64,000 bases of DNA from an uncultured Nitrosomonadaceae bacterium. Its GTDB lineage: Bacteria; Pseudomonadota; Gammaproteobacteria; Burkholderiales; Nitrosomonadaceae. Under the pieces are notes generated by a model. It had not been told where the DNA came from. It did not search any database and saw only the letters and a program-made list of their open reading frames with translations. A program made the position numbers and the translations under genes. Below are positions 1 through 64,000 of the stretch, in pieces. Within the stretch, counting starts at the first letter, position 1. The number at the start of each line of letters is the position of its first letter. The DNA lies in the NCBI GenBank assembly GCA_943787405.1, contig CALSMH010000003.1:1-64000 (forward strand), read 5' to 3'.

Positions 1-724
1 ATCCTTCTTTTTTGATATTAAGCAGGCGTTTAAAGTACTGCTTAGTAAGGTCTCCGTTTCTTGCTAGTACTGCTCCTTGTATAGCCACACGTAGTTTCTT
101 CCAGTACTCGGGTGCCATTTCTGATTTCCATGCCATAACTTGCCAATGAATCGCATCAAGCTGATTTTTGGCTGCATTTTCTATGTTGGCATTGATAAAA
201 GGGAGCATGCCTTGTGTAAAAGAAATTAGCTCCTTGTTGTTAAATTTTTCATTATCAAGAATAGTTTTGAGAAATTCTATTGACCTGGATAATATAATTT
301 TTTGTTTTTTAAGTTCTGTGCTATTTAGTTTAATTTGATGCATATTTTTATGCACATATTCTAATTTCTTGTAGTAGCTACGAAGTAATTGCAAATTTTT
401 AGATTCAATCGATCCTTCTCCTTGAGGAGAGAGCATGAGATAAATTGCTACCGGGATATGTGCAAATACTTTAAATGTATGATAGGTCTGAAATATGACA
501 TTAGCGGTAATTTTAGTATCATTTTTTATAAGAATAAGCTGCCCGTTACGATATAAAATGACGGGGCCTTCAGCCAGATCAAACTTTCTGGCTGCAGAAT
601 GTGCATTAATAAAAGAGCTGTTTATATCTTGGAGTGATTTGTCTAGTTGGCTACTAGACGATGAGGCATAGATAGGTGTGGCCAGTAGAATCATAAAAAA
701 ATTAATTTGAAGAATTCTTATCAT
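1..724 (-). CDS. Secreted protein of unknown function, C-terminus cut by window edge
   Basis: Reading the minus strand from an ATG at 724-722 gives 241 codons with no stop before base 1, so the gene runs off the left edge. The protein starts with a typical signal peptide: a short basic n-region (MIRIL), a hydrophobic core and a probable cleavage after PIYA. The mature part is mixed alpha/beta in character, has an early block reading LAEGPVILYRNGQLIL, then long charged helical stretches. I recognise no family. It is probably periplasmic or surface located. The frame is well supported by the unbroken length and signal peptide; the function is unknown. Confidence 0.75.
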   Translation of the reverse strand, partial: MIRILQINFFMILLATPIYASSSSSQLDKSLQDINSSFINAHSAARKFDLAEGPVILYRNGQLILIKNDTKITANVIFQTYHTFKVFAHIPVAIYLMLSPQGEGSIESKNLQLLRSYYKKLEYVHKNMHQIKLNSTELKKQKIILSRSIEFLKTILDNEKFNNKELISFTQGMLPFINANIENAAKNQLDAIHWQVMAWKSEMAPEYWKKLRVAIQGAVLARNGDLTKQYFKRLLNIKKEG

Positions 725-1050
725 GCCTGCTCTCCAGTTGAATTAGTTCATTCAATTTTTATTTGTAGTATGAATAAATATTGAAACCTAGAAGAATCTT
801 AATAAGAGTATATCTACCCCGTAGTTATGGACGGCAATAATTATTTTTTTGAGTAAAATAGAATAGATATAAAATGAATAATACAATAAACGGAAATTAA
901 GAAATAAAATCTCTCTAGTCGTATCTAAAATTCTTTGTATGTATTCTATATATCACATCAAAGGTTAAATTCTAATATGAAGAAATAAGAACTCGTATGT
1001 AGAATTATAAAAGTTTGGTTTTATGGGATATTTAGATCGCCAGTATCTGA
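725..1050. other. AT-rich intergenic region, no gene seen
   Basis: This gap lies between the start of the secreted-protein gene (724) and the stop of the next minus-strand gene (1051). It should hold the promoter of the former. I see no convincing -35/-10 pair, hairpin, RNA gene or open frame of useful length on either strand. Confidence 0.5.
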
Positions 1051-1779
1051 CTAACCTTCAAAACTAGACTTAAATTCATTTGCACGGAAATACTTAACTT
1101 CATCTGCAGATTTCCCCTCTTCAATCCTGATCTGACCATATAATTCAAGTAGCGTCTTTGGCCAGTTTCCTCTCTCCTTAAATGCACATATTTGCTGGCA
1201 TATATGGTTAGTTTTTTCATCTATAGCATTAATTGAACATTCAATAGCAAAGACCTCAATATTATTTTCAAATAAAGAAAGAATGGAGTTCAATTCTCCT
1301 GTCTTGCTCTGAGTTTTTTCAGTTATTTTTAGTTGCTGAGAATTATATAGAAACTCTACCGAATAAGAATCTTCATTATTTGAGCTATTGATAGCTTCTA
1401 AGCTTAGTTTATTCCATTTGTCAGAATCGTCACGTTCTAGCCATATAGGATAGTGCTCAATCTCTTCCCAGATTATGATAAGCGCTTTGTCCAGATCAGA
1501 GATTCGTGCAAACTGGGATAGCCGTTCCTTTCGATGCAAGTGCGCAGCATCATTTTCATAGCGGTGCTCCAGCTCTTGCTCGTGTTGTCGAACAGCGGCA
1601 GCAACAGATTTGTCAATTTTTTCTTTGAAAGAGGCTACTTCTTGTAAATATGGATCTTCATTTACCCGCAATGGTAAGAGATCGTTTCCCTTTTTATGAT
1701 TTTTTGCGTACCAATACACCCCATAAAGCACACAGATAAAAAGAACAAATAAAATAGTTAACCCTATGTCTATATCCAT
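1051..1779 (-). CDS. Membrane-anchored protein of unknown function
   Basis: The 242-residue product has one N-terminal hydrophobic segment at about residues 6-24 (ending VYWYAK), followed by a charged soluble region. Residues about 45-85 are rich in E, K, Q and H and look coiled-coil prone. The rest is helical with no motif I recognise. The likely topology is a signal-anchor with the body on one side of the inner membrane. It is a single gene, divergent from the coiled-coil membrane protein at 2239. Function unknown; the reading frame is convincing by length and composition. Confidence 0.7.
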   Translation of the reverse strand: MDIDIGLTILFVLFICVLYGVYWYAKNHKKGNDLLPLRVNEDPYLQEVASFKEKIDKSVAAAVRQHEQELEHRYENDAAHLHRKERLSQFARISDLDKALIIIWEEIEHYPIWLERDDSDKWNKLSLEAINSSNNEDSYSVEFLYNSQQLKITEKTQSKTGELNSILSLFENNIEVFAIECSINAIDEKTNHICQQICAFKERGNWPKTLLELYGQIRIEEGKSADEVKYFRANEFKSSFEG

Positions 1780-2238
1780 GATTTATAACATTGTCAGATT
1801 CATTGAGAAAGCATGATATCAGTAGAATCCATAAGTATAGTAAGATTCATTGTGCGTAGCTTATGTATGGCAAAAATATGCTAATAGTTTTTGTTTAGCT
1901 AAGTAGCGACATCAAACTTTTTCTTTTCAGAGTAAATTATTAATTTATCTTAAAAATGAACTACTTTCAATATTGTATTAGTAAGGTTTTTACTTTTATT
2001 AACCTATTTATTCTTCTTTTCCATATTTTATACATATTTTCTTCTAACAAGATTTAATACAGTAAGTTTATCTAGTATACTTACGGAATCCTTACGGCCT
2101 TGAAAAAGAACCCCGGAAAAAGAATCAAACAGCTATTGTTTGGACATTAATTAGACTAAATAAATCTATTTATACTTAATATACAAATACTTATAAAATT
2201 ATATTTTGATAGAACTGATGAAATAGGAGAATAAAAGA
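1780..2238. other. Divergent intergenic region
   Basis: These 459 bases separate two divergently transcribed membrane-protein genes and must hold both promoters. The sequence is very AT-rich with many near-TATAAT hexamers, so no single promoter can be picked out by eye. A good ribosome binding site, AGGAGA at 2225-2230, precedes the plus-strand start at 2239. Confidence 0.5.
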
Positions 2239-3204
2239 ATGGCAAATGAAAAGAAAGGTAAGCAAAATAAGGTAGAAACTAAGGAAGAAGAGAAAAAGCC
2301 TATGGAAGATCAAGAAATAATGACTGAATTACCTACAGATGTCGCACCTGCTGCAAATAATAGTGGAAAAAATGCAATGTTTATTTCTTTAATTGCACTA
2401 GCTGTGGCTGCTTTTGGTTTTTTTGCCCCTGCACCATCAGCCCCAAAGACTGATTTAAGTAAAATTCAGAAAAAAATTGATAAGTTATCTAAAACAGCAA
2501 TAAAAAAACAAGAAGGATTGCGGCATGAAATGGATAAAATATCTAGCAGTGTTCTTAAAGAGCAAGCAGGAATAAAGGAAAACCTTGACTCGCTCTATTC
2601 AAGTGTAACTAAGGCACACTCTATTTTGGAGAAGATGAATCTATCAATTACTGAAACTAGGCATATTTTAGATTATCAAATTGCCGATGCTGCAGAAAAA
2701 TTTGAACAGCAAAAAAATGAAGTAAGTCTTGGATCTGGTTTCAGTAATTTGATTACAGAAATACAACCATCTCTGACAATTTACTGTAAGCGTGCCAATG
2801 TTTCATACATTAAATTAGCTAAAACAGCTAAATCAGACACAAATACAGTTGCCGTTGATTGCAATTTCAATAATTCAGGAGCGTTAAAAGCAAATATTGT
2901 TCCAGGATCAATAGTGATGATTGGCGGTAAGGGTCAAAAAGTTATAGATAATGCAGTTGAGCGTATTGATAACGGTGAAGAAACAACTATCCTTCCTGGC
3001 CGTAGTAATGATAAGCAATATCATATTGTTCTTACAACTGATGGCGCCTCAAAAATGAAAGGTGGTGTCATGAAAATGTCTTTCCAGTCATCTACAGATA
3101 AAGCAGCTCTCGGTATAATAAAACGTAAAACTAATAAAGAAATTTCAGGTGAGCAACTTAGAGAATTAACTAAGAAAAGCCATATTTTTTCATTTCTTCT
3201 TTAA
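2239..3204 (+). CDS. Single-pass membrane protein with coiled coil, unknown function
   Basis: The 321-residue protein opens with about 40 Lys/Glu-rich residues (starting MANEKKGKQNK), has one transmembrane helix at about 47-66 (ending FGFFAPAP), and then about 100 residues of heptad-like helix with repeated K-I-x-K-L patterns. The C-terminal third is beta-rich and contains one SIVMIGG and one GRSND stretch. Topology is probably a cytoplasmic N-tail with a periplasmic coiled coil and C-terminal domain. The start is supported by AGGAGA eight bases upstream. No family recognised. Confidence 0.72.
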   Translation: MANEKKGKQNKVETKEEEKKPMEDQEIMTELPTDVAPAANNSGKNAMFISLIALAVAAFGFFAPAPSAPKTDLSKIQKKIDKLSKTAIKKQEGLRHEMDKISSSVLKEQAGIKENLDSLYSSVTKAHSILEKMNLSITETRHILDYQIADAAEKFEQQKNEVSLGSGFSNLITEIQPSLTIYCKRANVSYIKLAKTAKSDTNTVAVDCNFNNSGALKANIVPGSIVMIGGKGQKVIDNAVERIDNGEETTILPGRSNDKQYHIVLTTDGASKMKGGVMKMSFQSSTDKAALGIIKRKTNKEISGEQLRELTKKSHIFSFLL

Positions 3205-3265
3205 TCTACCTGATCCATTTGTAAATGGATAACCCGGTTCTCTTAGGGTTAAATTAATGTTTATA

Positions 3266-3296
3266 CTGTGCTGTTGGCTTGCTTGCCACAGCACAG
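3266..3296 (+). terminator. GC-rich hairpin after the coiled-coil gene
   Basis: CTGTGCTGTTGGC at 3266-3278 pairs with GCCACAGCACAG at 3285-3296, with one bulged T and a 6-base loop. It lies about 60 bases after the stop at 3204. There is no immediate T-run, so it may be a transcript-end stem rather than a strong intrinsic terminator. Confidence 0.45.
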
Positions 3297-3380
3297 CATG
3301 GCATTCACCACCTCCATCTTTTTCATTTGGGAAATATAAGGAATTAGTACAGAGTATTTAATGTATAAGGAAATTAAATA

Positions 3381-4070
3381 TTACTGTATCGGAGAATCAA
3401 AATATTGGTCTGGATAAGGTTCATCTTCTAAAGTAAAGTGCCACCACTCTTTTTCATGTGGTTTAAATCCATGTTTTTTCATCAGATGATATAAAAGTAT
3501 TCTGTTTGCACGTTGCTGTGGTGTTACTGCAAAGCTCTGTGGTCCTGAATCAGGGCCAAAAAAATCCCAATCTGTACCCATGTCTAACTCTATAGGGTTG
3601 GTTTTATGTAATGAGACAATTGATACATCTACGGCGCTTCCTCTAGAGTGACTTGAATTATCAATCAGATAGCCCTCCCTAAATAGACTTTCTTTATTCA
3701 TTTCAGGGTAATACTTTAATTTCATTTTGATGTCATTAGGGTCTTTAGCCCAGCGCATAAAATGATCAACTGCTTGTTGAGGTCGATATGCGTCGTAAAC
3801 TTTCAATCCAAGCCCAAAAATGGCTAGTTCAGATTGAACATTCCTAAGTGCATCCGCACCTTGCAAAGAGAGATAAGCTTTTGGGCTCTTGTAACCATCA
3901 ATACGTGCTCCGATAAAATTATTAGCAGTGAAATATCGTATATCGAGATTTATAGTGGGAATATGCACACTAAGTTCAACGAAAGTATCAGGAATTTTTT
4001 TAGCCATAGCATTTGTTAAGATCATGCAACTAATTATAATAAGAAAATAAAGTATTCTCTTGCTATACAT
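3381..4070 (-). CDS. ddpX: D-alanyl-D-alanine dipeptidase, VanX/DdpX family (M15D)
   Basis: The product should be a zinc dipeptidase that splits D-Ala-D-Ala. The M15D signature SxHxxGxAxD is present as SSHSRGSAVD, and the second metal/catalytic segment EWWHF lies near the C-terminus. The family arginine region (AYRPQQAVDHF) is also present. At 229 residues it has the usual size. A signal peptide (residues 1-23, ending ANAMA) places it in the periplasm, which fits recycling of D-Ala-D-Ala from peptidoglycan rather than glycopeptide resistance, where VanX is cytoplasmic. It sits 17 bp after a DASS transporter gene on the same strand, so the two may be one transcript. No vanH or vanA partner is present. 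Confidence 0.93.
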   Translation of the reverse strand: MYSKRILYFLIIISCMILTNAMAKKIPDTFVELSVHIPTINLDIRYFTANNFIGARIDGYKSPKAYLSLQGADALRNVQSELAIFGLGLKVYDAYRPQQAVDHFMRWAKDPNDIKMKLKYYPEMNKESLFREGYLIDNSSHSRGSAVDVSIVSLHKTNPIELDMGTDWDFFGPDSGPQSFAVTPQQRANRILLYHLMKKHGFKPHEKEWWHFTLEDEPYPDQYFDSPIQ

Positions 4071-4087
4071 GGATTATAAGAGTCTCT

Positions 4088-5521
4088 TTATAGAAAAATT
4101 ACTGGGATTAATAGGTAAGCCATTGGAGTGATAAGTGTAATGACTAGCAGGTTTAGGTAAAACCCTGCCTTTACCATCTGAGGAATTGATACTTTCCCGG
4201 AGCTAAATACAATTGCATTAGGAGCAGTAGCAACAGGCAGCATAAAAGCGCAGCTTGCAGCAAGGGTCATTGGTGCAATGAGCAACATAGGCTCTATGTA
4301 AGCTGCTGTTGCGATACCCCCTATAACGGGTAGAAGAGTTGCCGTAGTTGCTGTATTGCTGGTGAGTTCGGTCAAAAATATTACTAGCGCAATGATCGAT
4401 GCTATTAGAATAAAAATATGAAAATTAGTAAATACAGATAATACGCCACCTAGCCAGACAGCCAAACCACTGCTACTTATCATAGCTGCTAGGCTAAGGC
4501 CACCACCAAATAATAATAATATACCCCAAGGGATACTCATAGCTGTTGCCCAGTCGAGTAGCGGAGTATCTTTCTTCAGTCTATCTCCTGACGGGATTAA
4601 AAAAAGTGAAATAGCGCCCGCTATAGCTATAATTGTATCACTTAATTCGGACAGACCTGGAAGCTGTTGCAATACTGGCCGTATTATCCAGGCTAAAGCG
4701 ATAAGAACAAAGACAATTGCAGTGCGTTTCTCAGGCACACTTAAAGGGCCCATAGATTCTAATTCTTTGCTAACAACTTCAATAGAACCTTTATTATGTG
4801 GCAGGTCAAAAATAAATATGAATCGTGTTAATAGCAACCATGCAAGAGGTAATAGAAGGCATATAATTGGCAAGCCAAAAGTCATCCACTTGGCAAATCC
4901 AATATTAGTATCATAAGTTTCTTCCATAAAGGCTGCCATCATTGCATTAGGAGGCGTACCGATCAGCGTGCCTAGCCCCCCGATACTTGCCGCATAAGCG
5001 ATCCCTAGTAAGAGGCAAATAGTAAATTTATTAGTTATTTCCTTAGATTGTCCCTTCAGCATGACCTGGGCAAGTGATATCGCAATCGGTAACATCATAA
5101 TCGTTGTTGCAGTGTTACTAATCCACATTGACAAGAATGCACTAGCAAACATAAACCCACCAATAATCGAATGTGGATGACTGCCTGCTATACGTAAAAC
5201 TAATAATGCTAAGCGTCTGTGTAATTGCCAGCGTTGCAGCGCTGTTGCAATAATAAAGCCACCTAACAGCAGGAATATGACAGGGTTGGCATAGGGTGTA
5301 GCAGCTTCAGTAACTGAACTTATTCCGACTAAAGGAAATAAAACAATTGGAATTAATGAAGTAACTGGTATAGGAAGAACCTGGGTGGCCCACCAAATTA
5401 CCATTAACATGCCGACTCCTGCTGTGGCCCAGGCCTGCTCGCTCATATTGGAGGGTGGGGCAGATACCATAGTAAAGGTCAATGCAAGTAGTCCGAGGAA
5501 CAGTCCAATATTTTTAGACAT
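4088..5521 (-). CDS. DASS/SLC13-family sodium:carboxylate (or anion) symporter
   Basis: This 477-residue, highly hydrophobic protein has about 11-12 membrane segments. Family hallmarks are visible: the first SNT motif in SMWISNTATTIMMLP, a NAMMAAF segment after GTLIGTPP, the second SNT motif in ELTSNTATTATLLP, and NAIVFSSG near the end. These match the DASS family, which moves di- or tricarboxylates or sulfate with sodium at the inner membrane. The substrate cannot be told from the sequence. The gene precedes the VanX-like dipeptidase by 17 bp; the reason for this pairing is unclear. Confidence 0.9.
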   Translation of the reverse strand: MSKNIGLFLGLLALTFTMVSAPPSNMSEQAWATAGVGMLMVIWWATQVLPIPVTSLIPIVLFPLVGISSVTEAATPYANPVIFLLLGGFIIATALQRWQLHRRLALLVLRIAGSHPHSIIGGFMFASAFLSMWISNTATTIMMLPIAISLAQVMLKGQSKEITNKFTICLLLGIAYAASIGGLGTLIGTPPNAMMAAFMEETYDTNIGFAKWMTFGLPIICLLLPLAWLLLTRFIFIFDLPHNKGSIEVVSKELESMGPLSVPEKRTAIVFVLIALAWIIRPVLQQLPGLSELSDTIIAIAGAISLFLIPSGDRLKKDTPLLDWATAMSIPWGILLLFGGGLSLAAMISSSGLAVWLGGVLSVFTNFHIFILIASIIALVIFLTELTSNTATTATLLPVIGGIATAAYIEPMLLIAPMTLAASCAFMLPVATAPNAIVFSSGKVSIPQMVKAGFYLNLLVITLITPMAYLLIPVIFL

Positions 5522-6042
5522 TAATGATTTACCTTAAATTTTAGCCGAATTTCGTGCATATCAGTAACTAATACAATAAAATTTAAGCAAGAGTCGCGGC
5601 TAAATTTGCTATCTAAGTAACACCCTACATGCTATTTCATAAGATTCTATATTGAAACAGAACTAATTCTCTCATTAAGTATTAGAAATAAATAAATACT
5701 AAGGGAGAGATAATGGTTTAAATTATCCGAAATACTATAAATGATCTATAAAGTTATAGTATTTCCATGTAAATATACTTTTAAAGTATAAAAACCAGCT
5801 CCAGACAAGAGTGCACTTAGTGACTGCTCAATACAGAATAGTCATTCATTATAGGCTATTACAAGCATGATGAGCAGGCTGGGCTTACATAGTAGTTCGA
5901 TAAAATTGGGTACATGGCAGGACTATTTCCAACTGAATTAAACAGACCTGATTATATAAATTATCATTAATTCCTAGAAGTATGTTTTTTTATTAGAATA
6001 ATTGCTACTTTAGCAGTATTTAACCAAATAAAAGGAAGTCAT
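5522..6042. other. Divergent intergenic region, no convincing gene
   Basis: The 521 bases lie between the transporter start and the MazG-like gene. A 24-codon open frame beginning ATGATGAGC near 5868 is the longest I noticed and lacks a ribosome binding site, so I do not call it. AAAGGAAG at about 6031-6038 is the binding site for the gene at 6043. No other structure seen. Confidence 0.5.
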
Positions 6043-6402
6043 TTGATAGACATAAGGGCGATACAGGATAAATTAACTATATTCTCTAATGAACGTGAGT
6101 GGGACCAGTTCCAGAGCCCTAAAAATTTGTCTATGGGCCTTGTGAGAGAGTCAGCAGAGCTTCTTGAGTTGTTCCAATGGCTTACAGAGAAGCAGTCTAT
6201 AGATATAGTCCACTCTGAGAAGCAGATGTTATTAGTAAAAGAAGAGATGGCTGATGTTTTTCTCTTTCTAGTAAGGCTAGCTGATAAATTAGACGTTGAT
6301 ATTGAGAAAGCCGCTTTAGAAAAAATAAAAATTAATGAGTCAAAATATCCCATAAATTTATCAAAAGGAAATATGGAAAAATATAACAGGAGAAATAAAT
6401 AA
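6043..6402 (+). CDS. MazG-like nucleotide pyrophosphohydrolase (dCTPase/DCTPP1 type)
   Basis: The 119-residue product fits the small all-alpha NTP pyrophosphohydrolases that clean non-standard or excess nucleotides. The metal-binding pattern ExxE-(about 28)-ExxD is visible: ESAELLE in helix 2 and EEMADV in the next helix. The N-terminus (RAIQDKLTIFSNEREW) is typical of the DCTPP1-like branch. The start is a TTG at 6043, chosen because AAAGGAAG lies 4-11 bases upstream and no ATG fits. It appears to be a single-gene transcript. Exact substrate unknown. Confidence 0.85.
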   Translation: MIDIRAIQDKLTIFSNEREWDQFQSPKNLSMGLVRESAELLELFQWLTEKQSIDIVHSEKQMLLVKEEMADVFLFLVRLADKLDVDIEKAALEKIKINESKYPINLSKGNMEKYNRRNK

Positions 6403-6728
6403 ATTTTTTGTTTTTAGACAAGGAGATATACTAATAAATTAATGTCAATTATTTTTTATCGACTGCGCTGTAACCACTTAATTGGGTTAAGATAGTCCTA
6501 TCTAGATCAGAATAAACAGAGTTAATAGTCACGTTCGAGCCTCCAAAAATTTTGAAGGCAATTTCTTCGGTCTATAGACAAAAGATTGGCATACTAATTA
6601 TCTGATGGTTACAGTACTGGGGAGCTTTCGGGGAGGGCACTAGATTCAAACTTATAGCTAGAATTAATAGCCGTGCAGAAAGCATAAAAAATAACTAATT
6701 CTAATTACTATTTATGCTTATAATTTAA
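6403..6728. other. Intergenic region between converging genes
   Basis: The 326 bases separate the MazG-like gene from the sigma-factor fragment on the other strand. An imperfect inverted repeat, GCCTCCAAAA and TTTTGAAGGC, lies near 6538-6558. On the minus strand beyond 6729 I looked for the missing sigma regions 3 and 4 and saw nothing resembling them. Confidence 0.45.
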
Positions 6729-6998
6729 TTAGTTCGATACTCGTATCTGATTCAGAATAGAGCCGCGTATACAGTGAGCCGCAAATGTTTCAAATTGATG
6801 ATCATATGAGCCTTTATAACGCTTGATTGCATCCATTAGTCCAGCTATTCCAGCCTGAATAAGGTCATCCATTTGTACACAGGCAGGTAGTTTTGCCATT
6901 ATGTGCTGGGCTATACGCTTTACAAGCGGTGTAAATTGCTGGATAAACTGTTCTTCGTCAATGTTTTCTATAGAGGCACTTAAGGTAGAAGTATTCAT
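6729..6998 (-). pseudogene. Truncated FliA-type sigma factor: region 2 only
   Basis: The 89-residue frame matches the N-terminal part of flagellar/stress sigma-70 factors: PLVKRIAQHIMAKLP, then MDDLIQAGIAGLMDAI (region 2.2, core binding), then FETFAAHCIRGSILNQIR (regions 2.3-2.4). It stops where full sigma factors continue with about 130 more residues carrying regions 3 and 4. So it could bind core RNA polymerase but lacks the -35-reading domain. No flagellar genes are nearby. It may be a relic, or a retained short protein: the frame has no internal stop. No strong ribosome binding site precedes the ATG. Three small frames on the same strand lie just upstream, so it may belong to an XRE-regulated transcript. 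Confidence 0.7.
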
Positions 6999-7077
6999 AG
7001 TTGTAATGTTTATTTAAATTATTATGCCAACATGGCTGACTAAAATTTATAGGCCGTTAACCTTGCTACTTCATCAT

Positions 7078-7218
7078 TTACAAATGCAAACTAATTCCTA
7101 TATATAGGCCCCAGGCTAAAAAAAGAGCTAAAACAGATCCCAGGGCAAGGTTCATCATGTCTTCACTCTTTTGGTTCCTCCAATTAGGGCTCTGTTGGGC
7201 GCTAGTAATTTGTGACAT
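7078..7218 (-). CDS. 46-residue single-pass membrane protein
   Basis: A minus-strand frame from an ATG at 7218-7216 to TAA at 7080-7078 encodes a 46-residue peptide. It has a polar first half with QKSEDMM and a hydrophobic second half (LALGSVLALFLAWGLYIG) that would span the membrane once. A strong GGAGG ribosome binding site sits about 6 bases upstream, which is the best evidence that it is translated. It lies between the interrupted small frame (7368-7234) and the sigma fragment (6998). Function unknown; small hydrophobic peptides next to an XRE repressor can be toxins, but nothing here proves that. Confidence 0.6.
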   Translation of the reverse strand: MSQITSAQQSPNWRNQKSEDMMNLALGSVLALFLAWGLYIGISLHL

Positions 7219-7233
7219 CGCTTGCCTCCATTC

Positions 7234-7368
7234 TTAAATTAAAGTGACAAATTGGCCTAAATTAGGCTTATTCCTTTCTTCTGTAGCATTTTTTACAATT
7301 CTTACAGCCTACGTATTATCAATTTGAGATTGTTCCATCTCATTAGCTACCTTATTTAGTATTTTCAT
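7234..7368 (-). pseudogene. Possible interrupted small gene (in-frame TAG)
   Basis: From an ATG at 7368-7366, preceded by a good GGTGAGGAG binding site, 19 codons (starting MKILNKVANEM) run to a TAG at 7311-7309. The same frame then continues for 24 more sense codons (including NATEERNKPNLGQF) to TAA at 7236-7234. This could be a 19-residue peptide, or a 44-codon gene broken by a nonsense change. It lies about 80 bases from the palindrome at 7445-7467, which may control it. Confidence 0.3.
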
Positions 7369-7444
7369 ACTCCTCACCTTGAGGCAGAGCTCAGATACAT
7401 TTTTTTATTCAAATTTTAGATTTTTATATAAAAATGCATTTAAA

Positions 7445-7467
7445 GCATATTATACCGTATAATATGC
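7445..7467. promoter_or_regulatory. Perfect 23-bp palindrome with divergent TATAAT boxes
   Basis: An 11-base arm, GCATATTATAC, is followed by one C and its exact complement. Because the arms contain TATAAT, there is a -10-like hexamer on each strand (7458-7463 plus, 7454-7449 minus). It lies 32 bases before the XRE regulator's start and upstream of the minus-strand small frames. Position and symmetry fit the operator of the XRE protein, acting on itself and on the divergent transcript. Confidence 0.7.
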
Positions 7468-7498
7468 ATAAGGTGTATATATTTATGGAGGTCCTTTA

Positions 7499-7816
7499 GT
7501 GTCAATTACTACCGTGGCTAAATTAATTAGAACTGCCAGAAACGAGCATAGTCAAAAGGAATTTGCTTTGAAGCTAGGCGTGAAACAATCATCTATAAGC
7601 CGTTATGAAAGCGGGAAGGTGAACCCATCAGTACAGGTAATTGAGCACTGTATGCGCCTGGTGCATTCGGAAGGAATTGAGCTAATACCAACAGCAGATG
7701 AATTGGCGATAAAAATAAGGGCTGGACTTGCTGAAGCAGGCCAGGGAAGATTGAGGCTAGCGCTTGAAAGACTTATTGAAGTTCTTGCTAAGGATCGTGC
7801 GGATAATAGACTCTAG
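7499..7816 (+). CDS. XRE-family helix-turn-helix regulator
   Basis: The 105-residue protein has an HTH_XRE domain at about residues 5-62. The helix-turn-helix is visible as QKEFALKLGVKQSSISRYES, followed by the usual G-K-x-N-P-S. The C-terminal 40 residues are helical and may allow dimerisation. The start is a GTG at 7499, with GGAGG about 7 bases upstream. The 23-bp palindrome at 7445-7467 overlaps its probable promoter, so it likely represses itself. The neighbours on the other strand are very small frames and the sigma fragment, probably its targets. Confidence 0.88.
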   Translation: MSITTVAKLIRTARNEHSQKEFALKLGVKQSSISRYESGKVNPSVQVIEHCMRLVHSEGIELIPTADELAIKIRAGLAEAGQGRLRLALERLIEVLAKDRADNRL

Positions 7817-7944
7817 AGACACAAAAAAAGCACATAGAAATCAAGCAATAGAGAGAAATAGGAGTTCAAAATATCTTATTCATCTTGTAGGTTATTCTAA
7901 TTTAGAATCTACTGTCTAACAAATAATTACAAGCTAAAAATAAA

Positions 7945-8238
7945 TTACCGGTAAGCAAAGAATAGATTAAAAGGGAAGGGTAGGTAATAGCGAAGAGGAG
8001 AATCCTCTTCTTTGCTCCATCCATACTTCTCATTCATGCATTTATCAGCCTCACTTTTAATAAATTCTTTATCATGAGAATTTCCAGATTTTATTGCTGA
8101 TTGATTAGCACTTTGCTTGCAATGTAGTAGGTCTAAATAGCTACCTGTTTGTTTTTTTGTTGGATGTTCCCAATGCGTGGTAGTAGCGCAACTACTCAAG
8201 GCAGTAGTAATGCAAATAATTATAATAAACTTATACAT
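7945..8238 (-). CDS. Small lipoprotein of unknown function
   Basis: The 97-residue product starts with a lipoprotein signal: MYKFIIII, a short hydrophobic core, and the lipobox LSSC with the acylated Cys at residue 17. The mature part is polar, has two further cysteines (LLHCKQSAN and ADKCMNEKYGW) that could form a disulfide, and ends with an aromatic stretch. It is probably anchored in the outer membrane. It is 132 bp downstream of the small membrane protein on the same strand. No family recognised. Confidence 0.7.
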   Translation of the reverse strand: MYKFIIIICITTALSSCATTTHWEHPTKKQTGSYLDLLHCKQSANQSAIKSGNSHDKEFIKSEADKCMNEKYGWSKEEDSPLRYYLPFPFNLFFAYR

Positions 8239-8370
8239 TTTAAGAATTTAAATAACAAAACTGTGATATAGCTAGATGGAGGGTCTGCTCTTAGGGTCTA
8301 TCGTACAGGATAATTATTATTTATATGTTATTCATCTAAATTAAAATTGATACTCTATTCATAATAGATG

Positions 8371-8721
8371 TTAATTAACAATAATTGCGCTTGTTACAGT
8401 TCCGAAAATTGGTACCGCAACTAGAGGAAAGACAAAATAGATTATCGGAAGAGAGAGGATAATTAATGATTTCTGTATATCCCTAAGGCCTGACCTGTCG
8501 AGTGCTGATGTTAATTTAGATGATAGAAAATAGCCGGATATGATTATTATCCCTGATAAAATCATAGTTATTATAGGAACCACAACGTCTTCTGATTGAG
8601 TAAAATTTAATAAACGACTAATACTTGTAGTTAGCCCACTATTATTTGCAGTAGACATTAAACAGAATCCTGCTAAAAGATGTAGAAAAATTCTAAAGCG
8701 GGGTGATTTGTACCATTCCAT
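8371..8721 (-). CDS. Small multi-pass membrane protein
   Basis: The 116-residue protein has three probable membrane helices at about residues 10-28, 46-68 and 84-106, joined by short polar loops (SSKLTSALDRSGLRD is the longest). It resembles no family I know. The position, just past the PstS-like gene and before the small lipoprotein, is not informative, because the gaps of 173 and 132 bp do not indicate an operon. The frame is plausible from its regular hydrophobic pattern. Confidence 0.6.
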   Translation of the reverse strand: MEWYKSPRFRIFLHLLAGFCLMSTANNSGLTTSISRLLNFTQSEDVVVPIITMILSGIIIISGYFLSSKLTSALDRSGLRDIQKSLIILSLPIIYFVFPLVAVPIFGTVTSAIIVN

Positions 8722-8894
8722 TTAATTATTCCCTGTCATAATATGCCTGATATTTATTTCAATATTTTAGATTAAGTCTATTCTTAATAACTTAAAATCT
8801 AGCCCTTAAAGTCTTGTGCTCTATTTAAAATTAAGACATACAGCTCTAGAATCCAAGAAAGGAATGATGAGAAGGGGTAGGGGGTTTAAATTTA

Positions 8895-9902
8895 TTATTT
8901 TTTGTGTTCCAGTTTCATCACATCTTCTATTTTCATGCCCATTTTTGATTCGCCACCAAAGACAGTTCCTACCTTTTTCTTGTCTAAATTTTCTAAATTT
9001 AGGGAATAGACTGCTTTAGGAAGTGGAAAATATTTAACCTCTTCTACCAGAGTTGGACCTTTTGTCATATAAAAATTAACAAACTGTCTGACTTCTGGCC
9101 TTTTTGCCGCCTTTACATTAACGTAAATAAAGATTGGTCGAGATAAAGGTTGATAAGATCCATTTGCAACTGTTTCATAGGATGGGAGTACTCCCCCATT
9201 GCCAGCATCTATAGCCGCAGCGTTAAGTCTTTTCTTGTTTTCTACATAATAAGCAAAACCAAAAAAGGCAAGCCCATTTTTATCTCTTGATACACCTTGA
9301 ACCAGAACGTTATCATCTTCAGATGCTGTAAAATCTCCTCTACTTGATTTAGATTTACCAACAATTGCCTCAGTAAAATAATCGAAAGTACCTGAATCTG
9401 CACCTGCGCCATAAAGCTTAAACTTTGTATTTGGCCATGCTGGATTTATCTGATTCCAACTATTAATTTTATTTTGGGCAGCAGGCTCCCACATTTTCTT
9501 CAACTCTGCTACGGTTATAGTTTTACTCCAATTGTTTTTTGGGTTGATTGCAATTGTTAATGCATCAAACGCTACGGGCATTTCAACATATTTAATGCCA
9601 GCTTTTTTACATTTGTCCATTTCTTTCTGCATTATTGGGCGGGACGCGTTTGTAATATCAACTTCTCCTCTGCAGAACTTCTTAAAACCACCACCTGTTC
9701 CTGATATGCCAACTGTTACCCTGGCTTTTCCTCTTTTGGCAATTTGAAAATCTTCTGCTACTGCTTCGGTAATAGGATAGACAGTGCTGGATCCATCAAT
9801 TCTTATAGTTCCAGCATTTCCAACACCGATACCAGCGACGCAAATAAATAGGAACCCTGACGCTACTAACGCAACAGACATATTAGAGTTAAATAATTTC
9901 AT
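8895..9902 (-). CDS. pstS: Phosphate ABC transporter substrate-binding protein, PstS family
   Basis: The 335-residue product has a signal peptide (residues 1-30) and the typical phosphate-binding start IRIDGSSTVYPITEAVAEDF, in which SST binds phosphate. GISGTGGGFKKFCRGEVDI and the ADSGTFDYFTEAI segment supply the other phosphate-binding loops of this periplasmic protein. It belongs to the PstS/SphX branch. The gene follows an OprO/OprP-type porin with a 43-bp gap on the same strand, so porin and binding protein are probably co-transcribed and work in series across the outer membrane and periplasm. The pstCAB permease genes are not in this window. Confidence 0.93.
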   Translation of the reverse strand: MKLFNSNMSVALVASGFLFICVAGIGVGNAGTIRIDGSSTVYPITEAVAEDFQIAKRGKARVTVGISGTGGGFKKFCRGEVDITNASRPIMQKEMDKCKKAGIKYVEMPVAFDALTIAINPKNNWSKTITVAELKKMWEPAAQNKINSWNQINPAWPNTKFKLYGAGADSGTFDYFTEAIVGKSKSSRGDFTASEDDNVLVQGVSRDKNGLAFFGFAYYVENKKRLNAAAIDAGNGGVLPSYETVANGSYQPLSRPIFIYVNVKAAKRPEVRQFVNFYMTKGPTLVEEVKYFPLPKAVYSLNLENLDKKKVGTVFGGESKMGMKIEDVMKLEHKK

Positions 9903-9943
9903 TATCTTGTATCCCCTTTCCTATTTGTTATTTGATAATTATA

Positions 9944-10074
9944 AATTAGATGGCTATCTGAGTTCTAAACATGAATGTATTGAGACCATCCGGCTTTCCG
10001 CCACTTGTACGGTTGATTAGTGGAGAGTTTTCAATATCAATAATCCTGTCATAACCAAACATCAGGCGTACATT
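9944..10074 (-). repeat. 131-bp identical repeat, 3' end of porin copy 1
   Basis: Bases 9944-10074 match 11882-12012 without a difference (offset 1938); the first mismatch is at 10075/12013. The repeat covers the last beta-strands and the stop codon of both porins, while the genes upstream of it differ at many sites. This is the mark of recent gene conversion or strong constraint. Confidence 0.85.
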
Positions 10075-11640
10075 TTCATTTACATACCAGTTCAGAGCAA
10101 AACTAAAGTTTTTCATGGAGCCGCCTTTATATGCCCCGTCATTCATATTTATACCACCAACACGTGCGGCCACTTCCCACGCACCTAGCCCTCCATTAGT
10201 CAGGCTAAATACGTTCTTTGGTTTTAATCTCCTAAACAACCCATTCCTATAGGTACGTGGTTCGCCTGTTAGAGTTACGGCTGCCTCACCGTACCAACCA
10301 TGAAAATCAAGAGTAGTCCCATACCCACTACCAGCTGTACTACTACGCTGCACCCAGGACCGGGTGAACTCACCGCCAAGACTAAAAGGGCCGTATACAG
10401 CATTCGCCTCTAATCCAACCATTTTTATATTTCTAACATGCGTGATACTTGTTTTAATTGGGTATAAATTACTTAGTTTATTAGTCTCATATTTATATTC
10501 CAAGTAACGAGCTGATGCACCATTTACCTGATCATTATCACTGCTCCTCCGATAATTTCCGGCAACCCCTAAATGGACTAGCTTCTGTATACCATCATCA
10601 TTATTTAGTATAGGGTTAAATGTGGCCCGGCCATTAACACCCCATCCCTCATCGTGGCCATCATTTTCTTGCATTCCGTCACCATATACACCGGTTTGCA
10701 TAGTCCATTTTTCTCCATAACTAGCTAAATTCAACCCAATTGCACGGCCTACAACTGGCTTATTGAGTACATTCATCATAGATCGTCCCATAAACATCAG
10801 ATCATTTGAGCTTTCAAGAAATTCACGACTAAAGGCTTGCTTCTGATGACCAACAGTTGCTTGAAGTTTTTTGTCCTCAAATATTTTTAGACCGGTATAA
10901 GCAAGTTTCAAGTCTTTTACTCTTATTTGATCATCAGCGAAATCGATGTCAGTCTTAAATTTCCATACTTTATATAATGTAGTTGTGAAACCCATACGTG
11001 CTCTTGTGATTTGTGTTCCACTATTAGCCTCTGTTAGATCACCTCCGTTTGAGAAGTGATCATTACTGCTAACTGATGCATCTGCATGCATTTTGCCACC
11101 AAATTTAAACTTAAAATTTCCGTTTGCTGACTTAACCTGAAATCCATGTTTATCCAACGTGACTTTAGTGTTCTGTGATTTTTTAATTTCTTTTTCTAGA
11201 GAGTCTACCTTACTAATAAGTCGTAAATGACCTTTACGCCGCGTGACTTTTACATTTTTGAATTTCTCTATTTGTTTTTCAAGCGAATTTATTTTACTTA
11301 TAAGCTTTGCATGTTCAGCTGCAACCTTTGATTCTATGTCTCTATTTCTTAGAGGCAAGGTATTAGCAATTATCTTTTTTTCTTTGCCACTAGAGCTTTT
11401 TGCTCTTACTCTTACTCTTCTTCTGTTTCTGTTTTTCCTTGTATTATTTTCTGCTGCTTGTGCCTGTACTGCTTTGTCTTCGACTCTTTCAAATGTTCCA
11501 AGTCGCTCTCGACCCGGACCGGCCTCTGTAAATATCTGCTTAGTTGTAGTATCTACATAAAGGTCAATTGCATAAACTCCTGATGTTGCCCCTACCCAAA
11601 TTAGGATGATCAGAGCCACTCTAAACTTATTTTTAATCAA
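9946..11640 (-). CDS. Phosphate-selective porin (OprO/OprP family), copy 1
   Basis: The 564-residue outer-membrane protein has a signal peptide ending GVYA, then a short domain starting IDLYVDTTTKQIF, a basic linker (NRNRRRVRVRAKSS), two coiled-coil heptad blocks at about 100-165, and a beta-barrel from about 175 on. The barrel shows the OprO/P pattern FKFKFGGKMHADAS and ends in a hydrophobic FMFRTQIAI strand, the usual signal for barrel assembly. The coiled coil should form the trimer stalk. It is adjacent to a near paralogue (11884-13455) and to pstS. Its last 131 bp, including the stop, are identical to those of the paralogue. Confidence 0.92.
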   Translation of the reverse strand: MIKNKFRVALIILIWVGATSGVYAIDLYVDTTTKQIFTEAGPGRERLGTFERVEDKAVQAQAAENNTRKNRNRRRVRVRAKSSSGKEKKIIANTLPLRNRDIESKVAAEHAKLISKINSLEKQIEKFKNVKVTRRKGHLRLISKVDSLEKEIKKSQNTKVTLDKHGFQVKSANGNFKFKFGGKMHADASVSSNDHFSNGGDLTEANSGTQITRARMGFTTTLYKVWKFKTDIDFADDQIRVKDLKLAYTGLKIFEDKKLQATVGHQKQAFSREFLESSNDLMFMGRSMMNVLNKPVVGRAIGLNLASYGEKWTMQTGVYGDGMQENDGHDEGWGVNGRATFNPILNNDDGIQKLVHLGVAGNYRRSSDNDQVNGASARYLEYKYETNKLSNLYPIKTSITHVRNIKMVGLEANAVYGPFSLGGEFTRSWVQRSSTAGSGYGTTLDFHGWYGEAAVTLTGEPRTYRNGLFRRLKPKNVFSLTNGGLGAWEVAARVGGINMNDGAYKGGSMKNFSFALNWYVNENVRLMFGYDRIIDIENSPLINRTSGGKPDGLNTFMFRTQIAI

Positions 11641-11673
11641 TTAAATTTCCAATTGAGGTTTGCCAATAGCTAG

Positions 11674-11713
11674 TACGCGAATAAAAATTGGCTAGCTCAA
11701 TAAGCTTCGCTGA
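11674..11713 (-). other. Possible hairpin between the two porin genes
   Basis: AGTACGCGAA and TTCGCTGAGTACT can pair with a three-base bulge in the 243-bp space between the two porins. There is no T-run. It may be a weak terminator, a processing stem that gives the two genes different mRNA levels, or chance. Confidence 0.3.
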
Positions 11714-11881
11714 GTACTAATTGAATACAAATATTTTTGAAATGTTATTACAGAGAATTAGCATTAATATTTTCCCATAATATTGGGTCTCAATCAATTA
11801 GAAGCACTCTAAGTCGATTGCGACAGAAGAGCAATAAAGAGATATTAGTTTTAAAATTTAAGAGAAGGCCCTACGCCTAAT

Positions 11882-12012
11882 AATTAGATGGCTATCTGAG
11901 TTCTAAACATGAATGTATTGAGACCATCCGGCTTTCCGCCACTTGTACGGTTGATTAGTGGAGAGTTTTCAATATCAATAATCCTGTCATAACCAAACAT
12001 CAGGCGTACATT
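11882..12012 (-). repeat. 131-bp identical repeat, 3' end of porin copy 2
   Basis: Partner of 9944-10074; see that entry. The two are direct repeats 1938 bp apart, so recombination between them would delete one porin and leave a single intact gene. Confidence 0.85.
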
Positions 12013-13455
12013 CTCATTTGCATACCAATTTAGCGCAAAACTAAAGCTTTTCATGGAGCCACCTTTATATGCCCCGTCGTTCATGTTTATTCCACCAACT
12101 CGTGCTGCTATTTCCCATGCGCCAAGGCCACCATTAGCTAGGCTAAACGTGCTCTTTGGTTTTAATCTCTTAAACACCCCGTTCTTATAAGTACGTGATT
12201 CACCCGTTAGAGTTAGAGCTGCCTCTCCGTACCAGCCATGAAAAGCAAGGGAGCTCATCCCATTATTTCTATCCATCCAGGACTGAGTAAATTCACCACC
12301 TACACTAACTGGCCCATATACACCATTAGCTTCCAGACCAATCATTTTTAGGCTCTTAACAGTGGTAATGGTACCAGTATCAATAGGATATAAATTACTC
12401 ATTTGAGTTGTTTCATATTTATACCGAATCCCACCTCGCGAATTAGTAGCAGAATTACTAGTCTCTCGGTAATTTCCAGCGAGACCGAAATGAATTAGCT
12501 TTTGTATGCCATTATCATTACTCAGTATAGGATTAAAGGTTGCTCGTCCACTCACACCCCATCCCTCATCCTTACTAGTATTATTTGGAGAAATGGACTC
12601 CCCATATACACCAGTTTGTGCAGTCCATTTTTTTCCGTGTGCGGCTATATTTACTCCAATTGCACGATCTACAACGGGAGCATTAAGTATATTCATCAAG
12701 GATCTTTCAGTGTACATAAAATCATTTGAGCTTTCTTGCAACTCCCGACTGAAAGCTTGTTTTTGATGACCAACAGTAATCCTAGTTTTTATATCCTCGA
12801 ATATTTTTAGGCCTGTATAGGCTAGCTTTAAGTCTTTGATAGCAACTTTGTTATCAGCAAAATCAATATCCGACTTAAATTTCCATACTTTATGAAATGT
12901 ACTCTTGAAGGTTAAACGCGCCCGACGCATTTCTGTGCCATTATTTGCTTCAGTAGGTGATCCATCTTTTGAGAAATTGTCATTGCCGCTAACTGAGGCA
13001 TCTGCATGCATTCGCCCACCTATTTTAAATTTAAAGTTTCCGTCTGCGGATTCAGCTTGTAGTCCTTTCTTGTCCAATGTAACTTTTACATCATTTGATC
13101 TTTTTAATTTTGCTTCCAGAGAGTCTACTTTACTGATCAGTTGCTTAACTTTTATATTTTTGGACTTTAGGATTTCTTTTTCGAGCGAATCTATTTTTTT
13201 TGCAAGCCGTGAGGTTTTAGCTTTAATTTCTAATTCTGCATTCCTATTTTTTGGAGGTAGGATAGCAGGAGTTGCTGCCTGTACTGGTCTGTCTTCGACT
13301 CTTTCAAATGTACCAAGTCGTTCTCGATCTGGTCCCGCTTCTGTATATATTTGCTTAGTTTTAGTATTTACATAAAGATCAATCGCATTTGCTCCTGATA
13401 TAGCGTACACACCTAGGAACAGGGCAAAAATGAATTTAAATATAATGGATTTCAA
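11884..13455 (-). CDS. Phosphate-selective porin (OprO/OprP family), copy 2
   Basis: The 523-residue paralogue has the same plan as copy 1: signal peptide ending SGANA, an N-terminal IDLYVNTKTKQIY domain, coiled-coil heptads at about 80-125, then the barrel starting FKFKIGGRMHADAS and ending FMFRTQIAI. It lacks the Arg-rich linker of copy 1. The loop segments differ (for example SISPNNTSKDEG against MQENDGHDEG), which suggests altered channel or surface properties. It is first in transcription order, and the palindrome at 13521-13547 lies just upstream, so it may set expression of the whole porin-porin-pstS block. Confidence 0.92.
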   Translation of the reverse strand: MKSIIFKFIFALFLGVYAISGANAIDLYVNTKTKQIYTEAGPDRERLGTFERVEDRPVQAATPAILPPKNRNAELEIKAKTSRLAKKIDSLEKEILKSKNIKVKQLISKVDSLEAKLKRSNDVKVTLDKKGLQAESADGNFKFKIGGRMHADASVSGNDNFSKDGSPTEANNGTEMRRARLTFKSTFHKVWKFKSDIDFADNKVAIKDLKLAYTGLKIFEDIKTRITVGHQKQAFSRELQESSNDFMYTERSLMNILNAPVVDRAIGVNIAAHGKKWTAQTGVYGESISPNNTSKDEGWGVSGRATFNPILSNDNGIQKLIHFGLAGNYRETSNSATNSRGGIRYKYETTQMSNLYPIDTGTITTVKSLKMIGLEANGVYGPVSVGGEFTQSWMDRNNGMSSLAFHGWYGEAALTLTGESRTYKNGVFKRLKPKSTFSLANGGLGAWEIAARVGGINMNDGAYKGGSMKSFSFALNWYANENVRLMFGYDRIIDIENSPLINRTSGGKPDGLNTFMFRTQIAI

Positions 13456-13520
13456 ATCCTCTCCTAAATTGTTAACATAAATTCTAGGAAAGAGATTATC
13501 TATACTAGATTACACTTTCA

Positions 13521-13547
13521 TTTCATATAAATTACATTTATATGAAA
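13521..13547. promoter_or_regulatory. 27-bp interrupted palindrome upstream of the porins
   Basis: A 12-base arm, TTTCATATAAAT, is separated by TAC from its exact complement. It lies 66-92 bases before the start codon of porin copy 2. Such symmetry suggests a dimeric regulator. It is not an obvious Pho box, which is a direct repeat. Confidence 0.5.
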
Positions 13548-13656
13548 ATTTTATTACGGGAATGTTACAAATAAAGATTGTGCCGCTAAGCCTATAAATT
13601 ATAAAGCTGGCGTACAAACAACACAGAGTCTAAGTAATTCTTATACTGCAAAATAA

Positions 13657-13902
13657 TTAATGTCTAATGATGCCTAATTTAGCATGACTGCCATCACAGT
13701 AGGGACGATTTACTGATTCCTGGCACCCACATACATAAACCGTTTTAACTTCATCGAACTTAACTACATAGGGTGTTTTGTCTGTTACCACATGGGAGCC
13801 ATCACAATAAGGTCCGTTCTTGGATAACCCACAGGCACAAAATGCTTTTGTATCACCTGCCTTTACCTGGATAGCAAATGGTTTGTCTTGCCACCTGGCC
13901 AT
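13657..13902 (-). CDS. CDGSH-type iron-sulfur protein with two motifs
   Basis: The 81-residue protein carries two CDGSH [2Fe-2S] sites: CACGLSKNGPYCDGSH at about residues 22-37 and CGCQESVNRPYCDGSH at about 58-73. Each has three Cys and one His, the mitoNEET-like ligand set that gives a redox-active, labile cluster. The protein should be cytoplasmic and act in electron or cluster transfer. It stands alone, with a gap of about 200 bp to the porin gene upstream and about 550 bp to the next gene. A GAGAAGAGC stretch upstream of the ATG may be its ribosome binding site. Confidence 0.93.
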   Translation of the reverse strand: MARWQDKPFAIQVKAGDTKAFCACGLSKNGPYCDGSHVVTDKTPYVVKFDEVKTVYVCGCQESVNRPYCDGSHAKLGIIRH

Positions 13903-14455
13903 AGCTCTTCTCCTTATATTAAGTTGGTTAATTAGAATGTCTCTGTGGATTCAAATTTTTTATCCAGAGAGATTTTTGTCCTAGGTTGTAAAACCTTATT
14001 TAATATTAATAAAGTGCTAAAAAATATGCTTGTTATTGTACTGCAATCTTAGCTAAAAAAATTAATTAGCTGTTTTAGATATAGTAAATCGCCGCATAAA
14101 ATGACCACAAATTAATACAATATATTTAGAAAATTTAATTGGCAAGGGTATGGGCGCATGTTGGGAGATTAAATAGAATTAATTATGAGAGATATTCTAC
14201 AGAACTGAATAAAAGGAATGAAATCGCAGACCGTACTATATGGTACAGGTATTAAATGAGTTACTAACTACTTTAGATGGTTAATGGCAGGTGGTAGCAA
14301 AAAACAAAAAAATAAATTCACTTGTATGTGAACTATTAAAAGATAAGACTATAATTTTGTTCGGAGGAGAGGGGATACTCTAACAATAGAATAGGAAACT
14401 TATAAACTTCACAGACAATATTAATAATGTCTGTGAAGTTTATAATCAGCGTTAT
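13903..14455. other. Intergenic region with a strong stem-loop at its end
   Basis: The 553 bases hold the promoter of the CDGSH gene and, at 14401-14444, the 3' stem of the next gene. Otherwise only very short frames occur, such as a 15-codon one near 14284. I see no RNA gene. Confidence 0.5.
14401..14444 (-). terminator. 17-bp perfect stem-loop after the small secreted protein gene
   Basis: TATAAACTTCACAGACA at 14401-14417 pairs exactly with 14428-14444 around a 10-base AT loop. It starts 12 bases after the stop codon at 14456 on the minus strand, so it is the natural transcript end. The T-run is poor, but the stem is long. Confidence 0.65.
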
Positions 14456-14686
14456 TTATGGGCAAGTATGTGTAGTCCCATCTGTTGAGTCTTTAATTTT
14501 TTCGCCTGACTCTTTATCTGCACATGCTATTCTATTTAGAATAGCCTGTGCAGTTTCACCCGCTAATGCTCTTTCTGCGGTAGACATGCTATCAAGATCA
14601 AGATTATCATCCGCACCGGATGCCATAGCTGGCGAATTAATCATAAATGCTGCTAAGGCAGCAGCGGTGATCAATAATTTGTTCAT
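14456..14686 (-). CDS. Small exported protein of unknown function
   Basis: The 76-residue product has a clear signal peptide with cleavage after PAMA (residue 22). The mature 54 residues are acidic (starting SGADDNLDLDSM) and have two cysteines, in IACADKES and at the penultimate position (HTCP), probably forming a disulfide. GGAGAAAC just upstream of the ATG is a good ribosome binding site, and a long stem-loop follows the stop, so it is a tidy single-gene transcript. No known family. Confidence 0.7.
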   Translation of the reverse strand: MNKLLITAAALAAFMINSPAMASGADDNLDLDSMSTAERALAGETAQAILNRIACADKESGEKIKDSTDGTTHTCP

Positions 14687-14958
14687 CCTTGTTTCTCCTT
14701 TTCTGATTTATATTCGGCATATTATTTTGAACCCGATTCAAAGAGATATTAATAATATTCTTGTATAACAGGACCCGATCCCCTAACAATACCAAGTACG
14801 ATGATATAAATCAATTTATTTAAAGTCGTAATTGCATGAAAACCCTCTGAAAGAGGCACTATATATGGAATCAAATTAAAGGGTCACTACTCAAATTTTT
14901 CATGCTGCAACATATATTTAGTTAGAATTAACTGAATATTTACGGTAAAATTCAAAAT

Positions 14959-15549
14959 ATGAATAAGTTAAATATTTCTTTTGTTTCTGTTATTTTTCTT
15001 GCATTGACCCTATCTGGCTGTGGGATGCAAAGCATACCAACTGCTCTTAACGAGGTGGAGGCTGCATGGTCAGAAGTCTTAAATCAATATAAGAGACGTT
15101 CTGATTTAGTTCCTAATCTTGTCACTATAGTTAAGGGTTATGCTTCACATGAGAAAGAAACTCTACAGGCAGTAGTGGAGGCTCGAGCAAAAGCAACGCA
15201 AACAAATGTAGCTCCTAATCAATTAACACCTAAATTGATGAATCAATTTTCACAAGCTCAGGCCGGACTGGGATCAGCCCTTTCTCGTCTTATGGTGGTT
15301 GTCGAGCGGTATCCAGAATTAAAGGCTAATCAGAATTTTCGTGACCTTCAAGTACAACTTGAAGGAACCGAAAATAGGATTACCGTTGCCAGGAACCGAT
15401 ATATTCAGTCAATAAAAGGCTTTAATAACCTAGTCACAGTGCCTCCCACCTCTTGGTACAATTCAATATTCCTAAAACATGATAAAAAACCTCAGTTTAG
15501 CCTTGAAAATGAAGGTGAAGTAAAGAAAGCACCTGATATAGAATTTTGA
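14959..15549 (+). CDS. lemA: LemA family lipoprotein
   Basis: The 196-residue protein matches LemA: a lipobox (LTLSGC, Cys 21), then VEAAWSEVLNQYKRRSDLVPNL, the most conserved LemA block, and further helices with RYPELKANQNF and RDLQVQLEGTENRI. The fold is a helical hairpin facing the periplasm or medium. It starts a three-gene operon with two TPM-domain proteins; the next gene begins inside its stop codon. LemA-TPM-TPM operons are widespread and have been linked to envelope homeostasis, but the biochemical role is not settled. Confidence 0.93.
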   Translation: MNKLNISFVSVIFLALTLSGCGMQSIPTALNEVEAAWSEVLNQYKRRSDLVPNLVTIVKGYASHEKETLQAVVEARAKATQTNVAPNQLTPKLMNQFSQAQAGLGSALSRLMVVVERYPELKANQNFRDLQVQLEGTENRITVARNRYIQSIKGFNNLVTVPPTSWYNSIFLKHDKKPQFSLENEGEVKKAPDIEF

Positions 15550-16331
15550 TGAGTTCAAGATTTCCATTTCTCCTGGGCTTTCTGAGCTGTTTGTGGACAA
15601 GCTCCGTATTTTCTCTTGATATTCCAACACATACTGGTCCGGTAGTTGATCTTGCGGGTGCGTTCACCCAATCTGAAAATGTACAAATTTCAGCAAGCTT
15701 GATGCAATTTAAAAAAAAATATGGACCTCAAATTCAAGTAGTGACGATACCTAAACTTCAAGATGAAACAATTGAGGGCTTCTCAATTAAGGTTGTAGAC
15801 AAATGGAAACTTGGTTCAAAAGATAAGGATGATGGGGTGTTGTTACTCATTGCCACACAGGATCGTAAAGTTCGCATTGAGGTTGGGCAGGGCCTAGAAG
15901 GTGATTTGCCTGATGCACTAGCTGGAAAGATCATTCGGGCAGGTATTATTCCATTTTTCAAAAAAGGACAGATTAATGCAGGTGTGTTAACTGGACTAGG
16001 AATGATCGCTGAGAGCGTTGGTGGGGAATTAGAGAATATCCCCGCCCCCCAAATGCAAAGAAAGAGGCAATCCGGCGGAGCAAATTTAGGGTATTTGTTA
16101 TTTCTTGCGTTCTTTCTGTTTGGCCCAATGCTTGGCCGAAGAGGCAGAGGCGGCAAAGGCGGGAGAGGTGGCATAGGCGCTTCTCTTCTTAGCGGGCTAC
16201 TTCTGGGCAGTATCCTTAGTGGAGGGCGCGGAGGCTTTGGTGGCGGAGGCTTTGGTGGCGGAGGCTTTGGTGGGGGTTTTGGCGGAGGTGGTGGTGGATT
16301 TTCAGGTGGCGGTGCAAGTGGGGGCTGGTAA
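15546..16331 (+). CDS. TPM-domain protein with Gly-rich tail (YgcG type)
   Basis: The 261-residue protein has a signal peptide (to about residue 23), a TPM domain at about 28-150 (GPVVDLAGAFTQSENVQI; RKVRIEVGQGLEGDLPDALAGKII), one membrane helix at about 180-197 and a tail almost wholly of Gly, Phe and Ser. The tail is encoded by a 15-bp tandem repeat. Its start overlaps the lemA stop (ATGA) and its stop abuts the next ATG, so the three genes are translationally coupled. The protein is probably inner-membrane bound with the TPM domain in the periplasm. Function unproven. Confidence 0.9.
   Translation: MMSSRFPFLLGFLSCLWTSSVFSLDIPTHTGPVVDLAGAFTQSENVQISASLMQFKKKYGPQIQVVTIPKLQDETIEGFSIKVVDKWKLGSKDKDDGVLLLIATQDRKVRIEVGQGLEGDLPDALAGKIIRAGIIPFFKKGQINAGVLTGLGMIAESVGGELENIPAPQMQRKRQSGGANLGYLLFLAFFLFGPMLGRRGRGGKGGRGGIGASLLSGLLLGSILSGGRGGFGGGGFGGGGFGGGFGGGGGGFSGGGASGGW
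16231..16275 (+). repeat. 15-bp tandem repeat coding for the Gly-Phe tail
   Basis: The unit GAGGCTTTGGTGGCG occurs three times head to tail, the last with one change, inside the TPM gene. It stays in frame, so slippage would change tail length by five residues without breaking the gene. Confidence 0.8.
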
Positions 16332-16949
16332 ATGATAAATTTCAATCAATCCGATCTTGATCAGATTTCAAAGGCCGTCCTCGAAGCTGAAAGGCATACT
16401 ACCGGCGAAATTGTACCAATGATAATTAAGCAGAGTGATGATTACCCGGGTGCACGCTGGCGACTCGCTATAGTTATATCTTTGCTATTTGGATTTCTTG
16501 TGTACTCCTGCATAGATTATTCTGACTCAGTCTGGATTCTTTGGGCACAAATTCCAGGACTTTATATCGGATATTGGTTGGGAACATTTGACACAATTTT
16601 AAAACCTTTCCTTTCCGATTCGAAAATTGATGAAGAAGTACACCAACGAGCGTTACAAGCCTTTTTCTCTCACAATATCCATGTAACAAAAGAACGCACC
16701 GGAATACTTATTATGGTTTCGCTCCTCGAGCATCGAGTAGAGATACTGGCTGATACTGGAATTAATGCAAAGGTTCCTGTGGATACATGGCAAAAAATAT
16801 TAACCGACATGCTCAGCAAGATTAAATCAAATGAGCTTGCCGATGGCATCTGTATAGCTGTGAAAGAGTGTGGTGAAATCCTTGCGAAAGATTTTCCTGG
16901 CACTCACGAAAATCCAAATGAAATTAAAAATAAAATTATTATTGAGTAG
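16332..16949 (+). CDS. TPM-domain membrane protein
   Basis: The 205-residue third gene of the lemA operon begins directly after the previous stop. It has a short N-terminal TPM part (AVLEAERHTTGEIVPMIIK), two membrane helices at about 45-62 and 68-86, and the rest of the TPM domain (RTGILIMVSLLEHRVEILADTGI; ADGICIAVKECGEILAKDFP). It is the usual companion of LemA and the Gly-rich TPM protein. The shared operon suggests one membrane complex. Confidence 0.88.
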   Translation: MINFNQSDLDQISKAVLEAERHTTGEIVPMIIKQSDDYPGARWRLAIVISLLFGFLVYSCIDYSDSVWILWAQIPGLYIGYWLGTFDTILKPFLSDSKIDEEVHQRALQAFFSHNIHVTKERTGILIMVSLLEHRVEILADTGINAKVPVDTWQKILTDMLSKIKSNELADGICIAVKECGEILAKDFPGTHENPNEIKNKIIIE

Positions 16950-16971
16950 TTTTATAGCATGAATTATTTGC

Positions 16972-17232
16972 TTATTTTAGTAAAGGGTGATCTTTAGCTA
17001 ATGTCTTTGAATGCCACATTGCAAGCTTATGTCGTAAAGATTTTTCAGCTACCTGATCTTCAGGTAAAGGCTGAATAACTTTGTCATGGACTAAAAGCCT
17101 GTAGACATATAAAAGTTTGTCACTTGCTGAATCAGTTGCTTCAAATTCAACTACTCCTCGTCCTTCCGCATATTTCACCCCTGCAATTAGCGCTTCTTTA
17201 AATATTGCATTTTCGTTTTTTAATTTTTTCAT
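16972..17232 (-). CDS. Small protein resembling DUF5062
   Basis: The 86-residue soluble protein begins MKKLKNENAIFKEALIAGVKYAEGRGV and has KLLYVYRLLVHDKVIQPLP in its middle. This resembles my memory of the DUF5062 family, of about 85 residues and unknown function. It is all-helical in appearance, has no signal peptide or cysteine, and is convergent with the TPM operon across 22 bp. I give the family name with moderate confidence; no role can be stated. Confidence 0.65.
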   Translation of the reverse strand: MKKLKNENAIFKEALIAGVKYAEGRGVVEFEATDSASDKLLYVYRLLVHDKVIQPLPEDQVAEKSLRHKLAMWHSKTLAKDHPLLK

Positions 17233-17634
17233 AATTATGAAGATAAAATAAATGAATTCTATTTGAGATTGATTATGTCACTGATGTAATTAACCTAATA
17301 ATCAATAAAGCTACATAGTACCTCATGGTAGAAGTAACCGCATATCTGAAATATAGATTATTTCTCCTAATATATTCAATATTTAGTGCCACTTATAATT
17401 ATTAGTGTGAACTTTCTGATGTTATCGATATCTAATTGATGTGCCCGATTCATCCTAAAAAATAATATTTTGATTTAATATTTACCTTTTTATTAGACCT
17501 TGTAGAGGTAAAGTACTCATGGTAACTAATCACTAAGGACAACTAAAAATATTTAATAACTTACGAAGACCCATACAATAAATTTTAGATAAATAGGAAT
17601 AAAGTCATTCTTAAAATTCTCAGGAGAAAATATT
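17233..17634. other. Divergent intergenic region
   Basis: The 402 bases hold promoters for the small protein (minus) and the His-rich protein (plus). AGGAGA at 17622-17627 is the ribosome site for the latter. The rest is AT-rich with no structure I trust. Confidence 0.45.
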
Positions 17635-18276
17635 ATGCTTTATAGAGAAACTATAACTCCCGTTATCATTGGAGCAGCACTTGTTTTAACCTTTACCACA
17701 GCAACTGCGTCCGGGCTAGATAGTTCTGCTAAGGATCAAAAAATTATAGTAGCGCATCACGTGCAATCTGAAGGGCATAAGAGTGCCCATACTAAACATT
17801 TTAAGAAAAAATCCTGTCACCACAATAAAGAAACACATGGAAAGTATCGCGGCAGGAAGGGACATAAGTCCAGCAAATTCATGCATGGGGGAGGCCATAG
17901 CTACGCAAATATGATAGCTACACATGCCGATGAATTGAATCTTTCTGATGCTCAGCTTGGGAGATTCGTCAGACTACACCAGAAGAATTTACAGGAGCAC
18001 AAACAATTCAAGAAAAAAATTCATCAAGGCATGAAGAGCCTTCATCACGCAGGCATGAAGCCTAGTACTGATGATGCTACTTTACGTAAATTGGGAAATG
18101 AACATGTAGAGGCCTTCAATGCCATGCTTGAGCAGCATATTAAAAGCCGCAATGTTGTAAATGCAATCTTAACCGCTGAGCAAAGAGAGAAGCTTAAGAC
18201 TATGGAAATCAATTATGGTAAGCACGGCGGGCATCACGGTGGTCACAAAGGTAAACATAGCACTAAATATTACTAA
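17635..18276 (+). CDS. His-rich periplasmic protein, Spy/CpxP (LTXXQ) type
   Basis: The 213-residue product has a signal peptide (to about residue 26, TATASG). The first mature part is very rich in His and Lys (HHVQSEGHKSAHTKHFKKKS), and the tail is also His/Gly-rich (GKHGGHHGGHKGKH). Between them lie four helices with two motifs of the LTxxQ type, LSDAQ and LTAEQ, the signature of the Spy/CpxP family of periplasmic chaperones and metal-stress proteins. The combination suggests binding of zinc, copper or nickel. No two-component genes flank it. A weaker alternative is an unrelated His-rich helical protein. Confidence 0.72.
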   Translation: MLYRETITPVIIGAALVLTFTTATASGLDSSAKDQKIIVAHHVQSEGHKSAHTKHFKKKSCHHNKETHGKYRGRKGHKSSKFMHGGGHSYANMIATHADELNLSDAQLGRFVRLHQKNLQEHKQFKKKIHQGMKSLHHAGMKPSTDDATLRKLGNEHVEAFNAMLEQHIKSRNVVNAILTAEQREKLKTMEINYGKHGGHHGGHKGKHSTKYY

Positions 18277-18352
18277 CCCACAAAATATTGGTATAACTAG
18301 GAGCGCCAATTAACTCTTAAAAAATTTGGTAAAAAAAGGATCATAATTGCTA

Positions 18353-18379
18353 CCAGTGCAGTGGTTAATGCTGCACTGG
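18353..18379 (-). terminator. Stem-loop spanning the stop codon of the GGDEF gene
   Basis: CCAGTGCAG at 18353-18361 pairs exactly with CTGCACTGG at 18371-18379. The loop contains the TAA of the diguanylate cyclase gene, whose stop lies at 18365-18367. It is probably the 3' end signal for that transcript, though there is no long T-run. Confidence 0.5.
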
Positions 18380-19783
18380 CTTCACCTGATCATCTGATGA
18401 TGCGTCACTAATCTTAGTAGTTTCTTTCTCAATGAGACCAGGAGGAGTCCTTCTGATTATTTTAACTTGGTCTCGGCCGCCTGATTTAGCTAAATAAAGT
18501 GCTTCGTCGGCCCGGTGAAGCCACTGCTCCCAAGTTTCTTCAGCTCCACACTCCGCCACACCAAAACTCAGTGTAATATTACCCACTTCCTGAAATTTTA
18601 CAGAGGCGATTTCTTTACGAAGTCTTTCTGCAAGCTTTGATACAGTTTCGGCTGTAGTATTGGGACATAGGATTACGAACTCTTCTCCTCCCCAGCGAGT
18701 AAGAGAATCTGATCCACGCAGGGATGAGCGAATTGTATTCGACAAATCAATAAGAACCTGATCACCAATTGAATGACCATAAAGATCATTTATTTTTTTA
18801 AAATGATCAACATCTAGAATCATCAGGCTCAACCGCTGCCCATATCTCCTTAAGCGATCCATCTCAGCTGCTACGGTCTCCTCAAAACGCCTTCGGTTCC
18901 ATGCCCCGGTAAGTTCATCAGTTCTCGCCAATTGATCAAGCTCACTGATCATAATCTTAAGTTTTCCCTGCATTGCAGCAAGTCCGTTAAGTACCTGGCC
19001 AATTTCATCCTGACTGGAGACCGAAATATTCTCACTCATATTCCCTTCGGAAATATGTTTGAAGTGAGTGACTGCCCTATTTAGGGGCCGCACAATTGAT
19101 CGAATCAAAAGTATTGCTGCAATTGAGGCGAACAATATACCTAGTAATGTTACGAATATAAGAATGTTACGAATAAAGACGAAACGTTCCGTGGCTTCTT
19201 TATAATTATTTTTTGCTATTTCATCTATTTTTTGTAATAAGGTATTTGCCCGAAGATTAGCATTCTTGTAATAAAGGTTAATTTTATTCAGAAAAATTTC
19301 ATTTGTTTTCTGAAAATTTTTTTCTTTCAATGCATTTACGGCCAAAATTAGCCCATCATTAGCATATTGGGTATGCGCTATAGCATACAAATTTGTAATA
19401 TCTTGCTCTTCGCTCGTTAATTCTCTTTTTTTGTATTTCTCTAAGAGAATAGTAATTTCGCTAAGGTTCTTAGTTATCGCTGCAGTATGTATATATACAG
19501 AATCCTCATTTTTTTCTTTTTTTGGATAATGATTCTTTGGGTCATACTGCAAACCAAGCATGATATGGATACGGTTCTCATCCATTAATAGCATGATTCG
19601 ACTAATTATATTGGTGGGCTTAAGGCTATCTTTGTAGATTCTATCCAATGAGTCATTTGTCATTGCGATTCCATTAAGCCCAATAACCCCGACAAAAAGT
19701 ATTAACACGGCCATAGTGAACATAATTATCCAAAGCCGTATCTTTATACTTACATTGTTAAGGAAATCCATTAATGACTTCAC
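18365..19783 (-). CDS. Membrane diguanylate cyclase (4HB sensor, HAMP, GGDEF)
   Basis: The 472-residue protein should make cyclic di-GMP. It has membrane helices at about 13-33 and 200-222 enclosing a helical periplasmic sensor of the four-helix-bundle MCP type, a HAMP linker (RSIVRPLNRAVTHFKHISEG), and a GGDEF domain from about 285. The active site is GGEEF at about 365, and the product-inhibition I-site RGSD lies nine residues before it (RGSDSLTRW), so it should be active and feedback controlled. No EAL domain is present. It is a single gene; the ligand sensed is unknown. Confidence 0.95.
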   Translation of the reverse strand: MKSLMDFLNNVSIKIRLWIIMFTMAVLILFVGVIGLNGIAMTNDSLDRIYKDSLKPTNIISRIMLLMDENRIHIMLGLQYDPKNHYPKKEKNEDSVYIHTAAITKNLSEITILLEKYKKRELTSEEQDITNLYAIAHTQYANDGLILAVNALKEKNFQKTNEIFLNKINLYYKNANLRANTLLQKIDEIAKNNYKEATERFVFIRNILIFVTLLGILFASIAAILLIRSIVRPLNRAVTHFKHISEGNMSENISVSSQDEIGQVLNGLAAMQGKLKIMISELDQLARTDELTGAWNRRRFEETVAAEMDRLRRYGQRLSLMILDVDHFKKINDLYGHSIGDQVLIDLSNTIRSSLRGSDSLTRWGGEEFVILCPNTTAETVSKLAERLRKEIASVKFQEVGNITLSFGVAECGAEETWEQWLHRADEALYLAKSGGRDQVKIIRRTPPGLIEKETTKISDASSDDQVKPVQH

Positions 19784-20057
19784 GGACTATTTCTTTAGTG
19801 TACGTATTATAATAAGGGAGAAATAAAACTTTGCATTTGGAAATAGTACCACTATGCCTGCAAACCTGTACATGATGAACCTATGAGCCCACTGTTAGGA
19901 AGGATGATGGTTAATCTAACGAACTAACCAGGTTCTCTAAGAAAATAGAATTTTATTGAAAATTTTATTTTGTACTTAGGTTCATTTAAAATTACATTTG
20001 CTTCATAACAGAAGTTATGCCCACCTAAATTTTTCATCTAGAGTCTTAGGAGTTGCC

Positions 20058-20831
20058 GTGTTTAAGCTTGTTTGTGCCTTGTTAGGGTTTTATTTTTTTG
20101 GTTTCTTTGGTTCATTAATAGGTTATTTCTTAGGTGGGATTGTTGACAGATCTAGAGCTTACGGCATTGGGGGTATCAACCCTCTTAGTAGCGGTAATCG
20201 TCAAAAAGTATTTCTTAAGACTGTCTTTACCTTGATAGGAAAATTAGCTAAAGCAGATGGCCATATATCAAAAGAAGAGATTGCACATGTAGAACAACTC
20301 TTTCAAAAGCTTCGCTTGTCAGCTGAGCATAAACAAAATGCAATCACTCAGTTTAAACAAGGGTCCGAAAAAGACTTCGATATTGACCCAATCTTAAAAG
20401 AGTTCATGGAAGTATGCGGCAGAACGCATCAATTGAGGCAGATGTTGCTGGTATATCTCATCGTGATGGCTTTATCAGACGGCAGTATTGAATCGTCTGA
20501 AGAGCGGCTATTAATTGGTATTGCTTACCAACTTGGCTATGATGAAGCTGCATTCAGGCAGCTTCTGGACATGGTTTTAAATCAGTCACACTTCGCAGGA
20601 GGCCAGGCCGTTTCTGCTACAGCTGTTGAAGACGCATATAAGGCGTTAGGTGTAAATAAAGACATGACTGACCAGGAAATTAAGCGTGCCTATCGCAAAT
20701 TAATGAGCCAATACCATCCAGATAAGCTGATGGGGCAGGGTCTACCAGAAGATATGATCGCTGTGGCTACTGAGCAAGCAAAAGAGGTACAGGTGGCATA
20801 TGATTTGATTACAAAAAGCCGAAATAAATAA
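20058..20831 (+). CDS. djlA: DjlA-like membrane DnaJ co-chaperone
   Basis: The protein has one N-terminal membrane segment (LVCALLGFYFFGFFGSL), a TerB-like helical domain (LIGKLAKADGHISKEEI; IVMALSDGSIESSEERLL), and a C-terminal J domain with the HPD motif (RKLMSQYHPDKLMG). This is the order found in DjlA, which stimulates DnaK at the inner membrane. I choose the GTG at 20058 because AGGAG lies five bases upstream; a longer frame can be opened from a TTG at 19998 but lacks a ribosome site. It is convergent with the next gene. Confidence 0.9.
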   Translation: MFKLVCALLGFYFFGFFGSLIGYFLGGIVDRSRAYGIGGINPLSSGNRQKVFLKTVFTLIGKLAKADGHISKEEIAHVEQLFQKLRLSAEHKQNAITQFKQGSEKDFDIDPILKEFMEVCGRTHQLRQMLLVYLIVMALSDGSIESSEERLLIGIAYQLGYDEAAFRQLLDMVLNQSHFAGGQAVSATAVEDAYKALGVNKDMTDQEIKRAYRKLMSQYHPDKLMGQGLPEDMIAVATEQAKEVQVAYDLITKSRNK

Positions 20832-20848
20832 TCATAAATTTGATTATT
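20827..20848. terminator. AT-rich stem-loop between converging genes
   Basis: AATAATCA at 20827-20834 pairs exactly with TGATTATT at 20841-20848 and includes the djlA stop codon. Being symmetric, it could end transcripts from both sides, but the stem is weak. Confidence 0.35.
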
Positions 20849-20866
20849 ACAGAGTCTGAACTAAAA

Positions 20867-21190
20867 TTATCCTCGTATAAATATCTTAACAAATCTAAGA
20901 ATTCTTTTCTTTATATCCTTTCCCTTTAATTGAGCTTTTGTCAGACTAATTGGTTCTTTTCCAAAAGAAATAGGCCATATCAACATAAAAAGTAAATAGG
21001 CTATAACAGTAAAGAATACTGCGGAAAAGAATTCTGCTGTAGATAAGCTCTCAAAGGATATAGACGATGTAGCTATTTCACGCGCGCTCGTGGCGAAATA
21101 GAAAACTAACATTAGAATAGCAACACCAGCCGCTACTCTTAGGCTTCGGTTTAGAAATCTTTGTAACAAATGGGGTAATTTATTTCTCAT
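20867..21190 (-). CDS. Small two-helix membrane protein of unknown function
   Basis: The 107-residue product has membrane helices at about residues 16-34 (AAGVAILMLVFYFA) and 50-72 (EFFSAVFFTVIAYLLFML). Its ends are basic (FLNRSLRVA; KKILRF-type tail), which suggests both termini face the cytoplasm. It converges on djlA. No family recognised. Confidence 0.6.
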   Translation of the reverse strand: MRNKLPHLLQRFLNRSLRVAAGVAILMLVFYFATSAREIATSSISFESLSTAEFFSAVFFTVIAYLLFMLIWPISFGKEPISLTKAQLKGKDIKKRILRFVKIFIRG

Positions 21191-21416
21191 ATAATTTTTT
21201 CACAAGTTTAAGCCTAATAGCCATCCAGAAACAGTTTCAGATGGTAATGCCCTCACTCAGGATAATCAAATATTATTGATAGTAATAATACATACTATGG
21301 GCAGACTGATTGCATTTTATTCAGATTTTTTAGTGTCTTGTCTAAGTCAGACGTGATTAATATTAATCACTGTAAATTCTGATCACAGAACTGATACAAT
21401 AATTACTAAATATATT

Positions 21417-21436
21417 CCAATATATCAATATATTGG
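21417..21436. promoter_or_regulatory. 20-bp palindrome before the zinc-ribbon membrane protein gene
   Basis: CCAATATAT and ATATATTGG flank a central CA, a perfect 9+2+9 palindrome ending 22 bases before the GTG at 21459. Its right half begins a 15-base word, AATATATTGGCTAAA, that recurs at nearly the same distance before rubrerythrin (25818). Confidence 0.45.
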
Positions 21437-21458
21437 CTAAAAAATAAAGGAGATTCTT

Positions 21459-21719
21459 GTGGAATTAGTTAATATAGTTTGGATAATGTTGTGGCTCGCC
21501 TGCGTAGTTGCCGCCACAATTATTGGCTCACCTAAGGAAATGGGACTTAGTTCCTTTTTTTATGGATTGATACTTGGCCCACTTGGAGTTGTCCTTGTTT
21601 TTATCAGTAAAGGAAAGAAAGTGACGTGCCCATTCTGTAAGAAGCTAAATTACATAACTTCAAAAATCTGTATACATTGTGGTGCAGAAATTAATGGTAA
21701 TAAAAAGGCGGGATGCTGA
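21459..21719 (+). CDS. Small membrane protein with a zinc ribbon
   Basis: The 86-residue protein has two membrane segments, at about 6-24 and 31-50, then a C-terminal zinc ribbon with two CxxC knuckles: CPFCKKLNYITSKICIHCG. The start is a GTG at 21459 after an AAAGGAGA site. Two-helix proteins with a terminal zinc ribbon are common and mostly uncharacterised. The palindrome just upstream suggests regulation. Confidence 0.75.
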   Translation: MELVNIVWIMLWLACVVAATIIGSPKEMGLSSFFYGLILGPLGVVLVFISKGKKVTCPFCKKLNYITSKICIHCGAEINGNKKAGC

Positions 21720-21883
21720 TGATCCATCAGCCTACCTACCAGCTGGCGATCCATCATTAATTACAGTAACACAGGTATTAAATGCCGTGATTGCCGGAGA
21801 AGAGTATCTTTGTCACATAGAACTGTGACGATTTACGACCAGTAGCGGATGCAATGGATAGAGTACAGCAGGCTGTTGAATAG
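21694..21883 (+). pseudogene. Possible frameshifted small gene overlapping the zinc-ribbon gene
   Basis: In another frame an ATG at 21694 opens 44 codons that look protein-like (DADDPSAYLPAGDPSLI; VLNAVIAGEEYLC) and end at TGA 21826-21828. Directly after, shifted by one base at 21830, comes DLRPVADAMDRVQQAVE and a TAG at 21881-21883. The amino-acid character of both pieces, far less AT-driven than the surroundings, suggests the end of a gene broken by a one-base change. I cannot name the family. Confidence 0.35.
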
Positions 21884-22015
21884 TCTGTCGGGGTAAATTA
21901 CTATTTGATTTGGTTACAAATAATATCGCCCACCCTTAGAGCATAATTCAGAAATTATAGAGAATTATTAGAGCCTATAGAGTACAGATTAAATTAATTA
22001 AATATTTAATAAAAT

Positions 22016-23368
22016 CTATTTTTTCTTTACTGGTGCGGTTTCTTGGTCAACATTGCTGGGATCATCTAGACTCGGATCACTCGTTGAATTGAGAATTAAT
22101 GGCTTGGTGGGTTTTACACCAAGATCTATAAGCTTTTCTGCCTGCCGTATAAGGTTCCCTTTCCCTGTTGAAAGCTTATTGTAGGCATCGTCATAAGAGT
22201 TCTGTGCTTGCTGTAAGCGTTTCCCCAATGCAGTAAGATCATTCACAAAACCAGCTAATTTATCAAGGAGTTCTGCTCCACGACTAGCAATCTCCTCAGC
22301 GTTATGGTTTTGTTTCTCCAGCCTCCAAAGATTATCGATAATACGAAGTACATATAAAAGTGTATTGGGGCTGGCAAGTAAAATATTTTTTTTAAATGAC
22401 CTTAACCATAAGTCATTGTCGTTTGAATTGGCGAGTGTGAAAGCTGATTCTATAGGAATAAACATCAAAACAAAATCTAAAGACTGTACGCCATAGAGTT
22501 GTTGATAATTCTTTTCAGACAGTTCTTTGACATGGGAATGCACGGACTGCAGGTGCTTTTTTAGAGCAGTATTACTTTCAAGCTCATTATCTGATTTAGT
22601 ATGTTTAGTATACGCAGTAAGTGACATTTTGGCATCGATAATTATATGCCGATTTTCTGGTAAGTTAATAACCACGTCTGGCTGAGCTTGAGTTCCATCT
22701 TCTCGCATCTGGCTTACCTGGACATTAAATTCGTGCCCCTTACGCAATCCTGCAGCCTCTAATATACTTTCCAGAATAAACTCTCCAAAATCTCCTTGCA
22801 TTTTAGACTGCCCTGTAAGAGCCTGAGTAAGATTATGAGCGTCTCCAGATAACTGGTTATTAAGTACCATAAGCTGCTTTACTTGTTCTGATAATGCTGA
22901 TCGATCTTTACCTTCCTGAAAATAAACTTCCTGTACCTTTCCTTGAAATTCAGAGATCTTTATTTTTAGAGGCTCTAATAGCTGATCAAGATTAGTTTTA
23001 TTTTGGTCGGTGAATTTTTTAGACTTCTCTTCTAAAATTTCACCAGCTAAGGCTTTAAATTGATTAGACAGTAGTTTTTCAGCATCTTCTCTAAACTCAG
23101 ATTTATCTTTAGCCTGCGAACGTTCTAGTTCTAATGTTGTGGTTAAAGTAGCAATTTTATTGCTTAAATTTAGCTCTTTATTAGATAATTCTCGTTGTAA
23201 GAGAGAGAGAGCATCATGTTCATCTGCTAATTTCTGTAAATTTTTCTTAGAAGCAAATAATCGCTCAGTTAGGCGGATAATATGGGTACGCTGGGCTAAC
23301 CAAATGACCCCTGCGCCAGCAAATAGTCCGACAATGAGTGCGACAAAAAGGTAGATTGGTTGTTCCAT
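22016..23368 (-). CDS. rmuC: DNA recombination protein RmuC
   Basis: The 450-residue protein has an N-terminal membrane anchor (about 6-24), a long coiled coil (about 30-140) and the RmuC nuclease-like core: GDFGEFILESILEAAGLRKG, then QPDVVINLPENRHIIIDAKMSL, in which the D...D-x-K pattern is the PD-(D/E)XK-like catalytic core, and FVLMFIPIESAF. RmuC limits DNA inversions and rearrangements. It is a single gene. Its length is normal and key residues are intact. Confidence 0.95.
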   Translation of the reverse strand: MEQPIYLFVALIVGLFAGAGVIWLAQRTHIIRLTERLFASKKNLQKLADEHDALSLLQRELSNKELNLSNKIATLTTTLELERSQAKDKSEFREDAEKLLSNQFKALAGEILEEKSKKFTDQNKTNLDQLLEPLKIKISEFQGKVQEVYFQEGKDRSALSEQVKQLMVLNNQLSGDAHNLTQALTGQSKMQGDFGEFILESILEAAGLRKGHEFNVQVSQMREDGTQAQPDVVINLPENRHIIIDAKMSLTAYTKHTKSDNELESNTALKKHLQSVHSHVKELSEKNYQQLYGVQSLDFVLMFIPIESAFTLANSNDNDLWLRSFKKNILLASPNTLLYVLRIIDNLWRLEKQNHNAEEIASRGAELLDKLAGFVNDLTALGKRLQQAQNSYDDAYNKLSTGKGNLIRQAEKLIDLGVKPTKPLILNSTSDPSLDDPSNVDQETAPVKKK

Positions 23369-23666
23369 AAATTTTAGAATAAATTAGCAGAACTTCATTT
23401 TTTAAATAGTAGAATATACATTTATATTGACACATGAAAGCTGGGCATTCAACCTATTCTAGGCGTCTAGCGTTCCTTGACCAGCATATGGCCTCATGTA
23501 TTGTTGTCTTGGTTTATAATACAGAAATTTTGCAATGATTCTTCTTATAATTAATCTGTACATATTGACCAATTATTGGTAATTTCAGCGCCAAATATTG
23601 ATAATAATTCCTATTTAAGAAATAATTTATACATAAATAAACTTCTAATATATCGCCAATATATTC

Positions 23667-24617
23667 ATGTTAAAAAAATTATTACATAAACGCTGGCTTT
23701 TTTTTTCAGTGCTATTCATCTCACTATATCTCCCGTTTGCCTCATCAGTTAATGCTGAGAGAGCACCTGCTTTAAATATAGATAAGGCAGCTGTTACCTG
23801 GAAACATTTATCATTTAAAGGAAAAGAATTTTTTGCTAAACTTGTAGTTGAAATTGAATTAATGTCACCATCAAAATCTGAACTTGATGGTGCGTTTATA
23901 CCCTCTCCTAAGGGCGCTCCTGTAGCAATGACAGAATTCGGAGCATTAGTCATTGATACTAATATTTTTGTGAAATCTATTTTTGGCAAAATTGAGTTAC
24001 GAAAGAAAGCCTGGTTTAATCCTGTCTCTGTATCAACTATGCAATATGTACGAGAGCGAAGAGGATTTAAAGATTATGAAAAAACTTATCGATTTACAGA
24101 CAAAGGTGTTCATAGAGTTGCTAGGACACCAATAGATAAGAATGAAATTATGCAGCCACCTGAGAAATGGTCTGCTAGTTATGAAGAATTCTATCCGTAT
24201 GATTCAGAGAAGAAGGATTGTGCGAATATAACTGCGCCTATATCTATTATTTACTTAATTTCAGCATTAAAAGTTTCAGACTTTGAAAAGCCCGTGACTA
24301 TATGTGTCTTTAACAAAAAAGAGACTGTCTACCTTGATATTCAGAAAAAGCCTTCTGAAGTTCTTCATGTTAATCACATTGAAGAAAAAGGTGAAAAAGT
24401 TATTCATAAAGACACATCAATTTTAGCAGAGGTACTCTCGCTTGATGCGCGGTCAATTTCTTCGGGTCTGGTAATAGATGACTTTACTTTAGTTGGATTA
24501 AAAGGAGACCTTAGAATTTATATTGATCGTGAGTCGCAAACTCCGGTTCAATTAAGGGGTAATTACAAGAATTTTGGAGAAATAAAATTAAATCTTCGTC
24601 AAGTGGTATATAAATAA
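23667..24617 (+). CDS. Exported protein resembling DUF3108
   Basis: The 316-residue product has a signal peptide (to about residue 30, SSVNAERA). The body is beta-rich and includes SIFGKIELRKKAWFNPVSVS, a CANITAPISIIYLISALKV segment and a closing KGDLRIYIDRESQTPVQLRG. This pattern, in which a steroid-like periplasmic beta-sheet protein ends with a LRIYIDRE-type strand, resembles DUF3108. It is followed after 3 bp by a Sel1-repeat protein, so the two are co-transcribed. An AT-rich inverted repeat ends two bases before the ATG. Confidence 0.6.
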   Translation: MLKKLLHKRWLFFSVLFISLYLPFASSVNAERAPALNIDKAAVTWKHLSFKGKEFFAKLVVEIELMSPSKSELDGAFIPSPKGAPVAMTEFGALVIDTNIFVKSIFGKIELRKKAWFNPVSVSTMQYVRERRGFKDYEKTYRFTDKGVHRVARTPIDKNEIMQPPEKWSASYEEFYPYDSEKKDCANITAPISIIYLISALKVSDFEKPVTICVFNKKETVYLDIQKKPSEVLHVNHIEEKGEKVIHKDTSILAEVLSLDARSISSGLVIDDFTLVGLKGDLRIYIDRESQTPVQLRGNYKNFGEIKLNLRQVVYK

Positions 24618-24620
24618 AGA

Positions 24621-25562
24621 ATGAAATTATTATATAAATATATATGTGCAAGTATTTTGCTCCTGATTGCATCAACAGGGCACCTATTTGCTGATCCTAT
24701 ATCTGAAGGACAGCAGGCCTATCTTCAGGGTAATTATGCGGAGGCCGTTCGATTAGTTAGTCCGCTGGCAGAAAAAGGAGATATTCTTGCCCAATATAAT
24801 CTTGGTGTTATGTATGCTAACGAAAGAGGTGAAATTCATGATAACAAAGAAGCATCCAAATGGTTTCTTTTGGCTGCTGAGCAGGGCGATACTGATGCGC
24901 AAGTCTGGCTTGGCGAGTCATATATAGGTGGGAGAGGTGTTACCTGGGATATTCAAAAAGCTGTGGATTGGTATCGCTTAGCAGGAGAACAAGGTCATAT
25001 AGTTGCTCAAGCTAGACTTGGCATAATGTATGACGAGGGACAAGGTGTTACACAGGACCATCAGGAAGCATTTAAATGGTACCAGCTGGCTGCAAAACAG
25101 AATCAAGTGGATGCTCAGTACAGACTGGGGTCGATGTATGCTGAAGGCCAAGGTACTTCTCAGGATCACCAGAAGGCAATTAAGTGGTACCGCTCTGCTG
25201 CTGATTTGGGTTATGTGAGCGCACAGTTTAAACTTGCTGTCATGTACGATCAGGGGGGAAATATCACCCAGGACTATCAGAAGGCTCTTAAGTATTATTA
25301 TCTTGCTGCTGTACAAGGCCATACTAATGCTCAAGCTAGCCTTGGCGTAATGTACGGTCAAGGGCAGGGTGCACCTAAGAATAATATTCGTGCATATATG
25401 TGGTTAGATCTTGCCGCTTCAAATGGGAGTGGTTTAGCTGAACACGGTAGAGATTTACTTGCCAAGAAAATGACCTCCTTAGAAGTAAAAGAATCAAAAA
25501 AACTGGTGCAGACTTGTAAAGATAGTGAATATAAGGACTGCAAGTGGAAAGAATTAAAATAA
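24621..25562 (+). CDS. Secreted Sel1-like repeat protein
   Basis: The 313-residue protein has a signal peptide (ending GHLFA) and about seven Sel1-type TPR repeats of 36 residues. Each shows the A-Q-x-x-L-G-x-M-Y-x-x-G-x-G pattern followed by A-x-x-W-Y-x-L-A-A-x-Q-G; AQYRLGSMYAEGQG is a clear example. The tail has a Cys pair (VQTCKDSEYKDCKW) likely to form a disulfide. Sel1 proteins act as protein-binding scaffolds, here in the periplasm. It follows the DUF3108-like gene by 3 bp. Confidence 0.9.
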   Translation: MKLLYKYICASILLLIASTGHLFADPISEGQQAYLQGNYAEAVRLVSPLAEKGDILAQYNLGVMYANERGEIHDNKEASKWFLLAAEQGDTDAQVWLGESYIGGRGVTWDIQKAVDWYRLAGEQGHIVAQARLGIMYDEGQGVTQDHQEAFKWYQLAAKQNQVDAQYRLGSMYAEGQGTSQDHQKAIKWYRSAADLGYVSAQFKLAVMYDQGGNITQDYQKALKYYYLAAVQGHTNAQASLGVMYGQGQGAPKNNIRAYMWLDLAASNGSGLAEHGRDLLAKKMTSLEVKESKKLVQTCKDSEYKDCKWKELK

Positions 25563-25817
25563 TTACTTAGCACTAATTATTTTAATCGTTTGACATGCAA
25601 ACAACCCTCCGATAGTCTTCCTTTACAGTTTAAATTTTGTTAATAATGATTTGTTAGATTGTGATTTTATAATTAATACTCAAATCAACCTTAAACTTTA
25701 AAGGAACTTACTAAGCCATCTGTTCGTCGAAGTTAATTAACACAATAACTGAAAGAAATATCATTATAGATTAAGCATCCACCACAATTATTTTAACTGG
25801 CCATATTAGATTTTATT

Positions 25818-25832
25818 AATATATTGGCTAAA
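25818..25832 (+). promoter_or_regulatory. Promoter-like word shared with the gene at 21459
   Basis: AATATATTGGCTAAA at 25818-25832 is identical to 21427-21441. It lies 33 bases before the rubrerythrin ATG; the other copy lies 32 bases before its GTG. TATATT may be a -10 element and GGCTAAA the start of the transcript. Confidence 0.4.
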
Positions 25833-25850
25833 CTTTTTTAGGAGAAAGTT

Positions 25851-26270
25851 ATGCAACTCAAAGGATCTGAAACGGAAGTAAATTTGAAAGCGGCCTTTGC
25901 GGGTGAGTCACAAGCAAATCGTCGCTATTTATATTTTGCAAACAAAGCTGATATAGAAGGTCAAAATGATGTGGCAGCAGTATTTCGTTCTACTGCTGAA
26001 GGAGAAACAGGCCATGCTCACGGTCATCTTGAGCACCTAGAACCTTGCGGTGACCCAGCAACTGGGCTACCTATTGGCGCATCACGTGACAACCTTAAGG
26101 CTGCTATCGCTGGTGAAACTCATGAATATACAGATATGTATCCTGGAATGGCAAAGTCTGCACGTACAGAAGGCTTTGATGAGATTGCTGATTGGTTTGA
26201 AACCCTAGCGAAAGCAGAGCGTTCACACGCCAATCGTTTTCAGAAAGCTTTAGACGCCTTTACTGATTAG
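25851..26270 (+). CDS. Rubrerythrin (diiron, ferritin-like)
   Basis: The 139-residue protein is a four-helix ferritin-like diiron protein. Metal-ligand helices are visible: [31 protein letters not shown] (ExxH), [16 protein letters not shown] and [15 protein letters not shown] (ExxH). It lacks the C-terminal rubredoxin domain of classical rubrerythrin, as in the short forms. It should reduce hydrogen peroxide in the cytoplasm. A good AGGAGAAAG site precedes the ATG. It leads a cassette with a cysteine-rich Fe-S protein and a DUF3501 protein, which may supply electrons. Confidence 0.95.
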
Positions 26271-26290
26271 TAAACAGGTGTAATAAATCT

Positions 26291-26340
26291 AGTGGATTAA
26301 CTAAAATAAGCTTTATAAGCTTAACTTGAGTTGATCCACT
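26291..26340 (+). terminator. Stem-loop after rubrerythrin
   Basis: AGTGGATTAACT at 26291-26302 pairs with AGTTGATCCACT at 26329-26340 with one G-T pair; a small AAGCTT hairpin sits in the loop. T-rich sequence follows. It may reduce read-through into the Fe-S gene, so rubrerythrin would be made in excess. Confidence 0.6.
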
Positions 26341-26377
26341 GCTATTTTGTAATTCTTTTTATTAATTTCTTATTCCC

Positions 26378-27709
26378 ATGGCCACCTATGAAGGAAGTTT
26401 AGACGCACCCAAACGTAATCCTATAGATTGGAAGAATCCTGATTTTTACAAAGAAGCAGAATTATTCGGTGAAATGGATCGCGTTTTTGACATCTGTCAT
26501 ACATGTCGACGTTGTATAAACCTTTGCACAGCATTTCCAACTTTGTTTGATCTCATCGATGAGGGAACAACTGGCGAACTAGATGGGGTAGAAAAAAACA
26601 AATTATGGGAAGTAGTGGATCGATGCTATCTCTGTGATATGTGTTTTATGTCCAAATGCCCATACGTACCGCCACACGAGTGGAATGTAGATTTCCCTCA
26701 TTTGATGCTACGCGGCAAAGCAATAAAATATAAAAAGGGTGAAACTAATTTCCGAGATAAGATGCTATCCAGCACCGATATTATGGGTAAAATTGCGAGT
26801 ATCCCAGTTGTGGTGCAAGTAGTAAATGCCTCAATTAAAGCGCCAACTGCTAGAAAATTAATAGAAAGCGCGCTGGATATTCATGCGAAACGGGAACTGC
26901 CGGAATACAACGCTAAGAAATTCCGTACTAATGCTAAGGTAGATGAATCATTCGCAGTGAAAAATGGTGAAAAAACATCAGGTAAGGTTGGTATTTATTC
27001 AACATGCTACGTAAATTATAATGAACCTGGCATTGGCCACGATCTTATAGAAATACTTAAATATAATGAGATTCCGACACGTTTAGTAGAAAAAGAAGTA
27101 TGTTGTGGTATGCCCAAGCTCGAACTAGGCGATTTGGAGGCAGTAGATAAACTTAAAAACATTAATATTCCTAATCTTGCAAAGCTAGCAAGAGATGGGT
27201 ACTCCATTATTATGTCAGTACCTTCTTGTGCGCTTATGTTTAAGCAGGAATTACCGCTCATGTTCCCAGAAGATAAGGATGTGAAGCTAGTAGCGGAGGC
27301 AACGTTTGATCCTTTTGAATATTTAATGCTGCGCAACCGAGACGGGTTATTAAAAACTGATTTTAAAGTGCCTTTAGGTAACGTGTCTTACCATATTCCT
27401 TGCCACTTGAGAGTTCAGAATATTGGTAAAAAAACAAAAGACATGCTAGAAATGATTCCAGAAACAACAGTTAATCTAGTAGAGCGTTGCTCTGGTCATG
27501 ATGGAACCTGGGGAGTTAAAAGTGAATATTTTGCTGACTCCATGAAAATTGGCAAGCCTGTCTTTAAAAAAATGGCGGAATCTGACCCTGATTATATAAG
27601 TTCTGATTGTGCCATTGCAGGGCGTCATATATACCAGGGTATGGGGGGGAATTCTGGGGTAAAGCAACACCCATTGACACTGCTTCGAATCGCCTACGGG
27701 TTAACCTAA
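26378..27709 (+). CDS. Fe-S oxidoreductase with CCG domains (HdrD/GlpC-like)
   Basis: The 443-residue protein has two N-terminal [4Fe-4S] sites, CHTCRRCINLCTAFP (about 34-48) and CYLCDMCFMSKCPYVPP (about 86-102), and two cysteine-rich CCG-type domains. The first contains VCCGMPKLELGD, the second HIPCHLRVQNIG with ERCSGHDGTWG. This is the plan of heterodisulfide-reductase subunit D and of the glycerol-3-phosphate and glycolate dehydrogenase Fe-S subunits. Here it lies between rubrerythrin and DUF3501, a cassette known from many proteobacteria, and probably passes electrons to rubrerythrin. The donor is unknown. Confidence 0.9.
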   Translation: MATYEGSLDAPKRNPIDWKNPDFYKEAELFGEMDRVFDICHTCRRCINLCTAFPTLFDLIDEGTTGELDGVEKNKLWEVVDRCYLCDMCFMSKCPYVPPHEWNVDFPHLMLRGKAIKYKKGETNFRDKMLSSTDIMGKIASIPVVVQVVNASIKAPTARKLIESALDIHAKRELPEYNAKKFRTNAKVDESFAVKNGEKTSGKVGIYSTCYVNYNEPGIGHDLIEILKYNEIPTRLVEKEVCCGMPKLELGDLEAVDKLKNINIPNLAKLARDGYSIIMSVPSCALMFKQELPLMFPEDKDVKLVAEATFDPFEYLMLRNRDGLLKTDFKVPLGNVSYHIPCHLRVQNIGKKTKDMLEMIPETTVNLVERCSGHDGTWGVKSEYFADSMKIGKPVFKKMAESDPDYISSDCAIAGRHIYQGMGGNSGVKQHPLTLLRIAYGLT

Positions 27710-27754
27710 AGAATAATTACAATTTTCCTGCCAATTTTTATATATAAGAATATT

Positions 27755-28342
27755 ATGCCTAAAATTACTCGAGCCAGCATTATGACGTTAGAGGACTATG
27801 CTAAAACACGTCAAGATTTTCGTACGAAGGTAATGCTGCATAAGAAAAATAGAAGGATTTCTTTGGGTAAGAATATCACCCTTATTTTTGAGGATGAACT
27901 AACCATTCGTTATCAAATCCAGGAGATGCTTCGTATTGAGAAGGTTTTTGAAGAAGAGGGGATTACTGATGAAATAGAAGCATATAAAGAGCTTATTCCC
28001 GATGGTAGGAATTGGAAGGCAACGATGATGATTGAGTATCCAGATCCTGTAGTACGTGCTAATAAACTGACCAAGTTAATTGGTGTTGAGAATAAGGTCT
28101 GGGTGAAAATTGAAAACTATGACCCTGTTTTTGGGATTGCTGATGAAGATTTAGATAGATCGACTGAAGAAAAAACCTCTGCAGTTCATTTCTTACGTTT
28201 TGAGCTTAATCAGGATATGGTCAAGAGCTTACATAAAGGCGCGTCTCTCAGTATGGGGATTGATCATCCTGCTTATTTGGAACAAATTAAACAAGTAAAT
28301 GAGTTAACAAGAGATTCATTAGTTACTGACCTAGATATATAG
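27755..28342 (+). CDS. DUF3501 family protein
   Basis: The 195-residue soluble protein starts PKITRASIMTLEDYAKTRQDFR and has LGKNITLIFEDELTIRYQIQEMLRIE, the conserved core of DUF3501. No cysteine cluster or signal is seen. It is the standard third gene of the rubrerythrin / Fe-S cassette, 45 bp after the Fe-S gene. A role as partner or assembly factor of that protein is inferred from context only. Confidence 0.9.
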   Translation: MPKITRASIMTLEDYAKTRQDFRTKVMLHKKNRRISLGKNITLIFEDELTIRYQIQEMLRIEKVFEEEGITDEIEAYKELIPDGRNWKATMMIEYPDPVVRANKLTKLIGVENKVWVKIENYDPVFGIADEDLDRSTEEKTSAVHFLRFELNQDMVKSLHKGASLSMGIDHPAYLEQIKQVNELTRDSLVTDLDI

Positions 28343-28361
28343 TCTAAATTTACGTTTTAAT

Positions 28362-29477
28362 TTATTGGTCAAGTAATATTAAGTTCTTTCTATTAATAAG
28401 CTCTACCTCATCTACATAGCCTAGAATAAGCTTAATCTCACTGCTAGTGCTTCCTAAAATTTTTCTGGTCTCTGCAGCACTATAATTAATAAGGCCAAGA
28501 GCAATCTCCTCTCCTTTCAAATTCATACAATGCACTGCTTCTCCACGTTCAAAATTATCTGTTGTGTCTGTTACCCCTATTGGTAGTAGGCTTGTTCCAT
28601 CAACTAAAAGAGCAGTCACAGCGCCATCATCTAATGTAACACTTCCATTTGCCTGTAAACCAGCAATCCATTGCTTACGGGCTGCCAGTTTTTCTGTATT
28701 CGTCAAAATCTCAGTTCCTAGTGATTCCCCTTGTGCTAGACGAATTAGTATATTTTCTTCATGACCTGAGGCAATTATTGTGTTCGCTCCACCTTTTGCA
28801 GCAAGCTTTGCCGCAGTTATTTTTGCAAGCATCCCTCCACGTCCGATTGAGCTTCCAGTGGCAGCTGCCATCTGCTCAATCACAGTGTTTTCAGCCATAA
28901 CGCTATTTAATAATTTAGCATTTGAGTCTATTCTTGGGTCAGCTGTATATAATCCAGCTTGGTCGGTAAGAATCACCAGCGCGTCTGCATCAATAAGGTT
29001 AGTCACTAACGCAGCCAACGTATCATTATCCCCGAAGCGAATTTCATCCGTTACCACAGAATCATTCTCATTAATAATTGGGACTACACCCAGGTCTAAT
29101 AATTCTCCAAGGGTAGAGCCAATATTTAAATAACGTTTACGGTCAGATATATCCTCATGGGTTAGTAGCAGCTGAGCTGTATGTAATTTATATTCCTGAA
29201 AACAGGACTCATAAGTCTGGACTAGCCCCATTTGGCCAACTGCTGCAGCTGCCTGTAATTTATATAGTTCATTAGGGCGGTCACTCCAGTTCAACCGTTG
29301 CATCCCCTCTGCTATAGCGCCAGAGGAGACTAGAACAACTGTTTTTTCCTCACTCTTTAGATATGCAATTTGTTTAGCAATAGAGGAGAGTCTGTCCTGA
29401 TCAAGCCCCTTCCCATGATTAGTAACTAGACTACTGCCAATCTTTATAACGACCCGTTCAGCTTGCTTTAATATCAT
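28362..29477 (-). CDS. proB: Glutamate 5-kinase
   Basis: This enzyme phosphorylates glutamate in the first step of proline synthesis. The 371-residue protein has an amino-acid kinase domain ([55 protein letters not shown]) and a C-terminal PUA domain ([20 protein letters not shown]). Length is normal. It follows obgE by 24 bp, completing the rplU-rpmA-obgE-proB order common in betaproteobacteria. Proline feedback inhibition is expected for the family. Confidence 0.97.
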
Positions 29478-29501
29478 TTATATATTTAATTCTAATTTGA
29501 G

Positions 29502-30605
<1,104 letters not shown>

Positions 30606-30619
30606 TTAACTAAATAGTT

Positions 30620-30877
30620 TTAAGCGGTAGTTATACTTACTGTTTTTCGTCTTGCTGCTCCCCGAATACTAAATGTAACCATTCCATTAATTTTAGCAAA
30701 TAAGGTATGATCCCTTCCAATTCCAACATTATCACCCGGGTGTACTTGGGTTCCTCGTTGACGAACTATAATACTACCCGCAGAAATTAATTCTCCACCA
30801 AATCTTTTAACTCCAAGTCTCTTTGAATTCGAGTCGCGGCCATTTCTAGAACTTCCGCCTGCTTTTTTATGTGCCAT
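30620..30877 (-). CDS. rpmA: 50S ribosomal protein L27
   Basis: The 85-residue protein starts [20 protein letters not shown] and contains [22 protein letters not shown], both diagnostic of L27, whose N-terminus reaches the peptidyl-transferase centre. It follows rplU by 14 bp in the same transcript and is followed by a strong terminator. Confidence 0.98.
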
Positions 30878-30891
30878 AGTCTGTGCTCCCT

Positions 30892-31203
30892 TTATGCAGA
30901 AATGCCGGTGATCTGAATTTCGGTATAATTTTGTCGGTGTCCTTGGTGTTTTTGGTAGTGTTTGCGTCGTCTCATTTTAAAAATACGAACCTTGTCATGC
31001 CGACCTTGTCCCAGTACAGTTGCCTTAACTGTAGCGCCATCTACCAAAGGTCTGCCCATTGAAGTTTTATCGCCATCAGAAATCATCAAAACTTGATCTA
31101 TTTCAATTTCGCTACCAATTTCTGCTAATATCTGTTCTACTCTGATTTTTTCACCAGCTACAACTCGATATTGTTTACCGCCGGTTTTTATGACCGCATA
31201 CAT
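30892..31203 (-). CDS. rplU: 50S ribosomal protein L21
   Basis: The protein begins [14 protein letters not shown] and has [18 protein letters not shown], the L21 signature that contacts 23S rRNA. I choose the ATG at 31203 because GGAG lies seven bases upstream; an in-frame ATG at 31215 lacks such a site. A consensus-like promoter at 31239-31267 lies just upstream. It heads the rplU-rpmA pair. Confidence 0.98.
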
Positions 31204-31238
31204 GTCAAACTCCATGATTTACTTCAATGAAAGCGCAA

Positions 31239-31267
31239 ATTATACAGAGCTGCACTTATTTGGTCAA
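31239..31267 (-). promoter_or_regulatory. Sigma-70 promoter of rplU-rpmA
   Basis: On the minus strand TTGACC (31267-31262), a 17-base spacer and TATAAT (31244-31239) form a near-perfect vegetative promoter about 36 bases before the rplU start. Confidence 0.85.
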
Positions 31268-31317
31268 AGTTATGTCCTATTTGCATTGAATAAATCAATA
31301 TATTTAAACTATTAAAC

Positions 31318-31347
31318 TTGACACGGCAGTCATGACTTTTCTAACAT
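31318..31347 (+). promoter_or_regulatory. Probable promoter of ispB
   Basis: TTGACA at 31318-31323 and TAACAT at 31342-31347, 18 bases apart, lie 25 bases before the ispB start. The -35 is perfect and the -10 is four of six. Confidence 0.6.
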
Positions 31348-31371
31348 ACCGAATTTATTGTAGGGGTTACT

Positions 31372-32343
31372 TTGGCAATTGATCTAATTAAGAAACTTAT
31401 CGGCCCTGATATGGAGGCTATGGATGAGGTAATCAGGGTAAAACTCCACTCTGATGTAGTTCTGGTCCGTCAGGTCGGAGAGTATATTATTAATAGTGGT
31501 GGCAAGCGATTGCGGCCCGCATTAGTAATACTTTCATCTGGTGCATTTAGTTATACCGGAAAGCATCATCATAACCTTGCTGCAATAATTGAATTTATTC
31601 ATACCGCTACTCTGCTTCATGACGACGTAGTAGACGCATCAGAACTAAGGCGAAGTAAGGCTACAGCCAACGCTCTATTTGGTAATGCTACAAGTGTTTT
31701 AGTTGGAGATTTCCTCTATTCTAGATCGTTTCAGATGATGGTTGAGGTTAATAATATGCGTATTATGCAGGTCCTAGCAGATGCGACCAACACAATTGCT
31801 GAGGGCGAGGTTTTACAGTTAATAAACTGTCGTGATCCAAATGTAAATGAAGAAAATTATCTGCAGGTAATTCGTTATAAAACTGCCAAATTATTTGAAG
31901 CAGCAACCCGTTTAGGTGCGATTCTTAGTGATGTATCGCCTGAAGAGGAAGAATCAATGGCTTCTTATGGTATGCATCTTGGTACAGCATTTCAGTTAAC
32001 AGACGATATGTTGGATTATTCTGGGGACTACCATGATACTGGGAAGAATTTAGGTGATGATCTTGCTGAAGGAAAACCTACTTTACCGCTCATTTACGCC
32101 ATGAAAAATGGCTCCAAAGAGCAAGCTAATATCGTAAATAAGGCTATCCAAAACGGAGGTGGAGAAGGGGTGCTAGAATCAGTCTTGAAAGTAATTCATG
32201 AAACAGGCGCATTGGACTATACTAGAAAAAAAGCCGAAGCCGAATCTTGTATGGCAACTGAAGCTATTTCATTACTCCCAGACTCTCAATACAAAAAGTG
32301 TTTACTGCAATTAGCCGTTTTCGCAGTATCGAGAAATTATTAG
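31372..32343 (+). CDS. ispB: Octaprenyl (polyprenyl) diphosphate synthase
   Basis: The enzyme builds the side chain of ubiquinone. The 323-residue protein has both Asp-rich motifs, LLHDDVVD (about residues 81-88) and LTDDMLD (about 208-214), and GGKRLRPAL, which binds the diphosphate. The start is a TTG at 31372, in agreement with the family N-terminus (LIKKLIGPDMEAMD) and a preceding AGGGG. It is divergent from rplU, a widely conserved pairing. The product chain length is inferred from family, not proven. Confidence 0.95.
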   Translation: MAIDLIKKLIGPDMEAMDEVIRVKLHSDVVLVRQVGEYIINSGGKRLRPALVILSSGAFSYTGKHHHNLAAIIEFIHTATLLHDDVVDASELRRSKATANALFGNATSVLVGDFLYSRSFQMMVEVNNMRIMQVLADATNTIAEGEVLQLINCRDPNVNEENYLQVIRYKTAKLFEAATRLGAILSDVSPEEEESMASYGMHLGTAFQLTDDMLDYSGDYHDTGKNLGDDLAEGKPTLPLIYAMKNGSKEQANIVNKAIQNGGGEGVLESVLKVIHETGALDYTRKKAEAESCMATEAISLLPDSQYKKCLLQLAVFAVSRNY

Positions 32344-32436
32344 TGCTCTATATGAACAGGTGAGAGCAATATTAAAGTAGTGCCTTATACTAAAATTATA
32401 TTTAATCAACCAGCAACAAATAATTCTTAACAGGCT

Positions 32437-33363
32437 CTATTTCATTGCAGCAGCTGCATTTAGCATTGTCTCAATTTCGGGCTCACTGGAGAGTTTCTCA
32501 GCTGTTAAGCCGCGATTATTTTTAAGTTTTAAATTTGCCCCTGCATCCATCAACGTCAAAACAATCTGAGTATGGCCATACTGAGATGCTCTCATTAGGG
32601 CTGTATAGCCTTCCTTTGTTTGATGATCAATCTTCGCGCCCTTAGCAAGTAGGATCTTAAGGATTCGACCGTGGCCATTTTTAGAGGCCAGCACAAGAGC
32701 TGTCGTGGCATCTTTCTTAGTTTGATGGTGAATGTCTGCACCATTACTAAGAAGTGCCTCTACCACGGCCCTATGTCCGCCTTGAGAGGCATATAACAAA
32801 GCTGTCCAGTTATCCCTTGCCTGGTGATCAACTTTTGCTCCGTTTGTCAGTATGGCATTTACAATTTCTTTGTGTCCATGCAAAGCAGCAAAAGTCAGGG
32901 CCGTAAAGCTTCCTTTTCCTTCAAAATTAACGCCTGCACCTTTAGCAAGCAGAATGTCTACTATTTCCTTATGCCCTTTTAAAGATGCCAACATCAATGA
33001 GTTAAACCCTCTTTTATGTTGGAAATTGATATCTGCACCCTTAGATAATAAGATTTCTACAATATTTAGATGCCCCTGAGCAGAGGAGGTATAAAGAGCA
33101 GTTTTTCCTTTATGGTCTATCTGGTTGATATCGACCCCTTTGGCAATTAGAGAACGAACTTTTCTAAATTCTCCTTTATAAGCAGCTTGTACCAAACCAT
33201 CATCTATATCTACCTGAGAGTTTACAGGAGAATTAATTAAGCTTAAGGTCATAATTATCAGGGTTAATAGAAACAATTTACCGGCACTCTTCTTCAACGG
33301 AAATGCTCCATAATGATTAAGTCTAATAGTTGTTAATTTTTCTGTTTCCATCCAATTATTCAT
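32437..33363 (-). CDS. Exported ankyrin-repeat protein
   Basis: The 308-residue protein has an N-terminal hydrophobic segment at about 28-46 and seven or more ankyrin repeats, each with the pattern G-x-T-A-L-x-x-A-x-x-x-G-H and V-x-x-L-L-x-x-G-A-x-V/I-D/N. Examples are GKTALYTSSAQGHLNIVEIL and GYTALMRASQYGHTQIV. It is a protein-binding scaffold, probably in the periplasm. The first start may be further downstream than 33363, since several in-frame ATGs precede the hydrophobic segment. An exact 8+3+8 inverted repeat lies at 33403-33421, upstream. Confidence 0.88.
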   Translation of the reverse strand: MNNWMETEKLTTIRLNHYGAFPLKKSAGKLFLLTLIIMTLSLINSPVNSQVDIDDGLVQAAYKGEFRKVRSLIAKGVDINQIDHKGKTALYTSSAQGHLNIVEILLSKGADINFQHKRGFNSLMLASLKGHKEIVDILLAKGAGVNFEGKGSFTALTFAALHGHKEIVNAILTNGAKVDHQARDNWTALLYASQGGHRAVVEALLSNGADIHHQTKKDATTALVLASKNGHGRILKILLAKGAKIDHQTKEGYTALMRASQYGHTQIVLTLMDAGANLKLKNNRGLTAEKLSSEPEIETMLNAAAAMK

Positions 33364-33402
33364 AAATATTTCCCTAGATCTAGTTTAGACATAATAAATA
33401 GA

Positions 33403-33421
33403 ACTTATCTGTAAGATAAGT
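33403..33421. promoter_or_regulatory. Small palindrome in a divergent promoter region
   Basis: ACTTATCT and AGATAAGT flank GTA. It lies 40 bases before the ankyrin gene and 136 before the plus-strand gene, so it could be an operator for either. Confidence 0.35.
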
Positions 33422-33556
33422 ATCACATACATACCTATACAAAAAAACGTTTAAAAATAAGAATATTAAATATTAGGCATTTCTAATTTAAGTAAGCTAT
33501 TTGATTTAAAATACAAGGCTATTGATATAGTTTTGAATCAGAGAAGGAGATACTTT

Positions 33557-33781
33557 TTGAGTAAACTACTATTTTTTGCCATTATTGCTGTATCTATCTT
33601 ATGGTTTCTAAGAAAATTTATCCAAAAGGATATAAATAAGGACAATGATTCCCCTTCTACTAAAGGTGAAGATATGGTTTGCTGCGACTATTGTGGCTTA
33701 CATTTACCAAGAAGTGAGAGTGTAATAAAAGATAATAAATTTTTTTGTAGTGAAGAACATTACCGATTGTCTTCAGTATAA
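33557..33781 (+). CDS. PP0621-family small membrane protein
   Basis: The protein of about 74 residues has one membrane helix (LLFFAIIAVSILWFL) followed by a linker and a small metal-binding site: MVCCDYCGLHLPRSE and FFCSEEHY, with Cys and His ligands for zinc. This is the plan of the PP0621 family, usually found near two-component genes. I start at the TTG at 33557 because AAGGAGA lies about 7 bases upstream; an upstream TTG at 33533 extends the frame without a binding site. Function unknown. Confidence 0.8.
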   Translation: MSKLLFFAIIAVSILWFLRKFIQKDINKDNDSPSTKGEDMVCCDYCGLHLPRSESVIKDNKFFCSEEHYRLSSV

Positions 33782-33791
33782 AAACTGCTAT

Positions 33792-34289
33792 CTAGCTCCA
33801 ACCATCAAGGCCCTTACATAAGACGATGCTTTCAATAATCTCTCTTTTATCTTTTAAGATAATAGACTGCCTGATTGTTTTGCATTCCCGAACACTATCT
33901 TTTTTCCCTGCCTCCTGAGTAGATAGTGCTCTGGATTGAATGACTTCTACTCTTCCCTTTACACCACTCTCTTGATTAATAAATTCCTGAGGTTGGCCTG
34001 TGTCTGCAGCTTTTTGAACTACTCTTACTAAACTCTTCCTATCCTGATCTCCAATGTAGTCTATAAGAGAATTTTTCTCATATAAATTAGTAATTTTTTT
34101 GGTTACAGCACTAAATTGAGAAATAGCTATTTTTCCGAGTTGAGGATCTGTATCAGACTCAACATTATTTCCAATTTTATTGGTAATATTACTAATGATA
34201 TCTGCTGTTTGGCATGCCGATAATAATATAAATATATTTACCAACAGTAGTATCCTTAGTATTAAAGAAATAGATTTATTCCCCATCAC
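33792..34289 (-). CDS. Lipoprotein of unknown function
   Basis: The 165-residue product has a lipoprotein signal with lipobox LLSAC (Cys 26). The mature part is polar: a Gly/Asn/Asp linker, helices with AISQFSAVTKKITNLYEK, and a beta-rich end with two Cys (SVRECKTIRQSIILK and VLCKGLDGW) that may be disulfide-linked. It converges on the PP0621-type gene, 10 bp between stops. No family recognised. Confidence 0.72.
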   Translation of the reverse strand: MMGNKSISLILRILLLVNIFILLSACQTADIISNITNKIGNNVESDTDPQLGKIAISQFSAVTKKITNLYEKNSLIDYIGDQDRKSLVRVVQKAADTGQPQEFINQESGVKGRVEVIQSRALSTQEAGKKDSVRECKTIRQSIILKDKREIIESIVLCKGLDGWS

Positions 34290-34640
34290 AGTTTATTTCC
34301 TTTTGTGTGCTAGTTACGCCCATTTATAACCTCTCATGTTACATCTTAGATTGTTGAAATTTATTTCCCTATAAATTTTTTAACTAATGATAATTAATTA
34401 CGAGCATTTAGAATGCTTGTAATAATAATTACAAATCAATAATCTACCGTAATTTGAACGCGTAATGTATATATCACTTTTTCCCTGCAGTATTTTATAC
34501 CGTATTAGCTAATTTTAATTTAATATTGGATAAGTATCAGTATACCTAAGACAATGAAATTCTAACTTAGCCTCGATCGCATCTAAAAGATATAATACCT
34601 ATTTATTTACTGCTCCCGGAACTCTTTAATTATAAATTAT
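34290..34640. other. Region upstream of ovoA
   Basis: The 351 bases hold the promoters of the lipoprotein gene (minus) and ovoA (plus). TATAATACC at about 34591-34599 could be a -10 for ovoA, with a weak -35. No clear operator. Confidence 0.4.
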
Positions 34641-36752
34641 ATGGCACAACAATTATTCAACAGAACCCCCTTGCTCTCAGGTGACAATACCGCAGAGAAA
34701 AAAGAAGAAATACGCAGCTATTTTCATGCAACTCTTGATCGCACTGAATTGCTTTTTGAAACCTTAGTTGGAGATGAATCCTATTTCAAAAAATCAATTC
34801 CATTACGCCATCCACTAATATTTTATCTTGGCCACACTTCAACTTTTTTTATTAACAAACTACTAATTTCAGGTTTAGTCAAGGAGCGCATTAATCCCAA
34901 GATGGAATCTATGTTTGCAGTTGGAGTTGATGAAATGAGCTGGGATGACCTTACTCTATCTGATTATGATTGGCCTAGTATTAGCGAGGTTTGGGCTTAT
35001 CGAAAATCCATGCGTAAAATTGTTGATCAGTTACTTACTGAAACCGAGTTGACTCTACCTATCAATTGGGATAACCCATGGTGGATTGTTCTGATGGGCA
35101 TTGAGCATGAACTAATCCATTTGGAAACATCTTCAGTTTTAATCAGACAGCATGAAATTAAGCATGTAAAGCCTCATCCTGAATGGGAGCCTTGTCGCAA
35201 ATCAAGTCAGGCCCCTTTAAATGAGCTCATCAATGTTCCTGCTGGCAAAGTAGAAATTGGTAAGAACGATAAAGATTTAGCTTATGGATGGGATAACGAA
35301 TTTGGATATCATGAAGGAGAGGTTCAGCCTTTCCAGGCCAGTCGTTATTTAGTAAGCAATCAAGAGTTTTTAGATTTTATTAAAGCGGATGGCTACAATA
35401 CAGAAATATTTTGGGAAGAAGAGGGGCTTGCATGGCAGAAGCATACCCATACAGAACACCCGACATTCTGGGTTAAATGTGGTTCTCAGTGGAAGCTACG
35501 CTTAATGACTGAAGAAGTTCCTATGCCATGGGATTGGCCCGTAGAAGTAAATTGCCATGAAGCAAAAGCTTTTTGCAACTGGAAAACGGCAACAACTAAT
35601 CAGCCAATTAGGCTCCCTACTGAAGATGAGTGGTATCACTTATATAATATAGCTAGATTATCAGAGGTTCCTCATAACAAGAAGGCGAGGGCTAATATTC
35701 ATCTTGATCATTATGCTTCAAGCTGCCCTGTCACGGAATTTAAGCATGGTGAATTTTTCGATGTAGTTGGGAATGTGTGGCAATGGACAGAAACGCCAAT
35801 ATATCCATTCGAAGGCTTCAAGGTTCATCCTCTTTATGACGATTTTACAACTCCAACTTTTGATGGTCGTCATAATCTTATTAAGGGTGGCTCTTGGATC
35901 TCATGTGGTGACGAATCATTAAAAAGTGCTCGCTACGCTTTCCGTCGTCATTTTTTTCAACATGCTGGATTTAGGTATGTAGCTGCTCAGGCACCAGCCA
36001 TCCAACATGGATCTCACTATGAAACCGATAAATTACTTACAGAATATGCAGAATTCCATTATGGAGATACATATTTTGGGGTGCCTAATTTTCCTGTGGA
36101 GCTCGCTAGAATAGCTATTGCAGCTATGGGTAATAGGCCCGCACAAAAAGCCCTTGATCTTGGTTGTGCGTCAGGTCGTTCTACTTTCGAATTAGCACAA
36201 CATTTTGATCATGTAACAGGCATTGATTTTTCTGCTCGCTTTATAGGGCAGGGTGTTCAGTTAGCCGAAACTGGCATACTACGTTATACACTTAAAGATG
36301 AGGGGGATCTTGTATCCTATAAGGAAAGTACGCTAGCAAGTCTTGGTCTTGATGCTGTTAAGAACAAGGTTGAATTCTATCAGGGTGATGCTTGTAATCT
36401 AAAGCCTACCTATACCGGTTATGATTTAGTTCTTGCTGCAAATCTAATTGACCGTCTTTATGAGCCATCCAAGCTTCTAACAACAATACATGAAAGAGTT
36501 ATCAAAGGTGGATTACTTATGATTACTTCACCTTACACATGGTTAGAAGAACATACCAAGAAAGAGGAGTGGGTTGGAGGATTTAAAGAGGATGGTGAAA
36601 ATGTTAGTACGCTGGATGGCCTTAAGAAGTTGCTCAGCAGCCATTTCAAGCTAATTCAGGGCCCACAAGCACTACCTTTCGTCATTAGAGAAACTCGCCG
36701 TAAATTTCAGCATACTTTGTCAGAGGTTACAATTTGGGAGAAGATTGATTGA
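34641..36752 (+). CDS. ovoA: OvoA: 5-histidylcysteine sulfoxide synthase / 4-mercaptohistidine N-methyltransferase
   Basis: OvoA is the iron enzyme that joins cysteine to histidine at C5 with oxygen, the first step to ovothiol A; its C-terminal domain methylates the imidazole. The 703-residue protein has a DinB-like N-domain with the iron site H-x3-H-x-E (EHELIHLE; H156, H160, E162), an FGE-sulfatase-like domain at about 195-455 (PVTEFKHGEFFDVVGNVWQWTE; IKGGSWISCGD), and a methyltransferase from about 500 with the SAM loop ALDLGCASGRST. This three-domain fusion separates OvoA from EgtB of the ergothioneine pathway. The next gene overlaps its stop and encodes the matching lyase. Confidence 0.93.
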   Translation: MAQQLFNRTPLLSGDNTAEKKEEIRSYFHATLDRTELLFETLVGDESYFKKSIPLRHPLIFYLGHTSTFFINKLLISGLVKERINPKMESMFAVGVDEMSWDDLTLSDYDWPSISEVWAYRKSMRKIVDQLLTETELTLPINWDNPWWIVLMGIEHELIHLETSSVLIRQHEIKHVKPHPEWEPCRKSSQAPLNELINVPAGKVEIGKNDKDLAYGWDNEFGYHEGEVQPFQASRYLVSNQEFLDFIKADGYNTEIFWEEEGLAWQKHTHTEHPTFWVKCGSQWKLRLMTEEVPMPWDWPVEVNCHEAKAFCNWKTATTNQPIRLPTEDEWYHLYNIARLSEVPHNKKARANIHLDHYASSCPVTEFKHGEFFDVVGNVWQWTETPIYPFEGFKVHPLYDDFTTPTFDGRHNLIKGGSWISCGDESLKSARYAFRRHFFQHAGFRYVAAQAPAIQHGSHYETDKLLTEYAEFHYGDTYFGVPNFPVELARIAIAAMGNRPAQKALDLGCASGRSTFELAQHFDHVTGIDFSARFIGQGVQLAETGILRYTLKDEGDLVSYKESTLASLGLDAVKNKVEFYQGDACNLKPTYTGYDLVLAANLIDRLYEPSKLLTTIHERVIKGGLLMITSPYTWLEEHTKKEEWVGGFKEDGENVSTLDGLKKLLSSHFKLIQGPQALPFVIRETRRKFQHTLSEVTIWEKID

Positions 36753-37942
36753 GTAATAATCAAGTATTCCCAGATGACTATGGTTGCAATTTTGACCTAG
36801 AAATTAATCGTGCCGAATCCACTAGTTTAAAATACGATGGACGACAGGGCATGTTTGGCAATACTGAGGTTATCCCATTATGGGTTGCAGATATGGATTT
36901 TGCTGCCCCTCTAGCTGTCACCAAGGCTCTTTCTGAACGTGCAATGCATCCAGTATATGGTTACACTTTATATCCGGATAGCCTATATGAATCTTTAATA
37001 GAGTGGCTAGAAAAACATCATGGTTGGCATAATGTTCATCGGGACTGGATTATAATGTGCCCTGGTGTAGTGCCCTCATTGCACGCAGCAGCTATGGCAT
37101 TTTCAGAACCGGGCGAGTCGATAATAGTTCAACCACCTGTATATTTCCCTTTTTTCTCTGCGGTCACAAATACAGGCAGAAACCTGACTCTGAACCCGTT
37201 AGTTATTGAAAATAATAGATATTCTATAAATTTTGATCAACTAGAAAAATACGCAAAAAAAGCAAAAATATTATTCCTGTGTTCTCCACACAACCCTGTC
37301 GGAAGAGTATGGGATAAAGAAGAATTAGAAAATATCATCAGAATTTCGAGAGAACATAATTTGCTTATATTTTCAGATGAGATCCATGCCGACCTGGTGT
37401 TTTCTGAAAATAGACATCAGATGCTTGCAGCATTAGCTGAAGAATCTGAAAATATAATTACTGCTGTGGCGCCTAGCAAGACATTTAATATCCCAGGTTT
37501 AAACCTTTCTGCATTAATTGTACCTAACAAAAAACGTCGCGACTTAGTTATGAAAGCATTTGAGACCCTGCATATAAGTGCATCTAATCCTTTCAGTATC
37601 GTAGCTTTCGAAGCCGCTTATAGAGAAGGAGAGCCATGGCTCATCAAATTGCTTGCTTATTTACAAAATACAAGAGATTTTATAGAACAGTATTTGATAA
37701 AAAACCTGCCGAAAATTAAATTAATTAAACCGGAAGGAACATATCTGCTGTGGCTAGATTGTCGTAAATTAGGTATGAGTGATACACAGCTTCATCATTT
37801 TTTTATCAATGAAGCTGGTGTAGGTATGAGTCCAGGCACACTGTTCGGAGAGGGAGGGCAGGGTTTTATGCGGATGAATATAGGCACTCCCCGTCATATT
37901 ATTGCTACTGCCTTGGAAAATATCAGAAAGGCAATTAAATAA
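36749..37942 (+). CDS. ovoB: OvoB: PLP-dependent sulfoxide C-S lyase (PatB/MalY type)
   Basis: The 397-residue fold-type I PLP enzyme has the PatB/MalY N-terminus (TSLKYDGRQGMFGNTEVIPLWVADMDF after a family-typical start), the PLP Asp in FSDEIHADLVF and the Schiff-base lysine in APSKTFNIPGL. In ovothiol synthesis OvoB cleaves the histidylcysteine sulfoxide to 5-thiohistidine. Its TTG start (36749) overlaps the ovoA TGA, so the two are coupled. Taken alone it could be cystathionine beta-lyase; the coupling to ovoA makes OvoB the better call. Confidence 0.85.
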   Translation: MSNNQVFPDDYGCNFDLEINRAESTSLKYDGRQGMFGNTEVIPLWVADMDFAAPLAVTKALSERAMHPVYGYTLYPDSLYESLIEWLEKHHGWHNVHRDWIIMCPGVVPSLHAAAMAFSEPGESIIVQPPVYFPFFSAVTNTGRNLTLNPLVIENNRYSINFDQLEKYAKKAKILFLCSPHNPVGRVWDKEELENIIRISREHNLLIFSDEIHADLVFSENRHQMLAALAEESENIITAVAPSKTFNIPGLNLSALIVPNKKRRDLVMKAFETLHISASNPFSIVAFEAAYREGEPWLIKLLAYLQNTRDFIEQYLIKNLPKIKLIKPEGTYLLWLDCRKLGMSDTQLHHFFINEAGVGMSPGTLFGEGGQGFMRMNIGTPRHIIATALENIRKAIK

Positions 37943-37954
37943 TATTATTTAATT
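37933..37954. terminator. Perfect 22-bp AT palindrome across two converging stop codons
   Basis: AATTAAATAAT and its complement meet without a loop and contain the TAA stops of ovoB (37940-37942) and of the minus-strand gene (37945-37947). Both proteins therefore end in Ile-Lys. As a hairpin it is weak but symmetric. Confidence 0.4.
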
Positions 37955-38346
37955 ATTAGCAATAATATCAAGAATATAGATACGCATCCTAATGCAACAC
38001 ATAAAAATATTAGGACCTTTGAGCGGACACGAAGAACCTCAATTGCCTCAACGATTCGTACGTTTTGCTTTGCAAGAGATCTAACCACACTATTTAAATC
38101 TGATACTTCCCTTTCAATTTCATGAAGACGTAAATCCCTGCTTGTTATATTTTCACTATCTGATGTAGGGACTGATGAGTCTACAGTCCCTGAAGAAATA
38201 TTATCTTTTCTGCCAGCGTAGAGATTTTTTGCTGCTTTTGCTATATGTGGAGCGTTCTCCAGCACATCCTTCCAAGGAATGATTTTTAGAACTGTAATCC
38301 ATCCAAATGCCATAACCTTAGCCCAGATCTGAAGAGTACTTAACAA
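37945..38346 (-). CDS. Tail-anchored coiled-coil membrane protein, unknown
   Basis: The 133-residue product has an amphipathic N-terminal helix (QIWAKVMAFGWITVLKII), a polar Ser/Asp linker, a coiled coil at about 68-105 (LHEIEREVSDLNSVVRSLAKQ) and a membrane helix at the very end (about 110-131). It converges on ovoB with two bases between stops. No family recognised; the frame is credible from its heptads and terminal helix. Confidence 0.65.
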   Translation of the reverse strand: MLSTLQIWAKVMAFGWITVLKIIPWKDVLENAPHIAKAAKNLYAGRKDNISSGTVDSSVPTSDSENITSRDLRLHEIEREVSDLNSVVRSLAKQNVRIVEAIEVLRVRSKVLIFLCVALGCVSIFLILLLIIK

Positions 38347-38544
38347 AACCCCATGTTTCGATACTAAAAATTCATATTGCCATATATATAAATTCGCATC
38401 AATGCTACATGTATCAGCATGCAGTGCAGTGGATAACCAGTTGCTTAGGTACCTCTATACGATATTTAAGATATCTCTAGGAATTAAACAAAAAAGATTT
38501 GGAACAATAAGTTTAAAGATAAATTAATTGAGATTCTTATCCAT

Positions 38545-39432
38545 TCACATTTTGTTGAGTACTTCAGCAACCGTTTTTCCCATATCAGATGGCGTCGCAC
38601 TGATAGTGACGCCCAGCTCTCTTAATAGAGCAACTTTCTCCGCGGCACCTTCTCCTGCAGAAGAAATAATCGCTCCTGCATGGCCCATACGCTTCCCTTC
38701 TGGTGCAGTTAAGCCAGCAATATAAGAAATTAACGGCTTACTTAAATTATCCTTAGCAAAGACCCCAGCATCTACTTCCTGTGGCCCGCCAATTTCTCCA
38801 ATCATCAGTACAACTTTTGTTTCAGGGTCTGATTCAAAAAATTCTAGAATATCTCGAAACGAACTTCCAGTAATGGGATCACCACCGATCCCAACCGATG
38901 TTGAAATACCAATACCCAACATTCTTAACTGATCAGCAGCCTCATAACCTAAAGTTCCCGAGCGACCAATAATTCCAACATTTCCTTGGATATAAATATG
39001 CCCTGGCATAATTCCTAACATAGAACGCCCTGGGCTGATTGTCCCAGCACAATTCGGACCAGTTAATAACATCCTTTTCTCTTTAGGAAAGCGACGAAGA
39101 TAATTTTTTACCGTCATCATATCTTGGGTTGGTATGCCATCAGTGATTGCCACACAATATTTAATACCCGCATCAGCAGCTTCCATAATTGAATCAGCGG
39201 CGAAAGCAGGGGGGACAAATATTATGCTTGCTTCGGCTCCAGCCTGTTGCACAGCCTCTTTTACCGTATTAAAAACCGGCAAATCCAAATGTTTTTGGCC
39301 TCCTTTTCCAGGAGTAACGCCTCCTACTACATTAGAACCGTACTTAATCATGTCTTCCGCATGAAAAGTACCAATTTTTCCTGTAAATCCCTGAACAATA
39401 ATTCGTGTTTTCTCATTAATTAAAATTGACAT
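38545..39432 (-). CDS. mtkB: Malate-CoA ligase (malate thiokinase) alpha subunit
   Basis: The 295-residue protein is of the succinyl-CoA synthetase alpha type: Rossmann CoA-binding start (IIVQGFTGKIGTFHAEDM), GPNCAGTISPG, and the phosphohistidine loop RMGHAGAII. It pairs with the beta subunit gene 11 bp upstream and malyl-CoA lyase before that. This three-gene context, and the beta subunit's close likeness to MtkA, favour malate rather than succinate as substrate. As a succinyl-CoA ligase it would be expected in a TCA-cycle context, which is absent here. Confidence 0.88.
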   Translation of the reverse strand: MSILINEKTRIIVQGFTGKIGTFHAEDMIKYGSNVVGGVTPGKGGQKHLDLPVFNTVKEAVQQAGAEASIIFVPPAFAADSIMEAADAGIKYCVAITDGIPTQDMMTVKNYLRRFPKEKRMLLTGPNCAGTISPGRSMLGIMPGHIYIQGNVGIIGRSGTLGYEAADQLRMLGIGISTSVGIGGDPITGSSFRDILEFFESDPETKVVLMIGEIGGPQEVDAGVFAKDNLSKPLISYIAGLTAPEGKRMGHAGAIISSAGEGAAEKVALLRELGVTISATPSDMGKTVAEVLNKM

Positions 39433-39443
39433 CGTTCTTTCCC

Positions 39444-40625
39444 CTAGGTTCCTCTTGCGACCATCTCATTGCGTGCCTGAACAACCTTCTCAGCTGCTTC
39501 AGCTAATGTTTCTGCCATAATTATAGGCAAGTTACTCTCAGTAATTATCTTACGGCCTTGAGCAACATTTGTACCTGACAGACGTACAACCAGAGGTATT
39601 TTCATGTCGATATTCTTAATTGCCTGTACAACACCTTCTGCAATCCAATCACACCGATTAATCCCAGCAAAAATATTAACCAATAACGCCTTAACATTCT
39701 TATCTGCTAATACTAAACGAAATGCCTTTTCAGTACGCTCTGCAGATGCTCCACCACCTACATCCAGAAAATTAGCAGGCTCCCCACCGGCCAGCTTAAT
39801 CATGTCCATGGTAGCCATGGCCAGACCTGCACCATTAATCATGCAGCCTATGTCTCCACTTAAACCAACATAGCTCAATCCCTGTTCAGCAGCTGCAACT
39901 TCACGATGATCCCCTTGGGTTTTATCACGTAGTTCAGCAATTTTATGACGGCGAAATAGAGCATTGTCATCAAAGCTCATTTTTGCATCTAAGGCGATTA
40001 ATTCATTATCGGTAACTACAAGAGGGTTAATTTCCAGCATATTTGCATCAAGGTCGCGTAAGGCACGATAACAACCCTTAATTATTTTAACGCTACGAGA
40101 TAATAATTTCGGATCCTCCAGACCTAGTGCAAAAGCCATTGTACGTGCTTGAAAGTCCTGCAAGCCAACAGCTGGCTCAATATAGACCTTATGGATTAAT
40201 TCAGGATTTGTTTTCGCTAATTTTTCAATCTCCATGCCTCCTTGCGTAGAACCGACCATGACGATACGTTCGGAGCTTCTATCAATAAGAAAGCAGAGAT
40301 AAAGTTCTCTAGTAAAATTTGTTCCTGCCTCAATATAAACTCTGGAACAAATTTTCCCTGCGGGGCCAGATTGATGAGTTACTAATTTTTTTCCTAGCAG
40401 TTCTTCCACGGCTTTTTCTACTTCATCATGGGTCTTACAGATCTTTATGCCGCCAGCTTTTCCACGTGCCCCTGAATGTATCTGCGCCTTAACTACCCAA
40501 CTATTGCTGCTTATTTCTCTCGCTCTCTGAACAGCTTCTAACGGGGTGTAAGCTAAGCCACCATCTCCTATCTTAACCCCATATTCTGCTAGAATTTCTT
40601 TTGCTTGATATTCATGGATGTCCAA
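39444..40625 (-). CDS. mtkA: Malate-CoA ligase (malate thiokinase) beta subunit
   Basis: The 393-residue protein has an ATP-grasp N-domain ([18 protein letters not shown]) and the C-terminal ligase domain ([23 protein letters not shown]). Its segments [20 protein letters not shown] and [16 protein letters not shown] resemble methylotroph MtkA as I remember it more than SucC. With MtkB it makes malyl-CoA from malate, ATP and CoA, and the product goes to the lyase encoded just upstream. The start [10 protein letters not shown] is family-typical. Confidence 0.9.
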
Positions 40626-40675
40626 TGTCTCACCCTTAATTTAAATTACCAGTAAAAAATTTTTATTTCTTAGAC

Positions 40676-41629
40676 TTAGCTTCTATTCTTTTTTGAAATT
40701 GCTTCTGCTGCTTCTACTACATTAGAGGCCATCCTTGCCGAAGCAGCATCAATTAATCTCCCATCTAATGCTGCTGCTCCTTTCCCCTGTGCTGCAGCTT
40801 CATCTAGTGCAGACAATATTCGTTTTGCCTTCTCCACTTCTGCAAGAGGTGGTGTAAATACCTCATTTGCAAGATCCACCTGTGTTGGATGAATAGCCCA
40901 TTTCCCTTCAATACCTAAGGCTGCCGCTCTTCTAGCAGCCAACTTATACCCATTTGGGTCCTTTATATCTCCAAAAGGCCCGTCAATTGGACGCAACCCA
41001 TAAGCACGACAAGCAACTGTCATTCGACTGATTGCTGAATGCCATTGATCTCCAGGATAATCAGGATTAAGACCCCCAATATTTGTTGTTCTAGCACGAT
41101 TACTAGCGGCATAGTCTGCAACGCCAAAATGTAATGCTTCAAGACGACCTGCTGATCCGCTGCAGGCAATATTTTCTACATTAGCCATGCCTAAGGCTGT
41201 TTCAATTAAGGCCTCAATACCAATTTTGTTTTTCAACCCCTGCTGCATTTCTAACTGATTTAGCATGGCCTCAACCATATACACATCAGAATAAACCCCA
41301 ACCTTTGGCACCAAAATAGTATCTATTTTATGTCCGGCCTGCTCAACTAGGTCCACTACATCACGAACCATATATTGAGTATCTAAACCATTAATTCTAA
41401 CTGATAGAGAAACTCCGTTTCCTTTCCAGTCTAAATCGTTAATAGCCTCGATAATATTTTTTCGAGCTTGTATTTTATCGTCTGGAGCAACAGCATCTTC
41501 AAGATCAAGAAAAACGAAATCCACGCCACTTTTCATTGCCTTTTCAAACATGTTTGGATTCGAACCTGGCACAGCTAATTCGCAACGCTGTACCCTTAAA
41601 ACAGAAGCTTCATGTAAAGTATGACTCAT
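40676..41629 (-). CDS. mcl: L-malyl-CoA lyase (CitE-like CoA-ester lyase)
   Basis: The 317-residue TIM-barrel enzyme splits malyl-CoA to acetyl-CoA and glyoxylate, or the reverse. Motifs: RCELAVPGSNPNMFEKAMKS, DFVFLDLEDAVAPDDK (metal and CoA site), IGIEALIETALG with a catalytic Glu, and HFGVADYAASNRAR with the barrel-end Asp. It is the first gene of mcl-mtkA-mtkB, 50 bp before mtkA. Together they link malate with C2 units, as in the serine cycle; other serine-cycle genes are not in the window. Confidence 0.9.
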   Translation of the reverse strand: MSHTLHEASVLRVQRCELAVPGSNPNMFEKAMKSGVDFVFLDLEDAVAPDDKIQARKNIIEAINDLDWKGNGVSLSVRINGLDTQYMVRDVVDLVEQAGHKIDTILVPKVGVYSDVYMVEAMLNQLEMQQGLKNKIGIEALIETALGMANVENIACSGSAGRLEALHFGVADYAASNRARTTNIGGLNPDYPGDQWHSAISRMTVACRAYGLRPIDGPFGDIKDPNGYKLAARRAAALGIEGKWAIHPTQVDLANEVFTPPLAEVEKAKRILSALDEAAAQGKGAAALDGRLIDAASARMASNVVEAAEAISKKNRS

Positions 41630-41957
41630 TTATTTCTTCCTTAATGATGCATTATTAAATTAGAGTAAAACCGCATTATTTTAACATAATAGACAAGAAT
41701 AAATAAACCTTGCCCTCCTAAAAGCAGTTCTATGCCGACCCATTTACTCCATGATCATAACTAGGATTTGGGTTTTTTTTATAATAATTTATTCAAGTTT
41801 TGAACCATTATTTGATGTTTATCAGACGTGTAATTAAACAGGTCTGTATCAGATTTATGGCTTTTATTGCGGGCTTTTATCGCTTGTATAGTATCCATTA
41901 AATCAATATGAAGATTGACCCTATAGTGCTAATTTTGTTATAATTTATAGCTACTGG
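41630..41957. other. Upstream region of mcl and of the initiator tRNA
   Basis: These 328 bases lie between the divergent mcl and tRNA genes. The tRNA promoter occupies the right end. The rest shows no gene or clear operator. Confidence 0.5.
41915..41944 (+). promoter_or_regulatory. Promoter of the initiator tRNA gene
   Basis: TTGACC at 41915-41920 and TATAAT at 41939-41944, 18 bases apart, end 13 bases before the tRNA 5' end. The -10 is perfect. Confidence 0.8.
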
Positions 41958-42034
<77 letters not shown>

Positions 42035-42064
42035 AATACCTTGCGTAGCTTCTGCATATTTTAA

Positions 42065-42091
42065 ACCAGACTTTAAAAAACAAAGTCTGGT
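42065..42091 (+). terminator. Stem-loop after tRNA-fMet
   Basis: ACCAGACTTT at 42065-42074 pairs exactly with AAAGTCTGGT at 42082-42091, followed by AATATTTTATTT. It separates the tRNA transcript from the 4.5S RNA gene. Confidence 0.75.
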
Positions 42092-42105
42092 AATATTTTA
42101 TTTAT

Positions 42106-42204
42106 GGCGGGCCTCCCCGCATTGCATAGTAGTGAACTTGGTCAGGTCCGGAAGGAAGCAGCCACAACTATTCTCTGTAAGTGCCGGGGGTTGGGCTCGC
42201 CGCC
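42106..42204 (+). ncRNA. ffs: 4.5S RNA of the signal recognition particle
   Basis: The conserved apical loop is present: GGTCAGGTCCGGAAGGAAGC followed by AGCC, the Ffh-binding domain. The ends GGCGGGCC and GGGCTCGCCGCC pair to form the long hairpin. The length of about 99 bases fits the short bacterial form. A T-run at 42205 ends the transcript. It sits just before dnaX, a common place for ffs. Confidence 0.96.
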
Positions 42205-42377
42205 TTTTTATTATATATTTACCGAGAATCAAACTATTATCCTTGTTCAATTCTATTTTTATTGGCCTCTGGGCCACTGGGCATAACTCATAAAAAAACA
42301 AGGTAGATTGCATTTCAGGCTATCCAGATTACAATATCAATTTATTGATCCTTACTAACTATTAATTAGTATCTGCC

Positions 42378-44036
42378 GTGTCTCAATCTCAAGTCCTTGC
42401 TCGTAAATGGCGTCCAAAAGACTTTTCTAGTCTGGTTGGACAGGACCATATTATTAAAGCGCTCACAAATGCGCTCGAACAAAAACGTTTACATCATGCC
42501 TATTTATTTACAGGAACGCGTGGCGTCGGCAAGACAACAATCGCACGTATTTTAGCCAAGTCTCTTAACTGTAAATTAGGTGTTACAAGCAATCCATGCG
42601 GCAATTGTCCCGCCTGTATCGAAATTAACAGTGGAAATTTTATTGATTTAGTAGAACTTGATGCTGCATCTAATACTCAGGTCGATAATATGCGTGAGTT
42701 GTTGGAAAACGCATTGTATGCACCAACTTCTGCTCGCTATAAGATCTATATCATTGATGAGGTGCATATGCTTTCTAAGTCTGCTTTTAACGCTATGCTT
42801 AAGACTTTAGAAGAGCCCCCAGACCATGTAAAATTTATATTGGCTACTACTGATCCACAAAAAATTCCGGTTACTGTTTTATCGCGCTGTCTACAATTCA
42901 ATCTGAAGCAGATCCCTCTTTCCCTAATTACAGAGCATCTAAAGCATGTGCTTGAACAAGAGAAAATAGCCTCTGACGAAACCTCATTACAATTATTAGC
43001 ACGTGCAGCTCAAGGCAGTATGCGTGATGCCCTTAGTATTCTTGATCAGGCCATTATTTTTAGCGAAGGTAAAGTTGAGGAATCTAGGGTTCATGCCATG
43101 CTTGGAACTATTGATCAGGTTTATCTTTATGATTTACTTGAGGCAATTTTGCAAAAGAATGGTGCAAATTTACTAAATATAGCTGATGGAATTGAAGCAA
43201 AGAGCTTGTCTTTTGATAATGCATTACAAGATTTGGCCAGGCTGTTGCATACACTTTCTTTGGCACAAATAGTCCCACAATCCATTAACGAAAATATACC
43301 GGAATATAAACAAATTATTGCATTATCAAAAAAATTCTCACCTGAGGAACTACAATTATATTATCAAATTGCCTTGAACGGTCGTGATGATTTAGGGCTG
43401 GCACCTGATGAATACGCTGGCTTTACGATGACATTAATGCGTATGCTGGCTTTTATTCCAGAAAATTTATCAGGAAATACCAAAGTTCTCGCCCCCCCAT
43501 CGAATTTAAACTCAATAGCACAAACCCCTAACATAAATAAAAATATTAGCATTGCCTCAGATAGCAATTCTGAACATATTCCTCCTACCATATTAAATGA
43601 CGTTAAAGAGCCTAATTTATACTCTAACGATGCCGGTCAATCAGATATTCACTGGCCGTCATTGGTAAATCAGTTAAAATTGAACGGCATGGCAAGAATG
43701 TTGGCTCAAAACTGTGAGATTAAAAATTATTCAACAGGTAGCCTAGAATTATGCTTGTTAGCTGAGCATAAACATTTATTAGAGAAAAGATACCAAGACA
43801 AAGTAAAAGTCGCATTAAATGAGCACTTTGGAAATAATATTTATTTAAAATTTTCTGTTGGTACAGTTACAGGTATTACTCCAGCAGAATTAGATAATCG
43901 TGAGAAAAAAACGAAACAACAACAAGCCATAACAGCCATTGAGACCGATCCGATTGTGCGTCAATTAATGGATAATTTCGATGCAAAATTAATTAACTCT
44001 TCAATTAAACCTATTAACAAAGGAGATTCAGAATGA
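42378..44036 (+). CDS. dnaX: DNA polymerase III subunits gamma and tau
   Basis: The clamp-loader ATPase of 552 residues has Walker A ([10 protein letters not shown]), a zinc site with four Cys ([16 protein letters not shown]), Walker B with DEVH ([10 protein letters not shown]), and sensor segments ([17 protein letters not shown]). A linker of low conservation (about 375-430) precedes the tau C-domain. The GTG at 42378 is the start by family N-terminus ([18 protein letters not shown]). Its stop overlaps the ybaB start, so dnaX, ybaB and recR form an operon. I found no convincing frameshift site for a separate gamma. Confidence 0.97.
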
Positions 44037-44359
44037 TGAAAGGTGGATTGGGGCCACTAATGAAACAGGCTCAACAAATGCAAGAAAATATGAAAGATAT
44101 GCAAGAACAATTAGCTACAGTTGAAGTAGAGGGGCAGTCGGGTGCTGGCATGGTTAAAGTTATAATGACCTGCCGCTATGATGTAAAGAGGGTGAACATA
44201 GACGACAGCCTATTCAATGATGATAAAGATATGTTGGAGGATCTGCTTGCTGCCGCAGTAAATGACGCTGTTCGACGAGTTGAAGCTACTACGCAAGAAA
44301 AAATGTCGGGGGTTACTGCTGGCATGGGCTTGCCACCTGGAATGAAATTGCCATTCTAA
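44033..44359 (+). CDS. ybaB: YbaB/EbfC nucleoid-associated protein
   Basis: The 108-residue DNA-binding protein has the family pattern: [20 protein letters not shown] at the start, [23 protein letters not shown] in the beta-core, and a Gly/Pro-rich end ([12 protein letters not shown]). It forms dimers that bind DNA. It overlaps dnaX by four bases (ATGA) and precedes recR, the standard order. Confidence 0.97.
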
Positions 44360-44438
44360 ATATGTATCATGTAATTAATAAAGTTACACAATGGATGCTG
44401 ATTTCATCCCGTCATGATGATATTTAGTCTTGTCTATA

Positions 44439-45035
44439 ATGAAAAATTCCGCATCTCTTGAGGATTTAATCGAGGCATTACGCTGCCTGCCAGGCGTAGG
44501 GCCTAGATCAGCTCAGCGAATGGCTTATCACCTACTACAGCATGACCATGAGGGTGCGCGTCAACTCGCAAATACACTAGATAAGGTTCTTACAAGCATT
44601 AAACATTGTGAGAAATGCAATAGTTTTACTGACTTATTGGTTTGTAATCTATGTGGCTCCACAAAACGTAATGCGGGTCTCTTATGTATCGTTGAAATGC
44701 CTGCAGATTTATTGATGATTGAACAGACGCAAAGTTATAACGGAATGTATTTCGTGCTTATGGGGAAACTTTCCCCATTAGATGGCATTGGGCCTAAAGA
44801 CATTCATCTGGATCGACTACTGAAACGCGTCCAAGACAAAACAGTAAAAGAAGTCGTGCTCGCTACAAATTTTACTGTTGAAGGGGAGGTCACTGCACAT
44901 TATATTAGCGAACTACTTAATAGCATGGAAATAAAGGTAAGTCGTATAGCAAGAGGGCTGCCTACAGGGGGTGAGCTTGAGCACGTCGATAGTGGCACAC
45001 TTGCACAAGCAGTTATGGAGCGAAGGGAAGTTTAA
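44439..45035 (+). CDS. recR: Recombination protein RecR
   Basis: RecR works with RecF and RecO in gap repair. The protein has a helix-hairpin-helix ([20 protein letters not shown]), a zinc finger of four Cys ([16 protein letters not shown]), a Toprim domain ([15 protein letters not shown]) and the C-terminal [15 protein letters not shown] start at ATG 44439, which gives the usual N-terminus; a TTG three codons upstream is also possible. Neither has a strong ribosome site. Confidence 0.96.
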
Positions 45036-45153
45036 TTCTGATTAATCATATTACTACCAATTTCTCTAGATCATCCTTATTTCCAATATTATATCTAGCA
45101 GCAATTAAACAGATTATTGTGAAGCATAGAAAAACTCTTTTGCTGAGAACTAA

Positions 45154-45975
45154 ATGAGAACTAACAAATCACATAAAGAATTTAAAAACAAGAAACAACC
45201 TCTATTCAAAGGTGAGAAAAATATTACATCTTCATCTGTAACTACACAGAAATTGCACAAATTATTAGCACGAGCAGGGCTCGGTTCTCGACGCGAAATG
45301 GAAAATCTTATTTCGAGGGGACAGGTGACTATAAATCAAAAAGTAGCTGGAATTGCTGATCGGGCAAGTATCCTAGACGTGGTTAGAATAAAAAAACGTA
45401 TAATTCATTTAAATTTTGGAAAAGAGCTACCAAGGGTGTTGCTTTATCACAAACCAGAGGGTGAAATTGTAAGCCATAATGATCCACGTAATCGGCCGTC
45501 AGTATTTGATAATCTACCTAAAATAAAAACTTCTAAATGGGTTTCAATTGGAAGACTTGATTTTAATACTTCTGGGTTATTAATCTTTACTACTGACGGA
45601 TCATTAGCGAACAGATTAATGCATCCTCGCTATGAAGTGGAGCGTGAATATGCTGTCCGTATCGTAGGGGTATTATCTGAGAGCCAAATAAAATTGCTTA
45701 CAACTGGAATTGAATTAGAGGATGGTCTAGCTAAATTTATTTCTCTGTTGGATCAAGGCGGAATGGGCTCCAACCACTGGTACCATGTGATATTGAAAGA
45801 GGGCAGGAACCGTGAAATACGACGTATGTTTGAAGCAATAGGAGTAACAATTAGTAGGTTGATCCGCGTGCGATTTGGTGTTATTAAATTACCCCCAAGG
45901 TTAAGAAGAGGAAAATCTATAGAGCTAAATAAAGAAGAAGTTGAACATATACTTTCAAACTATCCTGACAACTAA
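45154..45975 (+). CDS. rluB: 23S rRNA pseudouridine synthase (RluB-like)
   Basis: The 273-residue enzyme has a basic N-tail, an S4 RNA-binding domain at about 30-75 (KLHKLLARAGLGSRREMENLI) and the RsuA/RluB catalytic domain with the active Asp in SIGRLDFNTSGLLIFT. It also has ILKEGRNREIRRMFEAIGV. RluB modifies a 23S rRNA uridine near the peptidyl-transferase centre; RluE/F cannot be fully excluded. It is a single gene converging on dapE. Confidence 0.9.
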   Translation: MRTNKSHKEFKNKKQPLFKGEKNITSSSVTTQKLHKLLARAGLGSRREMENLISRGQVTINQKVAGIADRASILDVVRIKKRIIHLNFGKELPRVLLYHKPEGEIVSHNDPRNRPSVFDNLPKIKTSKWVSIGRLDFNTSGLLIFTTDGSLANRLMHPRYEVEREYAVRIVGVLSESQIKLLTTGIELEDGLAKFISLLDQGGMGSNHWYHVILKEGRNREIRRMFEAIGVTISRLIRVRFGVIKLPPRLRRGKSIELNKEEVEHILSNYPDN

Positions 45976-45999
45976 AATTATTTATATATAAGTTGTCAC

Positions 46000-46019
46000 C
46001 TAATATTTCTTAATATTAG
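46000..46019. terminator. AT-rich stem-loop between rluB and dapE
   Basis: CTAATATT at 46000-46007 and AATATTAG at 46012-46019 form a perfect but AT-only stem between two converging genes. A T-rich or A-rich run follows on each side. It could serve both. Confidence 0.4.
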
Positions 46020-46048
46020 CAATTCTCAAAAATATAAAAAAATAATTT

Positions 46049-47218
<1,170 letters not shown>

Positions 47219-47222
47219 TTAT

Positions 47223-48044
47223 TTAAATCCCACGTAAAAGCTCATTAATCCCAGTTTTTGCACGTGTCTTTGCATCAACTTGTTTAACAATAACCGCGCA
47301 ATAAAGACTATATTTACCATCTGAAGATGGCAATGACCCTGAAACCACTACTGAACCAGCTGGAATACGGCCGTAACTAACATCTCCAGTTTCACGATTA
47401 TATATTTTAGTACTTTGACCAATATAAACACCCATTGATATTACTGAATTTTCCTCCACGATAACTCCCTCAACTATCTCAGAGCGTGCTCCAATAAAAC
47501 AATTGTCTTCAATAATAGTAGGGTTTGCCTGTACTGGTTCTAATACGCCGCCAATACCAACCCCACCAGATAGATGTACATTCTTTCCAATTTGAGCACA
47601 AGAGCCTACTGTAGCCCAAGTATCAACCATTGTTCCTTCATCAACATAAGCGCCAATATTGACATATGACGGCATCAATACAACATTGCTTGCGATAAAA
47701 GCACCCTTTCTAACTGTTGCTGGCGGTACAACGCGGAATCCACCATTACGAAAATCTTTTGAACTGAAATCTGCAAATTTTGATGGGATTTTATCAAAAT
47801 AGTTAGAAAACCCCCCCTTAATGAAAGCATTATCTTCCATACGAAAAGATAGCAATACTGCTTTTTTTATCCATTGATGAGTGACCCACTGATCATTAAT
47901 TTTCTCTGCGATGCGTAACTCGCCAGTATTGATCATTTCTAATACTTGATTAATTGATTCTTTTAATTTTGCCTCAACATTGCGAGGAGTAATTTTAGCG
48001 CGAGACTCAAATGCTTCTTCAATTGCAGTTTGTAACAGTTCCAT
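47223..48044 (-). CDS. dapD: Tetrahydrodipicolinate N-succinyltransferase
   Basis: The 273-residue protein carries a left-handed beta-helix of hexapeptide repeats ([35 protein letters not shown]) and the N-terminal helical domain of DapD. It succinylates tetrahydrodipicolinate, the step before DapC. It lies between dapC (64 bp) and dapE (40 bp) on the same strand. Length and motifs are normal. Confidence 0.97.
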
Positions 48045-48108
48045 GTTTGTCCTTAATGAATTTATTAAACAATAAAATATTTATAATTTTTGAGCACAGA
48101 TTATCTGC

Positions 48109-49311
48109 CTAACTTTTTACTAATGAACTGCAAAAAGTTTTTATTCTTTTTGTTGCTTCAATACACTCAGGTAACGGGGGAACCATAGCCATACGAATAA
48201 AATTCTTACCAGGATTAACACCATGTGCCTCCCGGGAAAGATAGCTACCTGGTAATACGGTGACATTATAATCTTGATATAGCTGTTGGGCAAAATCAGT
48301 GTCGCTAATTGTCGTTTTTGCCCATAAATAAAAAGTGGCCTCCGGTATCGGAGCTTCCATCTGTCCATTCAATAATTCTTTAACTGCAACAAATTTTTCC
48401 CGATATAAACGACGATTTTCGCTAACATGAAACTCCTCATTCCATGCTGCCTCGCTTGCCGCTTGCACTGCAGGATTCATAGCACACCCATGATAAGTAC
48501 GATAAAGTAGAAAATTCTTTAATATTTCTGAATTACCTGCAATAAAACCAGAGCGCAGACCGGGGACATTAGAGCGCTTTGACAGGCTGCCAAATACAAC
48601 AAGCCTAGGAAAATCTTTCCGATTCAAGCGATGGGCTGCTTCTAAGGCACCGAGCGGCTGATTATTCTCTTCTAAATAAATTTCAGAATAGCATTCGTCT
48701 GCAGCGATAATGAACCCAAACTGATCAGAGAGAGTAAAGATTTTTTCCCAGTCATCCAGCGTCATCACCTTACCTGATGGATTAGCGGGTGAGCAAACGT
48801 ATATCAGTTGCGTACGCGCCCAAATTTTATCGGATATTTGTGTATAGTCAGCTGTGAAATTATTTTCGGGCAAAGCATTCAGAAAATGTGGCGTAGCCCC
48901 AGCTAGTAATGCTGCGCCTTCATAAATCTGATAGAACGGGTTAGGGCAAATGACTGTTACATTTGAACGGGACAAATCAATAACTGCCTGTGCAAAAGAG
49001 AACAGAGCTTCACGGCTTCCATTCACTGGCATAACTTCTGTGTCCGGATTTATGGAAGGCAAATTATAACGACGCTCTAGCCATGAGGAAATACTTGTAC
49101 GTAACGACTTGTCCCCGAGGGTTGTAGGGTAATTAGCTAATTTATTTAGACCCTCTGTTAATGCTAAACGAATAAAATCTGGTGTTTTATGTTTTGGTTC
49201 GCCTATATGAAGCCGAATTGGCGAATGAGTTGAATTAGGTGTAATCCCTGAGTAAAGCTTATTAAGCTTTTGAAAAGGATAAGACTGTAGGTGGTCTAGA
49301 TTTGGGTTCAC
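48109..49311 (-). CDS. dapC: Succinyldiaminopimelate transaminase
   Basis: The 400-residue fold-type I aminotransferase has the family start (NPNLDHLQSYPFQKLNKL), GEPKHKTP, the PLP Asp in IIAADECYSEIYLEE, the lysine in VFGSLSKRSNVPGLRSG, and an arginine near the end (GKNFIRMAMV) for the carboxylate. It transfers an amino group to succinyl-2-amino-6-oxopimelate. Position before dapD and dapE fixes the call among similar aminotransferases. Confidence 0.95.
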   Translation of the reverse strand: MNPNLDHLQSYPFQKLNKLYSGITPNSTHSPIRLHIGEPKHKTPDFIRLALTEGLNKLANYPTTLGDKSLRTSISSWLERRYNLPSINPDTEVMPVNGSREALFSFAQAVIDLSRSNVTVICPNPFYQIYEGAALLAGATPHFLNALPENNFTADYTQISDKIWARTQLIYVCSPANPSGKVMTLDDWEKIFTLSDQFGFIIAADECYSEIYLEENNQPLGALEAAHRLNRKDFPRLVVFGSLSKRSNVPGLRSGFIAGNSEILKNFLLYRTYHGCAMNPAVQAASEAAWNEEFHVSENRRLYREKFVAVKELLNGQMEAPIPEATFYLWAKTTISDTDFAQQLYQDYNVTVLPGSYLSREAHGVNPGKNFIRMAMVPPLPECIEATKRIKTFCSSLVKS

Positions 49312-49557
49312 GTTGACGAATATAGTATCACTATCAGGCCGTAGTAACCCTCAAGATTTCTTTGCTCAATTTGGGTTAAGGGCAGATTATAAGGAGTAGG
49401 TGCAATATACACCACAATATCGATAAATAACCGTATCTGATGATACTACGAAAAAGCTATTGCATCCCTGCATAAATTTTTATATTTTCCGCCTATTTAC
49501 ACAAAATATATAACAATTAACACTAGCAATTTCTCGTTCAGCTGTTAATGTTGTACA

Positions 49558-50685
49558 TTAATTCATTGAATCTCTAGAAGACATTTCCATCGCATTTACT
49601 GGAATTGAAATGCTTATTTTAGTCCATTTTTCTGATTTAGCAGTAATCAACAAGTAACCCCCAAGCTGCTGGCAACGCTCACGCATACCACGAATTCCGA
49701 AAGATTTTGATTTTTTAATATCCTGATCTGATATGCCACGACCATTATCGGTTACCTCGAGATATATCCATTCATCTTTCTCAGAAAGACGAACTTGCAG
49801 CCTTGAAGCGTTAGCATGCTTTGATATATTTGCTAGGGTCTCCTGAAAAGCCCGAAAAATAGCTACTGACAAATCGGAGTCCAATGGAATTTCATCACTA
49901 TCACAAGTGACCCGATACCTGATCTTTTCGCGCTCACAGAATTCCTTTGTCTGCCATTTAATAGCAGCCACAATCCCACAGTCCAGTATCTCCGGATGTA
50001 AATCCATTGATATTCTACGTGAGCTATCAATAACCTGATCGACTAGAGACTCAATTAATCCAGCTTTTTTTATGTAAGTAGCGGATTTATTTGCTACATC
50101 CTCATCCCATGAAAGTAATTCATTTTTAATTGTAGTTAGAATATCTCCAATATCACCATCTATTTCTTTCGCAACCCTTGCGCGCTCCTGTTCTTTAATT
50201 TTCTGTAAATATGAAGAGAGTTCAGCCAATTGCTCGCGAGAACTGGCTATTTCAGTTTCAGCCAACTTGCTTCTAGTTACATCAATTACAATTCCATCCC
50301 ATAAAACAACATCATCAGAAATTCTTTTAGGGGTCGCACTTAAGCTAATCCACTTTAATTCAGTATTTTTATCAAGCTGAATGCGGCCCTCCCAGTGCCA
50401 AGGAGAAAGGCTATTCGCTGAGGCAGCCATTGATTCACTATAAGATAACTTATCCTGGGGCATCACTACATCCAAAAATAAGTCAGGCTTGTCCACAATA
50501 GCATCTGGGTGCAACCCAAGCAGCATTAATGAACCATCACTTACATATGGAAAGCTTATTTTATTTTGCTCCTTAAGCATAAACTGAAACATTACTCCAG
50601 GAAAATTTGAGGAAATTGAACGGAGCCGCTCCTCATTTTCCTGTAAATCTAATTGTAATTGTTTTAATTTATCCGGCATGATCAA
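49558..50685 (-). CDS. PAS histidine-kinase-like protein lacking the phosphoacceptor His
   Basis: The 375-residue cytoplasmic protein has a PAS domain at about 15-140, a HisKA_3 dimerisation helix and a HATPase domain with N-box (ETLANISKHA), G1 (DNGRGIS) and G2 (GIRGMRER). In HisKA_3 kinases the motif is ER-x-R-I-A-R-E-L-H-D-x-x-G-Q; here it is ERARVAKEIDGDIGD, so Asp 176 (codon 50160-50158) stands where the His should be, and the next Asp is Gly. The ATP site looks intact. It may be an inactive partner or an ATP-bound sensor. No response regulator gene adjoins it. A stem-loop lies just upstream at 50732-50749. Confidence 0.85.
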   Translation of the reverse strand: MIMPDKLKQLQLDLQENEERLRSISSNFPGVMFQFMLKEQNKISFPYVSDGSLMLLGLHPDAIVDKPDLFLDVVMPQDKLSYSESMAASANSLSPWHWEGRIQLDKNTELKWISLSATPKRISDDVVLWDGIVIDVTRSKLAETEIASSREQLAELSSYLQKIKEQERARVAKEIDGDIGDILTTIKNELLSWDEDVANKSATYIKKAGLIESLVDQVIDSSRRISMDLHPEILDCGIVAAIKWQTKEFCEREKIRYRVTCDSDEIPLDSDLSVAIFRAFQETLANISKHANASRLQVRLSEKDEWIYLEVTDNGRGISDQDIKKSKSFGIRGMRERCQQLGGYLLITAKSEKWTKISISIPVNAMEMSSRDSMN

Positions 50686-50731
50686 TATTATTAGGTTGCC
50701 AACATAGTAACTATTGTAACGTGTAGTAGGT

Positions 50732-50749
50732 GCTCTTAGTATTAAGAGC
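50732..50749. promoter_or_regulatory. Hairpin or operator upstream of the kinase-like gene
   Basis: GCTCTTA and TAAGAGC surround GTAT, a perfect 7+4+7 inverted repeat 47 bases before the kinase-like gene start and 218 bases after the ccmI stop. It could be a leader hairpin, a protein site, or a late end signal for the ccm transcript. Confidence 0.35.
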
Positions 50750-50966
50750 GCTAATCTTAAGAAGAAATAATTATAAGAGATGTATTCGAAGAAGGGGAAT
50801 TAAAATGTTATGCAGGATTGTGAGGTTTAATCGAAATAAACGGAGGGGATTAAGGCTAAATAAACTCTATTACTTCTGACTGTGTTTTGTGCTAGCTTTT
50901 CATAGCTAAATAAAATTAAAACCCATTGCTACAAATTTTAATTTTATTCATTAATATGAAGTGAAA

Positions 50967-52634
50967 TTAGGGCACCTGTTTGTTAATTAGGATCTTGACA
51001 CTCTGATCACCAATTCTGACCACCTCACTAAAGCCCTGTAAGTCACCACTTACAGGCACAGCCTTTCCTGATTTTGTAACTCTTGCGCTAATTATAACTT
51101 CAGGAAAGCTAGTTAGCTTCATATTAGGATTCATGCCCATCCCATCTTTTAGTGTGAATTTAGCAGGCAAATCTTTAGCCTGTAAAATTACAATGGCAAG
51201 GGGCATTCTCGGGCCACTTTTTGCTCGAGCATAAATATAAAGTTTATCTTCAGGCAAGACCTTAGCTAACAGGGCAGGGCTAATATTGACGACCCCTGAA
51301 ACTGATGGAGATGAAATTTTCTTAGTATTTTTCACTAGTGCATTATCACCGACTTGCTGGTCAATCAGAATGCTGACATTCTGATCACCTATCTTAATTA
51401 CTTCACTGAAGCCCTGTAAGTCACCATTTACAGGCATAGCCTTTCCGGATTTCGTAACTCTTGCGCTAATTATAACTTCAGGAAAGCTAGTTAGCTTCAT
51501 ATTAGGATTCATGCCCATCCCATCTTTTAGTGTGAATTTAGCAGGAAAATCTTTAGCCTGTAAAATTACAATGGCAAGGGGCATTCTCGGGCCACTTTTT
51601 GCTCGGGCATAAATATAAAGTTTATCTTCAGGCGAGACTTTAGCTAACAGAGCAGGGCTAATATTAACCACCCCTGAAATTGTTGGGGATGAAACTTTAT
51701 TTGATGGATCTTCATCCGACTTGGGAGATTGTTCTTTAGCTATTAATACGTCACCCCCATTACCTGATGCTAGCAACCTTGCTTGTTTAATACTTCCCGA
51801 AACAGATTTTGCTAGCTTAGATTCTGCTGGAATATTGGCAAGTAATTCGTCCCAATACACAGTAGCCTGCATAAATTCACCTTTCTCGAATTCTGCAGTG
51901 CCGGCCAGTGCTAAAGCTTTAAGGTTTTTTGGATCAATACTTAAAGCCTTATTTATTAACTCAACAGGCTTTCCCATTAAGCTACCACCCTGAGTCATTG
52001 CAAAGACATCTGCGAGATTAACAAGCGCCTCAGGGCTATCAGGTGATTTTGCGAGTAACTTTGCATAAACATCTTTAGCCTCATCAAAACGACCCATAAT
52101 TGCATAGGTTTGCCCCAACATTTTCCAACCTTCTAAATTATCTGGCTCATTTTCAAGACGCTTTACAAGATTATCAACCACTGAAGAAATCTCCTGATGG
52201 CCTTCACCTTCAGGAGCTAAATTATTTCCAACTAACTCCATTTGTTTTACTGGTGGTTGTGGAAGTAGTGCCTTGGTATTACCTAATAACAAATAAAGGG
52301 ATACTGCTGATACAGGTATTAACAATGTAAGCACAATTGGGGTTACAAGACTTCGTTTAGTATTTAGTATTTTCTCTGAAATAGAACTTTTTTCAGGCAT
52401 ATCCAGCATCATTCGTTGCTGCAATTCTTGCTTACTTTGGTTGTATTGTTCCTGATTTAAGATGTCATTACGTAAGTCGTTATCAAGCTCTGATATTTGA
52501 TCCTGATATATACTGACATTTGTTGAATTACGTGCAACGCCTGTATCATTTTCCTTATTTCTTAATAAGGTAGGAAGAATAAATAGTAAAGATGCAACTA
52601 TAAAAATTCCAGCAAGAACCCAAAATAACGTCAT
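50967..52634 (-). CDS. ccmI: CcmI/CycH cytochrome c biogenesis protein with duplicated C-terminal domain
   Basis: CcmI holds apocytochrome c for haem attachment. The 555-residue protein has two membrane helices (about 3-21 and 95-113) around a helical domain, TPR repeats at about 150-280 (GWKMLGQTYAIMGRFDEAKD) and a beta-rich C-domain. That domain occurs twice in tandem: about 314-427 and 440-555, each starting with SGVVNISPALLAKV and containing KLYIYARAKSGPRMPLAIV. The DNA repeats are 378 bp apart and almost identical. The gene ends the ccm operon and overlaps ccmH by four bases. Confidence 0.92.
   Translation of the reverse strand: MTLFWVLAGIFIVASLLFILPTLLRNKENDTGVARNSTNVSIYQDQISELDNDLRNDILNQEQYNQSKQELQQRMMLDMPEKSSISEKILNTKRSLVTPIVLTLLIPVSAVSLYLLLGNTKALLPQPPVKQMELVGNNLAPEGEGHQEISSVVDNLVKRLENEPDNLEGWKMLGQTYAIMGRFDEAKDVYAKLLAKSPDSPEALVNLADVFAMTQGGSLMGKPVELINKALSIDPKNLKALALAGTAEFEKGEFMQATVYWDELLANIPAESKLAKSVSGSIKQARLLASGNGGDVLIAKEQSPKSDEDPSNKVSSPTISGVVNISPALLAKVSPEDKLYIYARAKSGPRMPLAIVILQAKDFPAKFTLKDGMGMNPNMKLTSFPEVIISARVTKSGKAMPVNGDLQGFSEVIKIGDQNVSILIDQQVGDNALVKNTKKISSPSVSGVVNISPALLAKVLPEDKLYIYARAKSGPRMPLAIVILQAKDLPAKFTLKDGMGMNPNMKLTSFPEVIISARVTKSGKAVPVSGDLQGFSEVVRIGDQSVKILINKQVP
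50980..51690 (-). repeat. Tandem 378-bp duplication inside ccmI
   Basis: The stretches about 50980-51312 and 51358-51690 align at a constant offset of 378 bases with few mismatches; GGAAAGCTAGTTAGCTTC at 51103 recurs at 51481. The unit is 126 codons, so frame is kept. The low divergence shows a recent event. Confidence 0.88.
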
Positions 52635-53182
52635 TTGTTGTCACCATCACTACTTTCTTTTAATAAATTTTCAGCCTGTTTGAGCTGCTCGTTTGTAAGT
52701 GGCACTTCTTGTAATGATTTTCTTCTTTTCTTGAGGAAAAAAAATAGCAAAATTCCACCTATCAGAAGAAAAGCAAATGGTCCAAACCAGAGAATCATTG
52801 TGTTAGTTCTTACAGGTGGCCGATATAGTACAAAATCTCCATAACGGGCAACTAAAAAATCAGTAATCTCTTTATCGCTTTTATTTGCTAATAATTGCTC
52901 ACGAATCTCACGACGAATATCCTTTGCAAAATCAGACCGAGAACCAGCCAGTGATTCATTTTGGCACACTAAGCAACGCAGCTCCTCGGATAGAATTATC
53001 ATACGTTTTTCTATTTCGGGATTCTCAGCTACCGGCAAAGCTTCTTTTGCAAAACTCAAAGGAGATGCAATGAGGATAAAAAATAATAAGATAAATTGTT
53101 TTTTACAAAATAAATTGCGCAAACAAGTCGCCGTCAATATTCCATAATTTATAATAAGATTAAGAAATAATTTCAAATTCAT
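52631..53182 (-). CDS. ccmH: CcmH (CcmL/CycL) apocytochrome c thiol reductase
   Basis: The 183-residue protein carries the haem-lyase redox motif LRCLVCQNESLAGS, a signal/anchor region (hydrophobic at about 29-45) and a C-terminal helix (TMILWFGPFAFLLIGGILLF). It keeps the CxxCH cysteines of apocytochrome c reduced. The chosen start overlaps the ccmG stop but gives a long N-tail of about 28 residues; a start near MRKQ-less downstream codons is not available as ATG, so I keep it. It overlaps ccmI. Confidence 0.93.
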   Translation of the reverse strand: MNLKLFLNLIINYGILTATCLRNLFCKKQFILLFFILIASPLSFAKEALPVAENPEIEKRMIILSEELRCLVCQNESLAGSRSDFAKDIRREIREQLLANKSDKEITDFLVARYGDFVLYRPPVRTNTMILWFGPFAFLLIGGILLFFFLKKRRKSLQEVPLTNEQLKQAENLLKESSDGDNK

Positions 53183-53703
53183 CCCTGCAATTCCTTAACT
53201 AGCGGCAAAATTGTTTTCTCTAAAACATCAACAGTTACCGGACCAATTTGTTTGTATTGGATGACCCCTGATTTGTCTATGACATATGTCTCTGGCACAC
53301 CATATACACCGTACTCAATCCCCACTCTACCTTCAGGATCCATTATGCTTTTAGTATATGGGTCACCAAGTTGCTCCAGCCATTGTATCGCTAGATTTCT
53401 CTTGTCCTTATAATTAAGCCCGTAGATTGGAACCACATTTGCTTTTGCTAACTGGACTAATAATGGATGCTCATCTCGGCAAGAAACGCACCATGAAGCC
53501 CATACATTAAGCAACCAAACTTTACCTAAGTTATTTTTTGATTTAAAGATATTTTCTGGTTCATGTAGTTGCTGTAAGTTAAATACAGGTGCTGGTTTAC
53601 CTATTAACGGAGAAGGGACTTTACGTGGATTAAGATTAAGCCCAACAAGTAAAAATGCGGCCAGAATAATAAAGGCAATTAATGGAAGTAAGTAACGTAT
53701 CAT
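53179..53703 (-). CDS. ccmG: CcmG/DsbE periplasmic thioredoxin
   Basis: The 174-residue protein has an N-terminal anchor (about 4-22) and a thioredoxin fold with WASWCVSCRDEHP; the family usually has WCxxC with CPTC or CVSC. The GVYGVPETYVIDKSG cis-proline loop is present. It passes reducing power from DsbD to CcmH and apocytochrome. It overlaps ccmF at its start and ccmH at its end, each by four bases (ATGA). Confidence 0.95.
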   Translation of the reverse strand: MIRYLLPLIAFIILAAFLLVGLNLNPRKVPSPLIGKPAPVFNLQQLHEPENIFKSKNNLGKVWLLNVWASWCVSCRDEHPLLVQLAKANVVPIYGLNYKDKRNLAIQWLEQLGDPYTKSIMDPEGRVGIEYGVYGVPETYVIDKSGVIQYKQIGPVTVDVLEKTILPLVKELQG

Positions 53704-55709
53704 GCCTTTCTTGTTTCCGTAACTAATGGATCGATTGCTGTGCCTTTATCTTTAACCTTTGCTTCAGATAATTTCCGTACTTTAATACGGTAACGTTTAT
53801 CAGATACCGCAAGAGCACCTCCAAATGCCATTAACAAGCATCCAAACCAGATCCAATCAACAAATGGTTTATGATAAACACGTACAATCCAAGACCCATC
53901 ACCCAGGGGCTCTCCAAGAGCTACATATAAGTCACGAAATATACCGGTATCAATTGCAGCTTCAGTCATAGCCATTCCCGATGCGTTATATGTTCGCTTC
54001 TCAGGATGCATAAGATTAACTTTTTCTCCATTTTCTAGTACCTCTATGTCACCTATGATGCCTTGGTAATTGGGACCAGGGACCTCATTGGTACCATTAA
54101 AACGGAAAGTATAACCACCTATAGCAACGGTATCACCGACATCCATACGTACATCTTTTTCTGTTTCATAACCATTCACCATTGTCACGCCAATGATAAA
54201 GATGGCAATACCAAAATGAGCAAAAGTCATTCCGTAGTAGCTACGTGATTGTTTCGCTAATTTTGTGAATAAACTTTGATGACTACTATTCTTTATACGC
54301 TGCCATAAACTTGCAAATATGCTGGTAATAACCCAGAAAGATAGTAATAGCCCGAAGCTGACCATTAGACTCCATTCGCCCATAGTAAGTGGCAAGAGTA
54401 GGGCAGTTATCATACTTACTCCAAATGCCCAGCGCAAACGTATTGCTAGCTCAGGCAAGCTTGATTTTTTCCAACGAGCTAATGGACCCAGCCCCATAAG
54501 GAAAATTGCTGGGGCCATTAAGGCTACAAATACGGATTCAAAATATGGAGGCCCTACCGAAATTTTTCCGAGTTCCAATGCATCCATTACCAATGGATAC
54601 AATGTTCCAAGTAGAACGCTACTTGCCGCTACTACTAACAGTAGATTATTCGCCAGCAAAAGAGATTCCCTAGATACCAGATCAAAGCTTCCGCCAAGAC
54701 CAATTTTAGGGGCTCTCCAAGCAAATAAAAGTAATGAGCTACCTATAATAACAACCAGAAAACATAGGATAAAAATACCACGGGTAGGATCAGTAGCAAA
54801 AGCATGAACTGATGTTAGTACCCCTGAACGAACAAGAAAAGTTCCAAGTAAGCTTAAGGAGAAAGCAGAGATAGCAAGAAGAATGGTCCAGCTCTTAAAG
54901 CTACCACGCTTCTCTGAAACTGCTAATGAATGAACGAGCGCTGTACCAACCAACCATGGCATAAATGATGCATTCTCAACAGGATCCCAGAACCACCAAC
55001 CACCCCAGCCTAGCTCGTAGTATGCCCACCAGCTACCAAGCATAATACCTATAGTAAGGAACACCCAAGCTATGGTAGTCCATGGCCGTGACCAACGCGC
55101 CCATGTTGCATCCATCTGTCCACTTATTAAGGCTGCTATAGCGAAAGCAAAGGCAACAGAAAACCCAACATAGCCCATATATAGCATGGGAGGATGTACT
55201 ACCATACCTGGATCTTGCAAGAGAGGATTAAGATCACTTCCCTCGAAAGCTGCAGGAAACATTCGATCAAACGGATTAGATGTAAACAGCATGAATAATA
55301 AAAACCCTACGCTTATTACTCCCATCACTCCTAGGACCCTTGCTACCATGTCATCTGGCAAATGACGGCTAAATACACTGACAGCAACTGACCAAGAGGC
55401 AAGCATCAACATCCATAACAATAATGACCCCTCATGCGAGCCCCAGGTTGCAGCAAACCTATATTCAATCGGCAATTTGGAATTTGAATTCTGAGCAACA
55501 TTCAGGACAGAAAAATCATTATTTACAAATGAGTAGGCTAAACAACCAAAAGCAATTGCCACAAATACAAATTGCCCCTGTACTACTGGCCGCGCCAATG
55601 CAATCCATGAAGGAATGCCGCGAGCAGCTCCGACTATAGGAAAAATAACTTGTGTAATTGCCAACAATAAAGCAAGAATTAAAGCAAAATTACCGATCTC
55701 TGGAATCAT
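53700..55709 (-). CDS. ccmF: CcmF haem lyase core
   Basis: The 669-residue integral membrane protein has about 15 helices. The WWD haem-handling motif is WGGWWFWDPVENASFMPWL, and further family blocks are WGSHEGSLLLW and FEGSDLNPLLQDPGMVVHPPMLYMGY. His residues for haem ligation are present in these loops. CcmF ligates haem from CcmE to apocytochrome with CcmH and CcmI. Length is normal, and the gene is coupled to ccmG. Confidence 0.97.
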   Translation of the reverse strand: MIPEIGNFALILALLLAITQVIFPIVGAARGIPSWIALARPVVQGQFVFVAIAFGCLAYSFVNNDFSVLNVAQNSNSKLPIEYRFAATWGSHEGSLLLWMLMLASWSVAVSVFSRHLPDDMVARVLGVMGVISVGFLLFMLFTSNPFDRMFPAAFEGSDLNPLLQDPGMVVHPPMLYMGYVGFSVAFAFAIAALISGQMDATWARWSRPWTTIAWVFLTIGIMLGSWWAYYELGWGGWWFWDPVENASFMPWLVGTALVHSLAVSEKRGSFKSWTILLAISAFSLSLLGTFLVRSGVLTSVHAFATDPTRGIFILCFLVVIIGSSLLLFAWRAPKIGLGGSFDLVSRESLLLANNLLLVVAASSVLLGTLYPLVMDALELGKISVGPPYFESVFVALMAPAIFLMGLGPLARWKKSSLPELAIRLRWAFGVSMITALLLPLTMGEWSLMVSFGLLLSFWVITSIFASLWQRIKNSSHQSLFTKLAKQSRSYYGMTFAHFGIAIFIIGVTMVNGYETEKDVRMDVGDTVAIGGYTFRFNGTNEVPGPNYQGIIGDIEVLENGEKVNLMHPEKRTYNASGMAMTEAAIDTGIFRDLYVALGEPLGDGSWIVRVYHKPFVDWIWFGCLLMAFGGALAVSDKRYRIKVRKLSEAKVKDKGTAIDPLVTETRKA

Positions 55710-55784
55710 AATAGTAGCTGTATAAAGATTAAATAGTTAAAATTAAATAGAAAGAAAATGCTGACGTACAAGCCTTTAGTATAT

Positions 55785-56234
55785 TTACTGTGTCAATAAG
55801 GTTTCCTGTGACTTGCTTGCCTGTTCTAATGCTTCAGCAGCTTCTGGAGGCATATAATTTTCATCATGTTTAGCCAATACCTCATCTGCACGAAAAACTC
55901 CGTCAGTTGAAAGCTTTCCTTGAGCTACTACCCCTTTGCCTTCCTTGAATAAATCAGGAAGAATGCCTGTATATAAAACAGGAATAACCTTTGCTGTATC
56001 AGTTACTACAAAACTTACAGTAACTCCATCACTTTCACGCTTAACGCTTCCTTCTTCTACTAGCCCTCCAATTCTAAAACTTTTACCCTGAGGAGCTTCA
56101 TTAGCAGCTACCTGGCTTGGACTGAAGAAGAAAACCAGATTGCTCTGGAATGCATCAAGCACCAATGTTGCAGAAAACCCTAGCGCTGCAACACTTGCAA
56201 TAATAATTGCAAGCTTTTTATGTCGTGGTTTCAT
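55785..56234 (-). CDS. ccmE: CcmE haem chaperone
   Basis: The protein has one N-terminal membrane helix ([19 protein letters not shown]) and a beta-barrel with [15 protein letters not shown] and the covalent haem-binding His in [14 protein letters not shown] start at ATG 56234 (MKPRHKKLA), the usual CcmE N-terminus; an in-frame ATG at 56246 also exists. It overlaps ccmD. The 75-bp gap to ccmF is the widest downstream of ccmB/ccmC in this operon. Confidence 0.95.
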
Positions 56235-56415
56235 TATTTTTCTCATTTTTAGTTGCTTTATGAGTCAGACTAAGTTGCTTCAACAAAGTTCGCCTACGAT
56301 TTAATACCAATACAACCTCACCAACCAAACAGATAAGAAATACTAAAAAAGAGCCCCATACATAAAACCCATATCCACCCATAGAGAGAAAATCTGACAA
56401 ACTAGCCCAGGCCAT
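56218..56415 (-). CDS. ccmD: CcmD small membrane protein
   Basis: The 65-residue protein has one membrane helix ([16 protein letters not shown]) followed by a basic cytoplasmic tail, with the family Y-x-x-W-x-S pattern. It helps release haem-loaded CcmE from CcmC. Its ATG overlaps the ccmC TAA (TAATG), and it overlaps ccmE. Confidence 0.93.
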
Positions 56416-57155
56416 TATGTAGTCTCCTTATGAAGTTCACTAACCCACACAGTATGACGCTCTCGCTCTAAGATAATGGTTCGTGTGCGAATTAATACCA
56501 TTGCAATTGAGTACATCCAACATGCGATGCTCATAATAAGCATTCCAGTAAGCATTATCGAAGCCATTTTTGGTGATTCTGTAAGGCTAACAGTAGCCCC
56601 CTGATGCAGAGTATTCCACCATTTAACTGAGAAATAAATAATCGGAATATTAACCACACCCACCAACGCTAATACTGCGCCAGCTTTATCAGCACGACGA
56701 GGGTCATCTATAGCTGCCTGAAGTGCCATAAACCCAATATAAAGAAAAAATAAAATTAATTCAGATGTCAGTCGAGCATCCCAAACCCACCAAGCTCCCC
56801 ACATAGGCTTACCCCAAAGGGCTCCTGTCCATAGAGCTAGAAATGTAAACATTGCTCCTGTAGGAGCTATAGCTGTAGCTATCATAGATGATAGACGAGT
56901 GTTAAAAGCAAGGCCAATTGCAGCCCAACCTGCCATAATCAAGTATAGAAACATAGACATCCACGCAGCGGGCACATGAATAAATATAATTCGATAAGCC
57001 TCACTCTGCTGAAAATCTGTAGGAGCAACAAAGAAGCTTATATAAAGCCCTACTACAAATAATATAAGTGCCACGATAGAGAATATCGGGATAAGTTTCC
57101 CAGCAAGAGAATAAAAGCTAGCCGGAGAAGAATATTTAAACCAGTTAATTGCCAT
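56415..57155 (-). CDS. ccmC: CcmC haem transfer protein
   Basis: The 246-residue protein has six membrane helices and the WWD motif GKPMWGAWWVWDARLTSEL. Haem-ligand histidines lie in IIFIHVPAAWMS and in KWWNTLHQGATV. It loads haem on CcmE together with CcmAB. It is 103 bp downstream of ccmB in the same direction. Confidence 0.96.
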   Translation of the reverse strand: MAINWFKYSSPASFYSLAGKLIPIFSIVALILFVVGLYISFFVAPTDFQQSEAYRIIFIHVPAAWMSMFLYLIMAGWAAIGLAFNTRLSSMIATAIAPTGAMFTFLALWTGALWGKPMWGAWWVWDARLTSELILFFLYIGFMALQAAIDDPRRADKAGAVLALVGVVNIPIIYFSVKWWNTLHQGATVSLTESPKMASIMLTGMLIMSIACWMYSIAMVLIRTRTIILERERHTVWVSELHKETT

Positions 57156-57258
57156 TTTTTATGAAAATTTAATAAGTTATATAATTTTACTGAGGTTTGC
57201 TATTAATTAACCCCCTATTTTAACTCATAAATTAGAATTTATAATTGCTTTCTTTACT

Positions 57259-57918
57259 TTATTCAATCGAAATACGCAGTGCTGCTGCCGTAGCCCAAGG
57301 TGCCAACACAAGTGATAGCAATAAAAAAGCCCCAAGTAATGACAAATGCGCGCTAGCACCCAAGCCCGCAGAGACTGCCTCTACAGCACCCGCACCAAAA
57401 ATTAGCACTGGAATATATAAGGGAAGAACTAGCAGAGATACCAGCACTCCGCCGCCCCTAAGCCCTAAAGTAAGCGCTGCACCGATCGCTCCAATAAGGC
57501 TTAATACGGGCGTACCCAATAATAACGACACAGCAAGTACAAGTAATGCATCTGTTTGAAGATCAAACTGGAACCCAAGTATAGGGGATATTAGAACCAG
57601 TGGCACGCCAGTTACCATCCAATGTGCCAATGCCTTACCAAGCACTAGCAGTATTAATGGCTGGGGAGAAAGCATCATCTGTTCTAATGTTCCATCCAGA
57701 TAGTCGCTGGAAAACATCCTTTCTAACGAGAGCATTGATGCTAACAAGGCAGCCACCCACACCACACCTGGCGCCATAGAACGAAGCATGTTTATCTCAG
57801 GTCCTACACCTAGAGGAAATAGACTTACTACGATAATAAAGAAAAATAAAGTAGTTAATACGTCTGATCTTTGGCGCATTGCCAAGAGAAGATCACGCTG
57901 GATTACCCATAGAAACAT
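57259..57918 (-). CDS. ccmB: CcmB ABC transporter permease
   Basis: The 219-residue protein has six helices and the CcmB blocks FFFIIVVSLFPLGVGPE, GVVWVAALLASMLSLERMF and DGTLEQMMLSPQP. With CcmA it releases haem-bound CcmE from the CcmC complex. It follows ccmA by one base. Confidence 0.96.
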   Translation of the reverse strand: MFLWVIQRDLLLAMRQRSDVLTTLFFFIIVVSLFPLGVGPEINMLRSMAPGVVWVAALLASMLSLERMFSSDYLDGTLEQMMLSPQPLILLVLGKALAHWMVTGVPLVLISPILGFQFDLQTDALLVLAVSLLLGTPVLSLIGAIGAALTLGLRGGGVLVSLLVLPLYIPVLIFGAGAVEAVSAGLGASAHLSLLGAFLLLSLVLAPWATAAALRISIE

Positions 57919-57919
57919 A

Positions 57920-58534
57920 TTAATTAAGCTGCAATCGCTTCGTTTCTATAGCGGCAATATTTATATCCTGATGAGTAGTCATTACAACCATACCTCCTTT
58001 TTCCAAGTGCTGCTCTAATATACCCTTTACCAGCAGTACCGCAGATGTATCGAGTGCAACTAATGGCTCATCGAGTATCCATAATACTGTGTCACTTACT
58101 AATAAACGGGCTAGCGTTACTCTCCGACGCTGCCCTTGAGATAAAACTTTAACAGGTAATATTTCACGCCCGATGAGACCCATTTTCTGTAAGGAAGCAT
58201 AGGCCGTGCTTTCATCAATTCCATTCCCTGCCAAAGCACTCGAAATCCGTAGATTCTCGATTGCGTTAAGATTGTCTTTTACTCCGTTTAGATGCCCGAG
58301 ATAAGTAATAGAATTGTAATAATCCTCATCTAAAGATCGAATATTATCTCCAAGCCAGCGGATTTCTCCATGAGCAGGCCTAGCAAGACCACATAGCATC
58401 CTTAGTAGGCTAGTTTTACCACTGCCGTTAGGGCCATTAACCTGCAATAACTCACCAGCCTCAAGTGAGAAATTAACGTCTTTGAATAAGCTTCTTTCAC
58501 CACGCACACATTCTAAATTAGATACTTTTAACAT
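57920..58534 (-). CDS. ccmA: CcmA ABC transporter ATPase
   Basis: The 204-residue ATPase has Walker A GPNGSGKTSLL, the signature VLSQGQRRRVTLARLL, Walker B LWILDEPLVALD and the switch His in MVVMTTHQD. It is the first gene of the minus-strand ccmABCDEFGHI operon, which runs to 50967. Confidence 0.97.
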   Translation of the reverse strand: MLKVSNLECVRGERSLFKDVNFSLEAGELLQVNGPNGSGKTSLLRMLCGLARPAHGEIRWLGDNIRSLDEDYYNSITYLGHLNGVKDNLNAIENLRISSALAGNGIDESTAYASLQKMGLIGREILPVKVLSQGQRRRVTLARLLVSDTVLWILDEPLVALDTSAVLLVKGILEQHLEKGGMVVMTTHQDINIAAIETKRLQLN

Positions 58535-58822
58535 CAGATACTTTCTGAAAAAGTAAAATTATAGCTTATCAACAAGCTCTATGGCTCTGTTCTATGTAAG
58601 AATTAAAATTAATAATATTTAGGCGACAACACTAAATTTTAAAATTTACCTAAAAAAAAGCCCTGGAAATCCTATAAACAGGTAATCTTCAAACCTAATC
58701 AATGAAATTAGTATTAGGTGCAGGTACAAGAATAGGCAAAGTTCGATATATAAAATAGGCGGGAGTTAAGTTTTTGCAACTATTACTGTAAAGTAATTTA
58801 TTAATATATATGTAAACTATTT

Positions 58823-59401
58823 ATGCGGCATACTAAATCAAAAAAAAGCTCAAAAGATGGCGACCCTAATGTTCATCAGATATCTACTTATAAGAATTAC
58901 ATTACTCCAGGTGGCCATGCACGGCTAACGGATGAATTTTTATGGTTAATGAATAAAGAGCGACCAGAAGTAACTGCAATTGTTTCCTGGGCCGCTGGAA
59001 ATGGTGACCGATCAGAGAATGGCGATTATATTTATGGAAAGAAGCGTTTACGTGAAATTGATAGACGTATTCATTATCTTACTAAACGACTAGATATAGC
59101 AGAGATTATTGATCCTACTATCCCAAGGGAAGATGAAACACAAATTTTTTTTGGAGCCACGGTTACTTTTTCTGACTCGAATGGCCAGACAGAAACTATT
59201 TCGATAGTTGGTGTTGATGAGATAAATACAACTAAAGGTAGTATTAGCTGGATATCACCAATGGCCAAAGCTTTAATTAAGTCCAGACAAGGTGACATAG
59301 TAAGCCTCCTTACGCCTGCTGGGGTTAAAGAAATTGAGATTCTTACCGTTCAATACAGAAAAATCTCATCAGAATTATTTGAGCCACCGATTAAGCGATA
59401 A
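58823..59401 (+). CDS. greB: Transcript cleavage factor GreB
   Basis: The 192-residue factor rescues stalled RNA polymerase. The N-terminal coiled coil has the acidic tip region WAAGNGDRSENGDYIYGKKRL, and the C-domain has FGATVTFSDSNGQTETISIVGVDE and SWISPMAKALIKSRQGD. ENGDYIYGKKRLREIDRRI is more like GreB than GreA. An N-terminal extension of about 30 residues is somewhat longer than usual. It is a single gene after a divergent gap from ccmA. Confidence 0.94.
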   Translation: MRHTKSKKSSKDGDPNVHQISTYKNYITPGGHARLTDEFLWLMNKERPEVTAIVSWAAGNGDRSENGDYIYGKKRLREIDRRIHYLTKRLDIAEIIDPTIPREDETQIFFGATVTFSDSNGQTETISIVGVDEINTTKGSISWISPMAKALIKSRQGDIVSLLTPAGVKEIEILTVQYRKISSELFEPPIKR

Positions 59402-59468
59402 TAAGCATATGGCTAATAAAAGCATGAGTCTATTAATTTCTATCTCTTAATGTAAATCGGAATAACCA

Positions 59469-60257
59469 ATGAAATACATTACTTCATGTAGAAATCCTAT
59501 TTTTAAAAAATTGATTGGGCTAGATGAATCATCAAAAAAACGGAAGGTTAGCGGCTTAACGATTCTTGATGGAGTGCATCTGGTGAATTCCTATTATGAG
59601 AAAATAGGCTCACCAAAATTCTTGTTTATAAATGAATCAGGACACAAAAATCCAGAAATAAAAAACTTACTAAATTTAGAAGGTATTAAGACAGTAGAAG
59701 TGTATGTCTTAAGCGATAGCTTGTTTCGTAATATTTCACCCGTAAAGACACCAACTGGGATTATAGCCTTAGTGGCTATACCTACTTTAAAAGATATTAC
59801 TTTCAGTAAAAGTGATAATTTTTGCGCCTTACTAGAGTCGATCCAGGATCCAGGCAATCTTGGATCTATTTTACGTTCTGCAGCTGCCGCAGGTGTATGT
59901 GATATATATATGTCTGATGGTTGTGCCGATGCATGGTCTCCAAAAGCACTTCGCGCCGCTATGGGAGCACATTTTATACTACGTATTCATGAAAAATCAG
60001 ATCTAACAAGAACTGCTCAAAATTTTCAGGGGCAGGTTATTGCAACCACACTAAAATCTAATAAAAGTTTATATGAATTATCTTTAGATGGACCAATTGC
60101 ATTTATATTTGGTAATGAAGGAGCTGGTTTATCAGAACTAATGTATAAGGCTGCTAACGAAAAAGTCACCATTCCCATGCCAAGTAAAGCAGAATCACTA
60201 AATGTTGCTGCAGCAGCGGCTATTTGTTTCTTTGAAAGAGTGCGACAGCTCCAGTAA
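59469..60257 (+). CDS. TrmH-family (SpoU) RNA 2'-O-methyltransferase
   Basis: The 262-residue protein has an N-terminal substrate-binding domain (KRKVSGLTILDGVHLVN) and a SPOUT domain with the trefoil-knot motifs ESIQDPGNLGSILRSAAAAG, AFIFGNEGAGLS and SLNVAAAAAICFFE. It methylates a ribose in rRNA or tRNA using SAM. Which site is modified cannot be told. It is followed 56 bp later by tadA. Confidence 0.92.
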   Translation: MKYITSCRNPIFKKLIGLDESSKKRKVSGLTILDGVHLVNSYYEKIGSPKFLFINESGHKNPEIKNLLNLEGIKTVEVYVLSDSLFRNISPVKTPTGIIALVAIPTLKDITFSKSDNFCALLESIQDPGNLGSILRSAAAAGVCDIYMSDGCADAWSPKALRAAMGAHFILRIHEKSDLTRTAQNFQGQVIATTLKSNKSLYELSLDGPIAFIFGNEGAGLSELMYKAANEKVTIPMPSKAESLNVAAAAAICFFERVRQLQ

Positions 60258-60319
60258 TTAAAATGTAACGGCCATATAAGGCTTAAATAACGGCATATAA
60301 AGTACTTCTAATTTTGAAT

Positions 60320-60796
60320 ATGGTTAATAGAGATAATGATTTTATGAATGAAGCACTTGATCTTGCACAGCAGGCAAGAATGAACGGCGAAGTCCCAGTA
60401 GGGGCGGTTGTGGTAAAAGATAACATTGTTATTGGGCGCGGCTATAATCGTCCCATAACCACTTCTGATCCTACCGCCCATGCAGAGATAATAGCGTTAC
60501 GTGATGCCGCACTCTATCTACGCAATTACCGTTTATCAGAATGTACTCTTTATGTGACTTTAGAGCCATGTGTGATGTGTGCTGGAGCAATCTTTCATGC
60601 CCGTATTGCTAGACTTGTCTATGGTTCCAAGGATTTTAAAACTGGAGCATGTGGTAGTGTTATAAACTTGCCAGAAGAAAAACAGTTAAATCATCACACT
60701 CAGGTGACAGGGCATATCCTAGAAGATAAAAGTAGCTCTTTATTAAGAGACTTTTTTATTGAAAAACGGAAGATTAACCAAGAAAATAATTTATGA
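60320..60796 (+). CDS. tadA: tRNA-specific adenosine deaminase TadA
   Basis: TadA changes A34 of tRNA-Arg to inosine. The zinc-deaminase motifs are HAEIIALRDA, with catalytic Glu, and EPCVMCAGAIFHARI, with two Cys ligands. NGEVPVGAVVV is typical of its N-terminus. I start at ATG 60320; a TTG two codons earlier is possible. Its stop overlaps the start of the L,D-transpeptidase gene (ATGA). Confidence 0.95.
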   Translation: MVNRDNDFMNEALDLAQQARMNGEVPVGAVVVKDNIVIGRGYNRPITTSDPTAHAEIIALRDAALYLRNYRLSECTLYVTLEPCVMCAGAIFHARIARLVYGSKDFKTGACGSVINLPEEKQLNHHTQVTGHILEDKSSSLLRDFFIEKRKINQENNL

Positions 60797-61275
60797 GAAT
60801 TGAGATTAAAATAAGCTCTCAATTGCTTGATATTATAGATAACAATCAAGTAAAAATTAAATCTTATCAGATTTCTTCTGCAAAGAATGGAGTAGGGCAG
60901 GAACGAGGAAGTTTCTGTACCCCCCTAGGAAAACATATAATCCGCGCTAAAATTGGTGAAAATCAACCAGTTAATACTGTTTTTATTGGGCGCAGACCCA
61001 CTGGAGAAATATATTCTCCTAGTTTAGGTAAAAAATTCCAGGGTCGTGACTGGATTCTAACTAGAATATTATGGCTTTCTGGATGCGAACCTGGCTTTAA
61101 TCGTTTAGGAACGGTAGATACTATGCGTCGTTATGTATATATCCATGGCAGCCCCGATAACACTGATATAGGAAAACCTGGTTCTATCGGCTGCATCCGG
61201 ATGCTAAATACAGATTTGCTTGAACTATTCGATTTAACCGATGTAGGAACAGAAGTAAGCATTAAACTTAGCTGA
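60793..61275 (+). CDS. YkuD-domain L,D-transpeptidase without an evident signal peptide
   Basis: The 160-residue protein has the YkuD active site YIHGSPDNTDIGKPGSIGCIRM, with catalytic Cys in GCIRM and the H-G motif before it, and the typical VGQERGSFCTPLGKHIIRAKIG. Such enzymes cross-link peptidoglycan or attach proteins to it in the periplasm, yet the N-terminus (MRIEIKISSQLLDIIDNN) is not a signal peptide. It is coupled to tadA by a four-base overlap. Short ErfK/YkuD proteins of this type are known in proteobacteria and may have a cytoplasmic or unusual export route. Confidence 0.88.
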   Translation: MRIEIKISSQLLDIIDNNQVKIKSYQISSAKNGVGQERGSFCTPLGKHIIRAKIGENQPVNTVFIGRRPTGEIYSPSLGKKFQGRDWILTRILWLSGCEPGFNRLGTVDTMRRYVYIHGSPDNTDIGKPGSIGCIRMLNTDLLELFDLTDVGTEVSIKLS

Positions 61276-63018
<1,743 letters not shown>

Positions 63019-63030
63019 TACCTAACATAC

Positions 63031-64000
<970 letters not shown>

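Follow-up and report, generated by a model that had tools for sequence, protein, structure and literature searches.

Sensor kinases of the HisKA_3 family, among them DesK (PMC5231405), NarX, UhpB, and MctS, combine a DHp with a CA domain, carry His followed by Asp at the phosphoacceptor site, and are paired with NarL-type regulators. About 1% of kinases are substituted at the phosphoacceptor site, with Gln and Asp among the substitutes (PMC5361649), and His is absent from 56 of 16,025 HisKA_3 domains (0.3%; PMC12632262); the latter figure is a count, and the section that gives it describes no single case and no selection test. A literature search for HisKA_3 pseudokinases gave no papers, and none of the titles and abstract openings that we saw describes the case presented here. 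Two pseudo-histidine kinases from other bacteria provide the nearest comparison. The first of them, DivL of Caulobacter, has a DHp domain of the HisKA type. It shows a histidine kinase fold with PAS and CA domains, a Tyr in place of the phosphoacceptor, and retained N, G1, and G2 boxes, binds the phosphorylated regulator DivK, and acts on the kinase CckA (PMC4211667, PMC5361649). RocA of group A Streptococcus is also kinase-like and works without phosphoacceptor function, keeps a His in its DHp domain, is located in the membrane, and has the kinase CovS as its interaction partner (PMC7028121).

Here we describe a protein encoded in a 64,000-nucleotide stretch (the window) of the 1.45 Mb genome of an uncultured Nitrosomonadaceae bacterium (G000), whose genus includes Nitrosospira sp. 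SZUA-177 (G003) and Betaproteobacteria bacterium N075bin73 (G004), and whose family includes Nitrosomonas. The window protein has the DHp-CA architecture of the HisKA_3 kinases listed above, without either their His-Asp pair or their NarL-type regulator. Like DivL, it retains the kinase fold, PAS and CA domains, and N, G1, and G2 boxes around a replaced phosphoacceptor; unlike DivL, its DHp domain is HisKA_3-like, its docking face is altered, and a cognate regulator was not found in G000. It shares with RocA a kinase-like form lacking phosphoacceptor function, whereas a partner kinase comparable to that of RocA is not visible in G000. Its orthologues in Nitrosomonas, G003, and G004 (L055-L063) differ from it in having His-Asp and a downstream regulator motif. 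By its sequence, the window protein does not pass as a working HisKA_3 kinase; it matches the broader class of pseudo-histidine kinases.

A HisKA_3-like gene with an altered phosphoacceptor box

The gene and its parts are as follows:

49558 to 50679, minus strand: putative pseudo-histidine kinase gene (N-terminal helix, PAS, DHp without His, CA), from the ORF, profiles, and an AlphaFold2 model
50320 to 50547, minus strand: PAS_3 match, residues 47-122, absent from the G002 orthologue, from profile search and alignment
50101 to 50205, minus strand: DHp helix 1 region, residues 161-195, with His, +1, +5, +9, +12, and +16 changed in G000 and G002, from alignment and model
50155 to 50160, minus strand: GAT GGT replacing the phosphoacceptor His codon and the next Asp codon, from codon alignment
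49597 to 49866, minus strand: CA (HATPase_c) domain retaining the N, G1, and G2 residues, from profile search and alignment

The open reading frame at 49558-50685 on the minus strand was confirmed, with 375 aa when read from TTG 50685, as in the ORF list. ATG 50679, which gives 373 aa, is the more probable start, since the starts of the homologues in G003 and in the congeneric genome G002 align to it; residue numbers given here count from TTG 50685 (subtract 2 for ATG numbering). The DHp box reads ERARVAKEIDGDIGD, and codons 50160-50155 are GAT GGT, where all 11 intact orthologues aligned have CAT or CAC and then GAT, and therefore each loss lies one base away from CAT GAT. We compared 30 homologous loci, which were the best matches from 61 genomes and included the window gene's own locus. 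His-Asp stands at the two positions in 28 of these, and the two loci without it are the window gene (Asp-Gly) and the G002 gene (Gln-Asn). All nine loci from named genomes (three of them contigs of G003, G004, and G028) carry His-Asp, and a regulator motif follows just downstream in all nine. These results agree with the original prediction that His 176 and the following Asp were each lost by a single-base step at a place where the family has His-Asp. When we asked whether relatives share the change from His to Asp, the answer was divided: the loss is shared, as His to Gln in G002, and the Asp itself is not.

The pair of His and then Asp expected of a functional HisKA_3 kinase is thus absent from the window protein, and DHp helix 1 contains no other His. 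The HisKA_3 profile, which should exceed its Pfam cut-off of 24 in such a kinase, reaches only 13.9 bits, compared to 47.4 in the intact G003 orthologue. HATPase_c (46.2 bits, cut-off 26.4) and PAS_3 (29.1 bits, cut-off 25.6) are both above their cut-offs, and the best NCBIfam matches, MctS and UhpB, are both below theirs. The orthologues in Nitrosomonas, G003, and G004, with 519-529 aa, are 54-69% identical to the window protein. The HATPase_c domain has its N (N286), G1 (D313, G315, G317), and G2 (G330) residues all present, so the ATP-binding boxes are intact in sequence, as first proposed. DivL illustrates that intact boxes are no proof of ATP binding: its ATP boxes are kept, yet its affinity for an ATP analogue is more than 19-fold below that of most kinases (PMC4211667).

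In an AlphaFold2 model of the monomer (10 sequences; mean pLDDT 75.8, pTM 0.43), a single unbroken helix is predicted from residue 135 to residue 189 (ATG numbering), passing through the altered box. Foldseek matched this model to LOV-histidine kinases, to DesK (with the H188V and H188E forms among the hits), and to the CA domain of VraS (rmsd 2.6; TM 0.75, normalized by target length), with DivL at rank 33. Sequence, model, and fold matches together point to the histidine kinase fold without a phosphoacceptor that marks pseudo-histidine kinases.

Locus history and the surviving two-component systems

The window gene is the only gene seen between ccmI and dapC in G000. This interval measures 12.8 kb in G003, 1.66 kb in G000 (about 11 of the 12.8 kb are missing relative to G003), and about 0.1 kb in G006, where no such gene lies between ccmI and dapC. 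In G003, the interval encodes a kinase of 778 aa (HK1), a receiver protein of 156 aa, a 529-aa kinase (HK2; REC-PAS-HisKA_3-HATPase, REC by Pfam), the GerE regulator of HK2, FliT, a YcgR-type protein, FliA, FlhC, FlhD, another receiver-domain ORF, and an ORF that is presumably GGDEF-like. HK2 and its regulator share their stretch with flagellin-type and other flagellar genes in eight of the nine stretches read from the genus that includes G028, the exception being G016. Two flanking features record what happened to this interval in the window:

50613 to 50751, minus strand: homology to G003 HK1 (its 5' flank and roughly 22 initial codons), with the junction near 50613-50617, from blastn
49312 to 49557, minus strand: 3' spacer resembling the G003 dapC upstream region, the regulator and flagellar-type genes of G003 being absent here, from a shuffle test

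By blastn against G003, the DNA from 50751 to 50613 matches the HK1 5' flank and first codons (query 2250-2388), and from 50617 downward it matches HK2 (query 2384-3418). The window gene therefore joins the beginning of HK1, in frame, to the PAS part of HK2, bridging about 3.5 kb present in G003. On the other side of the gene, none of 300 shuffles scored as high as the similarity between the 3' spacer and the G003 dapC upstream region. A scan for promoters and terminators gave no more sites than in shuffles. The G002 orthologue has the same fused start followed by an in-frame loss of PAS, leaving 245 aa; sensing through PAS, as once suggested for the window protein, thus cannot be essential in the clade. 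We also considered loss of the gene in G001, G005, and G007, which gave no match, and found this uninformative given draft and contig limits: the contig of G005 begins within ccmI, that of G007 breaks off within HK1, and G001 is 72% complete with no ccmF found in it. In the neighboring ccmI of the window, an internal direct repeat (50974-51273 and 51352-51651; 300 nt, 91% identical) doubles the C-terminal module, giving 555 aa vs 429 in G002.

A ccmF tree, which took in only genomes with full ccmF, groups G002 with G000 and G005 at 100/99, nested within G003 and G004, and places G006 outside all five at 98/97. G005 belongs to the same species as G000 (98.6-98.9% DNA identity) and is a broken-up draft. 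G000 and G002 have in common the fused start, P192S, and G354W, and from these characters and the ccmF grouping the regulator was most simply lost before the two lineages split and the His after. The changes from CAT to GAT (G000) and from CAT to CAG (G002) take one step each, vs three steps in all if the ancestor had already changed to either codon; the same count holds at the next codon. By parsimony, the simplest reading is a regulator lost before the split, followed by two separate His-Asp losses.

The earlier observation that no regulator gene adjoins the kinase stands and can be extended, since no GerE domain was matched anywhere in the G000 genome (97.65% completeness), in which three receiver domains were found. 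The cognate NarL-type regulator of a HisKA_3 kinase is accordingly missing from this assembly. The lost regulator is NarL/GacA-like in the intact relatives, with UvrY/SirA/GacA as the best NCBIfam match (under cut-off). It had no match at E 1e-3 to the only GerE regulator of G002, which is FixJ-like by best NCBIfam match (under cut-off). Receiver-domain matches across the genus number 12 in G003, 13 in G004, 10 in G007, 5 each in G001 and G002, and 3 each in G000, G005, and G006. The G000 regulators are of the PhoB (over the NCBIfam cut-off), NtrX, and ActR/PrrA/RegA types (both under cut-off). Three other sensor kinases, PhoR (over cut-off), a RegB-like protein (under cut-off), and a third beside the NtrX-like regulator, each adjoin their own regulator. 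HATPase_c has seven matches in G000; three of them we take, from their first residues, to be gyrB, htpG, and mutL, and no second HisKA_3 kinase was seen among the seven. A paralogue or partner elsewhere in G000 was also sought, and the protein search returned only the window protein itself, alongside the three receiver domains. FlhA was found in none of the eight genomes of the genus and FlhC in two (G003 and G004). G003 retains FlhD, FlhC, FliA, FliT, and a YcgR-type gene (L031, 4624-17000), and FlhA was not found in this 95% complete draft; the regulon in G003 may have outlived the flagellum.

Altered residues and selection

Across 27 intact homologues (L028, interrupted by a stop codon, was dropped beforehand), 29 DHp-CA residues are invariant, and each of the two species has altered three: H176, D177, and R230 in G000, and H176, D177, and K289 in G002. 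The chance that three random changes hit both H and D is 0.0074 per species. The 11 closest intact orthologues have 97 invariant residues, of which G000 has changed 13 and G002 has changed 21; ten are altered in both species, including G354, which is Trp in both; the P value of this overlap is 5.5e-6, or 7e-5 without the two identical changes, and kinship makes both values optimistic. Helix 1 has 23 invariant sites, six of which differ in both species, namely the His and positions +1, +5, +9, +12, and +16, and the remaining helix 1 invariants are kept, except I171 in G000 and R170 in G002. The five positions after the His form a single helix stripe, a tightness reached by only 199 of 26334 sets of equal size; once the His is added, the test is not significant (7875 of 100947). 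In DesK, helix contacts to the regulator include Asp +1, Gln +5, Ser +8, and Leu +12 (PMC5231405). Taken with these contacts, the stripe suggests release of the surface of DHp helix 1 that docked the regulator, with the other helix 1 invariants largely kept. A regulator-docking surface of the DivL type would, from these altered sites, not be retained.

The same helix bears on a possible phosphatase reaction, for which D-x-x-x-Q is the motif after the His (PMC8199190). At these positions the window protein has G-x-x-x-D, the G002 protein N-x-x-x-K, and the 11 intact orthologues D-x-x-x-G. Phosphatase action is unlikely because the HisKA_3 motif D-x-x-x-Q is absent, and partly so already in the intact orthologues.

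Codon models were fitted to 209 DHp-CA codons from seven genomes, with three of the nine aligned outgroup orthologues entered. Omega was 0.116 for the G000/G002 clade, taken as three branches (stem, G000, and G002), and 0.052 elsewhere; a single ratio was worse by 2ΔlnL 9.5, and omega = 1 on the clade was worse by 105. The G002 branch alone gave omega 0.10 (omega = 1 worse by 28), and the stem 0.07 (worse by 15.6). On the near-zero G000 branch, free omega ran to its bound (7.4), and fixed lengths were used instead. Omega was 0.42 at length 0.1 (omega = 1 rejected by 13) and 0.21 at length 0.2 (rejected by 57), and at 0.05 omega = 1 was not rejected; 1833 codons of neighboring genes, as a guide to this length, give 0.11 to 0.23 neutral changes per site. 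With G002 left out, the G000 lineage and stem together gave 0.109 (omega = 1 rejected by 12), and the PAS of G000 gave 0.18, with omega = 1 weakly rejected (2ΔlnL 3.7). In three-genome fits over the two end branches, six neighboring genes ranged from 0.05 to 0.15 and the window gene, like ccmI, stood at 0.15. Constraint is therefore weaker than in the intact relatives, yet inside the range of ordinary genes here. Because parsimony leaves the His in place on the stem, part of the measured constraint predates the loss of the His. Further points count against a retained function: the clade omega is about twice that of the intact relatives, the window gene stands at the top of the range of its neighbors, R230 (G000), K289 (G002), and G354 (both species) are changed as well, and G006 lacks such a gene between ccmI and dapC. 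Overall, plain decay fits poorly because clade omega is low (0.12) with omega = 1 rejected by 105 and the ATP boxes are kept, as anticipated when the gene was first described as not simply decaying.

What the protein may do

We consider it moderately probable that the window gene encodes a pseudo-histidine kinase kept for a role free of phosphotransfer. Of a flagellar-type two-component cluster, it is the one gene left between ccmI and dapC; relative to G003, the NarL/GacA-like regulator is gone and the kinase is fused in frame to the start of a neighboring kinase gene. In the clade, purifying selection holds most of the remaining invariant positions of the DHp and CA domains, including those of the ATP boxes. 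The protein would then still dimerize, bind ATP, and act by conformation on a partner other than a response regulator. Once no regulator remained to accept phosphate, losing the His may have become tolerable or even advantageous, and the protein may now have a different job.

The most serious competing explanation, which we regard as unlikely but well worth keeping in view, is a slow relic: with its regulator lost the kinase became useless, the His and Asp were hit first, either by chance or because an unpaired active kinase is harmful, and the rest is not yet broken. Such erosion would suit the disappearance of the regulator, REC domain, and flagellar-type genes, the missing PAS in G002 and missing gene at the locus in G006, the doubling of clade omega over intact relatives, and a G000 end branch that fits omega 1 if very short. 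It sits less well with the long G002 branch, where omega is 0.10 and omega = 1 is rejected by 28, with reading frames open in both species, and with just one change per species among the 27 other invariant DHp-CA residues, and it would not predict changes clustered on one helix face. An error in sequencing or assembly at the His codon is scarcely credible. The gene is seen in one assembly of the species, since the contig of the same-species G005 starts inside ccmI, but two adjacent codons and four more helix invariants are changed with no frameshift, and an independent genome, G002, lost the same two residues. We rejected sequencing error on the Gln-Asn at His-Asp in this syntenic orthologue, and chance or error is generally disfavored because G002 lost both residues to different ones.

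Other readings would leave the protein with a part in two-component signaling. That it serves as a decoy, docking partner, or phosphatase for a surviving system (PhoB, NtrX, or RegA types), in the manner of DivL or RocA, seems to us quite improbable. DivL and RocA, themselves pseudo-histidine kinases, do act on another kinase (PMC4211667, PMC7028121), and the HisKA_3 phosphatase reaction needs no His (PMC12632262). Against this, none of the three other kinases has a best family match close to the HisKA_3 kinases, invariant sites of the docking face are altered in both species, and in the phosphatase motif the Asp at +1 is lost and the +5 residue, Gly in 11 intact orthologues, is Asp or Lys here. 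The original idea of an inhibitor or scaffold for another kinase is not supported for a kinase of its own type: the three other kinases each lie beside their own regulator, and no second HisKA_3 kinase was seen in G000. It is very improbable that the Asp or another residue is the phosphoacceptor, or acts as a fixed phospho-mimic locking the DHp domain in one state. DesK H188E has been crystallized (PDB 3gie, a Foldseek match), so the fold tolerates an acidic residue at this site, but G002 has Gln there and no acid, the Asp at +1 is also lost, helix 1 offers no other His, and the genome has no GerE regulator.

A second remnant of the G003-type cluster lies elsewhere in the window:

6729 to 6998, minus strand: 89-aa FliA fragment with sigma-70 region 2 only, from profile search

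The fragment ends after sigma region 2 (Sigma70_r2 46.8 bits, cut-off 24). It also occurs at syntenic positions in G001, where the copy runs off the contig, and in G002, and was not found in G005 (same species, broken-up draft), G006, or G007. Omega on its branches is 0.13, with omega = 1 rejected by 2ΔlnL 88, even though searches of these genomes found neither FlhA nor FlhC. A single lineage thus seems to maintain, under constraint, two pared-down regulatory cores derived from the same cluster. Any connection of the window kinase with the FliA fragment is speculative. GHKL anti-sigma factors of the SpoIIAB/RsbW kind bind a sigma factor via their GHKL ATPase domain, and by analogy the His-less ATPase dimer and the region-2 sigma-28 might jointly make a phosphorylation-free, ATP-gated transcription regulator; the one observation behind this likeness is the co-retention of the fragment. 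This pairing, taken together with its milder form in which the ATPase core would serve some other partner outside two-component signaling, is a long shot.

As HisKA_3 domains without His are rare, it matters that a single genus offers a series from the full pair (G003 and G004), through genomes with no regulator and the His lost in two ways (G000 and G002), to one with no gene at the locus (G006). Natural mutations in helix 1 set the regulator-facing surface apart from the structural core. This series allows one to ask what an ATP-binding kinase core does without phosphotransfer, and whether loss of a regulator makes loss of the phosphoacceptor likely.
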